DNA from: Spirochaetota bacterium
GTDB taxonomy: Bacteria; Spirochaetota; UBA4802; UBA5550
DNA length: 64,000 nucleotides
Direction: 5' to 3'
NCBI GenBank assembly: GCA_025457915.1
Contig: JALOTL010000001.1
Location: 227,022 to 291,021 of the forward strand
Shown in pieces: positions 1 through 64,000 of the stretch. A program made the position numbers and the translations under genes. How positions within the stretch are numbered: the first letter of the stretch is position 1; each line of letters starts with the position of its first letter. The notes beneath the pieces were generated by a model. That model searched no databases, was not told the DNA's origin, and saw only the letters and a program-made list of their open reading frames with translations.

Positions 1-2
1 GT

Positions 3-200
3 CTCAAGTTCGCAAAAATCGCGGTTGAATCCGACAGGAAGAATCCCGCTTATCTTGATACACTGGGGGCCATATATATGAAAAAAGGCGAGTTTGATAA
101 AGCCGGGAAATTATTTCAAACGGCATTGAAGGCCGCCCCCTTTGCGGATGAAATAAAAAAGCACCTTTCGGATTTAAATAAAATAATAAAAAAGAAATAG
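3..200 (+). CDS. C-terminal fragment of a TPR-repeat protein (runs off the left edge)
   Basis: Frame 3 is open from the edge to TAG at 198-200: LKFAKIAVESDRKNPAYLDTLGAIYMKKGEFDKAGKLFQTALKAAP..., a TPR-like pattern. Confidence 0.75.
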   Translation, partial: LKFAKIAVESDRKNPAYLDTLGAIYMKKGEFDKAGKLFQTALKAAPFADEIKKHLSDLNKIIKKK

Positions 201-240
201 GCATCCTTTTTTCAAACGGCCACCCGATCAATTATTTTTT

Positions 241-350
241 GGCACCTCAATAAATATGTTTTTTATTAAACTACTGAAAAGATTTAATTTATATATTTAA
301 AGTGCCAACAATGAAAAATTCTGATTTGATTATTAGAGGTTCCCTTATTA
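241..350 (-). repeat. Dispersed MITE-like intergenic repeat, copy 1 (short form, inverted)
   Basis: Reverse complement reads AAGGGAACCTCTAATAATCAAATCAG...TATAAATTAAATCTTTTCAG...TTATTGAGGTGCC, matching copies at 10.5, 57.8 and 62.9 kb. Confidence 0.8.
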
Positions 351-453
351 TATTACAAGTGTGTTTTTACGCAGCATCTCGAATTAATAACTTGACATTT
401 AACAAATAAATGAAAATATTTTACAGGATGATAAGTTAGAAGCGGCTAATTAA

Positions 454-813
454 ATGATGAAATACCAACATAAAATCACAAGCGAAATAATCAGCGGTCT
501 GCCCGTGATAAGCATTGAAGGAGATATGACATCTGATGCAGACTCCGACATCAAGAAGCTTTATTCAGAAATAAAGGAAAAGTTTCCGGAAAACAAGACG
601 ATTATCATCAACTTCGAAAAGACGAAATATATCAATTCTTCCGGCATAGCCACGTTAATTAATATTATCCAGGATATCAACGAAAAGAAAGGGATGATTA
701 CATTCGTCGGCATGTCTGATCATTTGAAAAAGGTCATGGACATAGTGGGAATCACGGATTTTGTAAAATTATTCGACAATAAGGACCAGGCAGTCAATTC
801 CCTGGCCCATTGA
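454..813 (+). CDS. STAS-domain anti-sigma factor antagonist
   Basis: 119 aa; IIINFEKTKYINSSGIATLINIIQ resembles the STAS phosphorylatable-Ser loop. Confidence 0.88.
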   Translation: MMKYQHKITSEIISGLPVISIEGDMTSDADSDIKKLYSEIKEKFPENKTIIINFEKTKYINSSGIATLINIIQDINEKKGMITFVGMSDHLKKVMDIVGITDFVKLFDNKDQAVNSLAH

Positions 814-924
814 TCGGAATGGTCCATTTACGGCGTCTTTTAATAAATAACCCGCATACAAACAGATTAATGGATATCCGCACCGGGAATTAATGAAAAT
901 TGGATACTATCTGGAGTAGAATAA

Positions 925-2514
925 ATGCCGGCAAGATCCAAGAAAAGCGAAGATTGCATATTTGTAATAGATGCTGGGACCCAGTCGATACGCGCTGCGA
1001 TTGTTGACCTGAAGGGAATTATCAGGGACATCGTAAAAACCCCGATTCAGCCTTATTATTCTGAAAAGCCCGGATGGGCCGAACAGGACCCTTCTTATTA
1101 CTGGAGGGTTTTATGTGATACCTCCCGCCGGCTAATGAAGAAAACGGTATTCGACGCTAAATCGATTAAGGGCGTTACGTTGACCAGCCAGAGAAACACG
1201 ATGGTCAATGTCGATAAAAACGGCACACCTTTGAGACCGGCGATAGTCTGGCTGGATCAGCGAAAAGCCGAGGTTGGGGAATGGCCCGGTTTCGCTACAA
1301 GATTGGGGTTGAAGGCCATCGGGCTGCTGGATGCCGCTCACCTTTCAATCAGGGAATGCGAGGCAAACTGGATCAAGCAGAACCAGCCCGGGGTCTGGAG
1401 TAAAACCCACAAGTTTCTTTTTCTTTCCGGATACTTCAATTACAAGCTGACCGGCGAATTCATCGATTCAACAGGTAACATGCCCGGATACGTGCCGTTT
1501 GATTTTAAAAATCATGCCTGGGCGAAAAAATCAGATATTAAATGGAAGATGTTCCCGATAGAAGAATCCAAGCTTTTCAAACTCGCAAAACCCTCGGAGC
1601 TTTTAGGTTATATAACGAAGACTGCATCGAAGGAAACGGGCATACCGGAACGACTCCCGGTAATCGCGGCCGCGGCCGATAAAGCCTGCGAGGTTCTCGG
1701 ATCGGGCTGCCTGACTCCTGAAATTGCCTGTCTCAGCTACGGCACAACCGCTACAATAGAAACAACCAACTCTAAATTTATCGAAATAGTCCCCTTTATC
1801 CCTCCCTGGCCCAGCGCCGTGCCCGGTGCTTACAACACCGAGGTTATGATATTACGCGGCTACTGGATGGTAAGCTGGTTCAAGCAGGAGTTCGGACTGA
1901 GGGAAGAGATAATTGCGAAAAAAAGAAAAATAGCCCCCGAGGCCCTTTTTGACGAAATGATCAGGGATATACCCCCGGGCTCAATGGGGCTCACACTGCA
2001 GCCGTTCTGGTCGCCGGGAGTAAAAATACCCGGTCCCGAAGCCAAAGGGGCAATTATCGGTTTTGGAGACGTTCATACCAGGGCTCATATATACAGGGCC
2101 ATTATCGAGGGACTTGCTTATGCGTTAAGGGAAGGCATGATAAGGACTGAAAAGAAAAACAACGTGAAGATAGAAAAAATCAGGGTTTCCGGAGGCGGTT
2201 CTCAGAGCAGGGCGGCAATGCAGATCACAGCGGACGTTTTCAATCTTACCGCTGAGAAACCGCATACCTATGAGACTTCCGCACTGGGGGCTGCCATAGA
2301 CGCCGCTGTGGGCCTGAAGCTTTATCCGGGCTTCAGGGAGGCCGTCAGGGAAATGACGAGGGTGGGAGAGGTTTTTGAACCGATACCAGCTAACAGGGAC
2401 ATTTACAACCAGCTCTTTGAAGAGATTTATCTGAAGATGTATGACAGGTTGGTTCCATTTTATCAAAAGATAAGGGATATAACCGGTTATCCGCCAAAAT
2501 ATAAGAAGAAATAA
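925..2514 (+). CDS. FGGY-family carbohydrate kinase (glycerol/xylulose kinase-like)
   Basis: FVIDAGTQSIRAAIVD N-terminus, PGWAEQDP motif, IRVSGGGSQSRAAMQITADV FGGY C-terminal motif. Confidence 0.92.
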   Translation: MPARSKKSEDCIFVIDAGTQSIRAAIVDLKGIIRDIVKTPIQPYYSEKPGWAEQDPSYYWRVLCDTSRRLMKKTVFDAKSIKGVTLTSQRNTMVNVDKNGTPLRPAIVWLDQRKAEVGEWPGFATRLGLKAIGLLDAAHLSIRECEANWIKQNQPGVWSKTHKFLFLSGYFNYKLTGEFIDSTGNMPGYVPFDFKNHAWAKKSDIKWKMFPIEESKLFKLAKPSELLGYITKTASKETGIPERLPVIAAAADKACEVLGSGCLTPEIACLSYGTTATIETTNSKFIEIVPFIPPWPSAVPGAYNTEVMILRGYWMVSWFKQEFGLREEIIAKKRKIAPEALFDEMIRDIPPGSMGLTLQPFWSPGVKIPGPEAKGAIIGFGDVHTRAHIYRAIIEGLAYALREGMIRTEKKNNVKIEKIRVSGGGSQSRAAMQITADVFNLTAEKPHTYETSALGAAIDAAVGLKLYPGFREAVREMTRVGEVFEPIPANRDIYNQLFEEIYLKMYDRLVPFYQKIRDITGYPPKYKKK

Positions 2515-2523
2515 GGAGTTTTT

Positions 2524-2865
2524 ATGAGCATATTACAATACTCTTCATCGAAGCACGGCGACGTTACGCTGATAAGGATCGGGGGAAGCCTTGATGCCGA
2601 AACCGCATCCAAGTTTGACCAGAAAATCCAGGGAGAGATACAAAAAGGCGCGAAAAAGGTCGTTTGCAGCATGGAGGCGCTTGATTATATTGCAAGCGCG
2701 GGCCTGGGAATACTGATCAGCGCCAACGAGAAGCTCTCAAAAAGCGGCGGGGAGATCAGGCTCTCCTGCATGAATCAAAAAATTTCCAAGATATTCAAAC
2801 TCCTGGGATTTATAAATCTATTCAAAATATATCCGGACGATGAAAAAGCGGTAGAGTCTTTCTGA
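2524..2865 (+). CDS. STAS-domain anti-sigma factor antagonist
   Basis: 113 aa; VVCSMEALDYIASAGLGILISANEKL, STAS signature. Confidence 0.9.
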   Translation: MSILQYSSSKHGDVTLIRIGGSLDAETASKFDQKIQGEIQKGAKKVVCSMEALDYIASAGLGILISANEKLSKSGGEIRLSCMNQKISKIFKLLGFINLFKIYPDDEKAVESF

Positions 2866-2881
2866 AAAAGCATTTTGAAAG

Positions 2882-3304
2882 ATGACAAGAAGAAAAAAAA
2901 ACCTGGTCATAAAAATTCATCAGAGGATGGAGGAGCTTGATTCCGTAAGGATAATCATATCCGATTTTCTTAAAGAAAACTGTGTGAGCGAAGAAAATAT
3001 CCTCAGGACCGAGCTGTCCATTTACGAGGTCCTTGCCAATATCATAGACCATTCATCCCCGGATTTCAAGGACCGGGAAATAATAGTAGAATGCAGAATT
3101 TTAAAAGAAAGAATCAAGACGGTCATAAGCAATTACGGAAAAGAATTTGACATAAGAAAGGCGGACCTCCCCGATATATCAAACCATTTTAAATCAGGAA
3201 AAAAAAGAGGGCTCGGGATATATTTCATAAGAACCCTGATGGATAACATTGATTATTCTTACAAGGAACACTTGAACAAACTTATTTTGACAAAAAATAT
3301 TTAA
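2882..3304 (+). CDS. RsbW-like anti-sigma factor, HATPase_c_2-type serine kinase
   Basis: 140 aa; LRTELSIYEVLANIIDHSSPD (N-box) and GLGIYFIRTLMDNIDY (G-box). Confidence 0.88.
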   Translation: MTRRKKNLVIKIHQRMEELDSVRIIISDFLKENCVSEENILRTELSIYEVLANIIDHSSPDFKDREIIVECRILKERIKTVISNYGKEFDIRKADLPDISNHFKSGKKRGLGIYFIRTLMDNIDYSYKEHLNKLILTKNI

Positions 3305-3321
3305 TAACGCGGAGAATAAAC

Positions 3322-4368
3322 ATGAAAAAAATTCCGTTTATATCAATTATCTTATTAAGCTGCTTAACTCTTTCAAGCTGCACGATGATTTATAAATCCA
3401 TGAAAGAGAAGAGAAACAGGACTTATAATGAGGGAGTGACCCTCTACAACCAGAAAAAATACGAGGAGGCATACGATAAGTTCGATACCGTCGTTTCCAT
3501 TGACCCTGAGTATAAAAAATCCAAGGATTACCTGAAGCGATCGGAGTCTTATCTTAAGCGGAAGGAACAGAATATCAAGCAGAGGGCCAACGAGAATTAT
3601 TCCAGAGGCATTAAACTCAAAAAGGCCAAACAATATGAGGCTGCGCTGGACGCCTTTCTGCTTTCGAAGCAGCAGAACCCGGATTATGAGGACATAGACG
3701 ACCAGATCGATGAGTGCAGGAGCAATCTTACCGGCAGGTTCAAGAAATTATATGCCCAGGCAAGCAACCAGTATAAAGCAAAACAATATAAAAACGCATA
3801 CAATACATGCCTGAATGCAAAAAAGATAAAAAGCGACAGTGAACTTTCGTCTTTAATGGGCAATATAGAAAGCGCGCTTAATGATAGATCCAGGTCTTAC
3901 AGAAATGCAGGGGAAAAATTCTACTCTGACGGAAATTACGAGAAGGCCAGGGGCCAGCTTGCAACCGCCCTGAATATAAATCCATGGGATAAAGATGCAA
4001 AAGAACTCATGGATAAAACGAGCTCAATGCTCAATATGAGCAGGGATTATAAAGCGGCTGTTGATCTCTATAACAGGGGTCAATCCCTGCCGGCCTACGG
4101 AAAATTTCTTGCCATCAGCCAGAAAAATCCGCAGTATAAGGATACCGCTTCCTATCTTGAAAAATCCAAGGCGCAGCTCAGCAAGAATATCGGCGCCTAT
4201 TATAACAATGGCGTCCAGCAATATGACAAGGAGAATTTTGAGGCGGCCATTAATGAATTCAACAAGGTATTGCTGGTCAATCCCGACCATAAAAGCGCGC
4301 TTGAATACAGGCAGAGGGCCCAGGCAAAACTGGACATAAAAAAATCCCTGGGAGGGACGGCGCAATAA
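3322..4368 (+). CDS. TPR-repeat lipoprotein
   Basis: Signal peptide with lipobox LSSC near the N-terminus; repeated TPR units. Confidence 0.85.
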   Translation: MKKIPFISIILLSCLTLSSCTMIYKSMKEKRNRTYNEGVTLYNQKKYEEAYDKFDTVVSIDPEYKKSKDYLKRSESYLKRKEQNIKQRANENYSRGIKLKKAKQYEAALDAFLLSKQQNPDYEDIDDQIDECRSNLTGRFKKLYAQASNQYKAKQYKNAYNTCLNAKKIKSDSELSSLMGNIESALNDRSRSYRNAGEKFYSDGNYEKARGQLATALNINPWDKDAKELMDKTSSMLNMSRDYKAAVDLYNRGQSLPAYGKFLAISQKNPQYKDTASYLEKSKAQLSKNIGAYYNNGVQQYDKENFEAAINEFNKVLLVNPDHKSALEYRQRAQAKLDIKKSLGGTAQ

Positions 4369-4402
4369 TCCATGTCAGGCACGGAGAGGATGCGTATGTA
4401 TT

Positions 4403-6256
4403 TTATTTATCCTCTTTTTGCTTGCTGTTGATCTGGAAGGATCCGATATTGCCGTTCAGCTCGTCTGAAAACTGGACCAGGATTTTGGAATAGCTTTTTA
4501 CAAGCTCGGAGTTTTCCGTCGTGTGAAGGGATATCTCGTTGATCGAATTTATTGCTTTTGTAAGCTCGTTGGTCGTGCTCTGCTGCTCAAGTGAAGATGT
4601 ATAGATGCCGTTCGCGATATCCCCGAGCTTGAAAATCCTTTCGTTGATTTCCTCGTTCATTTTTTTCAGTGAATCTGTAAATCTGCCGGTTTCTTTAATA
4701 ACTGATTCGGTTTCAAGTATTTTCTCCCTGACAATTCTGAAGATTTCAGTTGTTTCGCTGATGGATTTCAATTCGCCAGCGATTCTTTTCGAATGTTCCG
4801 ATATTGTCGTCCTGATGCTGTTCGCAAGTTCGGTAGTCTGGTCGGCCAGCTTGTTTACCTCGTCTGCGACAACCGCGAATCCCTTGCCGTGTTCGCCGGC
4901 CCTTGCCGCCTCGATTGCGGCATTCAGGGCAAGAAGGTTTATCTGGTCTGCAACGTCATTTATCCTGCTGATGGTATCTTCTATGTTCTGCAGGTATCGT
5001 GCCGTGTCCTCGATGGATTTAACGGCGCCCCCCATGATTTTTTCTCCGCTCGAAACATGGGAAACCGCTTCATTAATACTTTCGCCCACCATTTCCATTC
5101 TCCTGGTTATCTGGCCGCTTTGGGAGTTTATTTCAAGGATTTCCTCCTTGACGCTGTCAGAGCTGTTCAACTGTTCCTTGATGTTCAGGAGATTTGTTTC
5201 GAATGATGTTGACATTTCTTCATAGGCGCTGCTGGTCTCTTCAATTATTGATGACAGTTCCCTTGACATGTCTGAAAGATCGGTTGAGGCGTAATTCAGA
5301 TCGGCGCTTGTTGTTTTCAGTTCGGATGAGCTTTTATAGATTGTTTCGACGATTTTTTTCAGATTTTCCTTCATCTCATAAACTGAAATATTAATTTCAG
5401 ATAATTCATCGGACACGACGATTTTTTTTGCATAGGCTGCGAGATCACCTTCCCCGATGCCGCCCAGGAAATCCCGTATATTGTTCACCTTTGATGAAAT
5501 GGTCCTGGAGAGAACGCTTGAAACCATCAGTGCCCCGATTATTCCTATCCCGCTGAATACTGAGATCCTGAAATAAATCTGGGTTTTATCCACGGCCATT
5601 TCGGAAATAAAAATCAGGAAATAACTCAGAAGGATGAGATAGGGAAGCATGATGATTGCCATTATTGATATGGTGACCTTGGGGAAAAGCTTCATGTGAA
5701 GCCTGATGCTGATTTCTTTCGGCAGTGTCTTGATGAATATTCCCTGGTCGTAAATTTTCTGGGTCATTATTTCGGTAAGTAGAAAATAAAGTACGGTGCC
5801 CAGGGGGGCGTTTATTACAACCATCAGCCAGAGATTTAAAATCTGCGGATCACTCAGTTTCGCAAAATATGCGAATGGGAAGATGAACATCGCAAGCCCT
5901 ATGATCCATCTGAAAAAGGCGCCTATGCTGTGAATATACGGGAGATGGAGGAACCTTTTCAGTGCAAAATTATATTCTTCGTCGCCGACTGTTTCGCCCC
6001 GGATGTGTTTATTAAAATATTTAACTATCGGCGATATTACGATCAGGTTATTTATGAGGGTCGTGATAAAGGACAGGGATCCCGCTCCTGCCGCGGAGAG
6101 GAATAATACCATAACCTGGTCTTCCTTTAGGTTTAAATTCGACCAGATATAAAATACGATTATAGGTACGATTACAAAATAACTTATCCCCTCCGTTCTG
6201 ATTATAAAATTCAACGCGAAGTGTCTGATCGTGCCAGTATATGAATTATTTTTCAT
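4403..6256 (-). CDS. Methyl-accepting chemotaxis protein
   Basis: [43 protein letters not shown] signalling hairpin; N-terminal TM segments. Confidence 0.96.
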
Positions 6257-6417
6257 AATAAGATAACCTGCGACAAATAGATAATGCTCCCTTTTGACGA
6301 TTGGGGATTTATATTTTTTTTAAGGGAAGAAAAGTAATTGGATTATTTATCAAAAATCGTGTTTTGTCTGGCCAAAAATGGATGCATCTTGAATTGGCCA
6401 TAAATTAAAAGTTATTG

Positions 6418-7608
6418 CTAGATGTTATAAATCGAGCACTTGCCATTGACAAGGTATTTTACGCCTTCATCAAGACCGTCAAGGGTGAGTTCGAACATGG
6501 GGAAAATGCTGCGTATCGACCTGATTGTCTGGACATAGTTCCATGATTTTGAAGGCAGCGGGTTGAGCCAGATGGAATTTTTGAATTTATCCTTGATCCT
6601 CTGAAACCATACAATTCCCGGGGTGTCGTTATAATACCAGTAATCGATGGCGCCGTTCGCCCACGTAAGCTCTGAGGGCGCCATTTCCGCGTCGCCCACG
6701 AGGATTACCTTGTAATCGTTGTCTTCACTTTTAAGAAACTCGAGCGTGGATACTGATTTGTTTCTTTCCATGTCGGTCCAGAGATCCTGATACAGGCAGT
6801 TATGAAAATAATAATGCTTGAATTTGCTGATCTGGGACGATGCCGCGGAGAAAAGCCTTTCGACCAGTTCGGAATAAGGCGTCATGGACCCGCCAACATC
6901 CATCAAAAGTATCACCTTCGAAGCCTTTTTTTCCTTGTTTTCCCATACAAACTCAAGTTCGCCCGCATTCTTGCAGGTCTTGTCTATGGTTTCTTCCAGA
7001 TTGAGTCTTTCCCCGTATCCTATCGGAAGCAGGGATCTTAGATGCGACAGGGCGACCTTCATCTGGCGCGTGTCAAGGGTGATGTCGCTCGAATAATTTC
7101 TGAATGACCGCTTTTCCGCTATCTGGACGGCACGCTTGTGCCTCGATTCACCCTGCCCTATCCTGATTCCTGCTGGATTATATCCCCATGCGCCCTGGGT
7201 CGATCTTCCGCCGGTGCCTATGGCCTTGTTCCCGCCGACATGATTTTTATAATGGCCCTGCTTCAACTGCTCTTCGAAATTTTTCAGGATCTGATCGAGG
7301 TTCAGCTCTTCTATCTGTTTTTTTTCCTCTTCGTTCAGATGAAGTTCTTTTACTTTTTTGAGTCCCTTGAGTATTTCATCAAGCATTTCGTCCGTGGTTT
7401 CAATGTCCTTGAATGTGTCCAGGAAGGCCATGTCATACTTGTCGAAGAATATTTCGTTCTTCACCAGTATTGATTTGGCGATATTGTAAAATTTGGTCAG
7501 ACTGCAGTCATTAAGGTTTTTTTCCAGAGCCCTGTGAAGCGTTATCCACTCGTGAAGGGATACCGGTACGCCGTATGATTTGAGGGAATAAAAAAAATTA
7601 ATAAACAT
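6418..7608 (-). CDS. VWA-domain protein, CoxE-like
   Basis: KVILLMDVGGSMTPYSE (degenerate MIDAS DxGxS); partner of adjacent MoxR ATPase, overlapping by 11 bp. Confidence 0.87.
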   Translation of the reverse strand: MFINFFYSLKSYGVPVSLHEWITLHRALEKNLNDCSLTKFYNIAKSILVKNEIFFDKYDMAFLDTFKDIETTDEMLDEILKGLKKVKELHLNEEEKKQIEELNLDQILKNFEEQLKQGHYKNHVGGNKAIGTGGRSTQGAWGYNPAGIRIGQGESRHKRAVQIAEKRSFRNYSSDITLDTRQMKVALSHLRSLLPIGYGERLNLEETIDKTCKNAGELEFVWENKEKKASKVILLMDVGGSMTPYSELVERLFSAASSQISKFKHYYFHNCLYQDLWTDMERNKSVSTLEFLKSEDNDYKVILVGDAEMAPSELTWANGAIDYWYYNDTPGIVWFQRIKDKFKNSIWLNPLPSKSWNYVQTIRSIRSIFPMFELTLDGLDEGVKYLVNGKCSIYNI

Positions 7609-8491
7609 CCCTGCTTCTCATGCTTGAATTGAAAGAATAATGGGTCTTTCCTGATTTCTGGACCAGGTCGATATCCTCTTTTTTCTTAAGAAGGGTGCCG
7701 AGAAACGGTATCTCGCTTTCGATTTTTTTTACGGGAACTCCGCCCGCCCTCAGGGCCTGTATCCAGTCGACCAGCTCGCTGGTGGATGGCTTTTTCCTCA
7801 GCATGTCGAATTCCCTGATCCAGTAAAACTTTTTCAGGCACTCTCGCAGAAGCTTCTTTTCAATGTCCGGGAAATGGACTATTACTATTTCTTCCATGAG
7901 TTCCTGTTCCGGGAAGGCTATGTAATGGAATACGCATCTTCTCAGGAACGGATCAGGCAGTTCCTTTTCGCTGTTGGATGTAATTATAACAATGGGTCTG
8001 TGTTGGGCTTTTACCGTTACTCCGGTTTCAGGAATGTAAAAACTCATTTCGTCCAGTTCGTTTAAAAGATCGTTGGGGAATTCAAGCTCGGCTTTGTCAA
8101 CCTCGTCGATGAGAAGAACAACCTGCTCCTCGGCGGCAAAAGCCTCGCCGAGCTTACCGAGTTTTATATACTGTTTTATATCCGAAACGTCATTGTCTCC
8201 GAACCTCGCATCGTTAAGCCTCTGTACCGTATCGTAAACATACAGCCCCTCCCTGGCCTTGGTCGTTGATTTTATATTCCAGATAAAAAATTTTTTTCCG
8301 AGGCCTTTCGCGATGGAATGGGCGAGAAGGGTCTTCCCCGTTCCCGGTTCACCCTTGACCAGGAGAGGCCGGCCCAGCGCGATTGAGACATTGACATTGT
8401 CCCTCAGTTCCTGTGAAATGACATAATCATCGGTGCCCTTGAACTTATCCATATAAATCCCCGTATTTTGTAAATAATACAACCGGGTCAA
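7598..8491 (-). CDS. MoxR-family AAA+ ATPase
   Basis: LVKGEPGTGKTLLAHSIAKGL Walker A; VVLLIDEVDKA Walker B; LPDPFLRRCVF arginine finger region. Confidence 0.93.
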   Translation of the reverse strand: MTRLYYLQNTGIYMDKFKGTDDYVISQELRDNVNVSIALGRPLLVKGEPGTGKTLLAHSIAKGLGKKFFIWNIKSTTKAREGLYVYDTVQRLNDARFGDNDVSDIKQYIKLGKLGEAFAAEEQVVLLIDEVDKAELEFPNDLLNELDEMSFYIPETGVTVKAQHRPIVIITSNSEKELPDPFLRRCVFHYIAFPEQELMEEIVIVHFPDIEKKLLRECLKKFYWIREFDMLRKKPSTSELVDWIQALRAGGVPVKKIESEIPFLGTLLKKKEDIDLVQKSGKTHYSFNSSMRSRDVY

Positions 8492-8545
8492 TACTTTACC
8501 AGTGCGTTTATACTGGCAAGAATTTTATTTCCGGGATGTATTATT

Positions 8546-8564
8546 AGACCGCGGCCGCCGGTCT
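8546..8564. promoter_or_regulatory. GC-rich inverted repeat AGACCG-N7-CGGTCT between divergent genes
   Basis: agaccgcggccgccggtct; lies upstream of both flanking genes. Confidence 0.4.
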
Positions 8565-8617
8565 GCGTTTTTCTATTTTAATTGACATAAGCCGTTTTAT
8601 TTATAATAACTGGACTG

Positions 8618-9406
8618 ATGAAGGCCCTATTCCTAATAATAATTCTATGCGTGATCCCGGCCGTTTCTGGGTTTTCCAGCCAGTTTGACGAGCTGGACAA
8701 GCCGCCGGAGGGAGCACATGAAGGACAGATTTTTCTCGGCGCTGATTTTTCAATGGGGGCCCCGCTTGGTCCTGTTATCAAGGCTGAAAAAAGATACCTG
8801 AGGGGTTCATATTACAATTTCTGGAATACTGGGCTGGCTAAACAGCTTCTCGTGGACCACCTGTATTTTTCTTACGGGATCATGTTCGAGTATATGCCGA
8901 TTGACCATCTTGGAGTCAGGCTGAGGTTGAAGGCGACGTCCGTGATACAGAGGACAAGCTTCGGGTCAAATTTTCAAAACTGGACCAAGAAGCTTTACGG
9001 GGATTATTCAGGATTGATCGGCCCGTCGCTTCATCTGACGACGAGAAAAAATTGGGATATAATATTATCACCGCTTGTCGGATATTCCTTCGGAAAATAT
9101 ATTGCCGCGCCGATAGCGGCCCAGCTGTTCCAGATTGATTTTTTAAAACAAACCGATTATTTATACGGGAGCAGGAAAAGAGGCGTGAAAAGCCTTGCTT
9201 TCGGAACCGAGGTCTGCTTTGCTTTTTATTTCAGCGGCGGATTTTTTTTATCCGCCGGATTCGACTGGACGATGAACATGATAAAATTCGGAAGGGGGTT
9301 CCTGTTTTCAAATCCCCAGACGAAGATGTTTTATAATATCAGGAGCAAACCGAAGCTTCATTGCGTCGGTATGATATTGACTGCCGGATACGCATTTTAT
9401 AATTAA
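8618..9406 (+). CDS. Secreted/outer-membrane hypothetical protein (beta-barrel-like)
   Basis: 262 aa with signal peptide; alternating aromatic/hydrophobic strands; no family recognised. Confidence 0.7.
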   Translation: MKALFLIIILCVIPAVSGFSSQFDELDKPPEGAHEGQIFLGADFSMGAPLGPVIKAEKRYLRGSYYNFWNTGLAKQLLVDHLYFSYGIMFEYMPIDHLGVRLRLKATSVIQRTSFGSNFQNWTKKLYGDYSGLIGPSLHLTTRKNWDIILSPLVGYSFGKYIAAPIAAQLFQIDFLKQTDYLYGSRKRGVKSLAFGTEVCFAFYFSGGFFLSAGFDWTMNMIKFGRGFLFSNPQTKMFYNIRSKPKLHCVGMILTAGYAFYN

Positions 9407-9407
9407 T

Positions 9408-10424
9408 TCATAAATCTGCGTATTTGAAGAGCCTCATCACCTCAAGCGTCACAAGCTTGTTTTTTTTACCCAGGGGAGGCCTTTTTTCATTTCCATGGAT
9501 CATGCCGGTCGCTGCATTTTCTAGGTTCCAGGTGCCGTCCCGGTTCTGCTTCGATATGACGATATTGAAGGCCTCGGATGCCCTTTCATCCGAAATCATG
9601 CCCTCGCCTGCAATAAGTATCAATCCCTTCAGTATGTCATATTGTGAAAGCAATGGAAGGCCCAGCAGTCTGAAATCCCTGTTCCATCCACGGTTGGGCT
9701 TGATCGCATTGCCCTTGCTGTCTTTGAAAAGTTTCATGGAAAGAAAGAATTCCGCCGCGGCCGGTAAAGCATTGCTGTCGAAGCCGGGTTTATTTTTCTT
9801 GTATAATTGAAGGGCATATGCGCATGAGAGGGTTGCGTAAATGCAGCTTTTAACGTTTTTATTCTTTTCCCTGAGCAGCCCCTTCCCGGATTTATTAAAA
9901 AGCGTCAGTTTCAAATAATCACATCCGCCGGATAGAGGACAATGGAGCCAGCCTCCGTCATGACGCTGTCTTTCCAGAATCCATTCTATCCCTTTTTTTA
10001 TCCTTTCGTCATCATAACCGCACAGTATCAGGTGTTTCAGCATGTCTCCGGTCCTGCACGCGGTTGAAATTGGCGGAGTCCAATTCAACGTGAAGCCCCC
10101 GTCTTTATTCTGTGCCCTTTCCATTATAAATTCCGCAGTTTTTTCGATGAAATCAGTGCGCCTGTCCATCCCCAGTGCCACGGATTCTGAAAAGCACCAC
10201 ATTGATCCGTGATAATACAGGTCGAAATGCTTTTTATTGCCGAGTATCCAGTTGTCGGAAAGACCGTATATTTTTTTTATCCTGGCATCGGTCGCAAGAG
10301 TATCGTATTCTTTCAGATGGTTCCCGTCGCCGACCAGATCCCTGAGAGTCAGAAATCTCGAACAGGGATCTGATTTTTCAAGCAGCCAGTTTATGGGATT
10401 AAAGGATAAATATTTGCTTTTCAT
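9408..10424 (-). CDS. Terpenoid-cyclase/prenyltransferase alpha-alpha toroid-like protein
   Basis: Repeated NKDGGFTLNW, RHDGGWLHCPLSG, NRDGTWNLENAATG motifs; likely start is the internal Met at 10424. Confidence 0.75.
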   Translation of the reverse strand: MKSKYLSFNPINWLLEKSDPCSRFLTLRDLVGDGNHLKEYDTLATDARIKKIYGLSDNWILGNKKHFDLYYHGSMWCFSESVALGMDRRTDFIEKTAEFIMERAQNKDGGFTLNWTPPISTACRTGDMLKHLILCGYDDERIKKGIEWILERQRHDGGWLHCPLSGGCDYLKLTLFNKSGKGLLREKNKNVKSCIYATLSCAYALQLYKKNKPGFDSNALPAAAEFFLSMKLFKDSKGNAIKPNRGWNRDFRLLGLPLLSQYDILKGLILIAGEGMISDERASEAFNIVISKQNRDGTWNLENAATGMIHGNEKRPPLGKKNKLVTLEVMRLFKYADL

Positions 10425-10544
10425 GGAATGCAATAAATTAATAATAGTATAACATAGAAGAAAGTTGTTATTTTTAATTAAAGAATGATTTATTGTAATT
10501 GCGCAATGAAAAAAACCGGTTACTATCAACTGCTTATGAAAAAA

Positions 10545-10653
10545 GGGAGCCTATAATAATCAAATCAGGATGTTCCCTTATGGACAAATTCAATATATAA
10601 ATTAGATTTTTTCAGTGGTTTTGTAATAATAAATCTAATTTACAGAGGTGCCC
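10545..10653 (+). repeat. Dispersed MITE-like intergenic repeat, copy 2 (short form, candidate empty site for the nested insert)
   Basis: GGGAGCCTATAATAATCAAATCAGGATGTTCCCTT...TATAAATTAGATTTTTTCAG...AAATCTAATTTACAGAGGTGCCC. Confidence 0.85.
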
Positions 10654-10843
10654 ATAAATAACAAAGCGGGAGATGCTGCGGAAGGAATGAAGAAAATGAA
10701 AAGTTTAGTATTTTAAATAAATCTAAAACATTACTGTTTTTTTTAACTATATAAAAAAGAAAAAATTGTAAGATATTTGATCAATTTTTCCGTTATTATT
10801 ATATAGGAAACATTTAACGGCCGACTATAGTTGGGGTTTTAAT

Positions 10844-11161
10844 ATGGAAGAATATATACCCGAAAATAATCTCGTAATACTTTTTCTGCTATTCATTCTT
10901 ACCGCCGGATTATATTATTTCTGGTGGCTTGCCAGGATAAGCAGGATTTTCGGTGACGATCCAGTTATAAATATTCTTTTATCAGTTTTCACTCTTGGGA
11001 TCTGGAGCATTTATTTAAATCTTAAATATATGCAGAAATCCGAAATGCTGAACGGCAGGGACATGAAATGGTTCATGATTTTTTTCCTGCCCATATCGCC
11101 GATAATCATTCAGCATAATGTCAATGAAAAATACTACCCGGGCAGACAGGAGAAGGCCTGA
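10844..11161 (+). CDS. Small membrane protein, DUF4234-like
   Basis: 105 aa; two hydrophobic segments; YYFWWLARISRI and TLGIWSIYLNLKYMQK. Confidence 0.65.
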   Translation: MEEYIPENNLVILFLLFILTAGLYYFWWLARISRIFGDDPVINILLSVFTLGIWSIYLNLKYMQKSEMLNGRDMKWFMIFFLPISPIIIQHNVNEKYYPGRQEKA

Positions 11162-11164
11162 TAA

Positions 11165-13321
11165 ATGATTGTTAAATGCACAAATTGCGAAGCCGCATAT
11201 TCGGTTGATGATTCAAAGGTTGAAAACAAAAAATTCGCTTTCACCTGTCCGAAATGCTCAACCGAAAACATCATTGATAACAGAGTGACCGTCTCAGCCA
11301 TCGCTAGCAAAAAGGCCGCGGAAAAAACAAGGACGGCGGTCCCTGAAGATGATTTTTCAGCAATGATCGGGGAAGAACCTGGCCAGGAATCCACTTTTAA
11401 CGAACCGGAAGAAAGCGGGAGGAAAAGAGATTCGCTACCTCTTGATGATTTCGATGAAGAGTCAATTAAAAAAGATGAAGGCGAATTCAAGCTTGATGAG
11501 GGTCTGGATGATTTTGAGTTTGAAAAACCGAAGAAAGAAAAGCCTGTTCTGGATGAGCTGGAGGGCGATATTGATGAAAAGGCGTTCAAGGATGATCTGG
11601 ACATAGAAGATACTGTCCCTGAAGATAAATTCATTATGGACGAGGACATCGTCCCGTCCAAAGGGAAGGAAAACAAAAGAAGCGATACCATGGACGGTGT
11701 GGACGGCCTTCTTGATGACGAGGAACTGGACAAGATAACCGATGACCTTGATTCCCTTGAAATTGAGGCCCGTCCCGGTGACGGGAAAAAGGGCCAGGAA
11801 AAAATCGATGACTTCTCTTTTGACGAGTCAGCCGAACTGATAGAAGCCGAGCACGGGAAGGATGATGACATATTAGTTTTTGAAACCCTTGAAGATGAAA
11901 CTCCCAGGAAGCCCACCATGGCAGAGGATATCAGAACGGAAGAGGTTTTTCCTAATAAAACCGTCGAAGAGGACGACAGCACCACCATCGACCTGGATTC
12001 ACTTGATATAGATCTCGATGAAGACAAGAGCAGATTTTCCGAAGGGGAGAAGCCCACGTCGGACGATCTGGTAATCCTTGATATGCCGGATGCCGGTACG
12101 GCGGTAACCGGGGCCGAATCCGCGGGCGGCGAGGCTAAAGAGGATGACATAACTCTTGATCTGGATTCGCTCGACATACCCCTGGAAATGACCGACGACA
12201 TCAAGCAGGGCGAGATACTCGATGAAGATGAGAAGCTGACGCTTGAGGACGCTGGCCTGACTCTCGATGAATTGACATCAGATGAAATTACGAACGTGAC
12301 ACATTCGACTCACGGTATGGAGCCAGAGGAAGACATCAAGCTGACCATAGACGATATCGATCCAAGCCTCAATGTCGATAACATTGAAGGCGAAATAATT
12401 GATAATGTCGATGATCTGAAAATAACCATTGATGAGATCGATCCGGATCTCAATGTGGACAATCTCCAGGACAGAATAGCTTCGCGGCCGGAGGTGCTGG
12501 CCGGTGGAGCCGTGCTGGCTGGTGCTGCTGCGGCCGGGACAGCGGCTTTTGCGGGAAAATCCGCACCTGAAGACGAGATGGTGATTCTGGAAAGAGATGA
12601 GCTCCCGAGAAAGCAAAAAGGAAAGGATTATCCTGAGGACGAGGTCATAGATCTCACTTCTTACGAGAATGAGGTATATGATTTCGAAGAAGACGGGGAA
12701 AAGAAATCCCCGGCAAGGCATGGCAAGGGGTCCCTCACTTTCTCGATTGATTACACCCTCAAGTTTTCAAGAACGGGTGCATTCTTAAGATTCTTCGGCC
12801 TGTTTTTTCTAGGTCTTATTCCACATTTTGTAGTGTATTTCATTTATTCGATCCTTTCAGGGATACTGACGGTTCTCAACAACCTCATCATACTCGCTAC
12901 CGGCACGGCGGTTAAGGATTTTTATCTTGTCCATGAAAACACCCTCAGGTATTATCTGTCCATATATTCCTCGCTGATAGGAATTGTCGAGGAGATGCCG
13001 AGATTTGCAGGCAGGGATGATATTGATTACCCGCTCCAGATTTCGACCCACAATCCTGCAAAGCCGTCGAAACTTCTGGCTTTTCTGAGGCTAACAGGAA
13101 TAGGGATATTCATCGCGCTGCTGCCTCATTTATTTATACTGTCGGTTGCATCCATGGCGGTTCCATTCGTGTATCTCGCAGGAATCGTTTCGGTAATTGC
13201 GACTGCAAAATGGCCGCAGATGCTTTTTGATCTAATGGTAAAATACTTCAGATACCTTGCCAGGATTCTGACCTTTATGTTCGGGCTGGTGGACGAATAT
13301 CCGTCGTTTAAATTCGATTAA
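11165..13321 (+). CDS. Zinc-ribbon (MJ0042-like) protein with long acidic region and C-terminal DUF4389-like membrane domain
   Basis: N-terminal CTNCEAAYSVDDSKVENKKFAFTCPKCS; repeated LDSLDIDLDED / TIDxIDPxLNVDN; C-terminal TM region ending LVDEYPSFKFD. Confidence 0.82.
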   Translation: MIVKCTNCEAAYSVDDSKVENKKFAFTCPKCSTENIIDNRVTVSAIASKKAAEKTRTAVPEDDFSAMIGEEPGQESTFNEPEESGRKRDSLPLDDFDEESIKKDEGEFKLDEGLDDFEFEKPKKEKPVLDELEGDIDEKAFKDDLDIEDTVPEDKFIMDEDIVPSKGKENKRSDTMDGVDGLLDDEELDKITDDLDSLEIEARPGDGKKGQEKIDDFSFDESAELIEAEHGKDDDILVFETLEDETPRKPTMAEDIRTEEVFPNKTVEEDDSTTIDLDSLDIDLDEDKSRFSEGEKPTSDDLVILDMPDAGTAVTGAESAGGEAKEDDITLDLDSLDIPLEMTDDIKQGEILDEDEKLTLEDAGLTLDELTSDEITNVTHSTHGMEPEEDIKLTIDDIDPSLNVDNIEGEIIDNVDDLKITIDEIDPDLNVDNLQDRIASRPEVLAGGAVLAGAAAAGTAAFAGKSAPEDEMVILERDELPRKQKGKDYPEDEVIDLTSYENEVYDFEEDGEKKSPARHGKGSLTFSIDYTLKFSRTGAFLRFFGLFFLGLIPHFVVYFIYSILSGILTVLNNLIILATGTAVKDFYLVHENTLRYYLSIYSSLIGIVEEMPRFAGRDDIDYPLQISTHNPAKPSKLLAFLRLTGIGIFIALLPHLFILSVASMAVPFVYLAGIVSVIATAKWPQMLFDLMVKYFRYLARILTFMFGLVDEYPSFKFD

Positions 13322-13432
13322 TTACCGACCAGGATCAAAATACCTGAAGGTGATTCTTTATTTGATTTGACTTTTTTTATTAAGGGGGGAATCTACCTGT
13401 ACTGTTGACATTTCTGACATATAATAAAAAAC

Positions 13433-15202
13433 ATGTTTGTCCTTTCTCTTATATCCTTCGCCACCTCCATCCTGTATCTTTATTTTGGCTTCTATGTACT
13501 GTTACTGAACCCCAGGCTCCTGATCAACCGGCTTTTTTTTCTCATGAATGCAGGGTTTTGCGTCTGGGCATTCGGTTATACTTTTATCTTCATGACGGAT
13601 AAAACCGCGGCCGCTTTTTTCTGGTACCGCTTTTCATCGATAGGCTGGTGTCTGGTTCCGGGAATTCTTCTTCATTTTATTATTGTTTATACTGAAAGAA
13701 TCAAGCGCGGGTGGTTTTTTATCTTTCCTGCAATATATTTGCCGGGTTTGCTGTTTATATTCAGGTCTTTTACCGGTGTTCTTTATGCCGGGAGTTTCGA
13801 ATGGACTGATTCCGGCATAATAGAAAGGGGGGCTGTTGATTCGCCGTGGTTCTGGTGCTACCTCGCATACAACTTCGCGTGCCTGTCTCTGTCTCTTGTT
13901 TTCACCCTGCGGTATTACAGGTCAACCATGTCATACAGGCAGAAAAAGCAGTGTCTGCTGATAATCATATCAATAGCTCTTCCAATGCTTTTTACCTACT
14001 TGTTCAACATTGCATCAGTCGTTTATAAACTTAACATCCCTGTAATCGGGCACGTTTCGTTCGTTTTAGGGGTTGCGGGAATGTGGTACGCGATAATAAA
14101 GTATAATCTGATGGCGGTTACCTCAACCCTTGCCGCTGAAAAAATCGTAGCGCATATGATGGACCTTTTTTTTCTAACGGATCCATCCGGAAAAATAATA
14201 AGGTACAACAACCAGGTCGAAAAAATACTCGGGTATGACATGAATGAACTCGTGGGAAGCGATTTCAAAAACATAACAGCAGGCGAGCCGGCCTTTGAAT
14301 GGCAATTTGCCGGGCGGGATGCGGTTTTTAACAGGATGATGAACCTGGGAACCAGGTCCGGTCTTATCGTGCCGGTGAACATGTCGGCCTCCCTGATCCT
14401 GGATGATTTTAATGAACAAATCGGGGTCGTGATTGTCGGTCATGATATAAGGGAAAGGCTGGAGCTGGTCAGAAAAAATGAAATCATCGAACTGGAGCTC
14501 AGGCTTGCAAAAAAGATCCAGAAAAATATTATACCCTCTGTTTCTCCGGTTGTGCCGGGGATGGAAATTGCCATGGCTTACCGCCCAATGACGCATCTTG
14601 GAGGGGATTTTTATGATTTTTTAAAAGTCCGGGAATCCGATTTGCTGGGGGTTTTCATCGGCGACGTTTCCGGGCACGGTGTCCCGGCCGCATTGATAAC
14701 CAGCATGCTTAAGACCCTTCTGGATGCCTCCGGTGTTACCAGGCTTACTCCCGGTAATCTTCTTAAATTCGTGAATGCGAGCATAATCGGCCAGATGGGC
14801 GGTAATTTCCTGACGGCTTTTTATTGCATGATCAACATAAAAGAAAAAAAGATGTACTATGCCAGGGGAGCCCATGTGTACCCTTTTCTGATCCGGGACG
14901 GCGGTATCATTGAACTGAAGTCCAGGGGAGGGCTTATCGGCGTGATGGAAGATGCTGTTTTCGAAGAAAAGGAAACGGATCTGAAGCCTGGAGACAGGCT
15001 GTTTCTTTTTACGGATGGTCTTCTGGAGGCGGAGAATTCCGGGAAGGAATTTTTTTCCGAACGGCTGCCGGATCTTGTCCTTGGGGCATCGTCCGGGAAC
15101 GTCCATAATCTGGTTTCTGGAGTTATTGATGAGCTGATGAAATTCATGGGGGACAGGCATTTCGAAGACGATTTTTCCATGATAGGAATAGAAATCAAAT
15201 GA
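13433..15202 (+). CDS. 7TM-PAS-SpoIIE (PP2C) serine phosphatase
   Basis: N-terminal TM helices, PAS-like region, GGDFYDFLKV...VFIGDVSGHGVPAALITSMLK, FLFTDGLLEAEN. Confidence 0.93.
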   Translation: MFVLSLISFATSILYLYFGFYVLLLNPRLLINRLFFLMNAGFCVWAFGYTFIFMTDKTAAAFFWYRFSSIGWCLVPGILLHFIIVYTERIKRGWFFIFPAIYLPGLLFIFRSFTGVLYAGSFEWTDSGIIERGAVDSPWFWCYLAYNFACLSLSLVFTLRYYRSTMSYRQKKQCLLIIISIALPMLFTYLFNIASVVYKLNIPVIGHVSFVLGVAGMWYAIIKYNLMAVTSTLAAEKIVAHMMDLFFLTDPSGKIIRYNNQVEKILGYDMNELVGSDFKNITAGEPAFEWQFAGRDAVFNRMMNLGTRSGLIVPVNMSASLILDDFNEQIGVVIVGHDIRERLELVRKNEIIELELRLAKKIQKNIIPSVSPVVPGMEIAMAYRPMTHLGGDFYDFLKVRESDLLGVFIGDVSGHGVPAALITSMLKTLLDASGVTRLTPGNLLKFVNASIIGQMGGNFLTAFYCMINIKEKKMYYARGAHVYPFLIRDGGIIELKSRGGLIGVMEDAVFEEKETDLKPGDRLFLFTDGLLEAENSGKEFFSERLPDLVLGASSGNVHNLVSGVIDELMKFMGDRHFEDDFSMIGIEIK

Positions 15203-15203
15203 G

Positions 15204-15608
15204 TCATTTGATGATTTTAATCCAGACCTCCCTTGTCCTGGGTCCGTCGAATTCGCAAAGGTAGATTCCCTGCCATGTGCCCAGGTGCATGTTTGAATTT
15301 TCAAGGATGACGGTTTCCGAACAGCCTACGAGAGATGATTTAATGTGCGCTGGTGAGTTTCCTTCGAGGTGGCTGAATTTCATTTCATCAAGACCGAGTG
15401 AAGCGAGACCGGCAATGATGTCTTTCCTGACGGCCGGATCGGCGTTTTCATTGATCGTGACAGCTGCGGTCGTATGCGGCGTGTAAATAACGGCCATCCC
15501 GCTCAATACGTTTTTTGATCTGACAATTTTAGCTACCTCCGGTGTAATATCCACCAGTTCTTCCCTGTATTTGGTTTTTACGGTTATGATGTCCATATCA
15601 GCCTTCAA
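15204..15608 (-). CDS. YjbQ/UPF0047-family protein
   Basis: VIYTPHTTAAVTINENADPAVRKDI and SHLEGNSPAHIKSSLVG; LGTWQGIYLCEFDGPR. Confidence 0.93.
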   Translation of the reverse strand: MKADMDIITVKTKYREELVDITPEVAKIVRSKNVLSGMAVIYTPHTTAAVTINENADPAVRKDIIAGLASLGLDEMKFSHLEGNSPAHIKSSLVGCSETVILENSNMHLGTWQGIYLCEFDGPRTREVWIKIIK

Positions 15609-16542
15609 CGAATTCCCTTACGACCGTTTCAACGCTGTCAGCGAGGGTATTTAAATTATATCCGCCTTCAAGAAAAGCTATTATCCTTCCTTTTGAATGC
15701 GTTTTCGCAACATCGTGAAGCATCTTTGTAAATTGATGAAAAGATGCGGTTGTCAGCCTTATTGACGAGAGGGGGTCGGATTTATGCGCGTCAAAACCGG
15801 CTGAAATAAGAACGATTTCCGGCGAAAACCTGTTCAGCTCCGGGACTATCCTGTTCCTGAATGCGTCCAGGTATTGGTCATCTCCGCTGCCGGCACCCAT
15901 GGGTATGTTGAGGGTGAAACCTTTTCCGTCGCCGGCTCCCTGTTCGTGGGATGCTCCCGTTCCGGGGTAATGGGGATATTGATGGAGGCTTATGTACAGG
16001 ATGCTCCTGTCCTTTTCGAACGAATGCTGGGTGCCGTTTCCATGATGGACGTCCCAATCGACTATCGCTATTTTTTTTAATGAATGAACGGATTGCAGAT
16101 ATTTCGCGGAAATTGCGATGTTGTTGAATATACAGAACCCGGCAGCGTAATCGTATTCCGCATGGTGCCCGGGAGGCCTTACGGCGCAGAAACCCGCGGA
16201 AGCCTTTCCGGACATCACGGCATCGCACATATTGAGCGAGCCTCCAACCGCCATCAGGGCGACCTCAAACGATTTGCGGCAGACCACAGTATCCATGGAA
16301 TCGAGGTATCTTTCCCCTTTTTCAATTTCCTTCTCTACCCTGGTTACGTAGTGCTTCGAGTGTATTGCTTCAATGTGCCTGTAATTTGGAATGGAGGGGT
16401 GAATTTTTATCAATGAATCGTAATATTCCTGTGATTTCAGCTTTTCGTTTATCGCGGTCAATCTTTCCGCCCTTTCTGGATGGCCGAAACCGGAATCGTG
16501 TTCGAGATATATTTTATCGTATAAATATGCCGTTGTTGCCAT
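15598..16542 (-). CDS. Histone deacetylase/AcuC-superfamily deacetylase
   Basis: VRPPGHHAEYDYAAGFCIFNNIAISAKYL, IVDWDVHHGNGTQ, ISAGFDAHKSDPL, EGGYNL. Confidence 0.95.
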   Translation of the reverse strand: MATTAYLYDKIYLEHDSGFGHPERAERLTAINEKLKSQEYYDSLIKIHPSIPNYRHIEAIHSKHYVTRVEKEIEKGERYLDSMDTVVCRKSFEVALMAVGGSLNMCDAVMSGKASAGFCAVRPPGHHAEYDYAAGFCIFNNIAISAKYLQSVHSLKKIAIVDWDVHHGNGTQHSFEKDRSILYISLHQYPHYPGTGASHEQGAGDGKGFTLNIPMGAGSGDDQYLDAFRNRIVPELNRFSPEIVLISAGFDAHKSDPLSSIRLTTASFHQFTKMLHDVAKTHSKGRIIAFLEGGYNLNTLADSVETVVREFVEG

Positions 16543-16690
16543 GTCATTGCCTGATATATAATCATTATATTACTGGATTGAAAAATGTCAAGAACCTTGA
16601 CCATGTAAAAAATGTTTAAAGAAATGAGTTCTTGAAAATCATTATTGACTTTCTCGAACAAAAACATGAGCATACGCATATTTTTCAACC

Positions 16691-18427
16691 ATGATACAGA
16701 AATTTTTCATATATTTATCAGGCAGGCTTTCCTTCGGTGCCGCGATTGCAATTTTTTCGACATCCTGGTCCTGGGTAGCATCATTTTATGGATTTTTTTT
16801 CGTATTTGCCACGGTCGCGATAAAACCGGACGATCTTATAATAATCATCGTGACACAGCTTCTTGCGACCGCTTGTGCCGTGCTTTCCCACCTGGTGCAT
16901 TTCGGGCTGCTGCATAATTGGGGGCTTTCTGGATTTACCAAATCCCTCAGGCTTATAAACAAAAGCTACCGGGGAGTTTTCGATATCATCAGGGATTCAA
17001 GGTCTGACAGTTCAACACTCCTCAAGCTGTACAAATCCATCCTTTACCTTCCCATGATCAACCTTATAACGGCAGTGGCTTACGCTTATTTCGTGGTAGT
17101 AGTCCTTATCTTTCTGATGTATTATTTGAGCGGAAGCCCGGTAAATACCGCACTTACCGCGACTGGAGGCTCATTCGGTGCCATCATAATAGGATACTTT
17201 ACCTACAATATTACGGAATACCTGTCAGGGCCCTATAAGCAGCTCATCGAGGAGGAGCTTTTCAACAGGAACAGGGATTTCAGGAACAGGTATTTTTTCA
17301 GCATCAAGTACAAGTCAATATTTACCCTGCTCCTGGTATTTGTCAGCATGATCATACTCATGGTCCTGATAAGGAGCAGCGAGAAATCCATGGTGCTGGT
17401 CATTACCTTCATTGTTCTCAGCGTTTCGGCAATAGGTTTTCTGATTTTTCTTTCCCTGAACACGATCAACATATCGCTGAAAAAAATCAACAGGGCGACC
17501 AGGGAACTGGCCTCCGGGGGACAGGGATTCTATTTCCCGAGTTTTTCCGACAGGGAGCTTGTAATTTTTTCAAATAATTATAATTCAGCAGCGGTTGAGA
17601 TAAACGAAATCAGGGCTGATCTTGAAAAAAAAATCACGGAAAGGACGGAAGAACTCAAGAAAGCGTACGACAGCCTCAATTTCGTTTACAAGCAAATACA
17701 GGCGGACCTCCTGCTTGCAAAAAGAATACAGGATAAGATTATGCCGAAAGGTCCTGATAACCGTCCCGGGGTCGAATTTCTGCTGAAATATATTCCCATG
17801 AGCGATATCGGGGGGGATATTTATTGCATCGACAGGATAAGGGATGATTATTTAAGGATATTCATCGCTGATGCCATGGGACACGGGATCCAGGCTGCGC
17901 TTGTCACGATGATAATAAAAGCCGAATATGAAAAACTCAAGAAAACCGAAAAACCAGCCGCGTTCATCGAAAAATTGAACAGTTCTTTCATCAAGCTGTA
18001 TAATTCTCTCAATGTGTTTTTTTCATGCGCGGTGGCGGATCTCGATTTTAATGACAGGACCCTGGAGTATGTTTCAGCCGGACATCCCGACCAGCTGTTC
18101 ATTCGCGGCGATTCATTGGAGATACTGCCCCATACGGGGAGGCTGGTCGGAATCAAAAAGGATTCTTCATATTCAAGCATCAGGAAGAATCTTTTGAGCG
18201 GAGACAAGATTATTTTTTTCACAGACGGGCTGTACGATCAATTCAATGAAAACGAAGAAGCATTCGGCGAAACAAGAATCAAGGATATAGTATTGCGGGA
18301 AAACGGGAAGGGCATCAGTGGAATAATAGAAGCTATCTTCGGGGACCTTGCCGTTTTCATGGGAGGCGGAAGGAAGATTTCCGCGAACGATGATATAACG
18401 CTTATAGCGGTTGAAATTAAGGAATAG
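16691..18427 (+). CDS. Membrane-anchored SpoIIE (PP2C) serine phosphatase
   Basis: N-terminal TM domain, coiled coil, SDIGGDIYCIDRI...IFIADAMGHGIQAALVT, IFFTDGLYDQFNE. Confidence 0.92.
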   Translation: MIQKFFIYLSGRLSFGAAIAIFSTSWSWVASFYGFFFVFATVAIKPDDLIIIIVTQLLATACAVLSHLVHFGLLHNWGLSGFTKSLRLINKSYRGVFDIIRDSRSDSSTLLKLYKSILYLPMINLITAVAYAYFVVVVLIFLMYYLSGSPVNTALTATGGSFGAIIIGYFTYNITEYLSGPYKQLIEEELFNRNRDFRNRYFFSIKYKSIFTLLLVFVSMIILMVLIRSSEKSMVLVITFIVLSVSAIGFLIFLSLNTINISLKKINRATRELASGGQGFYFPSFSDRELVIFSNNYNSAAVEINEIRADLEKKITERTEELKKAYDSLNFVYKQIQADLLLAKRIQDKIMPKGPDNRPGVEFLLKYIPMSDIGGDIYCIDRIRDDYLRIFIADAMGHGIQAALVTMIIKAEYEKLKKTEKPAAFIEKLNSSFIKLYNSLNVFFSCAVADLDFNDRTLEYVSAGHPDQLFIRGDSLEILPHTGRLVGIKKDSSYSSIRKNLLSGDKIIFFTDGLYDQFNENEEAFGETRIKDIVLRENGKGISGIIEAIFGDLAVFMGGGRKISANDDITLIAVEIKE

Positions 18428-20420
18428 CAATTCAGGGATATCAAGGGTGAAGGAATTTTTTGGAAAAGAAGGGTGGCTGAAGGATTTTATTCCCGGATTT
18501 GAATTCAGGGATGATCAGCTCCGCATGTCAGAATTCGTGCTTGATTCCGTGGTGGATTTAAAAAATTGCATCGTTGAAGCGGGTACCGGCATTGGAAAAA
18601 CCCTGGCATACCTGATACCGGTTGTTCAGTATGCGGTTGCCAATCAAAAAAAAGTCCATATATCCACAGAAACAAAGGCCCTGCAGAAGCAACTGGTTGA
18701 GAAAGACATTCCTATCGTGGAGGGTATTTTAAAAAAATCCGGTTGCCGGGATTTCAGGCATTCCCTGTGCCTCGGCAGCTCTAATTATCCCTGCCGCAGA
18801 AGGTTTGAAGCGCTCATGTCAAGGGGCAGATACAGGGCTGAGGACTCCGGTTTCATGGGGATTCTCAAGGAACGCTTTGATTCCGATTTGGTTTTTACAA
18901 GGTTTGATGTCAGGGTCCCAGGACGAGTCTGGGGGGAAATCTGCAGGGAGAGCGATGCCTGCGGGCACCAGAGATGTTTTTTTTCGAGACGCTGCCCGTA
19001 TCTGCTCGCGAGAAAGGAATGGGCTGATTCGGATGTTCTAATAATGAACCACCACCTTTTTTTTACCAATATAGCCTCCGGCAGAAGCTACCTCCCCGCC
19101 GGCGACATTGCGGTTTTCGACGAGGCGCATTCCGTCGGGGAAATCGCGTCCTCACAGATGGGTTTTACGGCAGGCTACTTCGACCTCCTGGAATTGATGA
19201 GGATCATGACCGGATCATCGAAGCGGCGCGGTCTTGCGGATTTGATACCTGAAACGCAAAAGGCCGGCCAGGTGAAGAAACTTTGCGGGAAAATCATCAC
19301 CGAATCCGGAAAATTTTTCGAGGGACTCAGGAGCAGGCTCGGAGGGGAAAGTTATTATACAAGGATCAGGGATGCGGACGGGCGCGGGACTGCCATTGTA
19401 GGCCTCGTCAAGGACCTGATGGTGATACTCGCCGGCGTGGATGATCTCGGGGATGCCGAAGAGCACGCGAGGATGGAATTCGACATAATAAGAGGCAGGA
19501 TTTTTTTGTTCCAGGAAGCTCTCGGATCCTTCGTCCACAGGACATGCGAGGGATGGGTCTACTGGATTGAGAGGGACAAAAACGACATTCTGGGGGACGT
19601 GGTTCTCAAGGGACAGCCGGTGGACGTATCGGTGCCCATGAGGGAATCCGTATATTCATCATATGATTCCTGCGCCTTCGTCTCCGCGACAATAACTGTT
19701 GAAAAGGATTTTTCTTTTTTCGCGTCGAATCTCGGGCTCGATTCCTACAGGTCGATTTCAATAGATTCCACTTTTTCCTTCAGGGACCAGGTGGTGCTGT
19801 ATATTGACGGCGCGTCCGCATTGCAGGAAAATCCGCAGAACACGGAAAGGATAACCGGGATTTCTTCTGAGATAATAAAGATGATGAACGGCAACTGTCT
19901 CATGCTTTTTACTTCATATAAAATGCTTGGAGAGACTAGGGAACTGCTCGGGGACATGATCGACCATGAAATATACTCCCAGGACCTTTCATCCGCGTCA
20001 GAGGCCTTCGACATGTTCGTAAACGGTGAAAACTCGGTCCTGATGGGGACCCAGTCGTACTGGCAGGGGATCGACCTCCCGGGAGATTTGCTGAGGAGCG
20101 TTATCATGGTCAAGCTTCCTTTCGCTGTGCCCAATTATCCGCCCTGCGAAGCCAGGATCGAAATGATCAGGGAGGCCGGGGGCAATCCTTTCCTTTCATA
20201 CCAGGTGCCTGAAGCCGTGATAAAATTCAGGCAGGGATTCGGCAGGCTGATAAGGAGCAGGAGCGACAGGGGCATTGTTGCCGTTCTGGATTCAAGAATT
20301 CTGCATAAATCCTACGGAAGGGTGTTCCTGAAATCGCTTCCCGAGTGCAGGGTGGTTTATACGCTGGATGATCTTGCAAGGGCCTATTCGGCACTTGATG
20401 GCGTCAAAGCTTCTTTATGA
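18411..20420 (+). CDS. DinG/XPD-family ATP-dependent DNA helicase
   Basis: IVEAGTGIGKTLAYLIP Walker A, VFDEAHSVGE DEAH box, Cys cluster between them, QGFGRLIRSRSDRGIVAVLDSR motif VI. Confidence 0.93.
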   Translation: MKLRNSNSGISRVKEFFGKEGWLKDFIPGFEFRDDQLRMSEFVLDSVVDLKNCIVEAGTGIGKTLAYLIPVVQYAVANQKKVHISTETKALQKQLVEKDIPIVEGILKKSGCRDFRHSLCLGSSNYPCRRRFEALMSRGRYRAEDSGFMGILKERFDSDLVFTRFDVRVPGRVWGEICRESDACGHQRCFFSRRCPYLLARKEWADSDVLIMNHHLFFTNIASGRSYLPAGDIAVFDEAHSVGEIASSQMGFTAGYFDLLELMRIMTGSSKRRGLADLIPETQKAGQVKKLCGKIITESGKFFEGLRSRLGGESYYTRIRDADGRGTAIVGLVKDLMVILAGVDDLGDAEEHARMEFDIIRGRIFLFQEALGSFVHRTCEGWVYWIERDKNDILGDVVLKGQPVDVSVPMRESVYSSYDSCAFVSATITVEKDFSFFASNLGLDSYRSISIDSTFSFRDQVVLYIDGASALQENPQNTERITGISSEIIKMMNGNCLMLFTSYKMLGETRELLGDMIDHEIYSQDLSSASEAFDMFVNGENSVLMGTQSYWQGIDLPGDLLRSVIMVKLPFAVPNYPPCEARIEMIREAGGNPFLSYQVPEAVIKFRQGFGRLIRSRSDRGIVAVLDSRILHKSYGRVFLKSLPECRVVYTLDDLARAYSALDGVKASL

Positions 20421-23400
20421 TTATCATAGTTTTGTCGTCGTCGGTGGTATAATCTGAAAGGGCGTTCAAAATATTATTTTTGATTTCCTCGATCCGGTTT
20501 TTCGCTGAAAAGGAGAACACGTTTATAAGGTTCTCGATGTCGAACATCTTGAGGTTTTTGTCCCGGGCCTCTATCAATCCGTCGGAAAACAATAATACTA
20601 CGTCTCCGCTGTAGAGACGGAATTCAACGTCCCTGTTGAATTTACTCAAATCATCAACCACGCCCAGCCACATGCCCGATGTTTTAATGACCTCCACTTC
20701 GGCCCTGCCGTTCCTGTAGACAAGGATATCCAGATGGAGTCCCGAATGTACGACCCTCCCGTCTTCATAGAAGTTCAGTGCGGTCATGGTCATGAATTTA
20801 TCTTCATCAAGCTTTTTAATATTGTAGGTTATGCCCTTGTTTATTATTTTAAGCAGGCCGGTGGGTTTTATCAGCGGATTTTCCCTGATTATAGATTGTA
20901 TCGTCGACTGGACCATCATCATCACGAGCCCCGCCGATACTCCGTGTCCGGAAACGTCGCCGATGAAAACCCAGTCGGAATATTCCGTGTTTATCACGTC
21001 GTAATAATCTCCGCCGACTTCTTCGGATGGAATCATGTGCCCTATGACTTCGTAACCCTTCATCGTGGGCCTGTCCGGTAGAAGGACCGTCTGGATTTTT
21101 TTCGCCAGCTTCATCTCGCCCCACAACTGGTCCCTTACCTCCTCCAGCTCAGCGGTTCTTTTTTTTACCATTGCCTCGAGGTTCGAATAAAGCCTGGCAT
21201 TGTCGATGGATATTGCGACCTGAGTGGACAGGACCCTCAGGATTTTCAGTCTCTCCTGTGTAAAAACGCCGGTGCTCAGGTTGTTCTCAAGATAGAGGAT
21301 TCCGGAAAGCTTCCCCTGGTTTATTATCGGGTCGCACAGGATGGATTTTGGCTTCATTTTCCGGATATATTCGTCCCCGGAAAAGATGCCGTCGTTTGAC
21401 GCGTCGCTTAATATTACGCTTTCCTTTGTCCTGGCCACATAATAAACGATCGCGGATGAGAGGTCTTCGCTGTTTTCCACAGGGACCGATTGGAGCAGGT
21501 TTATTTTTTCGTTGTTTATGTCTGCATTGGCCTCTATTAACAGCATCCCGTCCTGCTCGAGGATCAGAAACCCTTTTTCCGCGCCGGCATTTTCTACCGC
21601 TATGATCATCAGATTCATGAGGAGTTTTTCGAGAACGATTTCACTTGAAATGATCTGCGAAGCCTTCATTATTGTCGATATGTCAAGCACGTCCGACGAC
21701 CCTTCCGACGTTCCTGAATCTGTCGAAAAGCTGTCGTCCATGGAATTCTTTTGCCTGTAAAGAAGTCCGGGGTGATGCTCCTCCAGATCCTTTACCTTTG
21801 CTGTTGCGCCCCATTTGGTGTAGCAGTATCTGGCCCGGGAAAGATAAATTTTCGCAATTTCATCATACCCAAGCCCCATGTAATATTTTGAAGCAAGCTC
21901 GTTTGCGAGGGCCTCGTTTTGAGTATAGCCGCTCTGTGAGGCTGAAATGATGGAATCGTGATACAGCTTCATCGCCTTTTCCTTTTGATTAAGCAGAGAA
22001 GCTTTTTCAGATTCTATAATGAGATATTTGTGAAGAAAATTATCCGGGCAGTTTTCAGCCCATTTCTTCATTTTTTTCTGGTTTTTCCCCAACGTTTTCC
22101 ATTGCACCCTTTTTTCATGATCGAACAATGTGGGCAGATAGGCCGTTATGGCCAGAGAGTAATAAAAATAAAATTCAGCCACGTGAAGGTTTCCCATGGG
22201 AATGTTTACTATCGATTCAAGTTCCTTTCCGATGACAAGGCAGTCATGAAACTGGCCGAATATGTAAAGGATTTTCATTTTCAACAGAAGGTGATAAAAC
22301 AGATCAAGCAGGTTGTCTCCGCTCCTTATGTCTGACAGCCTTTTTTCCTCGCTGTAGTTTCCGCCGTTCATGGTCGATTTGCCGTCAGTCAGCCCCTTCA
22401 TAACATGGAACAGCCTGTTGTTATCGGCATAGTTATTCATGATGAAAGGATCGTTCGTTTTTTTCTGGAATTCGGCATAGGCGCCGTATTCCTTGAAAAT
22501 TTCATCAAGATTGTCCCCGGTCATTGTTCTTGTCATTGTCCAGACGTTAATGCTGTGCCCTGCGTACATCATGTCGCCTGATTCGAGGCCCTCCATATAG
22601 GCTTTTCTTGAGAACTTGATGTCATTTTTCGCATGGTTTCTCCAGTGCTGGATGAAAAACGCATAAGTGTGATTAACCTTGCACATTATTTTTTTATTTT
22701 TAAACCTGTCGTTCAGGGCGAGGGCGGCTTCGGCTATTTCCTGGCCTGATTTATAATCGCCGAGGGCTGAACCGATAATGGTGGCATATGCCATGAAAGC
22801 GAAGGCCGAGGAATTGGAGATGCCGTTTTTTAAATAAAAATTCACGAACCTGGTTACAATAAACGCGAACAAATCCGGGCTTATGTAGTATGAGGGCGTG
22901 CCCACGCTGTTTATCAAATCGGTAATCGAGAGCTTTAAGGGATCATTTAATTCATGGATGTCCGGGATGTTTTTTATGCCGATTTTTTTTATATAAATTT
23001 TTGATTTTATGATTTCCAGGAGAAGGGAAAGCTTTGAAGGCTTCATGGACAGCTTTATCCCCAGAATCTTCAGGCCTTTCAGTCCGAGATCGACTGCCTC
23101 ACGCATTTTTCCTTTTGTAGTGTAAAGGACCACCATTATGTTATAGACGGAGGCCTTTTCAGTATCCGTCCTGGCATTATCCAGGATTATCATAAAGAGC
23201 TTTTCCGCATCGGCGAAATTTCCGTTGAGATATTCGCATTCCATGAGTTCCCTGTGTATTTCGAATGTCGTCCGGTATTCAGAGTACCATGATTTCGAAT
23301 CAAGCAGGGAAACCGCGGCTTTAAGATAATTGCGCGCAGAGGAATAGGCCGTTGAGTCTTTCGCTTTTTTCCCTGCCAGCAGGTTTAGTCCGGCAATCTT

Positions 23401-25581
23401 CATCCTTTCACTGTCGGAAGCGATTAATTCCAGGCCCAGGTTCAACTGGTTAACTATATAGAATATGTTGTCGCCAAGATCGCTTTCGGCGCAATTGTCG
23501 AGCACGGTGTTCCCGATTTTATAATGCATGTTTATTTTATCCCGCTCGGGGATGAGGGAGTATGCCGCTTCCTGTATCCGGTCGTGATGGAACATGTAGA
23601 ATTTATTTGTAAGGCTTATCAATCCTTCTTCCATCGCGGTGTTGAGATCGTTAAGCGTTTCATCTACGGTTTTACCGGTGATTATTGAAAGGGTTTCGAG
23701 CTTGAACCTGTTTCCGATGCAGGAACAGAGCTTGAGTATGGCCTGGGTCTTTTCCGGCAATTTGGAAATTTTTTCAGCCATCAGGTTGACGACGTTGTCC
23801 GTAACCTGCATAATGTCAATATCCTCTATGTTCCACATCCATCCCTTGCCGGGAACAAGCTTAAGTATCTCGCCTTCATAAAGCGCTTTCAGGAACTGGT
23901 TTATGAAAAAAGGGTTGCCGTTTGTTTTTTTATAAACCGTTTCGGCCAGCGGTCTGGACGTGGCGGCATCGCATTTCAGGAAATTGAGGATCAGCCTGTT
24001 TATGTCATCCGGACCAAGAGGGTTCAGGCGGATCGGGGTCATCCTTATGCCGCTTTTTTTTATATCCTCGATAGACCTGTTCAATGGATGATCCGCGTAT
24101 ACCTCCGAGTCCCTGAAGGAGCCGATAAGCATGAAATGCCTCAATTCCATGTCGGTGACCAGGGTCTTGATCAGGTTGAGGCTCGCAGGGTCTATCCACT
24201 GGAGGTCATCCAGAAAAAACACTACCGGATGATCGTGCTGGGAAAAAACCGAGATGAATTTTTTGAAGATGAAATTGAACCTGTTCTGGGTCTCGTTCGG
24301 TCCCAGCCCGAGTACGGGCGGCTGCTTGCCGATGATCATTTCAATTTCGGGGATGACGTCGGTGATGATCTTCCCGTTTGCGCCGAGCGCCACGTTAAGC
24401 AGTTCTTTCCATTTTGAAATCTGTTCCTTGCTTTCCGAGAGTATATGCCGGGACAGCTGCTGGAAGGCCTGTATCAATGAACTGTATGGGACTTCGTTCC
24501 TGAACTGCTCGTATTTGCCTGTTATGAAATAGGCCCTTTTTGTTATTACATATTTATGGAGCTCGTTTATAAGGGCTGACTTGCCGACCCCCGGGGGCCC
24601 GGAAACGAAAACTATTTCGCTGTTTCCCTCGCTTATCCTGTTGAAAACCTCGATCAGTATTTCAATCTCTTTCTGTCTTCCGACGAGAATCTGCGGTATG
24701 TTGAATTTCAGGGAGATGTCTTCACTTGCAAGTTCGAAATTTCCGATCGATCCGGTTTTGCTCAGCTGGTCCCTGCATACTATCAGGTCTTTCATGAGAC
24801 CGTAGCTGTTCTGATACCTCTCTTCGGCCGTTTTAGCGAGGAGCTTCAGGATGATGTTATTGAGCTGACCGGTTACGGCGGGGTTGATTTCGCCGGGGGG
24901 AATCGGTTTTCTGGCGATATGTGAATGGATGAGTTCCATGGGATCCTTTGAAATGAAGGGTACATTTCCGGTCAGCATTTCATAAAAGGTGATCCCGAGA
25001 GAATAGATGTCGGTCCTGTAGTCTATGGCCCTGTTCATCCTTCCGGTCTGTTCCGGCGACATATAGGCCAGGGTTCCGGTGATGACTTCCGGATTGTAGA
25101 TTTCGTCCCTTGAATGAGTGAGTTCGGATGCAATTCCGAAATCGGTTATTTTTAATTTTTTTGTGTCTGGATTTATCAGGATATTGTGGGGTTTGATATC
25201 CTTGTGAATGATGCCCTTTTCATGCAGTTCGCCGATGATTCCTGCGATGATGATCGAAAAATCAAGGAAAGTACCCGGCGACATCTTGTTTTCGAGGATA
25301 TATTTCTTCATGGAGATGCCGCTGAAGTCCTCGAGTATTATGGCGAAATTATTTTCGAAATTTATAATATCATAAGTTTTGACTATCCCGTCCATATCCA
25401 GTTTTTTTATGATTTCGTATTCCTGCCTGAATCTCGCAGTTTCAGACGGCGACGGGTAAACGTTTTTCAGAACCTTGATGATATATTTTTTTTTGTCCCG
25501 CTCCTTCTGGGCCCGGTAAATAATGGACTTGCCCGTTTCAGAGATTTTTTCAATTACCGTGTAGTCGGATATTGTTTTCAT
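20404..25581 (-). CDS. Ser/Thr protein kinase - AAA ATPase - GAF - SpoIIE phosphatase multidomain protein
   Basis: IIHKDIKPHNILIN/ITDFGIASE; VSGPPGVGKSALINELHK; GAF region; EEVGGDYYDVIN...VFIGDVSGHGVSAGLVMMMVQ, LLFSDGLIEARD. Confidence 0.94.
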   Translation of the reverse strand: MKTISDYTVIEKISETGKSIIYRAQKERDKKKYIIKVLKNVYPSPSETARFRQEYEIIKKLDMDGIVKTYDIINFENNFAIILEDFSGISMKKYILENKMSPGTFLDFSIIIAGIIGELHEKGIIHKDIKPHNILINPDTKKLKITDFGIASELTHSRDEIYNPEVITGTLAYMSPEQTGRMNRAIDYRTDIYSLGITFYEMLTGNVPFISKDPMELIHSHIARKPIPPGEINPAVTGQLNNIILKLLAKTAEERYQNSYGLMKDLIVCRDQLSKTGSIGNFELASEDISLKFNIPQILVGRQKEIEILIEVFNRISEGNSEIVFVSGPPGVGKSALINELHKYVITKRAYFITGKYEQFRNEVPYSSLIQAFQQLSRHILSESKEQISKWKELLNVALGANGKIITDVIPEIEMIIGKQPPVLGLGPNETQNRFNFIFKKFISVFSQHDHPVVFFLDDLQWIDPASLNLIKTLVTDMELRHFMLIGSFRDSEVYADHPLNRSIEDIKKSGIRMTPIRLNPLGPDDINRLILNFLKCDAATSRPLAETVYKKTNGNPFFINQFLKALYEGEILKLVPGKGWMWNIEDIDIMQVTDNVVNLMAEKISKLPEKTQAILKLCSCIGNRFKLETLSIITGKTVDETLNDLNTAMEEGLISLTNKFYMFHHDRIQEAAYSLIPERDKINMHYKIGNTVLDNCAESDLGDNIFYIVNQLNLGLELIASDSERMKIAGLNLLAGKKAKDSTAYSSARNYLKAAVSLLDSKSWYSEYRTTFEIHRELMECEYLNGNFADAEKLFMIILDNARTDTEKASVYNIMVVLYTTKGKMREAVDLGLKGLKILGIKLSMKPSKLSLLLEIIKSKIYIKKIGIKNIPDIHELNDPLKLSITDLINSVGTPSYYISPDLFAFIVTRFVNFYLKNGISNSSAFAFMAYATIIGSALGDYKSGQEIAEAALALNDRFKNKKIMCKVNHTYAFFIQHWRNHAKNDIKFSRKAYMEGLESGDMMYAGHSINVWTMTRTMTGDNLDEIFKEYGAYAEFQKKTNDPFIMNNYADNNRLFHVMKGLTDGKSTMNGGNYSEEKRLSDIRSGDNLLDLFYHLLLKMKILYIFGQFHDCLVIGKELESIVNIPMGNLHVAEFYFYYSLAITAYLPTLFDHEKRVQWKTLGKNQKKMKKWAENCPDNFLHKYLIIESEKASLLNQKEKAMKLYHDSIISASQSGYTQNEALANELASKYYMGLGYDEIAKIYLSRARYCYTKWGATAKVKDLEEHHPGLLYRQKNSMDDSFSTDSGTSEGSSDVLDISTIMKASQIISSEIVLEKLLMNLMIIAVENAGAEKGFLILEQDGMLLIEANADINNEKINLLQSVPVENSEDLSSAIVYYVARTKESVILSDASNDGIFSGDEYIRKMKPKSILCDPIINQGKLSGILYLENNLSTGVFTQERLKILRVLSTQVAISIDNARLYSNLEAMVKKRTAELEEVRDQLWGEMKLAKKIQTVLLPDRPTMKGYEVIGHMIPSEEVGGDYYDVINTEYSDWVFIGDVSGHGVSAGLVMMMVQSTIQSIIRENPLIKPTGLLKIINKGITYNIKKLDEDKFMTMTALNFYEDGRVVHSGLHLDILVYRNGRAEVEVIKTSGMWLGVVDDLSKFNRDVEFRLYSGDVVLLFSDGLIEARDKNLKMFDIENLINVFSFSAKNRIEEIKNNILNALSDYTTDDDKTMIIIKKL

Positions 25582-25684
25582 GGCGTTCCGGATTCCGTTA
25601 TAATATAACGAAAAAGATAATTGTCAATATTATTAATTGTTGACCGGCGCTGCTATCGGGTCCGGGTTTTAGACGGGTTGACGG

Positions 25685-26800
25685 TCAGGGACACAAAACG
25701 ATGCCTTTGGCCCAGAGGCATTCGCCGCACGGGGTCAAATTATAATAGCAGTCTTTTATGTCGACGGTTCTGTGGTGGCATCTTTCCGGGTCGGCACAGG
25801 TTGAGCAATCAGGATAATCAAAATATAAAAAAGAATTCCGGAAGGTTCTAAAATCTTCCTTTTTCCATATTTCAGCCAGGGTTTCTTTTTTAATGTTACC
25901 GTAATGCCGCTTCAAGTGGGTCCTTGATAATCCGAAATAGAAAGCATTATGCGTATGGGCCAGTTCGGGACATGGCGAGATATCGCCGCCGGATGTTATG
26001 AAGACCGTGCCCCTTTCTATAAACGGGCAGTTTCTATCCGTATCCGCCTTCTGTGATGCGACAGTCAGGCTGTTTTCGGAGATTTCCTTTTTTAACATTT
26101 TTTTTAAATCTATTTCCGGCCTGTCAAAAACAGTGTAAAGGATTTCGTCCTTCATGTCCCGGGTATAGGTGAAAATGTTGGTAACTATGAACCTGTCAAT
26201 ACCGGCCCACCTGCCGTAGGAAATTATATCCTTTATGTGATTGTAATTCGACCTGGTCGCCACCACCTCGATTCCTATCTCGGGAAAGGGTCTGCCCGAT
26301 GCTTTTTTCATGCGTATTAATTGCTCCAGGTTGGATTTGAACGCGGATGCGCTGGATCCCCGCCTGACGGCCTTTCCGCCGCCGGAGATATCGTCATCCC
26401 ATGAAACGAACACGCTGTCCAGCTCCAGATTTATTATCAGCCTTGATATTTTTTCTTCAAGGAAGCTCGCGTTGGTAACAAGCAAAATTTTTTTTCCAGT
26501 TCCCTTTAGAAGCTTCAGTAATTCTCCCGCACGGGGATTGCACAGCGGTTCGCCGAATCCGAGAATGACGATCCTTTCGAGGAATGGAAGGCCTTCGATC
26601 ATGGGCAGAAGACGCTTCATCTTATCCAATGAAAAATCAGATGGTTTCAGACCGACAATGGAATTTCTGGCGCACGTTTTACAGGAGAGGTTGCATTTCG
26701 ATGAGAGTTCGATATAAAGCTGGCGGATTTCATCGGAGACAAACGGTGTTTCTTTCCTGAAAAGCCAGCTGAAAAATTTTTTTTCGCTTCGCCCCGGCAT
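25685..26800 (-). CDS. Radical SAM/SPASM protein (possibly tungsten-oxidoreductase maturase-like)
   Basis: ELSSKCNLSCKTCAR = CxxxCxxC; C-terminal Cys clusters CSTCADPERC and PCGECLWAKGIVLCP. Confidence 0.88.
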   Translation of the reverse strand: MPGRSEKKFFSWLFRKETPFVSDEIRQLYIELSSKCNLSCKTCARNSIVGLKPSDFSLDKMKRLLPMIEGLPFLERIVILGFGEPLCNPRAGELLKLLKGTGKKILLVTNASFLEEKISRLIINLELDSVFVSWDDDISGGGKAVRRGSSASAFKSNLEQLIRMKKASGRPFPEIGIEVVATRSNYNHIKDIISYGRWAGIDRFIVTNIFTYTRDMKDEILYTVFDRPEIDLKKMLKKEISENSLTVASQKADTDRNCPFIERGTVFITSGGDISPCPELAHTHNAFYFGLSRTHLKRHYGNIKKETLAEIWKKEDFRTFRNSFLYFDYPDCSTCADPERCHHRTVDIKDCYYNLTPCGECLWAKGIVLCP

Positions 26801-26805
26801 TTTGC

Positions 26806-27282
26806 TTACCTGATAATAAAATCCTGGTCCGCATTCAGTGACCCGGGAAGCGTGTTTATGAATTTTTTTATTTCATCCCTTACTTCCCTGTAGTGGGCCA
26901 TCGCCTCTTCCCTTGTTTTCGCGGCGGTACCAAGGGCCGGGGGATCTTCGAATCCCCTGTGGATGATCCTTGCCGGGCCTGGGAATACCGGGCAGGTCTC
27001 TCTTGCGTTTCCGCACAGGGTGACGACGATATCGAAAGCTGTATCAATGATCTCATCCACGTGCTTCGCCCTCTGGCCGGATATGTCGATTCCTATTTCA
27101 TTCATCGCTTCCACTGCGAGAGGGTCGATCGTTTGCGGTTCGGTGCCGGCGGAAAACGGTTCAATTTCCGTTCCTTTTAAATGCCTTGCAAGGCCTTCTG
27201 CCATCTGGCTACGGCATGAATTTCCGGTACAGAGGAACAGGATTTTAATTTTTTTTGACATATCTTCTGTTAATCGTTTCAA
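26806..27282 (-). CDS. arsC: Thioredoxin-type arsenate reductase / low-MW phosphatase family
   Basis: ILFLCTGNSCRSQMAEGLARHL P-loop; FDIVVTLCGNARETCPVFPG. Confidence 0.9.
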   Translation of the reverse strand: MKRLTEDMSKKIKILFLCTGNSCRSQMAEGLARHLKGTEIEPFSAGTEPQTIDPLAVEAMNEIGIDISGQRAKHVDEIIDTAFDIVVTLCGNARETCPVFPGPARIIHRGFEDPPALGTAAKTREEAMAHYREVRDEIKKFINTLPGSLNADQDFIIR

Positions 27283-27486
27283 CTGATTATTTCAATAATT
27301 AAATAATGGTAATGCTTCGATTCAGGCCCGGGCGACGGGGTCATATAAAATACAGGATCTATTTGTATTTGCAAGCAAGAAATAAAATAAATTTATGGTT
27401 TGGATAAAGACTTTATTCAGTTGATAGAGATTTTCAATTTTTGTGCATAAATCGTGGATGTATTTTGCTAATTGAATCTGGGTTGT

Positions 27487-28659
27487 TTAGACGTTGTTAT
27501 TTAAATTGATGTCCCTTTTCCTGTTATGAAGTTCAATGCAGATAAATGCAGTGGCCGGCATGCTAAGAAACATTCCAATGCAGCCGATGGCCGATTTTAT
27601 CAGTTCGCTTAATACCGGGTTGTAATTTAAAATAAGCCAAAATGGCATTCCCGGGTCCAGGCGCATTGCAATAAGCAGTACCATGGGGAGAGCACTGCCC
27701 ACATAAGCAAAAAGCAGGGTATTGACGGTGGCACCGAGCATGTCGGAACTTACGGTGATTACGGATTTGAATGCTTCTTTGGTTGTGATGCCCGGGTGGA
27801 CCCGAAAAATTTCTTCCGTCGCCGATGAAATCGAAATGCACACGTCCATTATTGCTCCGAGAGCCGCTATTACGATACCCGCAAGTGCGAGACCGTGAAG
27901 ATTAATTTCAACAGTTGAAGCGTAAAATACGGTCATCATTTCATCGGTTACAATTCCGGAAAGATGCATCATCCATCCGGAAAACAGTGCGAGTATTGTG
28001 GCGAGTATCACGCCGGAAGAAGCGCCCAACACCGCGGCAATTGTTTTTTTCTGAAATCCCAGAATAATCGGTATGGTAATAAAGATTGCGAACAGTGAAA
28101 TTGCAACTGCTATCGGCAATGGAGAGTATCCTTTAAGTGTAAGCGGTATAAGAATACTGAATATGAGAAAAATTGTCGCGATAAGCGAAAATATCGAAAA
28201 AACACCCCTGAGACGGCCTACCAGGATAATTGATGAGAACAGCAATACTCCCAAAATTAATATTCCATAGGTATTATCCACATCGTAAATTGAGATATAT
28301 TCGATATCATCGGCGCCTTCAGCTTTTGATATGCCGATAAAAACAGTGTCGCCTTCATTGTAAAATATATCTTTTGGCATATCATCCTCTCCTCGATAAA
28401 CGGCTATATGTTTTTTTCCTTTTCGTTCACCGTTAATAATCAACAGATGTACCTTGATTTCTACAGAGCCGGATGATTTATCATCGAGTTTAACGCGCTC
28501 TATTTTTATAACCCTGGCGCGGGCAAAAGATCGAGAATCATGATATGAATTTTTTTCTTTGCCATAAGAAGGATGGACATAAAAAAACATGATCGATATA
28601 ATAATGAGAAATAAACCCGCGCATGAAAATTTTTTCGTGTAAGATGTAAATGGTTTCAT
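27487..28659 (-). CDS. YibE/F-family membrane protein
   Basis: SAxGVILATILALFSGWMMHLSGIVTDE; GAIMDVCISISSATEEI; multiple TM helices. Confidence 0.92.
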   Translation of the reverse strand: MKPFTSYTKKFSCAGLFLIIISIMFFYVHPSYGKEKNSYHDSRSFARARVIKIERVKLDDKSSGSVEIKVHLLIINGERKGKKHIAVYRGEDDMPKDIFYNEGDTVFIGISKAEGADDIEYISIYDVDNTYGILILGVLLFSSIILVGRLRGVFSIFSLIATIFLIFSILIPLTLKGYSPLPIAVAISLFAIFITIPIILGFQKKTIAAVLGASSGVILATILALFSGWMMHLSGIVTDEMMTVFYASTVEINLHGLALAGIVIAALGAIMDVCISISSATEEIFRVHPGITTKEAFKSVITVSSDMLGATVNTLLFAYVGSALPMVLLIAMRLDPGMPFWLILNYNPVLSELIKSAIGCIGMFLSMPATAFICIELHNRKRDINLNNNV

Positions 28660-28668
28660 TGTATTTCT

Positions 28669-29145
28669 TCAATGGCCTTTTATTATTTTTCGAACTTCTC
28701 CCCAGTCGTTTATCAGATACTCATTTCCGTTTATTTTAACATTGGCCAGACCGGCTGAAAAATCACCGGCTGAAGTGAATTGCGGACAAATAACAAAACA
28801 TCCATTAGTATTTATGTATCCCCATAGATTTCTTCCTTTTTCTGTTACCATGACAGCCGCGAGACAATAAGAGAAATCATGAGCGTTTGCGAACTGTGCA
28901 GAGACAACAAAATTTCCTTTTTTATTTATATAGCCGTATTTCCCGCATGTTTTCACCCGCGCAAGATTATCGCAGAAATTGTAAGCTTCATCAAATATCG
29001 GTGGTATCATGCATCTGCCTGAATCGTTTATGTAACCCCATTTCCCATTTTTATTTTGTAAAGGTTGTAAGACGGAATCATTGCTTGAGACAGATTCAAC
29101 ACCAATAAAAATCAATCCAACAATTATAAAACACTTGGCGATCAT
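28669..29145 (-). CDS. WG-repeat secreted protein
   Basis: NGKWGYINDSGRCMIPPIFDEAYNF / CGKYGYINKKGNFVVSAQF / NLWGYINTNGCFVICPQF. Confidence 0.9.
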   Translation of the reverse strand: MIAKCFIIVGLIFIGVESVSSNDSVLQPLQNKNGKWGYINDSGRCMIPPIFDEAYNFCDNLARVKTCGKYGYINKKGNFVVSAQFANAHDFSYCLAAVMVTEKGRNLWGYINTNGCFVICPQFTSAGDFSAGLANVKINGNEYLINDWGEVRKIIKGH

Positions 29146-29312
29146 AAAGGTGCCTCCTTGGTCAAGTTGTTAAACGGTAAAAACAAATTTGATAAAAGGC
29201 GTTTTTTTTTCGTTGCATTAATATCACCAAAATCGTCAGGATATAGAGGCGCATAGCTGGATGATCTGAATTATAGAAATTTGTATTATGCCTGTACGTA
29301 TTCATAACAGTA

Positions 29313-29651
29313 TTAATGATCGCAGACGTTTGACCCTGCATTTAATTGCCCCCAAAGAAAATCCTCGACAATATTAATTGGATTGCCTGCCAGGGCTCCG
29401 GTCACAACTTTGATGTCGTTTTCTTTGAAAATTTTTATTGCCTGTGAACCCATGCCGCCGGTGATTACACATTTTACGCCCTTTCCGGCGAGCCAGCTCG
29501 GCAGCATACCTGGTTCATGAGAAGGAGAATCAAAATATGAAATGGAAAGAATTGTTTTTTTACTCTCATCAATAAGGAATATGGCAAATTTTTCACAATG
29601 CCCGAAGTGCTGGCTGAGAATGCAACCGGTAATGGGAACTGCAATTATCAT
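29313..29651 (-). CDS. NifX/NifB-type dinitrogenase Fe-Mo cofactor biosynthesis domain protein
   Basis: MIIAVPITGCILSQHFGHCEKFAIFLID; VITGGMGSQAIKIFKENDIKVVTG. Confidence 0.88.
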   Translation of the reverse strand: MIIAVPITGCILSQHFGHCEKFAIFLIDESKKTILSISYFDSPSHEPGMLPSWLAGKGVKCVITGGMGSQAIKIFKENDIKVVTGALAGNPINIVEDFLWGQLNAGSNVCDH

Positions 29652-30082
29652 TTTTTCACTCCTTTTATATTTTTTTTAAACTCCGTTTTTTTCATTACTG
29701 AGATTATATGAAATGTGGCTTCATTAATGTTTGTCATATTTGCATCTTTTTCGCGCACTTTCAAAACACTGTTGTTGATTAAATGGGAATGGAAGAAATA
29801 CGCTATAAAGTGAACACTTGAACGTCCGTATTGTTTAATAAGCGCAAGAAGAACGGCAATTATACCGGATGAACCGATGCCGGTCGGACATCCGCAACTG
29901 CCGCAAAATGGACAGGAGCTGTTGAGAACAATAGCTCCGGTAAAAATAGACCACAACGCAAAAAAGCGAATTATTGCATTACCAACGGCACTTTTAAAAT
30001 TAATTTTTTTTACTGCCTCATAAACCGTTGGATTGTATTCAGTCATGTAGTCATGGCATAATCTTAATGATGACTTACTCAT
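29648..30082 (-). CDS. Small membrane protein with CPFCGSCGCPTG motif, orp-like cluster-associated
   Basis: 144 aa; overlaps the downstream NifX-type gene by 4 bp; hydrophobic segments around the Cys motif. Confidence 0.65.
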   Translation of the reverse strand: MSKSSLRLCHDYMTEYNPTVYEAVKKINFKSAVGNAIIRFFALWSIFTGAIVLNSSCPFCGSCGCPTGIGSSGIIAVLLALIKQYGRSSVHFIAYFFHSHLINNSVLKVREKDANMTNINEATFHIISVMKKTEFKKNIKGVKK

Positions 30083-30101
30083 TCAAAATCTCCATTATTC
30101 A

Positions 30102-30986
30102 TCAAAAATTTCCTTTTTTGCTTTGCAATGAATCAGCAATATCCGAAAAAACTCGTTGTGCAGTCGTTGTGATGCCAGCCCCATCATTGTAGAATGGAGT
30201 CCCCGCATCGCTTTTTTCAACAATTCCAATATCAATAGGGATTGAACCGAGAAATGGAACATTCATGTCAAGCGCCATGTTCCGGCCACCGCCGCTTTTA
30301 AAGATTTGGGATTCGTTTCCGCAATGCGGGCATATAAAACCACTCATGTTTTCTATCACGCCGATCACCGGCATGTTAAGCTGGCGGCAGAAAGTGATTG
30401 ATTTGCGCACATCGACAAGTGCCACATCCTGTGGCGTTGTAACTATCACGGCTCCCTCTGGCTTTTCCATCAACTGGCATACGGAAAGCGGTTCATCGCC
30501 GGTACCCGGAGGAGAATCGACGATCAGATAATCCAGATTGCCCCAGAGAACATCTTTTAAAAACTGTTTGATGATGCCGTATTTTAAAGGACCGCGCCAG
30601 ATTACGGCGTCGTCCGTTTCGGAAAGCATAAATCCGACCGACATTACTTTTAGAAAATCATCATATTCAACCGGCAATATCTTGCCGTCATCTGTACCGA
30701 ATAATTTTGAATTCTCGAGCCCGAGGAGTTTGGGGACGCTCGGCCCGTGAATATCTATATCCAGCAGCCCGGTTTTAAACTTTTTTCTGGCAAGGGAAAC
30801 CGCCAGGTTTACGGCCACGGTGCTCTTTCCTACGCCGCCTTTACCCGAGAGGACGACGATCTTATGAGCGATTCTGGACATGTTATCTTTAAGGGCCTGG
30901 TTTTCCTCGGCGTCTTTGACTGCCTTGACTGTATCGATGGGATTTGCTTCAAAGAGTGTCCCATTTTTGTCCTTTTTATTAAACAT
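30102..30986 (-). CDS. Mrp/NBP35-type P-loop ATPase
   Basis: IVVLSGKGGVGKSTVAVNLAVSLA deviant Walker A; DSPPGTGDEPLSVCQL; GVIENMSGFICPHCG. Confidence 0.95.
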   Translation of the reverse strand: MFNKKDKNGTLFEANPIDTVKAVKDAEENQALKDNMSRIAHKIVVLSGKGGVGKSTVAVNLAVSLARKKFKTGLLDIDIHGPSVPKLLGLENSKLFGTDDGKILPVEYDDFLKVMSVGFMLSETDDAVIWRGPLKYGIIKQFLKDVLWGNLDYLIVDSPPGTGDEPLSVCQLMEKPEGAVIVTTPQDVALVDVRKSITFCRQLNMPVIGVIENMSGFICPHCGNESQIFKSGGGRNMALDMNVPFLGSIPIDIGIVEKSDAGTPFYNDGAGITTTAQRVFSDIADSLQSKKGNF

Positions 30987-31064
30987 AATTTTTTCTCCTT
31001 AAAATTCATTCTCAGTATTCTATATGGTATTTCACCCGCCTTTTTTCATTGATTCAGAAATTAG

Positions 31065-31928
31065 TCAGAAAACTGCATCGGATACCTCCTCCCATAATTT
31101 TGTAATTGCAGCTGCAGCAGGGCCATTTGAATACTCAACCACGCTTTTTCCCGCAATTTGGGCATGGATGACATCGATGTCATACGGAATTTCCATAAGC
31201 ATTTGAACATCATTCGTTCTGCATAATTCATTAATTTCATGTTTTTTTTCGCAGTTTATGTCTGCTTTGTTTACGCAGACGGAAGTTTGAACACGGAAAT
31301 GACGTGTAAGTTCAAGGATTCGATTGAGATCGTGAATCCCCGCGACCGTCGGCTCGGTGACGATAAGCACATGAGTCGCTCCGGTTATGGTCGCAATAAC
31401 CGGGCACCCTGTACCCGGTGAACCATCGACAATAATAAGGTTATGGCTTTTCTTGTAGGCAATCTCCCGGGCCTTTTGCCTGAGAATCGTCACAAGCTTA
31501 CCCGAATTCCCCTCTGCGATGCCGAGCTTTGCTCGCACCAGGGGACCGTATGGAGTCTTTGATATGTACCATCTGCCGGAGATATGATCATTCATTTCAA
31601 TGGATTTACTGGGACAAAAAAATGCACAAACCCCGCAACCCTCACAGGAGAGGTCATCAACTTTATATAAGTCATGTATGGCATTAAAACGGCAGTAGGA
31701 AACGCACAACCCGCATCTATTGCAGCTTTCTGCATCAATTAATGCTTTTTTCCCGCCGATAAACTCGCCTGACTCGATTATTGTATCATTCAAAACAAGA
31801 TGAAGATCCGCTGCATCGACGTCGCAATCAGCCATGACTTTGTTTACCGCAAGAAAGGAGAACGCAGCGGCGATGCTCGTCTTACCCGTGCCGCCCTTTC
31901 CGCTGATTACTACAAGTTCTTTTATCAT
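31065..31928 (-). CDS. MinD-superfamily P-loop ATPase with inserted ferredoxin domain (orp-type)
   Basis: VVISGKGGTGKTSIAAAFS; CNRCGLCVSYCRF and CEGCGVCAFFCPS. Confidence 0.94.
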   Translation of the reverse strand: MIKELVVISGKGGTGKTSIAAAFSFLAVNKVMADCDVDAADLHLVLNDTIIESGEFIGGKKALIDAESCNRCGLCVSYCRFNAIHDLYKVDDLSCEGCGVCAFFCPSKSIEMNDHISGRWYISKTPYGPLVRAKLGIAEGNSGKLVTILRQKAREIAYKKSHNLIIVDGSPGTGCPVIATITGATHVLIVTEPTVAGIHDLNRILELTRHFRVQTSVCVNKADINCEKKHEINELCRTNDVQMLMEIPYDIDVIHAQIAGKSVVEYSNGPAAAAITKLWEEVSDAVF

Positions 31929-32785
31929 AGTGATACGTCCGCAGCTGTTTTTTCCATGATATGGTTTACAATACGATCAAACTCATTCGAATAATTGTCC
32001 AGTATGTATGATGAGCAATCTCCCCTGGAATATTCCTCGGCGATTCGTTTGATGTTTGATATACGGGCGAGAATCTCAATGTCATTTTTTTTGCAATACT
32101 TTTCGACATCATCATTCCCGATTCCAGCTCTATTGATGACAACTCCAAAAGGAAGAGAAAGCGCTTTCGCCATGTTAACGGCAAGGCGGAGGTCATTCAG
32201 GCCGAACGGTGTTGGTTCGGTTACGAGCACAAGGAAATCACACCCCCTTACGGATTCGATGACCGGACATGATGTTCCCGGCGGGCAGTCGATGATTCGC
32301 ACATCGGCGTCGTGATGCAATTTTTTCATGTCTTTGATGAGAGGCGGAGACATGTGCGCGCTGATGTTGAGACGGCCGCCTGCAAAGTCTATACCGTGTG
32401 CGGAACCGCTTTCAATAACTCCGATCTTCTTTGGTATTTCGATTATCGCCTTTTCCGGGCAGACGTGAAAACACCCTCCGCATGAGTGGCACATGTCAGC
32501 AAGAACAAGCGGTTCACCCTTGATGATGGCGATGGCGTTATACGCGCATATTCGTTCGCACTCGCCGCAGCCCGTGCATAAAACATGGTCAATCGACGGT
32601 ATCAGCACTGAAAAATTTTCTGTTTTTGCAATAGGCGCCCTGAGGAAAAGATTGACGTTGGGCTCCTCGACATCGCAGTCGAGAAGGGCTATGCTTGAAC
32701 CGCCCAGTGACATATACAATGCGAGGGAAACAGATACGGTTGTTTTCCCCGTACCGCCCTTACCGCTAGCCACTGCAATATTCAT
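31925..32785 (-). CDS. MinD-superfamily P-loop ATPase with inserted ferredoxin domain (orp-type)
   Basis: VASGKGGTGKTTVSVSLALYM; CTGCGECERICAY and CHSCGGCFHVCPE; 4-bp overlap with the next gene. Confidence 0.94.
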   Translation of the reverse strand: MNIAVASGKGGTGKTTVSVSLALYMSLGGSSIALLDCDVEEPNVNLFLRAPIAKTENFSVLIPSIDHVLCTGCGECERICAYNAIAIIKGEPLVLADMCHSCGGCFHVCPEKAIIEIPKKIGVIESGSAHGIDFAGGRLNISAHMSPPLIKDMKKLHHDADVRIIDCPPGTSCPVIESVRGCDFLVLVTEPTPFGLNDLRLAVNMAKALSLPFGVVINRAGIGNDDVEKYCKKNDIEILARISNIKRIAEEYSRGDCSSYILDNYSNEFDRIVNHIMEKTAADVSL

Positions 32786-32797
32786 TCCATTTCCTCA

Positions 32798-33640
32798 TTA
32801 AAACTCGAACATCGCACCTACTGAGGCGATCGCAAACTTGTTTTTAAATTCCGCAGCAAAACGACAGGCGGTTTTAAAACCCGTGCAGTGTGATACCGCA
32901 ATTGTATTTACCCTGTGCCATTTCAGTGCATCTATTGTACGTTCGATATAGACATCCGGAGCGCTTTCCAGATGGGTCCCTCCGATAACCGCATGGATCA
33001 TATGGTGGCTGAGATGCTCCGACGAATCATACAATATTTCGATGATGCCTGCGTGGGCACACCCCAATAGTACCACGGGCCCTGATTCTGTTTCTACAAT
33101 AACAGTGAGATCATCACTAAACTTGTCGTCGAGTAATTCATTGTTTTTCTTCTGTTTCAGTCTTAAGTCCCATGATTTCCATTCTGGTGGATGCTTTATT
33201 TCGGTGATCGCTGAAATTGTTTTGGTGATTTTTGTTAATCCTATGACATCTTGAAAAACGGCTCCGGCCTTTTCATATTCTTCCCTGGACGCCCTCATGC
33301 CGATGGGAATTTCAATCTGGTCGTTTCCGGTCGGCATAAGCGCACGTTTGTCGTTAAAGGCGTCGGGATGAAGAAATACTGGCGTTTTATCTCGGCGGTT
33401 CTGCAATACAGCAAGCAGACCGCCGGTATGGTCGTAATGCCCGTGGCTGAGGATTACACGCTGAATGGCGTTTATATCCTTTCCCATGGTTTTAAGATTG
33501 TTGACGATGCCAAACCCCTGCCCGGTATCGAAAAGTGTTGTATCCTCATTTTCAATGAGAATTGACAGACCATGCTCGGCAATGAGGGGAAATGGAACAT
33601 GTACGCTGTTTTCACAAATTATGGTTATTTTTGTCTTCAT
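32798..33640 (-). CDS. MBL-fold metallohydrolase
   Basis: VILSHGHYDHTGGLLAVL (HxHxDH), LLGCAHAGIIEIL, IAVSHCTGFKTA. Confidence 0.9.
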   Translation of the reverse strand: MKTKITIICENSVHVPFPLIAEHGLSILIENEDTTLFDTGQGFGIVNNLKTMGKDINAIQRVILSHGHYDHTGGLLAVLQNRRDKTPVFLHPDAFNDKRALMPTGNDQIEIPIGMRASREEYEKAGAVFQDVIGLTKITKTISAITEIKHPPEWKSWDLRLKQKKNNELLDDKFSDDLTVIVETESGPVVLLGCAHAGIIEILYDSSEHLSHHMIHAVIGGTHLESAPDVYIERTIDALKWHRVNTIAVSHCTGFKTACRFAAEFKNKFAIASVGAMFEF

Positions 33641-33747
33641 GAAATCATTCCTTAGTAATATAAGTGCGTGAAATTAATGCTGTTCCTCCGGGCAGATGAC
33701 AAGTATACCAGGAAGAACAGCGGAGATATTATGGTTTATAGAATCAA

Positions 33748-34083
33748 TCACTCATTTGTCTCGATTTTCATTAGACGTGCTTTGACGTCTTCCAGGGCTT
33801 TTGTAAAAAATTCAGATTGAATTTTCAGAAGATTCACCTCTTCCTCATTCATATTACCTGTCGAACCGCTTGAAACAATGGTTCTGAAACGCATCCAACC
33901 TGGCAATCCGATTGCCTGGAACCAGTGGCGAAAACCATGTCTTCGGCCGCAGCAACCTGTCCCGCCGAAACGGCCTTCTCCGGCATCACCATATCCGGTG
34001 GAAGTATTCCTCCCGCAGTACCCGGCTCCTCGGCCAGTCATTGACCCCATACCCATGGGACCAGTTTTATCTCTTCGTGGCAT
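33748..34083 (-). CDS. DUF5320-like protein
   Basis: MPRRDKTGPMGMGSMTGRGAGYCG Gly-rich N-terminus; C-terminal helix LKIQSEFFTKALEDVKARLMKIE. Confidence 0.85.
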   Translation of the reverse strand: MPRRDKTGPMGMGSMTGRGAGYCGRNTSTGYGDAGEGRFGGTGCCGRRHGFRHWFQAIGLPGWMRFRTIVSSGSTGNMNEEEVNLLKIQSEFFTKALEDVKARLMKIETNE

Positions 34084-34111
34084 TGTTTTAACTCCTTAAA
34101 ATAATCTTGTT

Positions 34112-34570
34112 TTAATATTGTGCTGTCGCTCTTTGACCACTCCACTTGGGAACCCCCAGTTCATCTCGTAAAACAAGCAGCTTGCCGTTCTTTTTTATGA
34201 CGGAGGCTATTATTACATATTCTCCATTGTGTTTCACTTTTGATCCGGTTATTTCGACTTTGTCATTTTTATATATTTTAATTTCCTGTTTTTCAATATA
34301 ACAGGTTGGACCAAGGTGAACCGTGATATTATCGTTCCCGGTTTTAACCCTGAGGTGAATGCCGCAAAAAGGACCTGTTTTTAAAGTGGTTTTAATTATA
34401 TCCGTCACTTCAGCTTTTATTGTCACAACGGTTGCTGGATTAAAATTATTTCCTTCCTTTATGCCCGCCATTCTTCCTTTGCCTTGTTGTGAATTTGAAA
34501 CTCCAAATGGTATGAGGAGAAAGATGATAATGATCCAAATTGTTCTGATAAAAAAATTCATGAGATGCAC
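34112..34570 (-). CDS. Exported OB-fold-like small protein
   Basis: Signal peptide; HLRVKTGNDNITVHLGPTCYIEKQEIKIYKNDKVEITGSKV ... LLVLRDELGVPKW. Confidence 0.65.
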   Translation of the reverse strand: MHLMNFFIRTIWIIIIFLLIPFGVSNSQQGKGRMAGIKEGNNFNPATVVTIKAEVTDIIKTTLKTGPFCGIHLRVKTGNDNITVHLGPTCYIEKQEIKIYKNDKVEITGSKVKHNGEYVIIASVIKKNGKLLVLRDELGVPKWSGQRATAQY

Positions 34571-34622
34571 CTCCGGAAAATTTATTCAATGAAATTAGTA
34601 AAAGAATAATTGATCAGTAATA

Positions 34623-34988
34623 TTAAGATTGCCCATGACCTTCTAAATTGTCTCCTGATGTCTTTTTCAATATGCCTGATTGATATTTTCCAATGGCATC
34701 CTTCACTGTTCCCTTTACCCCGGTAAAAACATCAATATCAGCGGCTGCTAAAGCGGAATATGCTTTGGTGCCTACATTGCCGGTAATGAGCGATTTTATG
34801 CCGGAATTTATCACAGTTTTTACCGCCTGAATGCCGGCGCCTTGAATTGAATCAAGGCCCTGGGAATTTTCTATAAAATCAAATTCCTCGGAATCAAGGT
34901 CATAAATGATGAAACCTTTCGCACGTCCGAAACGATCATCTACTGATGATGAAAGGTCCCGGCCGTCACTTGTTATCGCTATTTTCAT
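34623..34988 (-). CDS. NifX/NifB-type domain protein
   Basis: MKIAITSDGRDLSSSVDDRFGRAKGFIIYD; start taken as internal Met rather than the longer ORF. Confidence 0.88.
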   Translation of the reverse strand: MKIAITSDGRDLSSSVDDRFGRAKGFIIYDLDSEEFDFIENSQGLDSIQGAGIQAVKTVINSGIKSLITGNVGTKAYSALAAADIDVFTGVKGTVKDAIGKYQSGILKKTSGDNLEGHGQS

Positions 34989-35418
34989 TCTTTTCCTCAT
35001 TAATTTTATTTTTATAAACCCGTTTTCTGCGGTTCTTTCCGGTACACCTGCCTCGACCCATTCCATGCCCGCATGCGGATGCTTCCGAATTTGAAGGATT
35101 GAGTGCGTCCTTGATGTAGAGATCGATGACATCGTCGATCTCACCATTTACCCATGAAATGAGGCGCATTCCAATTTCAGATATAACATGAGAAACAAAG
35201 CCGCTCACGGCGCTTCCGATTATCACGGAAACGCCGAGTTCTTTTAGTTTTTCAATCCTGAGCCGCTCACAATCGGCATGGACGTTCACGATCATCTTCT
35301 GACTGATCTCATTGTCCACGATTTCGAAAATTACGAATCTATTTGCGACATCAAGAAGAGGGGATATGCGATCTTGAAATACCGGTATTGCGACCAATTC
35401 GTTTTTCATACTTATCAT
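34966..35418 (-). CDS. NifX/NifB-type domain protein, first gene after the sigma54 promoter
   Basis: MKNELVAIPVFQDRISPLLDVANRFVIFEI; start could be 35409. Confidence 0.85.
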   Translation of the reverse strand: MISMKNELVAIPVFQDRISPLLDVANRFVIFEIVDNEISQKMIVNVHADCERLRIEKLKELGVSVIIGSAVSGFVSHVISEIGMRLISWVNGEIDDVIDLYIKDALNPSNSEASACGHGMGRGRCTGKNRRKRVYKNKINEEKNENSDNK

Positions 35419-35421
35419 AGT

Positions 35422-35437
35422 TGCAAGGACCGTGCCA
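35422..35437 (-). promoter_or_regulatory. Sigma54 promoter (TGGCACG-N4-TTGCA)
   Basis: Minus strand reads TGGCACGGTCCTTGCA, full match to the -24/-12 consensus, directly upstream of 34966..35418. Confidence 0.85.
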
Positions 35438-35454
35438 GACAGGAGGGAAGGATG

Positions 35455-35474
35455 TGATTATTTTAAAATAATCA
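35455..35474. promoter_or_regulatory. Perfect 20-bp palindrome TGATTATTTTAAAATAATCA
   Basis: Read directly; between the -24 box and the paired TTGCA palindromes. Confidence 0.6.
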
Positions 35475-35618
35475 TAGGATTTGAGGGACTGGGATGAAAA
35501 AATGAAAAACAGGCAAATATAGTTTATAAATTACACATCAGCAGGAAAAAATAAATTAAAAATTTTAACAATGATCTTTGGATTTAACGGATAAAACCAT
35601 TCAATGCAAACAGAACTA

Positions 35619-35663
35619 CTGCAAAATGCAATGGCATGAAACAATTATCATTGCATTTTGCAA
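35619..35663. promoter_or_regulatory. Two TTGCATTTTGCAA-type palindromes, candidate enhancer sites
   Basis: CTGCAAAATGCAA at 35619-35631 and TTGCATTTTGCAA at 35651-35663; centres 32 bp apart. Confidence 0.7.
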
Positions 35664-35666
35664 AAC

Positions 35667-36989
35667 TCATGACGCGGTATAATCAATATTATATTTTTTC
35701 ATCTTTCTCCAGAGAGTGGAGGTGTCGATGCCAAGATCCTGAGCTGCTTGTGTCCTGTTTCCTTCGTGCTTCTCCAGAGCCCTTGTGATATAAATATGCT
35801 CCATATCGGCAAGTGTCAATTTTGAATCAATGGGAAGACCGCCACTTCTGAGCTGGCGCGGGAGATGCACGTTTTGAATATATGATTCGCGGCACAACAC
35901 AAAAGAATGCTCAATTATGTTTTCCAGCTCACGAATATTTCCCGGGTAGTTATAATCCATAAGTACGTTCAACACATCATCGGAAACACCTTCGATATGT
36001 TTCCCCTTGAGAGCGTTGTACTTTTTTATAAAGTGGTTTACCAACAGCGGTATGTCTTCCCTGCGGTCAGAAAGGGGAGGTATTCTGAGGTTTATCACAT
36101 CGAGTCGATAAAAAAGGTCTTCTCGGAAGGCTCCCTTTTTTACTTCCTCTACAAGTAACTTATTAGTGGCGGCAATGACGCGGACATCGGCTTTTAACAT
36201 ACTGGTGCCGCCCAGGGGTTCGTATTCTTTTTCTTGTAAGAATCGGAGGAGTTTCGCCTGGATCGTCAGCGACAAATCGCCTATTTCATCGAGGAAAAGG
36301 GAACCACCCTCCGCAAGGAAAATTTTACCCGGCTTGTCTTTTTTCGCGTCGGTAAAAGCCCCGGCTTTATAGCCGAATAGCTCGGATTCGAGCAGATTAT
36401 CAGGAACAGCGGCGCAGTTGATGATTACGAGCGGTTTTAATTTCCTCGCGCTTAAAGAATGAATGGCGCGGGCGACAAGTTCCTTGCCGGTACCGCTGGG
36501 ACCTTCAATAAGTACAGAACTTTCACTTTCGGCGATGTCGGGTAATATCTGAAAGAGTTCGTGCATTTCCCTGTTTTTACTGATGATATCCTCAAAAGAG
36601 TAGTTTGACTCTATTTCCTTTCGAAGAGTTTCAATGACGGTCAAATCACGAAAAGTTTCAACGCCGCCTATTATATCCCCTTTTTCATCTTTGAGTAACG
36701 CCGTACTGATGCTGATGGGTACGCGGTCCCCTCTGGAATTTACAATATATATCGTTTTATTGATGATATTTCTGCCAGTTAACATTGTTTCTTTAAGAGC
36801 GCACGAGTGTTCGCAGATATTCGCATGGAACATCTCGAAGCACATTTTACCCAGTGCATCTTTCTCTACAGTCCCAAGAATCTCGCTGGCAGCCCTGTTC
36901 ATAGACATGATTTTGAAATTCATGTCTATTGTGAATACACCATCGGCGATGCTGTCGAGTATGATGCTTTTTATTTTTTGATCCGACAT
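35667..36989 (-). CDS. PAS-AAA-Fis sigma54-dependent transcriptional activator
   Basis: IEGPSGTGKELVARAIHSLS, AGAFTDAKKDKPG, FLDEIGDLSL; Fis-type HTH NRTQAAQDLGIDTSTLWRKMKKY. Confidence 0.96.
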   Translation of the reverse strand: MSDQKIKSIILDSIADGVFTIDMNFKIMSMNRAASEILGTVEKDALGKMCFEMFHANICEHSCALKETMLTGRNIINKTIYIVNSRGDRVPISISTALLKDEKGDIIGGVETFRDLTVIETLRKEIESNYSFEDIISKNREMHELFQILPDIAESESSVLIEGPSGTGKELVARAIHSLSARKLKPLVIINCAAVPDNLLESELFGYKAGAFTDAKKDKPGKIFLAEGGSLFLDEIGDLSLTIQAKLLRFLQEKEYEPLGGTSMLKADVRVIAATNKLLVEEVKKGAFREDLFYRLDVINLRIPPLSDRREDIPLLVNHFIKKYNALKGKHIEGVSDDVLNVLMDYNYPGNIRELENIIEHSFVLCRESYIQNVHLPRQLRSGGLPIDSKLTLADMEHIYITRALEKHEGNRTQAAQDLGIDTSTLWRKMKKYNIDYTAS

Positions 36990-37009
36990 TTTTTTCTATT
37001 GACAGTATA

Positions 37010-37023
37010 TGGGCATATGCCCA
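37010..37023. promoter_or_regulatory. Perfect 14-bp palindrome TGGGCATATGCCCA
   Basis: Read directly between divergent 35667..36989(-) and the methyltransferase gene(+). Confidence 0.5.
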
Positions 37024-37093
37024 ATTTAATTCATATGAGATTTATAGACAATTCATTATTAGAAAAAAGTTGATTTTTTTTGTGAAAAAAACC

Positions 37094-37668
37094 ATGGCCC
37101 ATAAATTCGATCCATCGAACATCAGGAAACTGGATGACCCGGAAAGAAGAAAAATTCTCCCGCCGGAAGAAATATTGAAGCTTATAGGTCTCAAGCCCGG
37201 CGACCGGATGATTGATATAGGGGCAGGATCGGGATATTTTTCCATACCGGCTGCCCGGATGGTCGGGAACGAAGGACTGGTAACGGCTGTTGATGATTCG
37301 GGGGAGATGATAAAGGTTCTGGAATCCAGGGTAAAATCATCCTCTGTTGCAAATATACAGGTTATACAGTCCCGGGAATATGATTTCAAGACCGAAGGCA
37401 ATCTATATGATTATGCGCTTCTGTGTGCCGTCCTTCATGAAGTTGAAGATAAAGTGCGCTTTCTCTTGGAGGCGAAGAGGGTATTAATGCAGGGAGGCAG
37501 GCTGGCGGTCATCGACTGGCAGAAAAGCCGATGGAAAAAGGACCGCCTCTTGAGGATCGGATTGATATTATGGACGCTGTTGACCTGATTACATCGGCTG
37601 GTTTTATCAATGTCGTCGGCAGTATTTACAATGATTGTTTTTATATAATTTCAGCCATCAGGGAATAA
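37094..37668 (+). pseudogene. SAM-dependent methyltransferase, apparently frameshifted near 37523-37526
   Basis: MIDIGAGSGYFSIPAARMVG; frame 1 ends WQKSRWKKDRLLRIGLILWTLLT*, another frame continues EKPMEKGPPLEDRIDIMDAVDLITSAGFINVVGSIYNDCFYIISAIRE*. Confidence 0.75.
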
Positions 37669-37692
37669 GACCCGGAGATTAAACAGATATCC

Positions 37693-38091
37693 ATGCCGAG
37701 ACATAAATGCTGCAGAAAAGTCGGATTGCTTCCGGATACGACATTGTATCGGCCCGAGGGCAATCTTGTCCGGCCGGGGGAGGAGGTCGTGCTGTCGCTG
37801 GATGAACTTGAAGCGGTCAGGCTGGCTGACTTCGCGGGCCTCTACCAGGAGGACGCCGCGGCAAGGATGGACATATCCAGACAGACATTCGGCAGGATCA
37901 TTGAGACGGCGCGGAAAAAGATCGCGGATGCCCTGATCAATGGCAAATCATTGAGGATTGAAGGCGGGAATGTTTCCATAGAAAACCAGTTTTTTAGAAG
38001 GTGCGATAAATGCAGAAAATCGACTGATTGTGCAAACAGATTTAAAGAGGGCAACTGTCCGCGAAGATTGAACGAGCCAATTAAATTATAA
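37693..38091 (+). CDS. DUF134/UPF0251 HTH DNA-binding protein
   Basis: LSLDELEAVRLADFAGLYQEDAAARMDISRQTFGRIIETARKKIADALINGKSLRIEGG. Confidence 0.94.
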   Translation: MPRHKCCRKVGLLPDTTLYRPEGNLVRPGEEVVLSLDELEAVRLADFAGLYQEDAAARMDISRQTFGRIIETARKKIADALINGKSLRIEGGNVSIENQFFRRCDKCRKSTDCANRFKEGNCPRRLNEPIKL

Positions 38092-38108
38092 TTTTCAGGA
38101 GGATTGAC

Positions 38109-38471
38109 ATGAAGATAGCATTACCATCAAACAAGGGCGATGTTGACGCCCACTTCGGGCACTGCGAATATTTTACGGTATTCACGGTCAACGAGAACAG
38201 GGAAATAATAAATGAGGAAAAGGTGATTTCTCCCGCCGGGTGCGGATGCAAATCGAACATAGTGCACACCCTGTCTCAGATGGGGGTCGGTATAATGCTG
38301 GCGGGAAACATGGGGGATGGAGCCGTGAACGTGCTTGGAAGCCAGGGTATTAAAGTTTTGCGCGGTTGTTCAGGAAACGTGAAAACCGTTGTCGAGCAAT
38401 GGCTTGCCGGCAGTCTTGATGATTCCGGCGAGTCCTGTCATGCGCATGAACATGGATGTCAAGAGGCATGA
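38109..38471 (+). CDS. NifX/NifB-type domain protein
   Basis: MKIALPSNKGDVDAHFGHCEYFTVFTV; AGGAGG upstream; Cys/His-rich tail. Confidence 0.92.
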   Translation: MKIALPSNKGDVDAHFGHCEYFTVFTVNENREIINEEKVISPAGCGCKSNIVHTLSQMGVGIMLAGNMGDGAVNVLGSQGIKVLRGCSGNVKTVVEQWLAGSLDDSGESCHAHEHGCQEA

Positions 38472-38515
38472 TTTAATATCGTCAGCTGTTCGGCTGAAAA
38501 TTTTTTAGGACGTTT

Positions 38516-38761
38516 GTGAAACATGAAAACGTAATGACGGAAAAATTGCCGGTAATTGATTTTTTTAAGTGCAAAAAGTGCATGAAATGCATTGAGACCT
38601 GTCCCGGCAGGGGGGTTATCGAACCGATGAATACAAGCTGTTCGAAGTGCATCAAATACTGCATTTCCATACAGGTGCCTTGCAGTCCGGAGAACCTGAT
38701 ATTTGTGTATGATTTTTGCGATGCCTGCGGCCTGTGCGTTGAAACATGCCCGGGGTTGTAA
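38516..38761 (+). CDS. Small Cys-rich ferredoxin-like protein
   Basis: GTG start; CKKCMKCIETCP and CDACGLCVETCP; 12 Cys in about 80 aa. Confidence 0.75.
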   Translation: MKHENVMTEKLPVIDFFKCKKCMKCIETCPGRGVIEPMNTSCSKCIKYCISIQVPCSPENLIFVYDFCDACGLCVETCPGL

Positions 38762-38784
38762 AAGAAGCGCCGCCGGTTGAGGTT

Positions 38785-39420
38785 TTATCTGATATTTTTT
38801 TCCGCGGAAAATTTCTCCCCGTCAAGGACGAACAGGCCGTATTCAGCCATCATGTTAGGCATGAAATTAATTATCCGCGAGCTGCCGTCTTTTTTGAGTG
38901 AAAAATGCATTTCTTTTTTTACGGCGAACCTGTTTTTTTCGCAATGGTCCTCGAAATCGTTAATTGTCAGGTGGTGTATGTTCGGCGACTCGAACCATTC
39001 ATACGGCAGCAGGGAGTTTTTCGGCATGGTGCCCCTGAACAGGATCTGGAACCTGGTCTTGCAATGCCCGAAGTTGGGAAAGCTTATTATCGCTGTTCTG
39101 CATATCCTCATTATTTCTTTTAAAACATAATCCGGCCTTTTAGTGCTCTGCAGGGTCTGGTTGAGGATTATAAAGTCATAGATGTTCTGCTTGAAATCCG
39201 ACAGCCCGTCGTCTATGTCGCCCTGGTAGCAGTAGAGCCCCTTCTCCACGCATTTGCTCACCCCTTCTTCCGATATTTCCACGCCGAATCCCTTGACCTT
39301 TTTGAGATTCTGGAGCCGCTCGAGGAGAGCCCCGTCGCCGCAGCCGAGGTCGAGGACCCTCGATCCTGCAGGGACTTCATTGAGAATCAGGTCGTATCCT
39401 ATCTGGTAATCGGTGTTCAT
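38785..39420 (-). CDS. metW: Methionine biosynthesis protein MetW
   Basis: RVLDLGCGDGALLERL...GFGVEISEEGVSKCVEKGLYCYQGDIDDGL; overlaps metX by 4 bp. Confidence 0.93.
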   Translation of the reverse strand: MNTDYQIGYDLILNEVPAGSRVLDLGCGDGALLERLQNLKKVKGFGVEISEEGVSKCVEKGLYCYQGDIDDGLSDFKQNIYDFIILNQTLQSTKRPDYVLKEIMRICRTAIISFPNFGHCKTRFQILFRGTMPKNSLLPYEWFESPNIHHLTINDFEDHCEKNRFAVKKEMHFSLKKDGSSRIINFMPNMMAEYGLFVLDGEKFSAEKNIR

Positions 39421-40595
39421 TGGCTGGAAATCTTTTCAAATTCCCTCATGAGGAAATTGGTTATATTTTTTTTCAGGGCCGGATTTTCAATGAGAAACGC
39501 ATCGTGCCCGCGGTCCGTCTCTATGTCGGTATAGATGACGTTTTTTTCATTCACCCGCAGCGCATGGACGATTTCCCTCGACTGTGAGCTCGGGTAAAGC
39601 CAGTCGGACGTGAAGCTTATTACAAGGAAATTGGCCGAAACGTTTTCAAAGGCGTTGATGAGATTGCCGTTGAAGTCTTTTTTAAGGTCGAAAAAGTCTA
39701 TCGCCCTTGTAATATAGAGGTATGAATTCGCATCGAACCTGTCCACGAACTTGATACCCTGCTGGTGAAGATAGGTTTCGACCATGAATGATGTCTTAAA
39801 ATCATATTCCGAGGGGTCGGAATCCATGAACTGCCTTCCGAATTTTTCATGCATGTGCTTGTCGCTGAGATAGGTAATGTGTCCGATCATCCTTGCAAGT
39901 GAAAGGCCGGCGTCTGGCGGTTTCGAGGTATAATAGTCCCCACCGCTCCAATTGGGATCGTTCATGATTGCCTGTCTGCCGACCTCGTTCAGGGCTATCC
40001 CCTGAGCCGATAAGGACGCCGAGGTCGCTATCGCTACGACCGAATTGACCATATCGGGATAAATTATCGTCCATTTGAGCGCCTGCATGCCTCCCATGGA
40101 ACCGCCGGCAACGGCAAGGAGTTTTTCAATGCCGAGATGTTTAATCAGGTGCCATTGCGCCCTTACCATGTCTTCTATGGTAATCATGGGAAAATCAAGA
40201 CCGTAGGGCCGGCCGGTAACCGGGTTTTTTGAAGAAGGTCCGGTGGACCCGTTGCAGCCGCCTATGACGTTCGAACAGATGATGAAATACCTGTTCGTAT
40301 CGAAGGGTTTGCCCGGACCTATGTACAGATCCCACCAGCCCGGGTACCTGTCGTGTATGCTGTGGTAACCCGCCGCGTGCGCCGTGCCTGAAAGCGCATG
40401 GGTAATAAGAACGGCATTGTTTTTTTTCTCGTTAAGGGAACCGTAGGTTTCAAAGGCGATGGTGACCGGGCCGATTTTTTTTCCGCACCTTAAAGGCAGA
40501 TCCCCCGGAGGCTCCGCAAAGGTATAGTACCCGGGTTCCACCAGCCCGACTGAATCTTCAATCAGTCCCGGTCCTATGTTTTCAGTGGTCATCAT
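39417..40595 (-). CDS. metX: Homoserine O-acetyltransferase
   Basis: NNAVLITHALSGTAHAAGYH; AVAGGSMGGMQALKW; ETDRGHDAFLIE. Confidence 0.96.
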   Translation of the reverse strand: MMTTENIGPGLIEDSVGLVEPGYYTFAEPPGDLPLRCGKKIGPVTIAFETYGSLNEKKNNAVLITHALSGTAHAAGYHSIHDRYPGWWDLYIGPGKPFDTNRYFIICSNVIGGCNGSTGPSSKNPVTGRPYGLDFPMITIEDMVRAQWHLIKHLGIEKLLAVAGGSMGGMQALKWTIIYPDMVNSVVAIATSASLSAQGIALNEVGRQAIMNDPNWSGGDYYTSKPPDAGLSLARMIGHITYLSDKHMHEKFGRQFMDSDPSEYDFKTSFMVETYLHQQGIKFVDRFDANSYLYITRAIDFFDLKKDFNGNLINAFENVSANFLVISFTSDWLYPSSQSREIVHALRVNEKNVIYTDIETDRGHDAFLIENPALKKNITNFLMREFEKISSQ

Positions 40596-40633
40596 TGCTA
40601 ATTAATATATCGTCCATTTCTTCCAGTATAAAA

Positions 40634-40657
40634 TAAAAAACCGCTGAGGGACAGCGG
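40634..40657 (-). terminator. Intrinsic terminator of the SAM riboswitch
   Basis: Minus strand CCGCTGTCCCTCAGCGGTTTTTTATTT. Confidence 0.85.
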
Positions 40658-40768
40658 CTCTAACTGCTATCCCATCTCCCGGACATATTCCGCTGGAATT
40701 GGCACCTTTTCATAAAAAGAATGGTTGCCGTGACTTCTATGGGCCAGTCCCTCAGTCACTCTTGATAA
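40640..40768 (-). ncRNA. SAM-I (S-box) riboswitch upstream of metX
   Basis: Minus strand: ATCAAGAGTGACTGAGGGACTGGCCC ... CGGCAACC ... AGGTGCCAATTCCAGC ... GGGAGATGGGATAGC. Confidence 0.95.
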
Positions 40769-41064
40769 GATAATTGAATGAGCCTATAGTTTCACTGCTT
40801 GCTTGTGTCAATGAAAAAATTGAGTTTGAATTATTATGTTAACAGGCCGCATTTCTGCTGATTTTTGCGGTAATATTGTGATTGGATTTTTTTTAACGAT
40901 GATCGTTCAATTATCTCATCATGACGAGGCAGCGGATAATTATTTGGAGATGAAAAATGAATTTTAGTGTAATTTTGTTGACATTAATAAACATGGCTTA
41001 GATAAAGGTAGGCAACTAGCTATTGTTGCTGCATATTTTTATCCAATCAAACAGGAGGACTCCT

Positions 41065-43182
41065 ATGAATCTTGCAGGATCATACGGCGTGCCTGCAAAT
41101 GACGTGACGAGGGAATTCTATTTCAATGTCGGCGGGCCGCACGGTTTTATGAGATGGGGAATTTACATCTTCATGTTTGCGGCGGTTTTTTATCTTATCT
41201 ACACGGTTGTCAAAAGAATCAGGATTTGGAGAAAGGGCAAACCCGAACTTCGAACCGATTATCCGGAAAAGAGGATACTGGCCGTAATCAAATATGTTAT
41301 ACTTCAATTTAAAATCCTGAGAGAAAGCTATGCGGGCCTTATGCACGCCAGCATATTCTTCGGTTTCGTCGTACTGTTTGTCGTTACCATGATAATAGTC
41401 GTACAGGAGGACCTCACCGGTCTTTTTTTCCACTATCATTTCATCCACGGCAATTTTTACCTGATCTGGTCGCTTTTCGGAGACCTGTTCGGAATGGTGG
41501 TGTTGATAGGATTGGGGATGGCGATATACAGAAGGTATGTCTTAAAGCCGAGCAGGCTCGATACCAAACCGATAGATACGTTCGCGCTGATTCTCATCAC
41601 GCTTATAATCATCAGCGGGTTCACAAACGAAGCCATGAGGATAGCCATCACCGGCTTTCCTAAATTCGAGGTATGGTCTCCATTCGGATACGTCCTTGCC
41701 ATACCTTTTTCAATTTTCAATACCGAGGCATTGAGGTCGATGCACTATGTCAACTGGTGGGTGCATATGATCGGCGCCTTTTCCTTTATTGGGCTCGTGG
41801 CATCCGACAAGATCGGGCACATTCTCATTTCTTCTCTGAATGTTTACTACATGAATCTTGATAATGAGAATCCTGCAACGAAATACGCGCTGCCGGTAAT
41901 AAATCCTGCCGAATTTGAGACAGCCGAGAGCTTCGGCGTTTCAAGCGTCGAGCAGTATACCTGGAAACAGCTCATGGACGGGGATGCATGCACAAGGTGC
42001 GGAAGGTGCCAGGACAACTGCCCGGCATACCTGACGGAGAAGCCCCTGTCCCCGAAAAAGATAATCAACGACGTCAAGGACAACATGGACGAGAGGATTC
42101 CCAAGCTCATGCTTGCCGAAGATCCGGCCACTGTCGAGTCAACCCCTCTCATAGACGGTTCGGTCCTGTCCGACGAGTTCTGGTCATGTACGAACTGCGC
42201 GGCATGCATGGAGGCCTGTCCGGTCAACATAGAGCATGTCCCGAAGATGATAGACATGAGGAGATACAAAATTCTCATGGAAGGCGACATGGCGCCCGAG
42301 CTCCAGACTTCCTTCATGAACATGGAAAACAACTACAATCCGTACGGATTCGCTTTCGCCGAAAGGGGCGCGTGGGTGCCTGCGGAACTCGGAGTCAAGA
42401 CACTGGCCGAGGATCCGGAGGTGGATTACGTTTACTTTGTGGGATGCGCGGCATCCTATGACAAGAGAAACCAGAAGGTCGGGATCGCGCTTCTGAACAT
42501 CATGAAGAAGGCCGGCCTGAAGGTCGGCATCCTCGGAGGCGAAGAGGCATGCTGCGGTGATTCGGCGATGAGGGGCGGTAACGAGTATCTTTTCCATTCG
42601 CTTGCCACTCAGAACCTTGAGACCTTCAAGTCATACGGGATCAAAAAAATCGTCATGACCTGTCCGCACGGATATAACATGCTTAAGAAGGAATACAAGA
42701 AGTTTGCAAAGGTCGGCAAGAACATGGACGGCAATCCTCTCGAGCACAATTTCGAGGTATACCATCACACCGAGATAATTTCCGATCTTATAACGAGCGG
42801 AAAGATCAAGCTGAAAGAGGCCCTGAGCGAGAAGATCACCTATCATGATTCATGTTTTCTTGGAAGGTATAACGAAATATACAACCAGCCGAGGGACATC
42901 ATCAAGGCGATACCAGGGGCCGATTATGTCGAGATGAGCAGGCACCATGACAAGAGCTTCTGCTGCGGCGCGGGAGGAGCGAGGATGTGGATAGAGGAAC
43001 ATCTGGGCTCAAGGGTTAACCAGTTCAGAACAAAGGACGCCCAGGCAAGCGGGGCCACCAAAATCGGTACCGCGTGTCCCTTCTGTCTAACAATGCTGTC
43101 GGACGGAGCCAACGAGCTCGACATCCAGAACCTCCAGTCTTTTGATCTGGCGGAGCTGGTTTACAACGCGATGGAAAAATAG
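41065..43182 (+). CDS. NarI-like membrane / 4Fe-4S / CCG-domain oxidoreductase (HdrD- or EtfD-like)
   Basis: TM N-terminus; CTRCGRCQDNCP and CTNCAACMEACP; CCGDSAMRGG and CCGAGGARMW; AGGAGG before ATG at 41065. Confidence 0.93.
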   Translation: MNLAGSYGVPANDVTREFYFNVGGPHGFMRWGIYIFMFAAVFYLIYTVVKRIRIWRKGKPELRTDYPEKRILAVIKYVILQFKILRESYAGLMHASIFFGFVVLFVVTMIIVVQEDLTGLFFHYHFIHGNFYLIWSLFGDLFGMVVLIGLGMAIYRRYVLKPSRLDTKPIDTFALILITLIIISGFTNEAMRIAITGFPKFEVWSPFGYVLAIPFSIFNTEALRSMHYVNWWVHMIGAFSFIGLVASDKIGHILISSLNVYYMNLDNENPATKYALPVINPAEFETAESFGVSSVEQYTWKQLMDGDACTRCGRCQDNCPAYLTEKPLSPKKIINDVKDNMDERIPKLMLAEDPATVESTPLIDGSVLSDEFWSCTNCAACMEACPVNIEHVPKMIDMRRYKILMEGDMAPELQTSFMNMENNYNPYGFAFAERGAWVPAELGVKTLAEDPEVDYVYFVGCAASYDKRNQKVGIALLNIMKKAGLKVGILGGEEACCGDSAMRGGNEYLFHSLATQNLETFKSYGIKKIVMTCPHGYNMLKKEYKKFAKVGKNMDGNPLEHNFEVYHHTEIISDLITSGKIKLKEALSEKITYHDSCFLGRYNEIYNQPRDIIKAIPGADYVEMSRHHDKSFCCGAGGARMWIEEHLGSRVNQFRTKDAQASGATKIGTACPFCLTMLSDGANELDIQNLQSFDLAELVYNAMEK

Positions 43183-43195
43183 CAAAATGATAAAA

Positions 43196-43228
43196 AGCCG
43201 TCCGCGTAAAGCGGGCGGCTTTTTTTTT
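43196..43228 (+). terminator. Rho-independent terminator
   Basis: AGCCGTCCGC-GTAAA-GCGGGCGGCTTTTTTTTT. Confidence 0.92.
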
Positions 43229-43261
43229 ATCCTGATTTAATCCCACTTTCATTTGGTCCAT

Positions 43262-44032
43262 ATGATAGAACTTGATAACGTGTCCCTTTATTTCCCCGGC
43301 GGTAAAAAAATCATCAATGATGTATCCTGGAACATAGGAGAGAGGGAGAGCTGGGTGCTTTTCGGAAAAAACGGTTCCGGCAAAACAAAGCTTTTGGAAA
43401 TGATCTCCGGGTACATCAGTCCCAGCAATGGATCAGTCAGAAGGAGGTTTTCCGAAGAGGTTTATGATCTGAGGGACTTCAGAAAACGTATTGGCCATGT
43501 TGGAAGTAAGGTAAGGGACATGTTTTTACCAGGGGAGAGAATCATAGATGTCGTTACGAGCGGATATTACGGTTCAATAGGACTTTATGAAGATCCGGAA
43601 AAATTTATGATGGAAAAATCCATGACGTTGATCGAGTCCGCCTTGCCGCCGCACAGGGAGAACGATCCTTTTTCAAATCTGTCTGACGGAGAAAAACAGA
43701 GGGTCATGATAGCCAGGTCGATGGTCAATGAACCATCAGTACTGATCCTCGATGAGCCGTGCGAGGGACTGGACCTGGCGGCAAGGGAGGATGTGTTGTC
43801 GTTGATTGACGGCATCGCGGCTGCCGGCAGGACTTCAGTGATATATGTAACGCACCACGTGGAAGAGATCACGGAAGCATTCAGAAACATTTTCATCATA
43901 GATGAAGGAAAATGCAGATTCAAGGGAGACATCGAAGACGGCTTGAGTGAATCGTTATTGAGCGATATTTATAAGAGGAGTATACGAATCATGAAATTAT
44001 CCGGCAGGTTCCATGCCATGGTTGAAAGATGA
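43262..44032 (+). CDS. ABC transporter ATP-binding protein
   Basis: FGKNGSGKTKLLEMISGY Walker A; LSDGEKQRVMIARSMVNEPSVLILDEP signature/Walker B. Confidence 0.93.
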   Translation: MIELDNVSLYFPGGKKIINDVSWNIGERESWVLFGKNGSGKTKLLEMISGYISPSNGSVRRRFSEEVYDLRDFRKRIGHVGSKVRDMFLPGERIIDVVTSGYYGSIGLYEDPEKFMMEKSMTLIESALPPHRENDPFSNLSDGEKQRVMIARSMVNEPSVLILDEPCEGLDLAAREDVLSLIDGIAAAGRTSVIYVTHHVEEITEAFRNIFIIDEGKCRFKGDIEDGLSESLLSDIYKRSIRIMKLSGRFHAMVER

Positions 44033-44037
44033 GGGGA

Positions 44038-46254
44038 TCAGGAATGCGCGGATATTCTGAAATATATCATTGCCGAAACGATCAACGCGATATTTATTCC
44101 GATTGAAGGCCCGATGCCGAAATGCGGGATTAAGAACAGTGCCGTCAAAATTGAACCGATCATTGCGCCAAGATTATCGGTCGAATATAAAAAGGATGCT
44201 GCATCCTGATGGTCTTCCGGGTCCAGGCAGGCATACAGTGAAGCAAACAGGCCGCCGAAAACAGTTGAAAGAAAAAGAATAAGGAACCAGAATATCGTTT
44301 CAGCCCTTGATTCAAGGAATAAAAAAACAGAAAGTAAACCCAGCACCAGAAAAGCGAACATTGGAACAGATGACAGCCTGAACCTGTTTGCAGAATAACT
44401 CCCGGATGCAAGCCCGAACATGAATAGCGCATTGATGAGGGATATCCTGTAGAACATTATTCCGAAAAAGGTCTGGTAAAGCATCAGCATCAGCAGCATG
44501 AATGAAATACTGGTGAAGCCTACCGTAAATATGGATACCGCGACGGAAAATTTTTTTCTTCCATATGTATTCCATATACGAAAAAATACCGGTATCACGA
44601 TTGCGGCCGCAAGCAGGGGTAAAAGATAATACAGTCTCAGCAGCCGGTATACGATACCCCCCTCTTCTTCCATCAGGAGCATGTTGTAATTCCAATAAGC
44701 CCTCGGGTTCAGGTCGAGATTTTCCTGCGCCATATGAATTCCTGCCGTTATATTTTTCTGGAAATAATCCAGCTGTGATTTTTCAAACATCATTTTTAAT
44801 TCATCCGGTGTATAGTTCAGGATCAATCCCTCGTCAAGGTTTCTGAAATCCAGGGTCTTAAACCGCTTTGCGTATCTTTCTATCAAAACTTCAGGGGAAG
44901 GGGGTAAAGATTCCCTGTCCGCAGATCCAATCAGATAAACCGTGTCTCCGGTCGTATTCATCGTATAGGGGAAAGAGCGCTTGTATGCTTTCAATATCGA
45001 TGATATGTAATTTTTAAGATCTGCGTTCATTATATTTGCAAATCCCTTGAGCGACGTCAGCATGAACCCGCCGTCATTCAGCCTGCTTTTACAGAGGGAA
45101 TAAAATTCCGCGGTAAAAAGCCTGTTCAGCATGGTGTTTTCGGGATGCGGCGGAAAGCACAGGATTATGTCGAACTTTTCCCCGTTGTTTGAAAGAAACG
45201 CCCTTGCATCTTCATAATGAATTCTAAAGCCGCTTGATTTAGACAGGACGGGATAGAATCTTCCCCTGTATTTTTCACTTATCCTCCAAAGGTCCGGGTC
45301 AAGTTCGACGCAGCTGATTTCTCTGACGCCGGTTTTCAGGAGGTTCAGCGGAAGCGAGCCGGGGCTGCCGCCCAGCAGAAGGATTTTTTCGTCTTTTTTC
45401 GTCCTGAGCGACTGTATCAGGTGGAAGACCTGGCGCATGTCACCCGCATCCGGGAGGGAATAATAGTATAGTCTGTTGCCGTAGATGTTGATTATTTCAT
45501 TCTGCTGGGATTCCACGAAAATGGTCTGGTACCTGCTCCTCCATGATTCGATAAGGGTGCCGGCGCCTGTTTTGTTCCATGACAGGCTGTTAATATTTTT
45601 TTCTAAATAAGGGGACCACAGGAACAGGATAACCGGCGGAAGAATTAATAATAACAGCGCCCTTTTCCCGGATTTTAAAGCTATATATAAAAACGGGCAA
45701 AAAAGCAGAACCGCACCTGTTTCCAGCGGATTCATGAAATTTATTATCAAAAAGGAAAAGGCCAATCCTCCTGCGAATGAACCGGCTGATTCCACGAAAT
45801 AGATCCTGCCGCCGGATGCTATATCGTCTGCAGGTGATATCAGAAAAACAAGTGCCGGATAAAGATATCCGGCCAGATATGATACCGGGAATGTAAAGAC
45901 GCCGGCGAGCAAAAATTCCGCTGACAGGGAATAATATGTTCCTGGCATCCTGGGGAAAATAAAAGGGATAAGCCCGGTCAGGATCACCGACGACAGGAAC
46001 AGGAGCGGGAAAACGGCAAGAAGAAATGGAAGGGATGCCGACCGGCAGCCTGTTTTTCCCCTGTTTATTTTTGCTCCCAGAAAAAGTCCCAGGAACCATG
46101 AGAAAAAAATAATGGATACAATAAGTTCATTGCCGCGGAAAACATTCAGGAGCTCGCGTATTATTATTACCTGGGATATGGCCGAAGCGAATCCTGCATA
46201 GAATGAGAAGAGCAGCACTTCATTCCGGCTGAACCGTTGTTCCGGGATTTTCAT
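44038..46254 (-). CDS. Polytopic membrane protein with spermidine synthase-like domain
   Basis: N- and C-terminal TM blocks; central ILLLGGSPGSLPLNLLKTGVREISCVELDPDLW. Confidence 0.85.
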   Translation of the reverse strand: MKIPEQRFSRNEVLLFSFYAGFASAISQVIIIRELLNVFRGNELIVSIIFFSWFLGLFLGAKINRGKTGCRSASLPFLLAVFPLLFLSSVILTGLIPFIFPRMPGTYYSLSAEFLLAGVFTFPVSYLAGYLYPALVFLISPADDIASGGRIYFVESAGSFAGGLAFSFLIINFMNPLETGAVLLFCPFLYIALKSGKRALLLLILPPVILFLWSPYLEKNINSLSWNKTGAGTLIESWRSRYQTIFVESQQNEIINIYGNRLYYYSLPDAGDMRQVFHLIQSLRTKKDEKILLLGGSPGSLPLNLLKTGVREISCVELDPDLWRISEKYRGRFYPVLSKSSGFRIHYEDARAFLSNNGEKFDIILCFPPHPENTMLNRLFTAEFYSLCKSRLNDGGFMLTSLKGFANIMNADLKNYISSILKAYKRSFPYTMNTTGDTVYLIGSADRESLPPSPEVLIERYAKRFKTLDFRNLDEGLILNYTPDELKMMFEKSQLDYFQKNITAGIHMAQENLDLNPRAYWNYNMLLMEEEGGIVYRLLRLYYLLPLLAAAIVIPVFFRIWNTYGRKKFSVAVSIFTVGFTSISFMLLMLMLYQTFFGIMFYRISLINALFMFGLASGSYSANRFRLSSVPMFAFLVLGLLSVFLFLESRAETIFWFLILFLSTVFGGLFASLYACLDPEDHQDAASFLYSTDNLGAMIGSILTALFLIPHFGIGPSIGINIALIVSAMIYFRISAHS

Positions 46255-46255
46255 T

Positions 46256-47389
46256 TCAGGCCCATACGCCTGGAATTTTTTTTCCGCAATGCGGGCACCT
46301 TCCGTTTTTTACGCCGTTTTCAATGTGAAAGTAGCCGCTTCTTTTTATGATCATTTTTTTGCACGAGTGACAGAACGTATTTTCAAACTCGTGGCCGGGT
46401 ACGTTTCCGACATACGCGTAATTCAGCCCCTCGGACAATGCCGTTTCCCTGCATAGTTCAAGCGTCCTCACCGGTGTCGGCGGGAGGTTTTTAATAAGGT
46501 ACATGGACCGGAACCTCGTAAAATGCACGGGCACGTCAGGTGAAAGGTTCGTCCTGATCCATCTGGACATTTTTTTTATATCCTGCATGGAATCGTTCAT
46601 GGTCGGAATTATCAGTACTATTATTTCCAGCCATTTTTTCCCTTTGTAAACAGCTTCCAGTGTATTGAGAACGGGCTTAAGGGATCCGCTGCACGTGTCG
46701 CTGTAGAATTTTTCTGAAAACGATTTGAGGTCTATCCTCACCGCGTCGAGGTTTTTTATGAGGTCCGCAGCGGCTTTTTGCTGAATGTATCCGTTCGACA
46801 CGATTACGGGCCGTATGCCCTTTGATTTTGCGGACCTGGACGTGTCTATTACATACTCGGCCTGTATGATCGGCTCATTGTAGGTGAAGGCCAGGACCCT
46901 GGAGCCGGAAGCGGCCGCCCTGGACGCCAGGGAATCCGGCAGGATTTTTTCTGAGTCAACATCATCTGGATTTGATTGGGAAAGCTGCCAGTTCTGGCAG
47001 AATTTACATGAGAAGTTGCATCCGGCCGTCGCTACCGACATGGCCATGGAACCGGGAAGGAAGTGGTAGAATGGTTTTTTTTCGACCGGGTCCACGTTCA
47101 ATGCCGCAATTCTTGAGTAGACGATCGAATACAGCGTTCCACCGCGGTTTTCCCTGGCCCTGCACTGGCCCCTGTCGCCGTTCCTGAGAACGCATTCGTT
47201 CGGGCAAAGGAGGCACCTGACCCTGCCGCCTTCGAGCTTCTGCCAGTGGAGAGCTCTGAAGGCATAATCGCCGCCGGGACCGGCGTGTAATTTTCCGCAT
47301 TTTCCGTCATGAATGGCTGGACAGATGAACAGGGAAAGTACGGACGCGCCGTATTTCAGAAATTTTCTCCTGTCCATTTTTTCATTCAT
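46256..47389 (-). CDS. AmmeMemoRadiSam system radical SAM enzyme
   Basis: ATAGCNFSCKFCQNWQLSQ; CLLCPNECVLRNGDRGQCRARENRGG; RRKFLKYGASVLSLF export-like N-terminus. Confidence 0.94.
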   Translation of the reverse strand: MNEKMDRRKFLKYGASVLSLFICPAIHDGKCGKLHAGPGGDYAFRALHWQKLEGGRVRCLLCPNECVLRNGDRGQCRARENRGGTLYSIVYSRIAALNVDPVEKKPFYHFLPGSMAMSVATAGCNFSCKFCQNWQLSQSNPDDVDSEKILPDSLASRAAASGSRVLAFTYNEPIIQAEYVIDTSRSAKSKGIRPVIVSNGYIQQKAAADLIKNLDAVRIDLKSFSEKFYSDTCSGSLKPVLNTLEAVYKGKKWLEIIVLIIPTMNDSMQDIKKMSRWIRTNLSPDVPVHFTRFRSMYLIKNLPPTPVRTLELCRETALSEGLNYAYVGNVPGHEFENTFCHSCKKMIIKRSGYFHIENGVKNGRCPHCGKKIPGVWA

Positions 47390-48908
47390 TATTATCCTCG
47401 CTGAAAACTATCGCTTCAAACCTGTATAAACTGGCGCCCTTTTTCCATTCGCCCTCCGCTAGCCCCGCCTTTCTGCAGAGATTGGCCAGGTACTGGTCAA
47501 GGTCCCAGTTCCATTCAACCGCTACTTGGGGAAGGAAAATACCTTTGCGCATTCCTTTTTCAATAATTAATCCGTCCCTGCCGATCGAGATTTCATCGAC
47601 GGATTTCACCGGTTCCGGGGGCGTCAGCACTGATATCTCGAGCTTCAAATCCCTGAATTCGTTTTTTGCCAGGGGATTGAATCTCGGGTCCCTGAATCCT
47701 GCGTTGAATGAATTGTCAAGCACGGCCTTGTAAAGCGGCTTCAGTCCCTCGATATAACCGATACAGCCCCTTAGCTCTCCGGCTTTTTTTATTGTCACAA
47801 AGACCCCCGCCCTGGTCTTACAGGATGCAGGGATCTGTGATTTGTCCGGGTTGTAGGGATTATTCCGGAAAAGCCTGCTTTCGAGATTTTTTCTCGCGAT
47901 CCCGAGCAGAAATTTTTTGTCCGAATTGCTTAAAAAATCCCTCGGGCGCGCCTCTGCCTCTGCGGTTCCTATTTTCCCGCATATGAAAATTGCCGCATAG
48001 CTTACAGTGTTTTTAAAATCCCCGGTAATATTCCCGGATGTGTTGTAGTCTATTATGCCGGCCTTGAACCCGTTAATGGGAAGGGAAACGGCGATCAAAA
48101 TAGGATTTCTGCCGCAGATTGTGGCGCCAGTATTGTCCAGGTATTTTGAAAAACCTTCAGGGTCTTTCTTTTTGATGAATCCTATTGCGCCGAAATCGAG
48201 TTTTTTTATTTTTTCACGAACGACTTTATCTGGACCGGCGAACGGGGTGAATCCGAATCTCTCCCCGTAGTGTGTGAAATCCGAGCTGACGATCAGCAGG
48301 GGATTTTTGAAAGATGACAGCGCTGCAGCAATGGTTCGCGCGATGCTTTCAGATTCGGCCGGGCCGATGTCTCCCACCAGTATCGGGAGGACCGGGGTTT
48401 TACGCAGCGCGGTTTTTTCATAGAGTCCCTGGATCAGGGGAAGGTGTATTTCTATAGCGTGTTCGTTTTCAAACGCGCCTCCGTCTGTCCGGAACAGGCT
48501 GTTTTTCAGCAGCAACGGGTTGATGTCTTTCGCCGTTTTGATTCTGCCCAGCGGCGTCTCGAAGAATTCAGCCGGATGAAGCGCGCAGCCCTTTATGCGG
48601 CCGCGGTGCGACGGGGCCATGATCAATATGACGTCGGGCGCTTTATTTTTAACCGACTCGTATCCATTCGCCGCAACCTGGCCGGAATACTGGTAGCCTG
48701 CATGGGGCAGGATGAGAACCAACGGCGAGCAGGATGAATTTACGGGCATGGTTTTTTTATAAAGGGAGCTGATGGTTTTTTCAAGCCGCACCGGATCGGA
48801 TGGATACCATGTGCCTGCAAGGGATGCCGATTTGACCTCACGGCCGCTTTTTGAATTGCAGACGAGGAAGCCGACAAAAACGATAAAAATAAATATTTTT
48901 TTCATCAA
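47382..48908 (-). CDS. Fused AmmeMemoRadiSam system protein B (Memo) + protein A (AMMECR1)
   Basis: Memo half: AGTWYPSDPVRLEKTI, LILPHAGYQYSGQVAANGYESV; AMMECR1 half: GVFVTIKKAGELRGCIGYIEGLKPLYKAVLDNSFNAGFRDPRF. Confidence 0.94.
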   Translation of the reverse strand: MMKKIFIFIVFVGFLVCNSKSGREVKSASLAGTWYPSDPVRLEKTISSLYKKTMPVNSSCSPLVLILPHAGYQYSGQVAANGYESVKNKAPDVILIMAPSHRGRIKGCALHPAEFFETPLGRIKTAKDINPLLLKNSLFRTDGGAFENEHAIEIHLPLIQGLYEKTALRKTPVLPILVGDIGPAESESIARTIAAALSSFKNPLLIVSSDFTHYGERFGFTPFAGPDKVVREKIKKLDFGAIGFIKKKDPEGFSKYLDNTGATICGRNPILIAVSLPINGFKAGIIDYNTSGNITGDFKNTVSYAAIFICGKIGTAEAEARPRDFLSNSDKKFLLGIARKNLESRLFRNNPYNPDKSQIPASCKTRAGVFVTIKKAGELRGCIGYIEGLKPLYKAVLDNSFNAGFRDPRFNPLAKNEFRDLKLEISVLTPPEPVKSVDEISIGRDGLIIEKGMRKGIFLPQVAVEWNWDLDQYLANLCRKAGLAEGEWKKGASLYRFEAIVFSEDNNE

Positions 48909-48998
48909 TGATCACTCCGCGGTCAGCATGTTCGTGGCGCCTGGATTCGGCTTTACTGTATTAATCTGCCTTTAAAAGCGATGCCAGTCAAATAAAAA

Positions 48999-50534
48999 TC
49001 AGTTTTTCGCCCTGATGATATATTTCTGATGGATATAGATCAGAAGAATCACCAGTGCAAAAAGTGAATAGCCAAGCGGGAGCTGTCCTGTTACCCCGAA
49101 TCCGATTTCATATGAATGGATGATTCCGAAATATGAACAGACAATCAGCGGGATAGTCCAGAAGAAAGCCTTCAGGAAGTCTTTTTCGATCAGGTATGCG
49201 GCCACAGCGGTGATGAACATCGAGGAAAAAAGCGCTCCCTCGGAAAAGGTGAATATTCCTTTAAGATGGGGCATCGCTCCGGATATCAGCTCATTCATCT
49301 GCGCGATCGAGTAACCACCCCGGCTGTTGATGTATTGCCTTAAAAGCGAAAGGCCCCAGGCGGAGATGGCAGGCATGAGTCCCAGAGCAACCGCCGGGGC
49401 GTGCTCCTTCGGGGTAGTCTGAAAGGCCTGGGCAGTGATTATAACGCCGATCCAGAGGAGTATCGGATACCCGGCCTCCAGCGGAATGAGGGAAACGATG
49501 ACGCTCATCATCCCCGTGAAGCAGATAAGAGTGATTACGGTTCCGTTTATTATCGAGTACCCGGATCTTGCTCCGAGGCCCTTCCATCCCGGGTGTCCTA
49601 TGTAAACGGTCGTCGGGAAAGGGGACCCGAAAAAGGAACCGATGATGGTCCCTATCCCGTTCATCGCCAGGGCCGGCATGGCCGGGTATTCATCGCCCGC
49701 GGCGGATGCTGATTCAAGGTTCTGGAGGGTGCCGAAAAAAGCCATGAGCCCCATCGGTATTGATACTGAAAGATACGGCAGGAACTGGCCCGGTTCTATT
49801 CCTTTGACCAGGTCAAACAGGACGAATCCGGGAAAATAGAAAGTAAGGGTCTCGGTTGATTTGACCAGCGCGTTTTTATCCATGGCCCCGATGGACCAGG
49901 CCATTATCGACCCGATTACAAGGGCGTACAGCCCGGCGGGAATCCTGAACGGAAGTTTTACCCTGGAAAAGTATTCAACCATTATGAATGCGAGCGGTAT
50001 GAAGGATATTAAGGGCCTGTCCCATATTTTTATGGTCTGCTCGATGGCAATGAAGACAATGGCGATTCCGGCAAGCGTGGACAGCAGTGCCGCCCTCGGG
50101 GTCAGCTTCCTGATCCTGCCGCCGATAAACGCACCTATGGCCTCGAAAAAACCGCTGATGAAACAACTGATTACCCCCAGCTTCCATGCGAAATCCGCAT
50201 CTTTGGTCTGGAGATAAGCCGGAGCGATGATCAGGGAAAAAAAAGCCAGGAGGCTGACCGTATTTATTCCGTACGGGAGCGCCGTAACGTCGTTTCTCCT
50301 TTCCTTTTTCGCCAGCCTTCTTGCCTGGAAGGAATAAAATAAATTACCTGCGAGAACTGAAAGCGAAGTGCCGGGCAGTATCTTTCCGAAAACCAGTTCT
50401 GCAGGCATGCCTATCGACAGGCAGAGACCTGTTATATAAAGAAGGTTGACCAGGTTGTCTATAAACAATCCGATGAATCCGTCAAAGTCCCCTTTTACGA
50501 AAAATGGATAGCTGTATGATCCGCCTCGAGTCAT
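48999..50534 (-). CDS. NCS2-like (xanthine/uracil-type) permease
   Basis: About 12 TM helices; NDVTALPYGINTVSLLAFFSLIIAPAY; FGSPFPTTVYIGHPGWKGLGARSGYSIINGTV. Confidence 0.8.
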   Translation of the reverse strand: MTRGGSYSYPFFVKGDFDGFIGLFIDNLVNLLYITGLCLSIGMPAELVFGKILPGTSLSVLAGNLFYSFQARRLAKKERRNDVTALPYGINTVSLLAFFSLIIAPAYLQTKDADFAWKLGVISCFISGFFEAIGAFIGGRIRKLTPRAALLSTLAGIAIVFIAIEQTIKIWDRPLISFIPLAFIMVEYFSRVKLPFRIPAGLYALVIGSIMAWSIGAMDKNALVKSTETLTFYFPGFVLFDLVKGIEPGQFLPYLSVSIPMGLMAFFGTLQNLESASAAGDEYPAMPALAMNGIGTIIGSFFGSPFPTTVYIGHPGWKGLGARSGYSIINGTVITLICFTGMMSVIVSLIPLEAGYPILLWIGVIITAQAFQTTPKEHAPAVALGLMPAISAWGLSLLRQYINSRGGYSIAQMNELISGAMPHLKGIFTFSEGALFSSMFITAVAAYLIEKDFLKAFFWTIPLIVCSYFGIIHSYEIGFGVTGQLPLGYSLFALVILLIYIHQKYIIRAKN

Positions 50535-50587
50535 GATGGCATCCCCTGGTGAATTTTAAAAAAATTGATTGAACGACATGCGATTTT

Positions 50588-50857
50588 TTATGAAACATCC
50601 AGTATCGATAAAAGATCATCCTGGGTTATGCCCGTTATCTGGATGGTCTTGTTCCTGCTTTTATGCCCCTTGATTATTGTTATGCTCGATTTCGGCACGC
50701 CTGTCTTTTTGGAAAAAATGGCGATACATTCTTCGTTTGCCTTTCCATCCACCGGGGGCGAGTTCAGGAAAACCCTTATCGCCGCGTCCTTTATTATTAT
50801 TCCGCTTTTGGATGATTTTGTTGAAACACGTATGTCTAAGACAGCTTTTTTATCCAT
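50588..50857 (-). CDS. DUF167/YggU-family protein
   Basis: VSTKSSKSGI...IRVFLNSPPVDGKANEECIAIFSKKTGVPKSSITIIKGHKSRNKTIQI; start reset to internal Met. Confidence 0.92.
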   Translation of the reverse strand: MDKKAVLDIRVSTKSSKSGIIIKDAAIRVFLNSPPVDGKANEECIAIFSKKTGVPKSSITIIKGHKSRNKTIQITGITQDDLLSILDVS

Positions 50858-50978
50858 CAAACCGGTGCCGGTATTTAAGTTTTTGAAACGAACGCTTGAA
50901 GAATTTTCAAAGGAAATATTATTTGACAGCAATATATAAATCAAGAAAGTTTTAAATATCTTTTAACAGGAGCTGTAA

Positions 50979-51596
50979 ATGAAGCTGGTTGTTTTTGAAA
51001 ACGGACCTTTCATGGTTAATACATATCTTGCAGTAAATGAAAACGGAAACAGGGGGTTCATACTCGATCCGGGCAGCGAAATGGAACAGCTGATCGAATT
51101 CATCCTGAAAGAAAAAATATCGCTGGAGGCGATCGTATGCACGCACGGGCATATCGACCATGTCGCCGGGGTATCGCAGATTAAAAACAAATTCGACATA
51201 CCATTTTATCTTAATGACCTGGAAGAAGAAATAGTAAAATCCATTCCCGCGCAGGCCAGGATGTTCGGGGTGCCGGATCCGGGAGTCCCCAGGCCGGATA
51301 AAAATCTGCCGCTGTCCGGGGATATCGAATTTGCCGGTTTGAATTTCACCCTTCTCCATACGCCGGGGCACTCCATGGGATCGATTTCGCTTTACTCCGA
51401 TGGAGTTGTATTTTCGGGCGACGCGCTTTTCAATATGTCCATCGGCAGGACGGATCTTCCCGGGGGGAATTATGACCAGCTGATAACGGCAATAAAGGAG
51501 AAGCTGTTTGTTCTCCCGGATGAAACCCAGGTGCTGTGCGGACATGGTCCGGCAACGGCTATCGGTTATGAAAAGAAAATGAACCCTTTTTTTTAG
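50979..51596 (+). CDS. MBL-fold hydrolase (glyoxalase II-like)
   Basis: VCTHGHIDHVAGV; LLHTPGHSMGSISLY; FSGDALFNMSIGRTDLPGG. Confidence 0.94.
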   Translation: MKLVVFENGPFMVNTYLAVNENGNRGFILDPGSEMEQLIEFILKEKISLEAIVCTHGHIDHVAGVSQIKNKFDIPFYLNDLEEEIVKSIPAQARMFGVPDPGVPRPDKNLPLSGDIEFAGLNFTLLHTPGHSMGSISLYSDGVVFSGDALFNMSIGRTDLPGGNYDQLITAIKEKLFVLPDETQVLCGHGPATAIGYEKKMNPFF

Positions 51597-51788
51597 GCCA
51601 AAAAAAGGAAAGCGACCCGCAAGCCTTCCTCTTTTTCGGACGATTAAATTTTTTAGAATTTCAAACTTATGCCTGATTAGTTGATTTTCCGCGTAGTAAG
51701 AAAGCATCTTATGGATGCAGCAGACGAACGATTCAAATCAAAAAACAATAATCTTTAAATAAACCCGTGATCCGGAACTTTTTCTGAG

Positions 51789-52118
51789 CTACAGGCTCTT
51801 TATGGCTTCGTCTACCGAGTTCATAAGTTTGATGACCGATGTCACTTTTGTAAGGTCCAGGACTTTCTTAACCTCTTCGTTTGCCGATGCAAGTCTGAGC
51901 TGGGATTTGAGGTTCTGATTGATATTCAGAAAAATTCCTATTCCCGAACTTGTGATCATTTTTACATCTGAAAGATCAAGGACCATCTTTTTGATGCCTT
52001 TATCGATAATGGCTTTTTGAAGATTTTCTTTTAAATCCGGAACATCAAGGGTGTGAACTTCCTGCATGACGATTTTTACGACGAATATCCCTTCTCCTTT
52101 GTCGGCTATTTCTATCAT
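51789..52118 (-). CDS. STAS-domain anti-sigma factor antagonist
   Basis: MVLDLSDVKMITSSGIGIFLNINQNLK. Confidence 0.88.
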   Translation of the reverse strand: MIEIADKGEGIFVVKIVMQEVHTLDVPDLKENLQKAIIDKGIKKMVLDLSDVKMITSSGIGIFLNINQNLKSQLRLASANEEVKKVLDLTKVTSVIKLMNSVDEAIKSL

Positions 52119-52212
52119 ATTGGTCTCCAGTAATAATTTTTTCGGGTGCATCAAAACAGGGAGTTGAATTTACATTAAAAGCGCGGCCCCTTTTTTAATA
52201 TTTTCACACCGA

Positions 52213-52250
52213 AGGGAATTTCCAGTTTCTGTCATGAAAGGAAATTCCCT
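52213..52250. repeat. Perfect 11-bp inverted repeat AGGGAATTTCC-N16-GGAAATTCCCT
   Basis: Read directly; upstream of the STAS gene 51789..52118. Confidence 0.6.
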
Positions 52251-52490
52251 GTTTGATTTAGCCCCCGGTTTTATTTACAGTCAACAAAAATTTTTTTAAT
52301 GCCTGCGGAACGAGTTAAGAAAACAGCAGTAATTTTTGACAATAATTATAGACTTGACTAAAAATGCCTATTGCTTATATTAATTGACTTTTAACGGAAT
52401 GTACATGTGTTTTTTAATGAAGTTTTTATTATTAACAGATCTTGACGGTTGAATTGATATTCCAACCTTTAATTGCTCGCGGTTATAAAA

Positions 52491-52964
52491 ATGATGTTTT
52501 TATCTGAAAACCTCAAAAAGAACAATATATTAATCGAACCCCTGTCGAAAACCAGCAGAGATCTTATTGAAGAAATGCTTGATAGGGCGATACAGAATAA
52601 TGATATCAAGGCTCCCGATAAAAGCGGAATATTCAAGGCGCTGATCGAGAGGGAAAAATCCATGAGCACCGGAATTGGAAACGGTGTCGCGATTCCCCAC
52701 TGCTCCTCCTCGAGGATTGACGATCTTGTCATGGTCATGTCTCTGAACGACTGGGGCATAGATTTTGATTCAATAGACGGCAACCCGGTCAGGATCGCCA
52801 TCCTGCTCGTTGTTCCGAAAAACAAATTGACCCTTCATATAAAGACCCTTGCCAACATAGCCAAGATCATGAGCAATGATGAATTGAGATCCGGTCTATT
52901 AATGGCGAAAAACGCAGAGAGCGTTATAAGGGCCATAAAAAAATATGAGGTAGTAAAAAAATAG
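52491..52964 (+). CDS. PTS EIIA-type (PtsN-like) protein
   Basis: STGIGNGVAIPHCSSSRIDDLVMVM with active-site His; VLLVVPKNKLTLHIKTLANIAK. Confidence 0.9.
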   Translation: MMFLSENLKKNNILIEPLSKTSRDLIEEMLDRAIQNNDIKAPDKSGIFKALIEREKSMSTGIGNGVAIPHCSSSRIDDLVMVMSLNDWGIDFDSIDGNPVRIAILLVVPKNKLTLHIKTLANIAKIMSNDELRSGLLMAKNAESVIRAIKKYEVVKK

Positions 52965-52970
52965 CTCCAG

Positions 52971-54026
52971 ATGGAAGACTTCAGATTGGTCTGTAATGAT
53001 AAGCTAGATGAAGATTTAAACCAGGAAAAAAGCTTAAGGCCGTCCAGGTTCAATGAATTCATCGGCCAGAAAAAAATAACCGATAACCTCGCTGTTTTCA
53101 TCCAATCGGCCAAGATGCGGAAGCAGCCTCTCGATCACGTCCTTCTCGCGGGGCCTCCCGGGCTCGGAAAGACGACCCTGGCTTTCATCATCGCGAATGA
53201 ACTCGAGGTGAACATAAAGGCGACCTCCGCTCCAGTCATCGACAAGGCCGGCGATCTGGCCTCCATTTTGACTTCGCTTGAAGAAAACGATGTTCTATTC
53301 GTTGACGAGATACACAGGTTGTCCCCGGCAATCGAGGAAATTCTTTATCCGGCAATGGAGGACGGGCATATTGACATATTGGTCGGGCAGGGCATCGGCG
53401 CGAAAACCATCAAACTCAACCTTTCCCCCTTCACGCTTATCGGAGCGACTACGAGGACCGGACTTCTGACCTCGGCCCTCAGGGACAGGTTCGGCATCCC
53501 CCTTCGCCTCGATTATTATGATACAGATGATCTGAAAGGGATAGCCAGGAGGTCCTCGAGGATACTCGGCATAGGCCTCGACGACGATGCGGCCCTTGAA
53601 ATCGCCCGCCGTTCAAGAAGGACCCCGCGTATTGTAAACAGGCTGCTGAAAAGAATAACCGATTTTACAACCGTGAAGGGCATGAGCAGAATAGATCTCC
53701 AGATGACGAAATTTTCACTTGAAAAGCTTGATATAGATGAAATTGGACTTGATGAGATGGACAGGAAAATCCTTCATACCATAATTGATAAATACGAGGG
53801 AGGACCGGTCGGGATTAAAACCATAGCCATATCCGTAGGCGAGGAAGTGGACACTCTTGAAGACTATTATGAGCCTTTTCTGGTGCAGATCGGACTGTTA
53901 AAGCGCACCCCGAGAGGGAGAATGGCCACGAGAAGGGCATACGACCACCTGGGATTAAAATATGAAAATAAGGATGAAGACCTCCAGGAAAATCTTTTTA
54001 ACAATCCGGAAGACGGACTGTCATAA
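52971..54026 (+). CDS. ruvB: Holliday junction branch-migration helicase RuvB
   Basis: [80 protein letters not shown]. Confidence 0.98.
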
Positions 54027-54051
54027 GTGAAAGGGGTTTAAAGAACCGTAC

Positions 54052-57000
54052 ATGAAAAAAGATTTTAAATTCAGGGAGATACCGTATAACTACACCTCCT
54101 TTTCCGATAAGGAGATAGTCCTCAAGTATTTCGATGAAGATACCTGGGACATCCTTGACAGCCTGAGGAACCAGAGGGTGACCGGCAGGAGCGCCAGGCT
54201 TTTTTTCGAAATTCTGGGGGATATATTCATAATCGACAGGAACCCGTACATCTTCAATGACATTCTTGAAAACAGAAAAAAGCGAAACAAGCTGAAACGG
54301 CTTCACAGGGCAAGGATCGATGCGATAGAAAAGAATGCGGACAATCCCATTGTGTTCAAGCTGATAGAAAAGGCCAGGGACAAGGACAGGCGGTTTTTCG
54401 CGGATTTTTCCCAGGAAAAAAGACAGAGGAAGAAAATATTTTCCGTTCTGAGCCAGATTCTTTCCCGCAAGAACATACATTTTTCCGCCTTCCACAAGGT
54501 GTCCCACGTCACCGACGCAACCGACTGGAGGGTCGAATACCCCGAGGTCGTTGTATATCCGGAAAACGTTTCCGAAATCATCGGGCTGGTCAGATCCGCG
54601 AAAAAACTCAATCTGAAGATCATACCCAGGGGCGGTGGTACCGGATTGACCGGCGGCGCAATTCCGGTCGAAAAAAACACCATGGTGATAAATACCGAGA
54701 AAATGCGCGGAATTGGCGACATTAAAACCGTCAACGACGGCGGTATAAATATCCCGCTGATAGATGTTGAGGCCGGGGTCGTAACTGAAAGCGTAACCGA
54801 TTACTGCAAGGAGAGGGGTTATATATTTGCCACGGATCCCACATCGGCATGGGCTTCGACCATCGGGGGCAACATAGCGGAAAATTGCGGCGGGAAAAAG
54901 GCCGTAATGTGGGGTACGGCCATAGACAATCTCCATTCCTTCAGGATTGTCAACGCGCTGGGTCAGCTTATAGAAGTAAGGAGAAGGAACCATCCATACC
55001 GTAAAATAAATCCCGATGAAGACGTAACTTTCGACATATACAGATTGAGAAGAAGAAGGGACGACGTCCTCCTGAAGAGCATAACGATAAAGGGGACCGA
55101 CATCAGGAAAAAAGGGATCGGGAAGGACATCACGAACAAGGCCCTTGGCGGGGTGCCCGGCATACAGAAGGAGGGCGGAGACGGACTTATCGTGTCGGCA
55201 AGGTTTGTTCTCTACACGCCTTTCGATTTTGTCCGTACCATATGCATGGAGTTTTTCGGGAACAACCTGATCAACGCATCCAAGGCCATAATAGACATAA
55301 AGGATTTTTTTCAGGACGACAAGAACGTCCATCTGACGGCGCTGGAACACTTTGACGAAAAATACGTAATCGCCATAAACTACCGCAACAAGTCGGACAG
55401 GAGCGATATTCCCAAGGCGATCCTGCTCGTTGATATTGAAAGCAACAATGAATCTGGGCTGGACATCGCGTGCGATAAAATCATCGATGCCATCAGGAAG
55501 TACAACCTGGAGGCCTTCGTGGCAAAAGACGAGGAGACCAGGGATCTGTTCTGGAAGGACAGGAAAAATCTGGGGGCGATCGCGCGGCATACAAATGCCT
55601 TTAAATTGAATGAGGACGTGGTCATACCTATTGAATCCCTGCCGGATTTCGCTGATTTTATTGAAAAGCTGAATTTCCAGAGAGAGCTTGAAAACAACCT
55701 GGATATCGCCGAAGAAATAAAAAAATATATCGCAAGCAAAAGCAATCCGGATGACCAGTTTTTCAGCAGTAAAGTTAACGGCTTCCTGTCAAGACTCGAC
55801 GAGGCCGCTGAAACATACAGGCTTTATCTGGATAATATCGAGGCGCCCGCAAGAAATATTTTAAAAGACCCGGGCGGGATCAGCGACGACAGGAGCATTT
55901 TGCAGCTCTCAAGGGACAACGTGCTCAACGTCAGCATAGAAAACAACATCGTCACCGGCTTCAGGCAGACCTTCCATGGATACGACGAGATTATCAACGG
56001 GTTCAACGAGACCGTTGCTGATCTTCAGAGCAAAAAAATAATAATAGCGACCCACATGCATGCCGGTGACGGCAATGTCCATGTGAACATACCGGTTTTT
56101 TCAAATGATTACAGGATGCTTCAAAAAGCAAACGATACCGCCGGAATAATAATGAAAAGGACAACTGACCTCGGCGGCGTAATTTCCGGGGAGCATGGAA
56201 TAGGCCTAACGAAGCTGAAGTTCATCAGCCAGGACATCCTTGATGAATACGCGAAATACAAGCACGAGTATGATCCTGAAGATCTTTTCAATCCGGGGAA
56301 GCTCAGGTCAAATTTTCCGGAAAGCGTGATTTACACGCCGTCACTCAACCTGCTTGAAATGGAGGCCTTCATCCTCGAGGCCGCGGACCTCAACAATCTT
56401 ACCGTATCGATTTCATCATGCATCAGGTGCGGTAAATGCAAGGAGGTCTGCAACACCCATTATCCCAGCGGGACCATGTTTTACAGCCCGAGAAACAAAA
56501 TTCTCGGGGTGTCCCTGATAACAGAGGCGGTCCTGTACGAGGTCCAGACGCAGAATACCCTGAGCTTTAAAAATTTCAAAATGCTGAGGGAGATATCTGA
56601 CCATTGCACCATGTGCCATAATTGCCTGGCACCATGTCCCGTAAGCATTGATTTCGGCGACGTAACGCTTTCGATAAGGGACCTTCTCGTGGAAAGAAAG
56701 AGGACCAAGTTCAAGCTCGTCACGAACCTCGTCCTTTTTTATCTGAAGAGGAGGGGATATCTGATCAACAAAATCTTCAGATTTGCCTTGCTAAAAGGGG
56801 CATACACGGCGCAAAGAACCGGCTATTATCTGAACAAACCCTTTTCAAAGCTGACCGGTTTCGTGGCTCCGAAGATAAACAGCATGTTGAAGGCCAAGCT
56901 CCCGAAATCAGGCAGCATAAGCATTCGCGAAGCCCTCGGGCTCAAGGGGACGGACACGTTTTTTTCGTTTTACGACCCGAACAAGCCTATCGTCAAAAGC

Positions 57001-57762
57001 GTGGTTTATTTTCCGGGATGCGGATCTGAAAGGCTTTTCCCGGAAATCAGCATCTCGGTAATCTCTCTTTTGTATAACGCGGGGATCAGGGTGGTGATAC
57101 CGCCGGAATATCTGTGCTGCGGCTACCCGTTTCTGGCTAACGGCAAGGTGAAGCAGGCCGAGACCAAGAGCAATGAAAACAGGGTCATTCTTCACAGGAT
57201 GGCGGCCATAATAAGATATATGGGAATTGAGGACGTCGTTGTGTCCTGCGGCACCTGTTACGAAATGCTGGAGAAATACAGCATAGAGAATATATTCCCT
57301 AATTCGTCCATAATCGATGTCAATGAATTCATTGCCAGGGAAAACCTCTACAGGGCAGACATGAAGGGAAGGATCCTCTATCATAATCCGTGCCATTCTC
57401 CGCTCAAGCGTTTAGGCGTTGAAAAAACATTTAAGGCGATTTTCGGCGTCAGGCCCGTTACCATCCCCAACTGCTGCGGGGAGGGCGGGACCCTGTCGCT
57501 TTCGACACCGGACATAGCGAATTCCCTCAGGGAGAGGAAAAAAGAAAATATTGCCGTGCACCTGGGCAAAAAGGAAAAGGCCGTGGTAATTACGACCTGC
57601 CCCAGCTGCGTCCAGGGCCTCAACCGGATAAACAACAAGGTGTCTGTGACAGGGAAGGCCCTTTCCGTCTATCTGGCAGAGGAGTTGTTCGGCCAGGGCT
57701 GGAAGAGGAAATTTCTTAAAGAGGCGAAAAAATCGAAGGGCATTGAAAGAATCATACTGTAA
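54052..57762 (+). CDS. GlcD-type FAD-linked oxidase fused to 4Fe-4S and CCG (GlcF-like) domains
   Basis: IIPRGGGTGLTGGAIPV FAD-binding; GVISGEHGIGLTKL; CIRCGKCKEVCN, CTMCHNCLAPCP; CCGYPFLANG and CCGEGGT. Confidence 0.94.
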   Translation: MKKDFKFREIPYNYTSFSDKEIVLKYFDEDTWDILDSLRNQRVTGRSARLFFEILGDIFIIDRNPYIFNDILENRKKRNKLKRLHRARIDAIEKNADNPIVFKLIEKARDKDRRFFADFSQEKRQRKKIFSVLSQILSRKNIHFSAFHKVSHVTDATDWRVEYPEVVVYPENVSEIIGLVRSAKKLNLKIIPRGGGTGLTGGAIPVEKNTMVINTEKMRGIGDIKTVNDGGINIPLIDVEAGVVTESVTDYCKERGYIFATDPTSAWASTIGGNIAENCGGKKAVMWGTAIDNLHSFRIVNALGQLIEVRRRNHPYRKINPDEDVTFDIYRLRRRRDDVLLKSITIKGTDIRKKGIGKDITNKALGGVPGIQKEGGDGLIVSARFVLYTPFDFVRTICMEFFGNNLINASKAIIDIKDFFQDDKNVHLTALEHFDEKYVIAINYRNKSDRSDIPKAILLVDIESNNESGLDIACDKIIDAIRKYNLEAFVAKDEETRDLFWKDRKNLGAIARHTNAFKLNEDVVIPIESLPDFADFIEKLNFQRELENNLDIAEEIKKYIASKSNPDDQFFSSKVNGFLSRLDEAAETYRLYLDNIEAPARNILKDPGGISDDRSILQLSRDNVLNVSIENNIVTGFRQTFHGYDEIINGFNETVADLQSKKIIIATHMHAGDGNVHVNIPVFSNDYRMLQKANDTAGIIMKRTTDLGGVISGEHGIGLTKLKFISQDILDEYAKYKHEYDPEDLFNPGKLRSNFPESVIYTPSLNLLEMEAFILEAADLNNLTVSISSCIRCGKCKEVCNTHYPSGTMFYSPRNKILGVSLITEAVLYEVQTQNTLSFKNFKMLREISDHCTMCHNCLAPCPVSIDFGDVTLSIRDLLVERKRTKFKLVTNLVLFYLKRRGYLINKIFRFALLKGAYTAQRTGYYLNKPFSKLTGFVAPKINSMLKAKLPKSGSISIREALGLKGTDTFFSFYDPNKPIVKSVVYFPGCGSERLFPEISISVISLLYNAGIRVVIPPEYLCCGYPFLANGKVKQAETKSNENRVILHRMAAIIRYMGIEDVVVSCGTCYEMLEKYSIENIFPNSSIIDVNEFIARENLYRADMKGRILYHNPCHSPLKRLGVEKTFKAIFGVRPVTIPNCCGEGGTLSLSTPDIANSLRERKKENIAVHLGKKEKAVVITTCPSCVQGLNRINNKVSVTGKALSVYLAEELFGQGWKRKFLKEAKKSKGIERIIL

Positions 57763-57767
57763 TATAA

Positions 57768-57985
57768 GGGAACCGCTAATATTCAAATCAGGATATTCCC
57801 TTGCGGGCACTTTCAATGTTTAAATCAGGGCGTTTACAAAAACCAGCTTTTTCATTTTAAAACTAATTAAAGGCTGGTTTTTTTTCTAGCGCCCTATGGT
57901 AGGAACAAAAACGGTTTTTTTTGTGATCACCCATTAGTTTTTTTCAGCGGATTTATTATGAAAAAACTAATTTATATATGCGCCC
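57768..57985 (+). repeat. Dispersed MITE-like intergenic repeat, copy 3 (long form)
   Basis: GGGAACCGCTAATATTCAAATCAGGATATTCCCTT...GGCGTTTACAAAAACCAGC...GTGATCACCCATTAGTTTTTTTCAGCGG...ACTAATTTATATATGCGCCC. Confidence 0.88.
57838..57885 (+). terminator. Hairpin AAAAACCAGC...GCTGGTTTTTTTT inside repeat copy 3
   Basis: 10-bp stem and T tract, downstream of 54052..57762. Confidence 0.65.
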
Positions 57986-58055
57986 GTAATTAAAGACTTA
58001 ATAAAATATAATCACCGGCCGAAAATATTATAGAATAACCTTTCGGGGAATACCT

Positions 58056-58730
58056 ATGAATATGAAAAAGAATTTCTTGATATTAACCATTCTGGCCCTT
58101 CCGATAATGATTTTTTCCCAGGAAAGCACGGACAAGAAGGCCGGATCGGATGCCCCAAAAAAAATCGAAAGCCAAATAAGCACTTCTATTCCGGTTCAGG
58201 CCCAGTACAGCGATGAATTTGCCATAAAAAACATTGAATTCAGCAGAAAAGTCGATCTGTTGGGTAAAGGGGATATCCTTGAGGTTAAGATGATGTTCGA
58301 TAACCTCAATGACGACCCCAAGGACCTTTATATTTTCGTAATAGCTTCCTACGAAAAGATTGAGAAAACTAAATCAAGCTTTGAAAGGCCCGTACCGGAG
58401 AAGGAAAGGATCAGGACCTTTGTGCCTTTTCCCAATAATATAGAAAATTTTAAATATCCCGATAAGGACAAGCAGGGAAATATAAAAAAGGATTATCAGG
58501 GCAGGGATAAATTCAAATATATCAAATTTCCAAAGGATCCGAAAGCGGGTATAGATCCTGCAACCCAGAAACCCTACAGGCTGACAGATAAGCTGCTTGT
58601 CGTGAGCGAGCACCTAAGCAAATACAGAAAAAATTTCTTTTATTTCAACGAGGTCGCCATTCTTGTCTTTGACAAGGACGGGAAGCCGGTTTTCAGGCAA
58701 TTATATAAACTCAAGGGATACAGAAGGTAA
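58056..58730 (+). CDS. Secreted hypothetical protein
   Basis: Signal peptide MKKNFLILTILALPIMIFSQ; no family recognised. Confidence 0.75.
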   Translation: MNMKKNFLILTILALPIMIFSQESTDKKAGSDAPKKIESQISTSIPVQAQYSDEFAIKNIEFSRKVDLLGKGDILEVKMMFDNLNDDPKDLYIFVIASYEKIEKTKSSFERPVPEKERIRTFVPFPNNIENFKYPDKDKQGNIKKDYQGRDKFKYIKFPKDPKAGIDPATQKPYRLTDKLLVVSEHLSKYRKNFFYFNEVAILVFDKDGKPVFRQLYKLKGYRR

Positions 58731-58758
58731 AGAGGCCAAAATCTGGCATTTATAAAAA

Positions 58759-58784
58759 CCCCGGAGTTTCCACGGGGTTTTTTT
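58759..58784 (+). terminator. Rho-independent terminator
   Basis: AAAAACCCCG-GAGTTTCCA-CGGGGTTTTTTT. Confidence 0.9.
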
Positions 58785-58817
58785 ATTTCAGAAGAAAAAA
58801 TCGGTAGAAGGCGGGTT

Positions 58818-59900
58818 TTAGCTGTTATCGGTCTCGAACTTTTTCATGAAAGACACGAGCTTTTCGACTCCTTCAACCGGCATCGGATTATATATGCTTG
58901 CCCTCATTCCTCCCACCGAACGGTGTCCCCTGAGATTTACCATTCCGTTTTTAGAGGCTTCCTTAAGGAATTTTTCATTGAGGTCGCTGGAATCAGTTGT
59001 ATAGGGAATATTCATGATGGACCTGTCTTCCCTTGCCGCGGTTCCCTTGAAGATTTTCGATTCATCCAGAAAATCGTAAAGAAGGGAGGCTTTTTTTTCA
59101 TTTATTTTCTGCATTGCCGCTGTTCCGCCGAGGTCCTTTATCCATTCAAAAACGAGCATGGCCATATAGACGCCGAAGGTAGGCGGTGTGTTGTAAAGGG
59201 ACTTGTTGTCGGAATGTGTTTTATAATTGAGCATGGTCGGCGTAATCTCCATGGCATGGCCGACAAGATCATCCCTGATAATCACTATTGTAAGCCCAGC
59301 CGGACCGATATTTTTTTGCGCCCCAGCAAAAATCAGAGCATACCCGGCCACGTCCATCGCTTCAGACAGAATGTTTGAAGACATGTCAGCGATAAGCGGT
59401 ATGTCTCCAGTATCGGGAATGGACGTATACCTGGTTCCCTCAATCGTGTTGTTCGTGCAGATATGGAAGTAGTCAACATTTTTGCTGAAAGAGGATTTTT
59501 CCGGTTTTGGGATGTAAGAGAAATTTTTGTCCTCTGAGGAGGCGATAATGTTGGCGGTGCCGTATTTTTTTGCTTCTGCTATCGCCCTCCTGGTCCATTC
59601 ACCGGTATGTATGAAATCTGCCGATTTATGCGTTTTAAAGAGGTTCAGAGGGACCATTGCAAACTGGCTGGATGCGCCGCCCTGCAGGAAAAGAACATGG
59701 TAATTTTTCGGGATGCCCATCAACTCCCTCAGCAGTGTTTCCGCCCTGTTGATTATTTCGTCGAAATCACCGGACCTGTGGCTCATTTCCATGACGGACA
59801 TGCCGGCGTTTCTGTATTCAACGAGCTCGGATGCCGCCTTTGATAGAACCTGTTCGGGTAAAGCGGAAGGGCCGGCTGAAAAATTAAAGACCCTGGACAT
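58818..59900 (-). CDS. serC: Phosphoserine aminotransferase
   Basis: FNFSAGPSALPEQVL; LFLQGGASSQFAMVPLNL; YALIFAGAQKNIGPAGLTIVIIRDDL. Confidence 0.97.
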   Translation of the reverse strand: MSRVFNFSAGPSALPEQVLSKAASELVEYRNAGMSVMEMSHRSGDFDEIINRAETLLRELMGIPKNYHVLFLQGGASSQFAMVPLNLFKTHKSADFIHTGEWTRRAIAEAKKYGTANIIASSEDKNFSYIPKPEKSSFSKNVDYFHICTNNTIEGTRYTSIPDTGDIPLIADMSSNILSEAMDVAGYALIFAGAQKNIGPAGLTIVIIRDDLVGHAMEITPTMLNYKTHSDNKSLYNTPPTFGVYMAMLVFEWIKDLGGTAAMQKINEKKASLLYDFLDESKIFKGTAAREDRSIMNIPYTTDSSDLNEKFLKEASKNGMVNLRGHRSVGGMRASIYNPMPVEGVEKLVSFMKKFETDNS

Positions 59901-60121
59901 GTGAACTCTCCTTTACTGCTGTTTTTAGATAGGAATTTTCATGTTATGTACAGGAAAACGAGGTTTTGTGTCAATAAATTTTGCAATTGATTCTTTTGAT
60001 GCAATTCAGTCCATTACCGGATAAAAGACTCACGGGCTGATTTTTATTTCTTGAAAAAAAGGTGTGAAAATTGAACATGTCATTGTTTATTCTGCTTAAT
60101 CAATATATGAAGAGGAAAGAA

Positions 60122-61348
60122 ATGGCGAAGATCAGGAACTTCAAGGGGCTGAGGCCGGCGAAGGATCTGGCGGCAAAGATCTGCGAATTGCCATATGATG
60201 TGGTTTCATCCGTGGAGGCAAAATCGATCGCAAAGGGCAACAAATACAGTTTTTTTCATATATCAAAACCTGAAATCGATCTTCCTAAAGGTACGGACGT
60301 CCATGATGCCTCGGTCTATAAATCCGGCAAAAAGACCCTTGATTCTTTTATTAAAAAAGGATTCATGTTCCAGGATGAAGAATCAAGATTTTATCTTTAT
60401 TCCCAGGTGATGGATGGCAGGACTCAGACCGGTCTTGTAGCCTGCGTTTCCATCGATGATTACCTTGAGGACAGGATCAAAAAGCACGAGTTGACCAGGG
60501 AGGACAAGGAACTGGACAGGACCGCCCATCTGGACCAGTTAAATGCGAATACAGGTCCGGTATTTCTTTTTTTCCATGAGGATGGGACAAAGAAGGGACT
60601 TTTTGAAAGGACTCTTGAAGTAAAACCGGAATATGATATTACGACGGATGACGGAGTCAGGCACATATTCAGGGTAATAACCGATGATCAAACAATAAAT
60701 GAATTCGTGAAGGCGTTCTCCGATACAACGCTTTACATAGCAGACGGTCATCACAGGGCGGCTTCGGCGGTGAGGGTCGGGACGGAGAGAAGAAAAAAAA
60801 CGCCGGGCTATACCGGCAACGAAGAGTTCAACTGGTTTCTTGGCGTCATATTCCCGCATGATCAGCTGAGGATCATGCCGTATAACAGGGCGGTGCAGGA
60901 TCTGAACGGCATGGGAAAGATTGAGTTTTTTGAAAAGGTGGCCTTGAGTTTTACGATTTCTAAAAGCGGGCCGAAAACGCCATATTCAGTGCGTTCCTTT
61001 TCAATGTACATCGATGGTGAATGGTTTACACTTGCCCCGAAATTCGATGTATCATCAGACCCCGTCGAAGGCCTTGATGTGCAGATTTTACAGAAAAAAC
61101 TCCTTGATCCAATCCTGGGAATCAAAGACCCCCGAAAGGATGAACGGATAGAATTCATCGGCGGAATCAGGGGTGCCGGCGAACTGGAAAAGCTCGTGAA
61201 TTCCGGCGACTTTGCCGTTGCCTTTTCAATGTATCCGACAACGATTGAACAGCTGATTGAAGTATCTGACTCGGGAAAGACCATGCCTCCAAAATCAACA
61301 TGGTTTGAGCCTAAATTACGAAGCGGGCTGGTCCTTCATCTTTTATAA
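60122..61348 (+). CDS. DUF1015-family protein
   Basis: FKGLRPAKDLAAKICELPYDVVSSVEAK; LYIADGHHRAASAVRV; start reset to MAKIRN. Confidence 0.95.
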   Translation: MAKIRNFKGLRPAKDLAAKICELPYDVVSSVEAKSIAKGNKYSFFHISKPEIDLPKGTDVHDASVYKSGKKTLDSFIKKGFMFQDEESRFYLYSQVMDGRTQTGLVACVSIDDYLEDRIKKHELTREDKELDRTAHLDQLNANTGPVFLFFHEDGTKKGLFERTLEVKPEYDITTDDGVRHIFRVITDDQTINEFVKAFSDTTLYIADGHHRAASAVRVGTERRKKTPGYTGNEEFNWFLGVIFPHDQLRIMPYNRAVQDLNGMGKIEFFEKVALSFTISKSGPKTPYSVRSFSMYIDGEWFTLAPKFDVSSDPVEGLDVQILQKKLLDPILGIKDPRKDERIEFIGGIRGAGELEKLVNSGDFAVAFSMYPTTIEQLIEVSDSGKTMPPKSTWFEPKLRSGLVLHLL

Positions 61349-61354
61349 TAAGAT

Positions 61355-61594
61355 CTACAGGCCGGCTGATTTCATTATTATGGAGATGAGTTTTCTACCG
61401 GCAATTTTTTTCGATGCTGTTCCGGTAAAACTATGGATATACTTTGTCACTCTCGCTATCAGGAAAGGATCCAGATTGATTTCATGGACCTCGGTTACGG
61501 AGGCGTTTCGCTCAGATGATGTCCCGGAAACGGTTTTACCCTGCGGTTCGAATAGCGATGGGTCTGTTTGATTTTTCATCATCATGTTTATCAC
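61355..61594 (-). CDS. Small hypothetical protein
   Basis: 79-aa ORF filling an otherwise uncoded stretch; no homology recognised. Confidence 0.35.
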   Translation of the reverse strand: MINMMMKNQTDPSLFEPQGKTVSGTSSERNASVTEVHEINLDPFLIARVTKYIHSFTGTASKKIAGRKLISIIMKSAGL

Positions 61595-61807
61595 CGGCCG
61601 TGAACCATGATATACCGCCGTGCTGCGGAAACTGGATACGTTTGAGGAAGCGTTAATGTTTGTTTTTTATGCTTCCTTAACTTTATTTTCGATAAAAAAA
61701 TGCATTTTGATTATTATTATTTAATAATTGGGTTTTTTTTAATATTTTTTCATTCTTGTCTTGTTATATTTATTGAGAATTTTCGCCTTACAAAAGACAT
61801 ACAGTAA

Positions 61808-62905
61808 ATGAAACTAAAAAAAAGTGTGTTTATAATATCAGCGGGTTTTTTTATTGCCGCCTCTTTGAATTCAGGCTCCTTGCCGGCACAGGATGCATCG
61901 GCGTATGACTGGTATGACTATCAGCCCGAACAGAAAAGCATAAAGACGGTCAACGGGAAATTTTATGCCTACATAGTCCTTCTTTTTAATGAAAATCCGC
62001 ATTTCGTCAACATCATACAGAAGGATACTATTCCTTTAAAGGTCATCGGCGACGAGGGCTTCCATATTAAGGCGTACAAATCATATCTCAACACCCTCAG
62101 GGATGGCCCCATGGGAAAATTAGCCCAGCAGATGCTTGCCGTCTACCTGGAACCAACGAAATACAATGATTCACATCTTGCTGAAATCGAAAACGCCCTA
62201 GTCAAATACAATATCATATTAAGATTCTCAAAAGATAAGAATTCCGGCAGCGACAGGATCATCCTGGATTACTGCATTTTCGGAAAAAAAGTCCAGGTAA
62301 CCGTCAAACACCCTCTTTTTGAAATCAGGGAAAAAATTTACAACATCCAGCCATTCATCTACTACGATGAATTCTCAACCAGTAATTCAACGTTTTATTT
62401 CAACATGATATACATCAACCCGGATGAGGTTAACAACGATTATATTATCGCTAAAAGAATAATAAACGGCGAAAACGTCAATTCGATGTTTTTTGTGGGG
62501 TCGAGGGTCACTGAAAACATGAGATACTGCCTCCAGCGGTCTTTCAGGGACAAGAAGTCGATCAAGGAAGAGATATGGAAAATGTTCGCAATACATGAGC
62601 TTACCCACAAGGTACTGAACAATAAATATAATTGTTTTGACCAGGTGACGGGAGAGGAGCTGTCACTTTCGGGCACGATCTACTATAATCCCTTCCTTGG
62701 CCTTTCGATACTGTACAGCTATCTGAACTACAATTCAATCAACCCGCACAGGGTTGCCGCGGTTAATTTCATCAAGTTCGTGGCGGAAAGGCAGGGGAAA
62801 AACGAGATGGTCGCAAAACCAGGCCTTTTGAAAAACATGACAGAATCCGAACTGAGGACCATGGCCAGGGAACATTTTAATTTTATGCTTGAAAAGGTGA
62901 AATAA
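61808..62905 (+). CDS. Secreted putative zinc metallopeptidase with HELTH motif
   Basis: Signal peptide; KMFAIHELTHKVLNNKYN contains HExxH. Confidence 0.7.
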   Translation: MKLKKSVFIISAGFFIAASLNSGSLPAQDASAYDWYDYQPEQKSIKTVNGKFYAYIVLLFNENPHFVNIIQKDTIPLKVIGDEGFHIKAYKSYLNTLRDGPMGKLAQQMLAVYLEPTKYNDSHLAEIENALVKYNIILRFSKDKNSGSDRIILDYCIFGKKVQVTVKHPLFEIREKIYNIQPFIYYDEFSTSNSTFYFNMIYINPDEVNNDYIIAKRIINGENVNSMFFVGSRVTENMRYCLQRSFRDKKSIKEEIWKMFAIHELTHKVLNNKYNCFDQVTGEELSLSGTIYYNPFLGLSILYSYLNYNSINPHRVAAVNFIKFVAERQGKNEMVAKPGLLKNMTESELRTMAREHFNFMLEKVK

Positions 62906-63125
62906 GGGAACCTCAAATAATCAAATCAGGATGCTTCCTTGTGGGCACTTTCAATGTATAAATTAGGGCGGTCACAAAAACCAGCTTTTTCATTTTAAAA
63001 CAAACAAAAACTGGTTTTTTCAACACTAGCGCCCTATGGTAGGCACAAAAACGATAGTTTTTGTGATCAGCCATTAGATTTTTTCAGCGTTTTTATCATG
63101 AAAAATCTAATATATTGAGGTGCCC
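62906..63125 (+). repeat. Dispersed MITE-like intergenic repeat, copy 4 (long form)
   Basis: GGGAACCTCAAATAATCAAATCAGGATG...TATAAATTAG|GGCGGTCACAAAAACC...GTTTTTGTGATCAGCC|ATTAGATTTTTTCAG...AAATCTAATATATTGAGGTGCCC. Confidence 0.9.
62967..63072 (+). mobile_element. Nested ~106-bp insert in repeat copy 4, flanked by ATTAG direct repeats
   Basis: Left end GGCGGTCACAAAAAC, right-end reverse complement GGCTGATCACAAAAAC; ATTAG at 62962-62966 and 63073-63077; copy 2 lacks the insert and has one ATTAG. Confidence 0.65.
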
Positions 63126-63165
63126 ATAATTAATAATCTTAATAAGGCCGTTTAGAAAAGAAAGT

Positions 63166-64000
63166 TCAGATCTGGATCTTGATGGGATTCTTGTTTTTCA
63201 TGTCGTAGTAGCCCGACTTGGTGCTGCCCGTATAGAGGTTGACTGACAAATCCTTCTGAGTATCAGCGCCCTTCAAACCGAAAACCACCGGTTCAATTTT
63301 TTCCCATATCTCTATGGTTTTTTCGCATGATATCGCAAGCAGGCTGTCCGCGGATTCATAGTGAAGGCCGACCTTTCCGTCCGGATACTGCCATTTTTCC
63401 CTGTGATGATTGAGTATGTCCCTGTTGATTCTTTTCGGGTTCGGGTATTGAATGATAAAATCGGAAAAGAGGACCCTGTTTCTTTTCATCCACTGGAAAA
63501 AATCCCTAAGTCTTGGATTCTTGCTGAATTTAATGCTGTAAGCTGTTTTTATAAAGAAAGGAAGAAGGTCGACTAAATTGAACCCGGAAATATATTTTTC
63601 GTCCGGGTTCTGGTTCTTTGCCATGAGGGTTAATTCTTTATATATTCCGGGATTTGATATTTCAAGCGACTCGAGCAGCAATGATCTCAGGGACGGATAA
63701 AGCGTCGAAAATCCCATCTTTTTTTTCACCGGCAGCATCTCTTCGATTGAAAACTTGAAGTCCCCTCTGTTTTGATCTACGTATAAAAAATAGTAATCCA
63801 TGCTGTATTCGAACAGAAGGTTCTGCTCTCTGTAGTATCTTGTCTGTTTTTTATCGAAAGAGTCAGGGAAGCCGGAAAAATAAAAAATATAGGGGTGGAA
63901 TATGGAATCTGATATTATATGGGAAATCATGCCGTAGGCGTATGCCCTCTGGATGGCGGCCCATTCCGTGTTTTTATCATCATAGGCGTGTATCCTGTCG
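63166..64000 (-). CDS. Zinc-dependent phospholipase C-like protein (runs off the right edge)
   Basis: Frame open to the edge: DRIHAYDDKNTEWAAIQRAYAYGMISHIISDSIFHPYIFYF, His/Asp pattern like Zn_dep_PLPC. Confidence 0.7.
   Translation of the reverse strand, partial: DRIHAYDDKNTEWAAIQRAYAYGMISHIISDSIFHPYIFYFSGFPDSFDKKQTRYYREQNLLFEYSMDYYFLYVDQNRGDFKFSIEEMLPVKKKMGFSTLYPSLRSLLLESLEISNPGIYKELTLMAKNQNPDEKYISGFNLVDLLPFFIKTAYSIKFSKNPRLRDFFQWMKRNRVLFSDFIIQYPNPKRINRDILNHHREKWQYPDGKVGLHYESADSLLAISCEKTIEIWEKIEPVVFGLKGADTQKDLSVNLYTGSTKSGYYDMKNKNPIKIQI

Follow-up and report, generated by a model that had tools for sequence, protein, structure and literature searches.

The repeat at positions 62906 to 63125 of the window (the whole 64-kb stretch of DNA analyzed here) is a copy of a new MITE family, element A, which is an ordinary kind of mobile repeat with an odd, asymmetric target. 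In its long form, A carries another MITE, element B, inserted at ATTA. We put at roughly 0.8 the probability that A is a noncoding MITE whose movement depends on an IS5-family DDE transposase acting in trans and that B is a second such MITE.

A is a high-copy-number intergenic MITE

The earlier note had reported four copies of a dispersed, MITE-like element with TIRs in the window. The GGG...CCC spans agree with the places given for them, copy 1 lying on the minus strand (Table 1), and a model search of the window recovered these four A loci and no further strong one. The end sequences claimed for copy 4 are present, namely, GGGAACCTCAA and, reverse-complemented, GGGCACCTCAA, as is ATAA on either side. 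Copy 4 does directly follow a stop codon, the TAA falling within the 5′ ATAA.

Table 1. Features of elements A and B in the 64-kb window
Feature	Position	Strand	Details
A element, short form, copy 1	about 240-344	-	own-strand flanks ATAA / AAAA
A element, short form, copy 2	10545-10653	+	flanks AAAA / ATAA; model search 106.8 bits, E 2.4e-19
Hairpin H1, copy 2	10545-10577	+	GGGAGC ... GTTCCC; from alignment
H1/H2 spacer TTAT, copy 2	10578-10581	+	
Hairpin H2 with inner hairpin H3, copy 2	10582-10653	+	GGACAA ... GTGCCC
A element, long form, copy 3	57768-57985	+	flanks ATAA / GTAA
B element nested in copy 3	57828-57932	+	flanks ATCA (57824-57827), ATTA (57933-57936)
ATAA, 5′ target word of copy 4	62902-62905	+	includes TAA stop of ORF 61808-62905
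A element, long form, copy 4	62906-63125	+	
B element nested in copy 4	62966-63072	+	flanks ATTA (62962-62965), ATTA (63073-63076)
ATAA, 3′ target word of copy 4	63126-63129	+	

The host assembly is a MAG of 3.66 Mb in 50 contigs, 96% complete. The genome-wide search that had been proposed as a check yielded dozens of further copies, above chance: 51 matches with copy 4 as the query (best other copy, E 1.6e-84) and 49 with a short-form query. With duplicates removed, these searches give 55 distinct A copies, fragments included. Fifty-three copies are complete and bounded at both ends, 29 of them short (107 to 114 bp) and 24 long (192 to 227 bp). As had been claimed from the window, A is intergenic and without coding capacity: by a simple ORF caller, none of the 53 bounded copies lies within an ORF of at least 80 amino acids. 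By the same caller, the neighboring genes are divergent at 25 of these copies and convergent at 6. The elements are 66% A+T, compared with 55% for the window. A falls within the MITE size range (70 to 300 bp), is noncoding, and occurs in many dispersed copies; it is a MITE by every defining feature tested here.

A sits mostly at ATAA, and empty sites can be read

Insertion of A can be read directly at several loci. In one relative (G012), an A copy is itself occupied by A, with ATAA on both sides of the insert (L051), and an unoccupied A copy in the same genome has a single ATAA (L033). The gene preceding copy 4 has an ortholog in 39 of 45 relatives, and comparison of these orthologous sites, also proposed earlier, showed no full A after that gene at any inspected locus except our own. 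In G025, a mini copy that consists of just the two A ends (about 34 bp) directly follows the stop codon of the ortholog (L350; ORF ending at 2487), at the position equivalent to that of copy 4, and is missing from the congeners L351 and L357; it probably represents an independent use of the site. Wherever the comparison is readable (L051 versus L033, B in A versus short A copies, and G025 versus its congeners), the occupied site is longer by the element and a further 4 bp. High copy number, empty sites, nesting of A in A, and transposases between matching ends in relatives (see below) bear out the description of A as a dispersed MITE-like element.

The flanking words are strongly biased. The 5′ and 3′ words are identical in 27 of the 53 bounded copies of the host, ATAA accounting for 37 of the 53 at the 5′ side and 41 of the 53 at the 3′ side; in relatives, 69 of 97 copies have ATAA at both. 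TTAT is essentially never found at A ends, so that ATAA is nearly always in one orientation, whatever the genus. Two A copies have matched TTAA/TTAA flanks, and in several host copies the 5′ word is at least two changes away from ATAA with the 3′ word usually still ATAA. The suggestion that the ATAA pair at copy 4 is a target duplication thus stands in part: empty sites back a 4-bp ATAA duplication, but the words are fixed in sequence and orientation and do not vary freely. A symmetric DDE dimer is expected to give TTAT as well as ATAA, and the single orientation of ATAA runs against this prediction.

Hairpins of A covary across genera and its TIRs do not

The consensus of A reads ATAA / GGGAACCTCTAAAAAT ... 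GGAT GTTCCC TTGT GGGCAC TTTCAATG ... H3 ... TTTTTAGAG GTGCCC / ATAA, with the ends GGGAACCTCTAAAAA... and ...TTTTTAGAGGTGCCC. Because the terminal sequence is repeated internally (GTTCCC-TTGT-GGGCAC), two folds are possible: hairpins H1 and H2 side by side, H2 enclosing H3, or end-to-end pairing of the TIRs. Both were evaluated on 31 sequences from across genera. The TIRs have 15 paired columns, with 80% of cells paired and one near-constant A-G mismatch, and showed no covariation (2 double changes, 3.0 expected). H1 to H3 showed 56 double changes, compared with 19.4 ± 4.2 after shuffling (0/500), and their pairing was lost once the partners were slid. H3 supplies most of the covariation, and H1 and H2 contribute one clear case each; in H1, GGGAAC/GTTCCC becomes GGAAAC/GTTTCC. 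These hairpins were chosen by reading the sequences and covariation was tested afterwards, so the measure of cells paired favors them. RNAalifold run on the alignment returned just one hairpin, a short one at the center that pairs GTTCCC with GGGCAC, and A folds stably on both DNA strands (z of -5.8 to -7.7). Covariation of the hairpins across genera without covariation of the TIRs is an unusual feature, not required of a purely TIR-driven MITE.

Covarying hairpins, an intergenic location, and strands that both fold stably (z about -6 to -8) would also be expected if A were a fixed structured RNA or a transcription terminator or attenuator under selection, its repeats being regulatory copies. 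We consider this very improbable, since A is not kept at the orthologous locus tested, is flanked by duplicated target words, is nested in A, and belongs to no Rfam family. No Rfam 15 match covered A, either in the window at the gathering threshold or for two copies by E value, and the modeled strand of the three hairpins has no excess of G-T over A-C, giving no pointer to a transcribed plus strand; a structured RNA was ruled against on these two results. A terminator scan found no intrinsic terminator at copies 3 or 4. The same Rfam-level comparisons recorded a SAM riboswitch elsewhere in the window (40669 to 40771, minus strand), above its gathering score, and a match resembling the cspA thermoregulator in a relative (G005, L047, 1830 to 2248), below it (44.6 versus 78 bits, E 3.5e-9).

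IS5-family elements in relatives have the ends of A and B

The earlier note had recommended a search for a transposase gene between matching termini, and such genes, of the IS5 family, were found in three relatives (G035, G011, and G003). Of the 46 genomes, 21 contain the end pattern GGGMACYTCTAAAAA (a reversed-pattern control gave 3 matches), and some of its matches bound a gene. One locus in G035 (L172) is a complete IS, GGGAACCTCTAAAAATTAA ... AAATTTTTAGAGGTTCCG, which lies between two TTAA words and has A-like ends (left, GGGAACCTCTAAAAATT; right, inverted, CGGAACCTCTAAAAATT). Its transposase of 339 amino acids matches NF033581 (IS5_4) with 256.8 bits against a cut-off of 140, as well as DDE_Tnp_1 and DUF772. 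A homologue in G011 (L200), a genome rich in A copies, has the ends GGGGGCTTCTAAAAAC and GGGGACTTCTAAAAAC and is likewise bordered by TTAA left and right. IS remnants that share the left end are present in G023 and in A-bearing G012. IS5 relatives of a third branch, in G003, have B-type ends (GGGCGGTCACAAAAAC and GGGCGGTGATAAAAAC) and TTAA on both sides, and two further G003 copies have ATAA or ATAT beside the left end. The ends of these elements thus provide a matching IS5-family IS for A and another for B. A different, sister MITE in G022 and G032 has the same left TIR as A, and about half of its bounded copies are flanked by matched, varying 4-bp words (TTAT, ATTA, ACAA, and AAAA), which is what a DDE transposase would leave.

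Several other loci in relatives carry related sequences. An IS5-type IS with B ends (L325, G003:C104) has an upstream flank that resembles an A-type hairpin (GAACCTCGAAGAATT...GTGGTTCCC). In G033 (L169, contig C1), a sister element has the two-hairpin plan and a 3′ ATAA, with its inner hairpin in H1, not H2. In G024 and G033, GGGAACCTCTAAAAA lies at a nearly constant distance of about 65 to 85 bp from many contig ends, a spacing that suggests a multicopy element breaking the assemblies.

According to the model that we favor, an IS5-family DDE transposase would recognize the ends of A in trans and would have placed the element at ATAA words in AT-rich DNA between genes, duplicating 4 bp of target. 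B, broadly similar in type but with ends GGGCGGTCACAAAAAC..., would be served by a sister IS5 group. No DDE_Tnp_1 match was found in the host MAG, and ISs are often lost in assembly; we infer that the elements are mobilized in trans and that the transposase source has since been lost. The A copies in the host genome are probably decaying now. Five observations count against the IS5 model: the lack of DDE_Tnp_1 in the host, the oriented ATAA, the non-ATAA 5′ words, the covariation of the hairpins but not of the TIRs, and the uncorrelated distances of A and B described below.

Some of these observations would be accommodated if a Y1/HUH transposase of the IS200/IS605 or RAYT type moved A in single-stranded form. 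The hairpins would then be the substrate and the upstream ATAA an oriented target, the 3′ ATAA being borne by the element, so that no true duplication would exist. ATAA is indeed oriented and nearly invariant on both sides, hairpin covariation is strong, several copies combine a non-ATAA 5′ word with a conserved 3′ ATAA, and Y1 genes are present in 41 of 45 relatives. Nevertheless, both termini of A match IS5-family ISs, and matched words flank two A copies (TTAA/TTAA) and, in varying form, the sister MITE. The orientation of A is unbiased with respect to GC skew (23 of 53 copies positive), giving no sign of a replication-strand bias. The only Y1 gene of the host is a RAYT gene amid a different palindromic repeat, and A and B are absent from the 50 Y1 loci scanned. 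We therefore regard movement by a Y1/HUH enzyme, and this account of ATAA and the hairpins, as quite unlikely. An HUH/RAYT origin was rejected after PF01797 had been searched for in the host genome and 45 relatives; the 50 loci showed neither A ends nor B ends. The host RAYT gene (L103, G000:C20:54486-57635; gene at 1123 to 1782, minus strand) has palindromes, AGGCGCCGATTCGAATCGGCGCCT, all around it, and its reading frame contains one of them.

We also think it unlikely that A and B form a hybrid class in which a folded double hairpin (H1, 4 nt, H2) is required beside IS5-type ends and the target ATAA is read one way, before the left end.

In the long form, one MITE sits within another

Short and long forms both exist, as the earlier note had stated, but the long form proved to be a nested second MITE and no mere length variant. 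All 24 long copies share a block of about 105 bp, with no difference in its site or orientation; 2 of them have deletions within it. The block is the complete element B, GGGCGGTCACAAAAACC ... GTTTTTGTGATCACCC, flanked by ATTA, and the preinsertion state of its site is seen in the short A copies. B also occurs alone: the host genome has it in L025, with ATAT/ATAT flanks, and in diverged form in L100, and it is found in G036, which belongs to a different family of the order.

Among the long copies, variants in the A arms are linked with variants in B (12 column pairs, compared with 1.3 ± 1.6 after permutation; 0/200), and in 10 of 24 the 5′ copy of the duplicated ATTA alone carries a T-to-C change (ATCA). 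The linked variants and the one-sided changes indicate that the composite has been inherited and spread as a unit. B would have inserted into one A copy at ATTA, once within the host lineage, and the A+B composite, keeping its outer A ends, would have multiplied as one piece while the short form did so too. Distances between copies in the A arms and in B showed no overall correlation in the long copies (Mantel r 0.10, P = 0.27), a result that fits a near-star burst or else marks some independent events.

The uncorrelated distance matrices, together with the lower divergence of B than of the A arms of the same copies (0.12 versus 0.17), could instead point to many independent insertions of B at one site of many A copies. 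This seems improbable to us given the linkage of A and B variants, the one-sided ATTA change common to 10 of 24 long copies, and the identity of site and orientation in 24 of 24.

A is spread across an order of Spirochaetes and resembles known repeats in plan

A covariance model found A in 24 of the 46 genomes of the order, an uncultured group of Leptospira-side Spirochaetes, with 1 to 77 matches each (77 in G025, 59 in the host genome, and 42 in G011), one long copy being able to give more than one match. Among GTDB species genomes, the core pattern GGATGTTYCCTTGYGGGCAC matched 14 stretches, and 13 of these are MAG contigs with a recognizable A, truncated in one case, mostly labeled Spirochaetes or Leptospiraceae. 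The remaining match, in Asaia, was dismissed as a chance match, the rest of the element being missing. The open papers searched on MITEs with Leptospira or spirochaetes contained no earlier description of the family.

The likeness of A to RUP, Correia/NEMIS, and ERIC is one of plan only. RUP of Streptococcus pneumoniae, about 107 bp long with about 110 copies per genome, is a MITE thought to be mobilized by IS630-Spn1 (PMC2229807). Like A, it is small, intergenic, and noncoding, with ends matching an autonomous IS and a short fixed target; it differs in its partner (IS630 versus IS5), in its target (TA versus ATAA), and probably in sequence, and no nested long form is described in that paper. 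Correia/NEMIS elements of Neisseria likewise have TIRs, structure, and short and long forms (107 and 155 bp) with an extra internal block in the long one. That block is 50 bp long and includes an IHF site (PMC2229807), whereas the block in A is an entire MITE in its own right, with TIRs and a duplicated site of its own. The pneumococcal BOX, RUP, and SPRITE elements insert into one another (PMC3049150). REP/BIME repeats and their RAYT systems share with A extragenic hairpins and a tetranucleotide beside the stem (PMC3733652), but A has ATAA in place of the GTAG/CGTC tag, no RAYT gene adjoins its copies at the 50 Y1 loci scanned, and its ends match IS5.

Members of the IS5_4 group (NF033581) share with A the TIR sequence at both ends, a 4-bp duplication, and insertion into AT-rich intergenic DNA; unlike them, A and B have no transposase gene, and the word of A is ATAA in a fixed orientation. 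E. coli IS5 duplicates Py-T-A-Pu (PMC5493358). The TTAA of the ISs found here fits this rule, but the ATAA of A and the ATTA or ATAT of B do not strictly do so.

Together, these data describe a MITE family that spans the order, and its likely IS5 partners, for a group without any MITE family in the literature searched. They also give a clear, well-documented example of one MITE lodged in another and spread as one composite. If the hybrid reading were true, mobility would be both TIR type and hairpin guided. The oriented ATAA and the covarying hairpins raise the question of whether an IS5-type transposase or a host factor reads the target asymmetrically or makes use of DNA hairpins.
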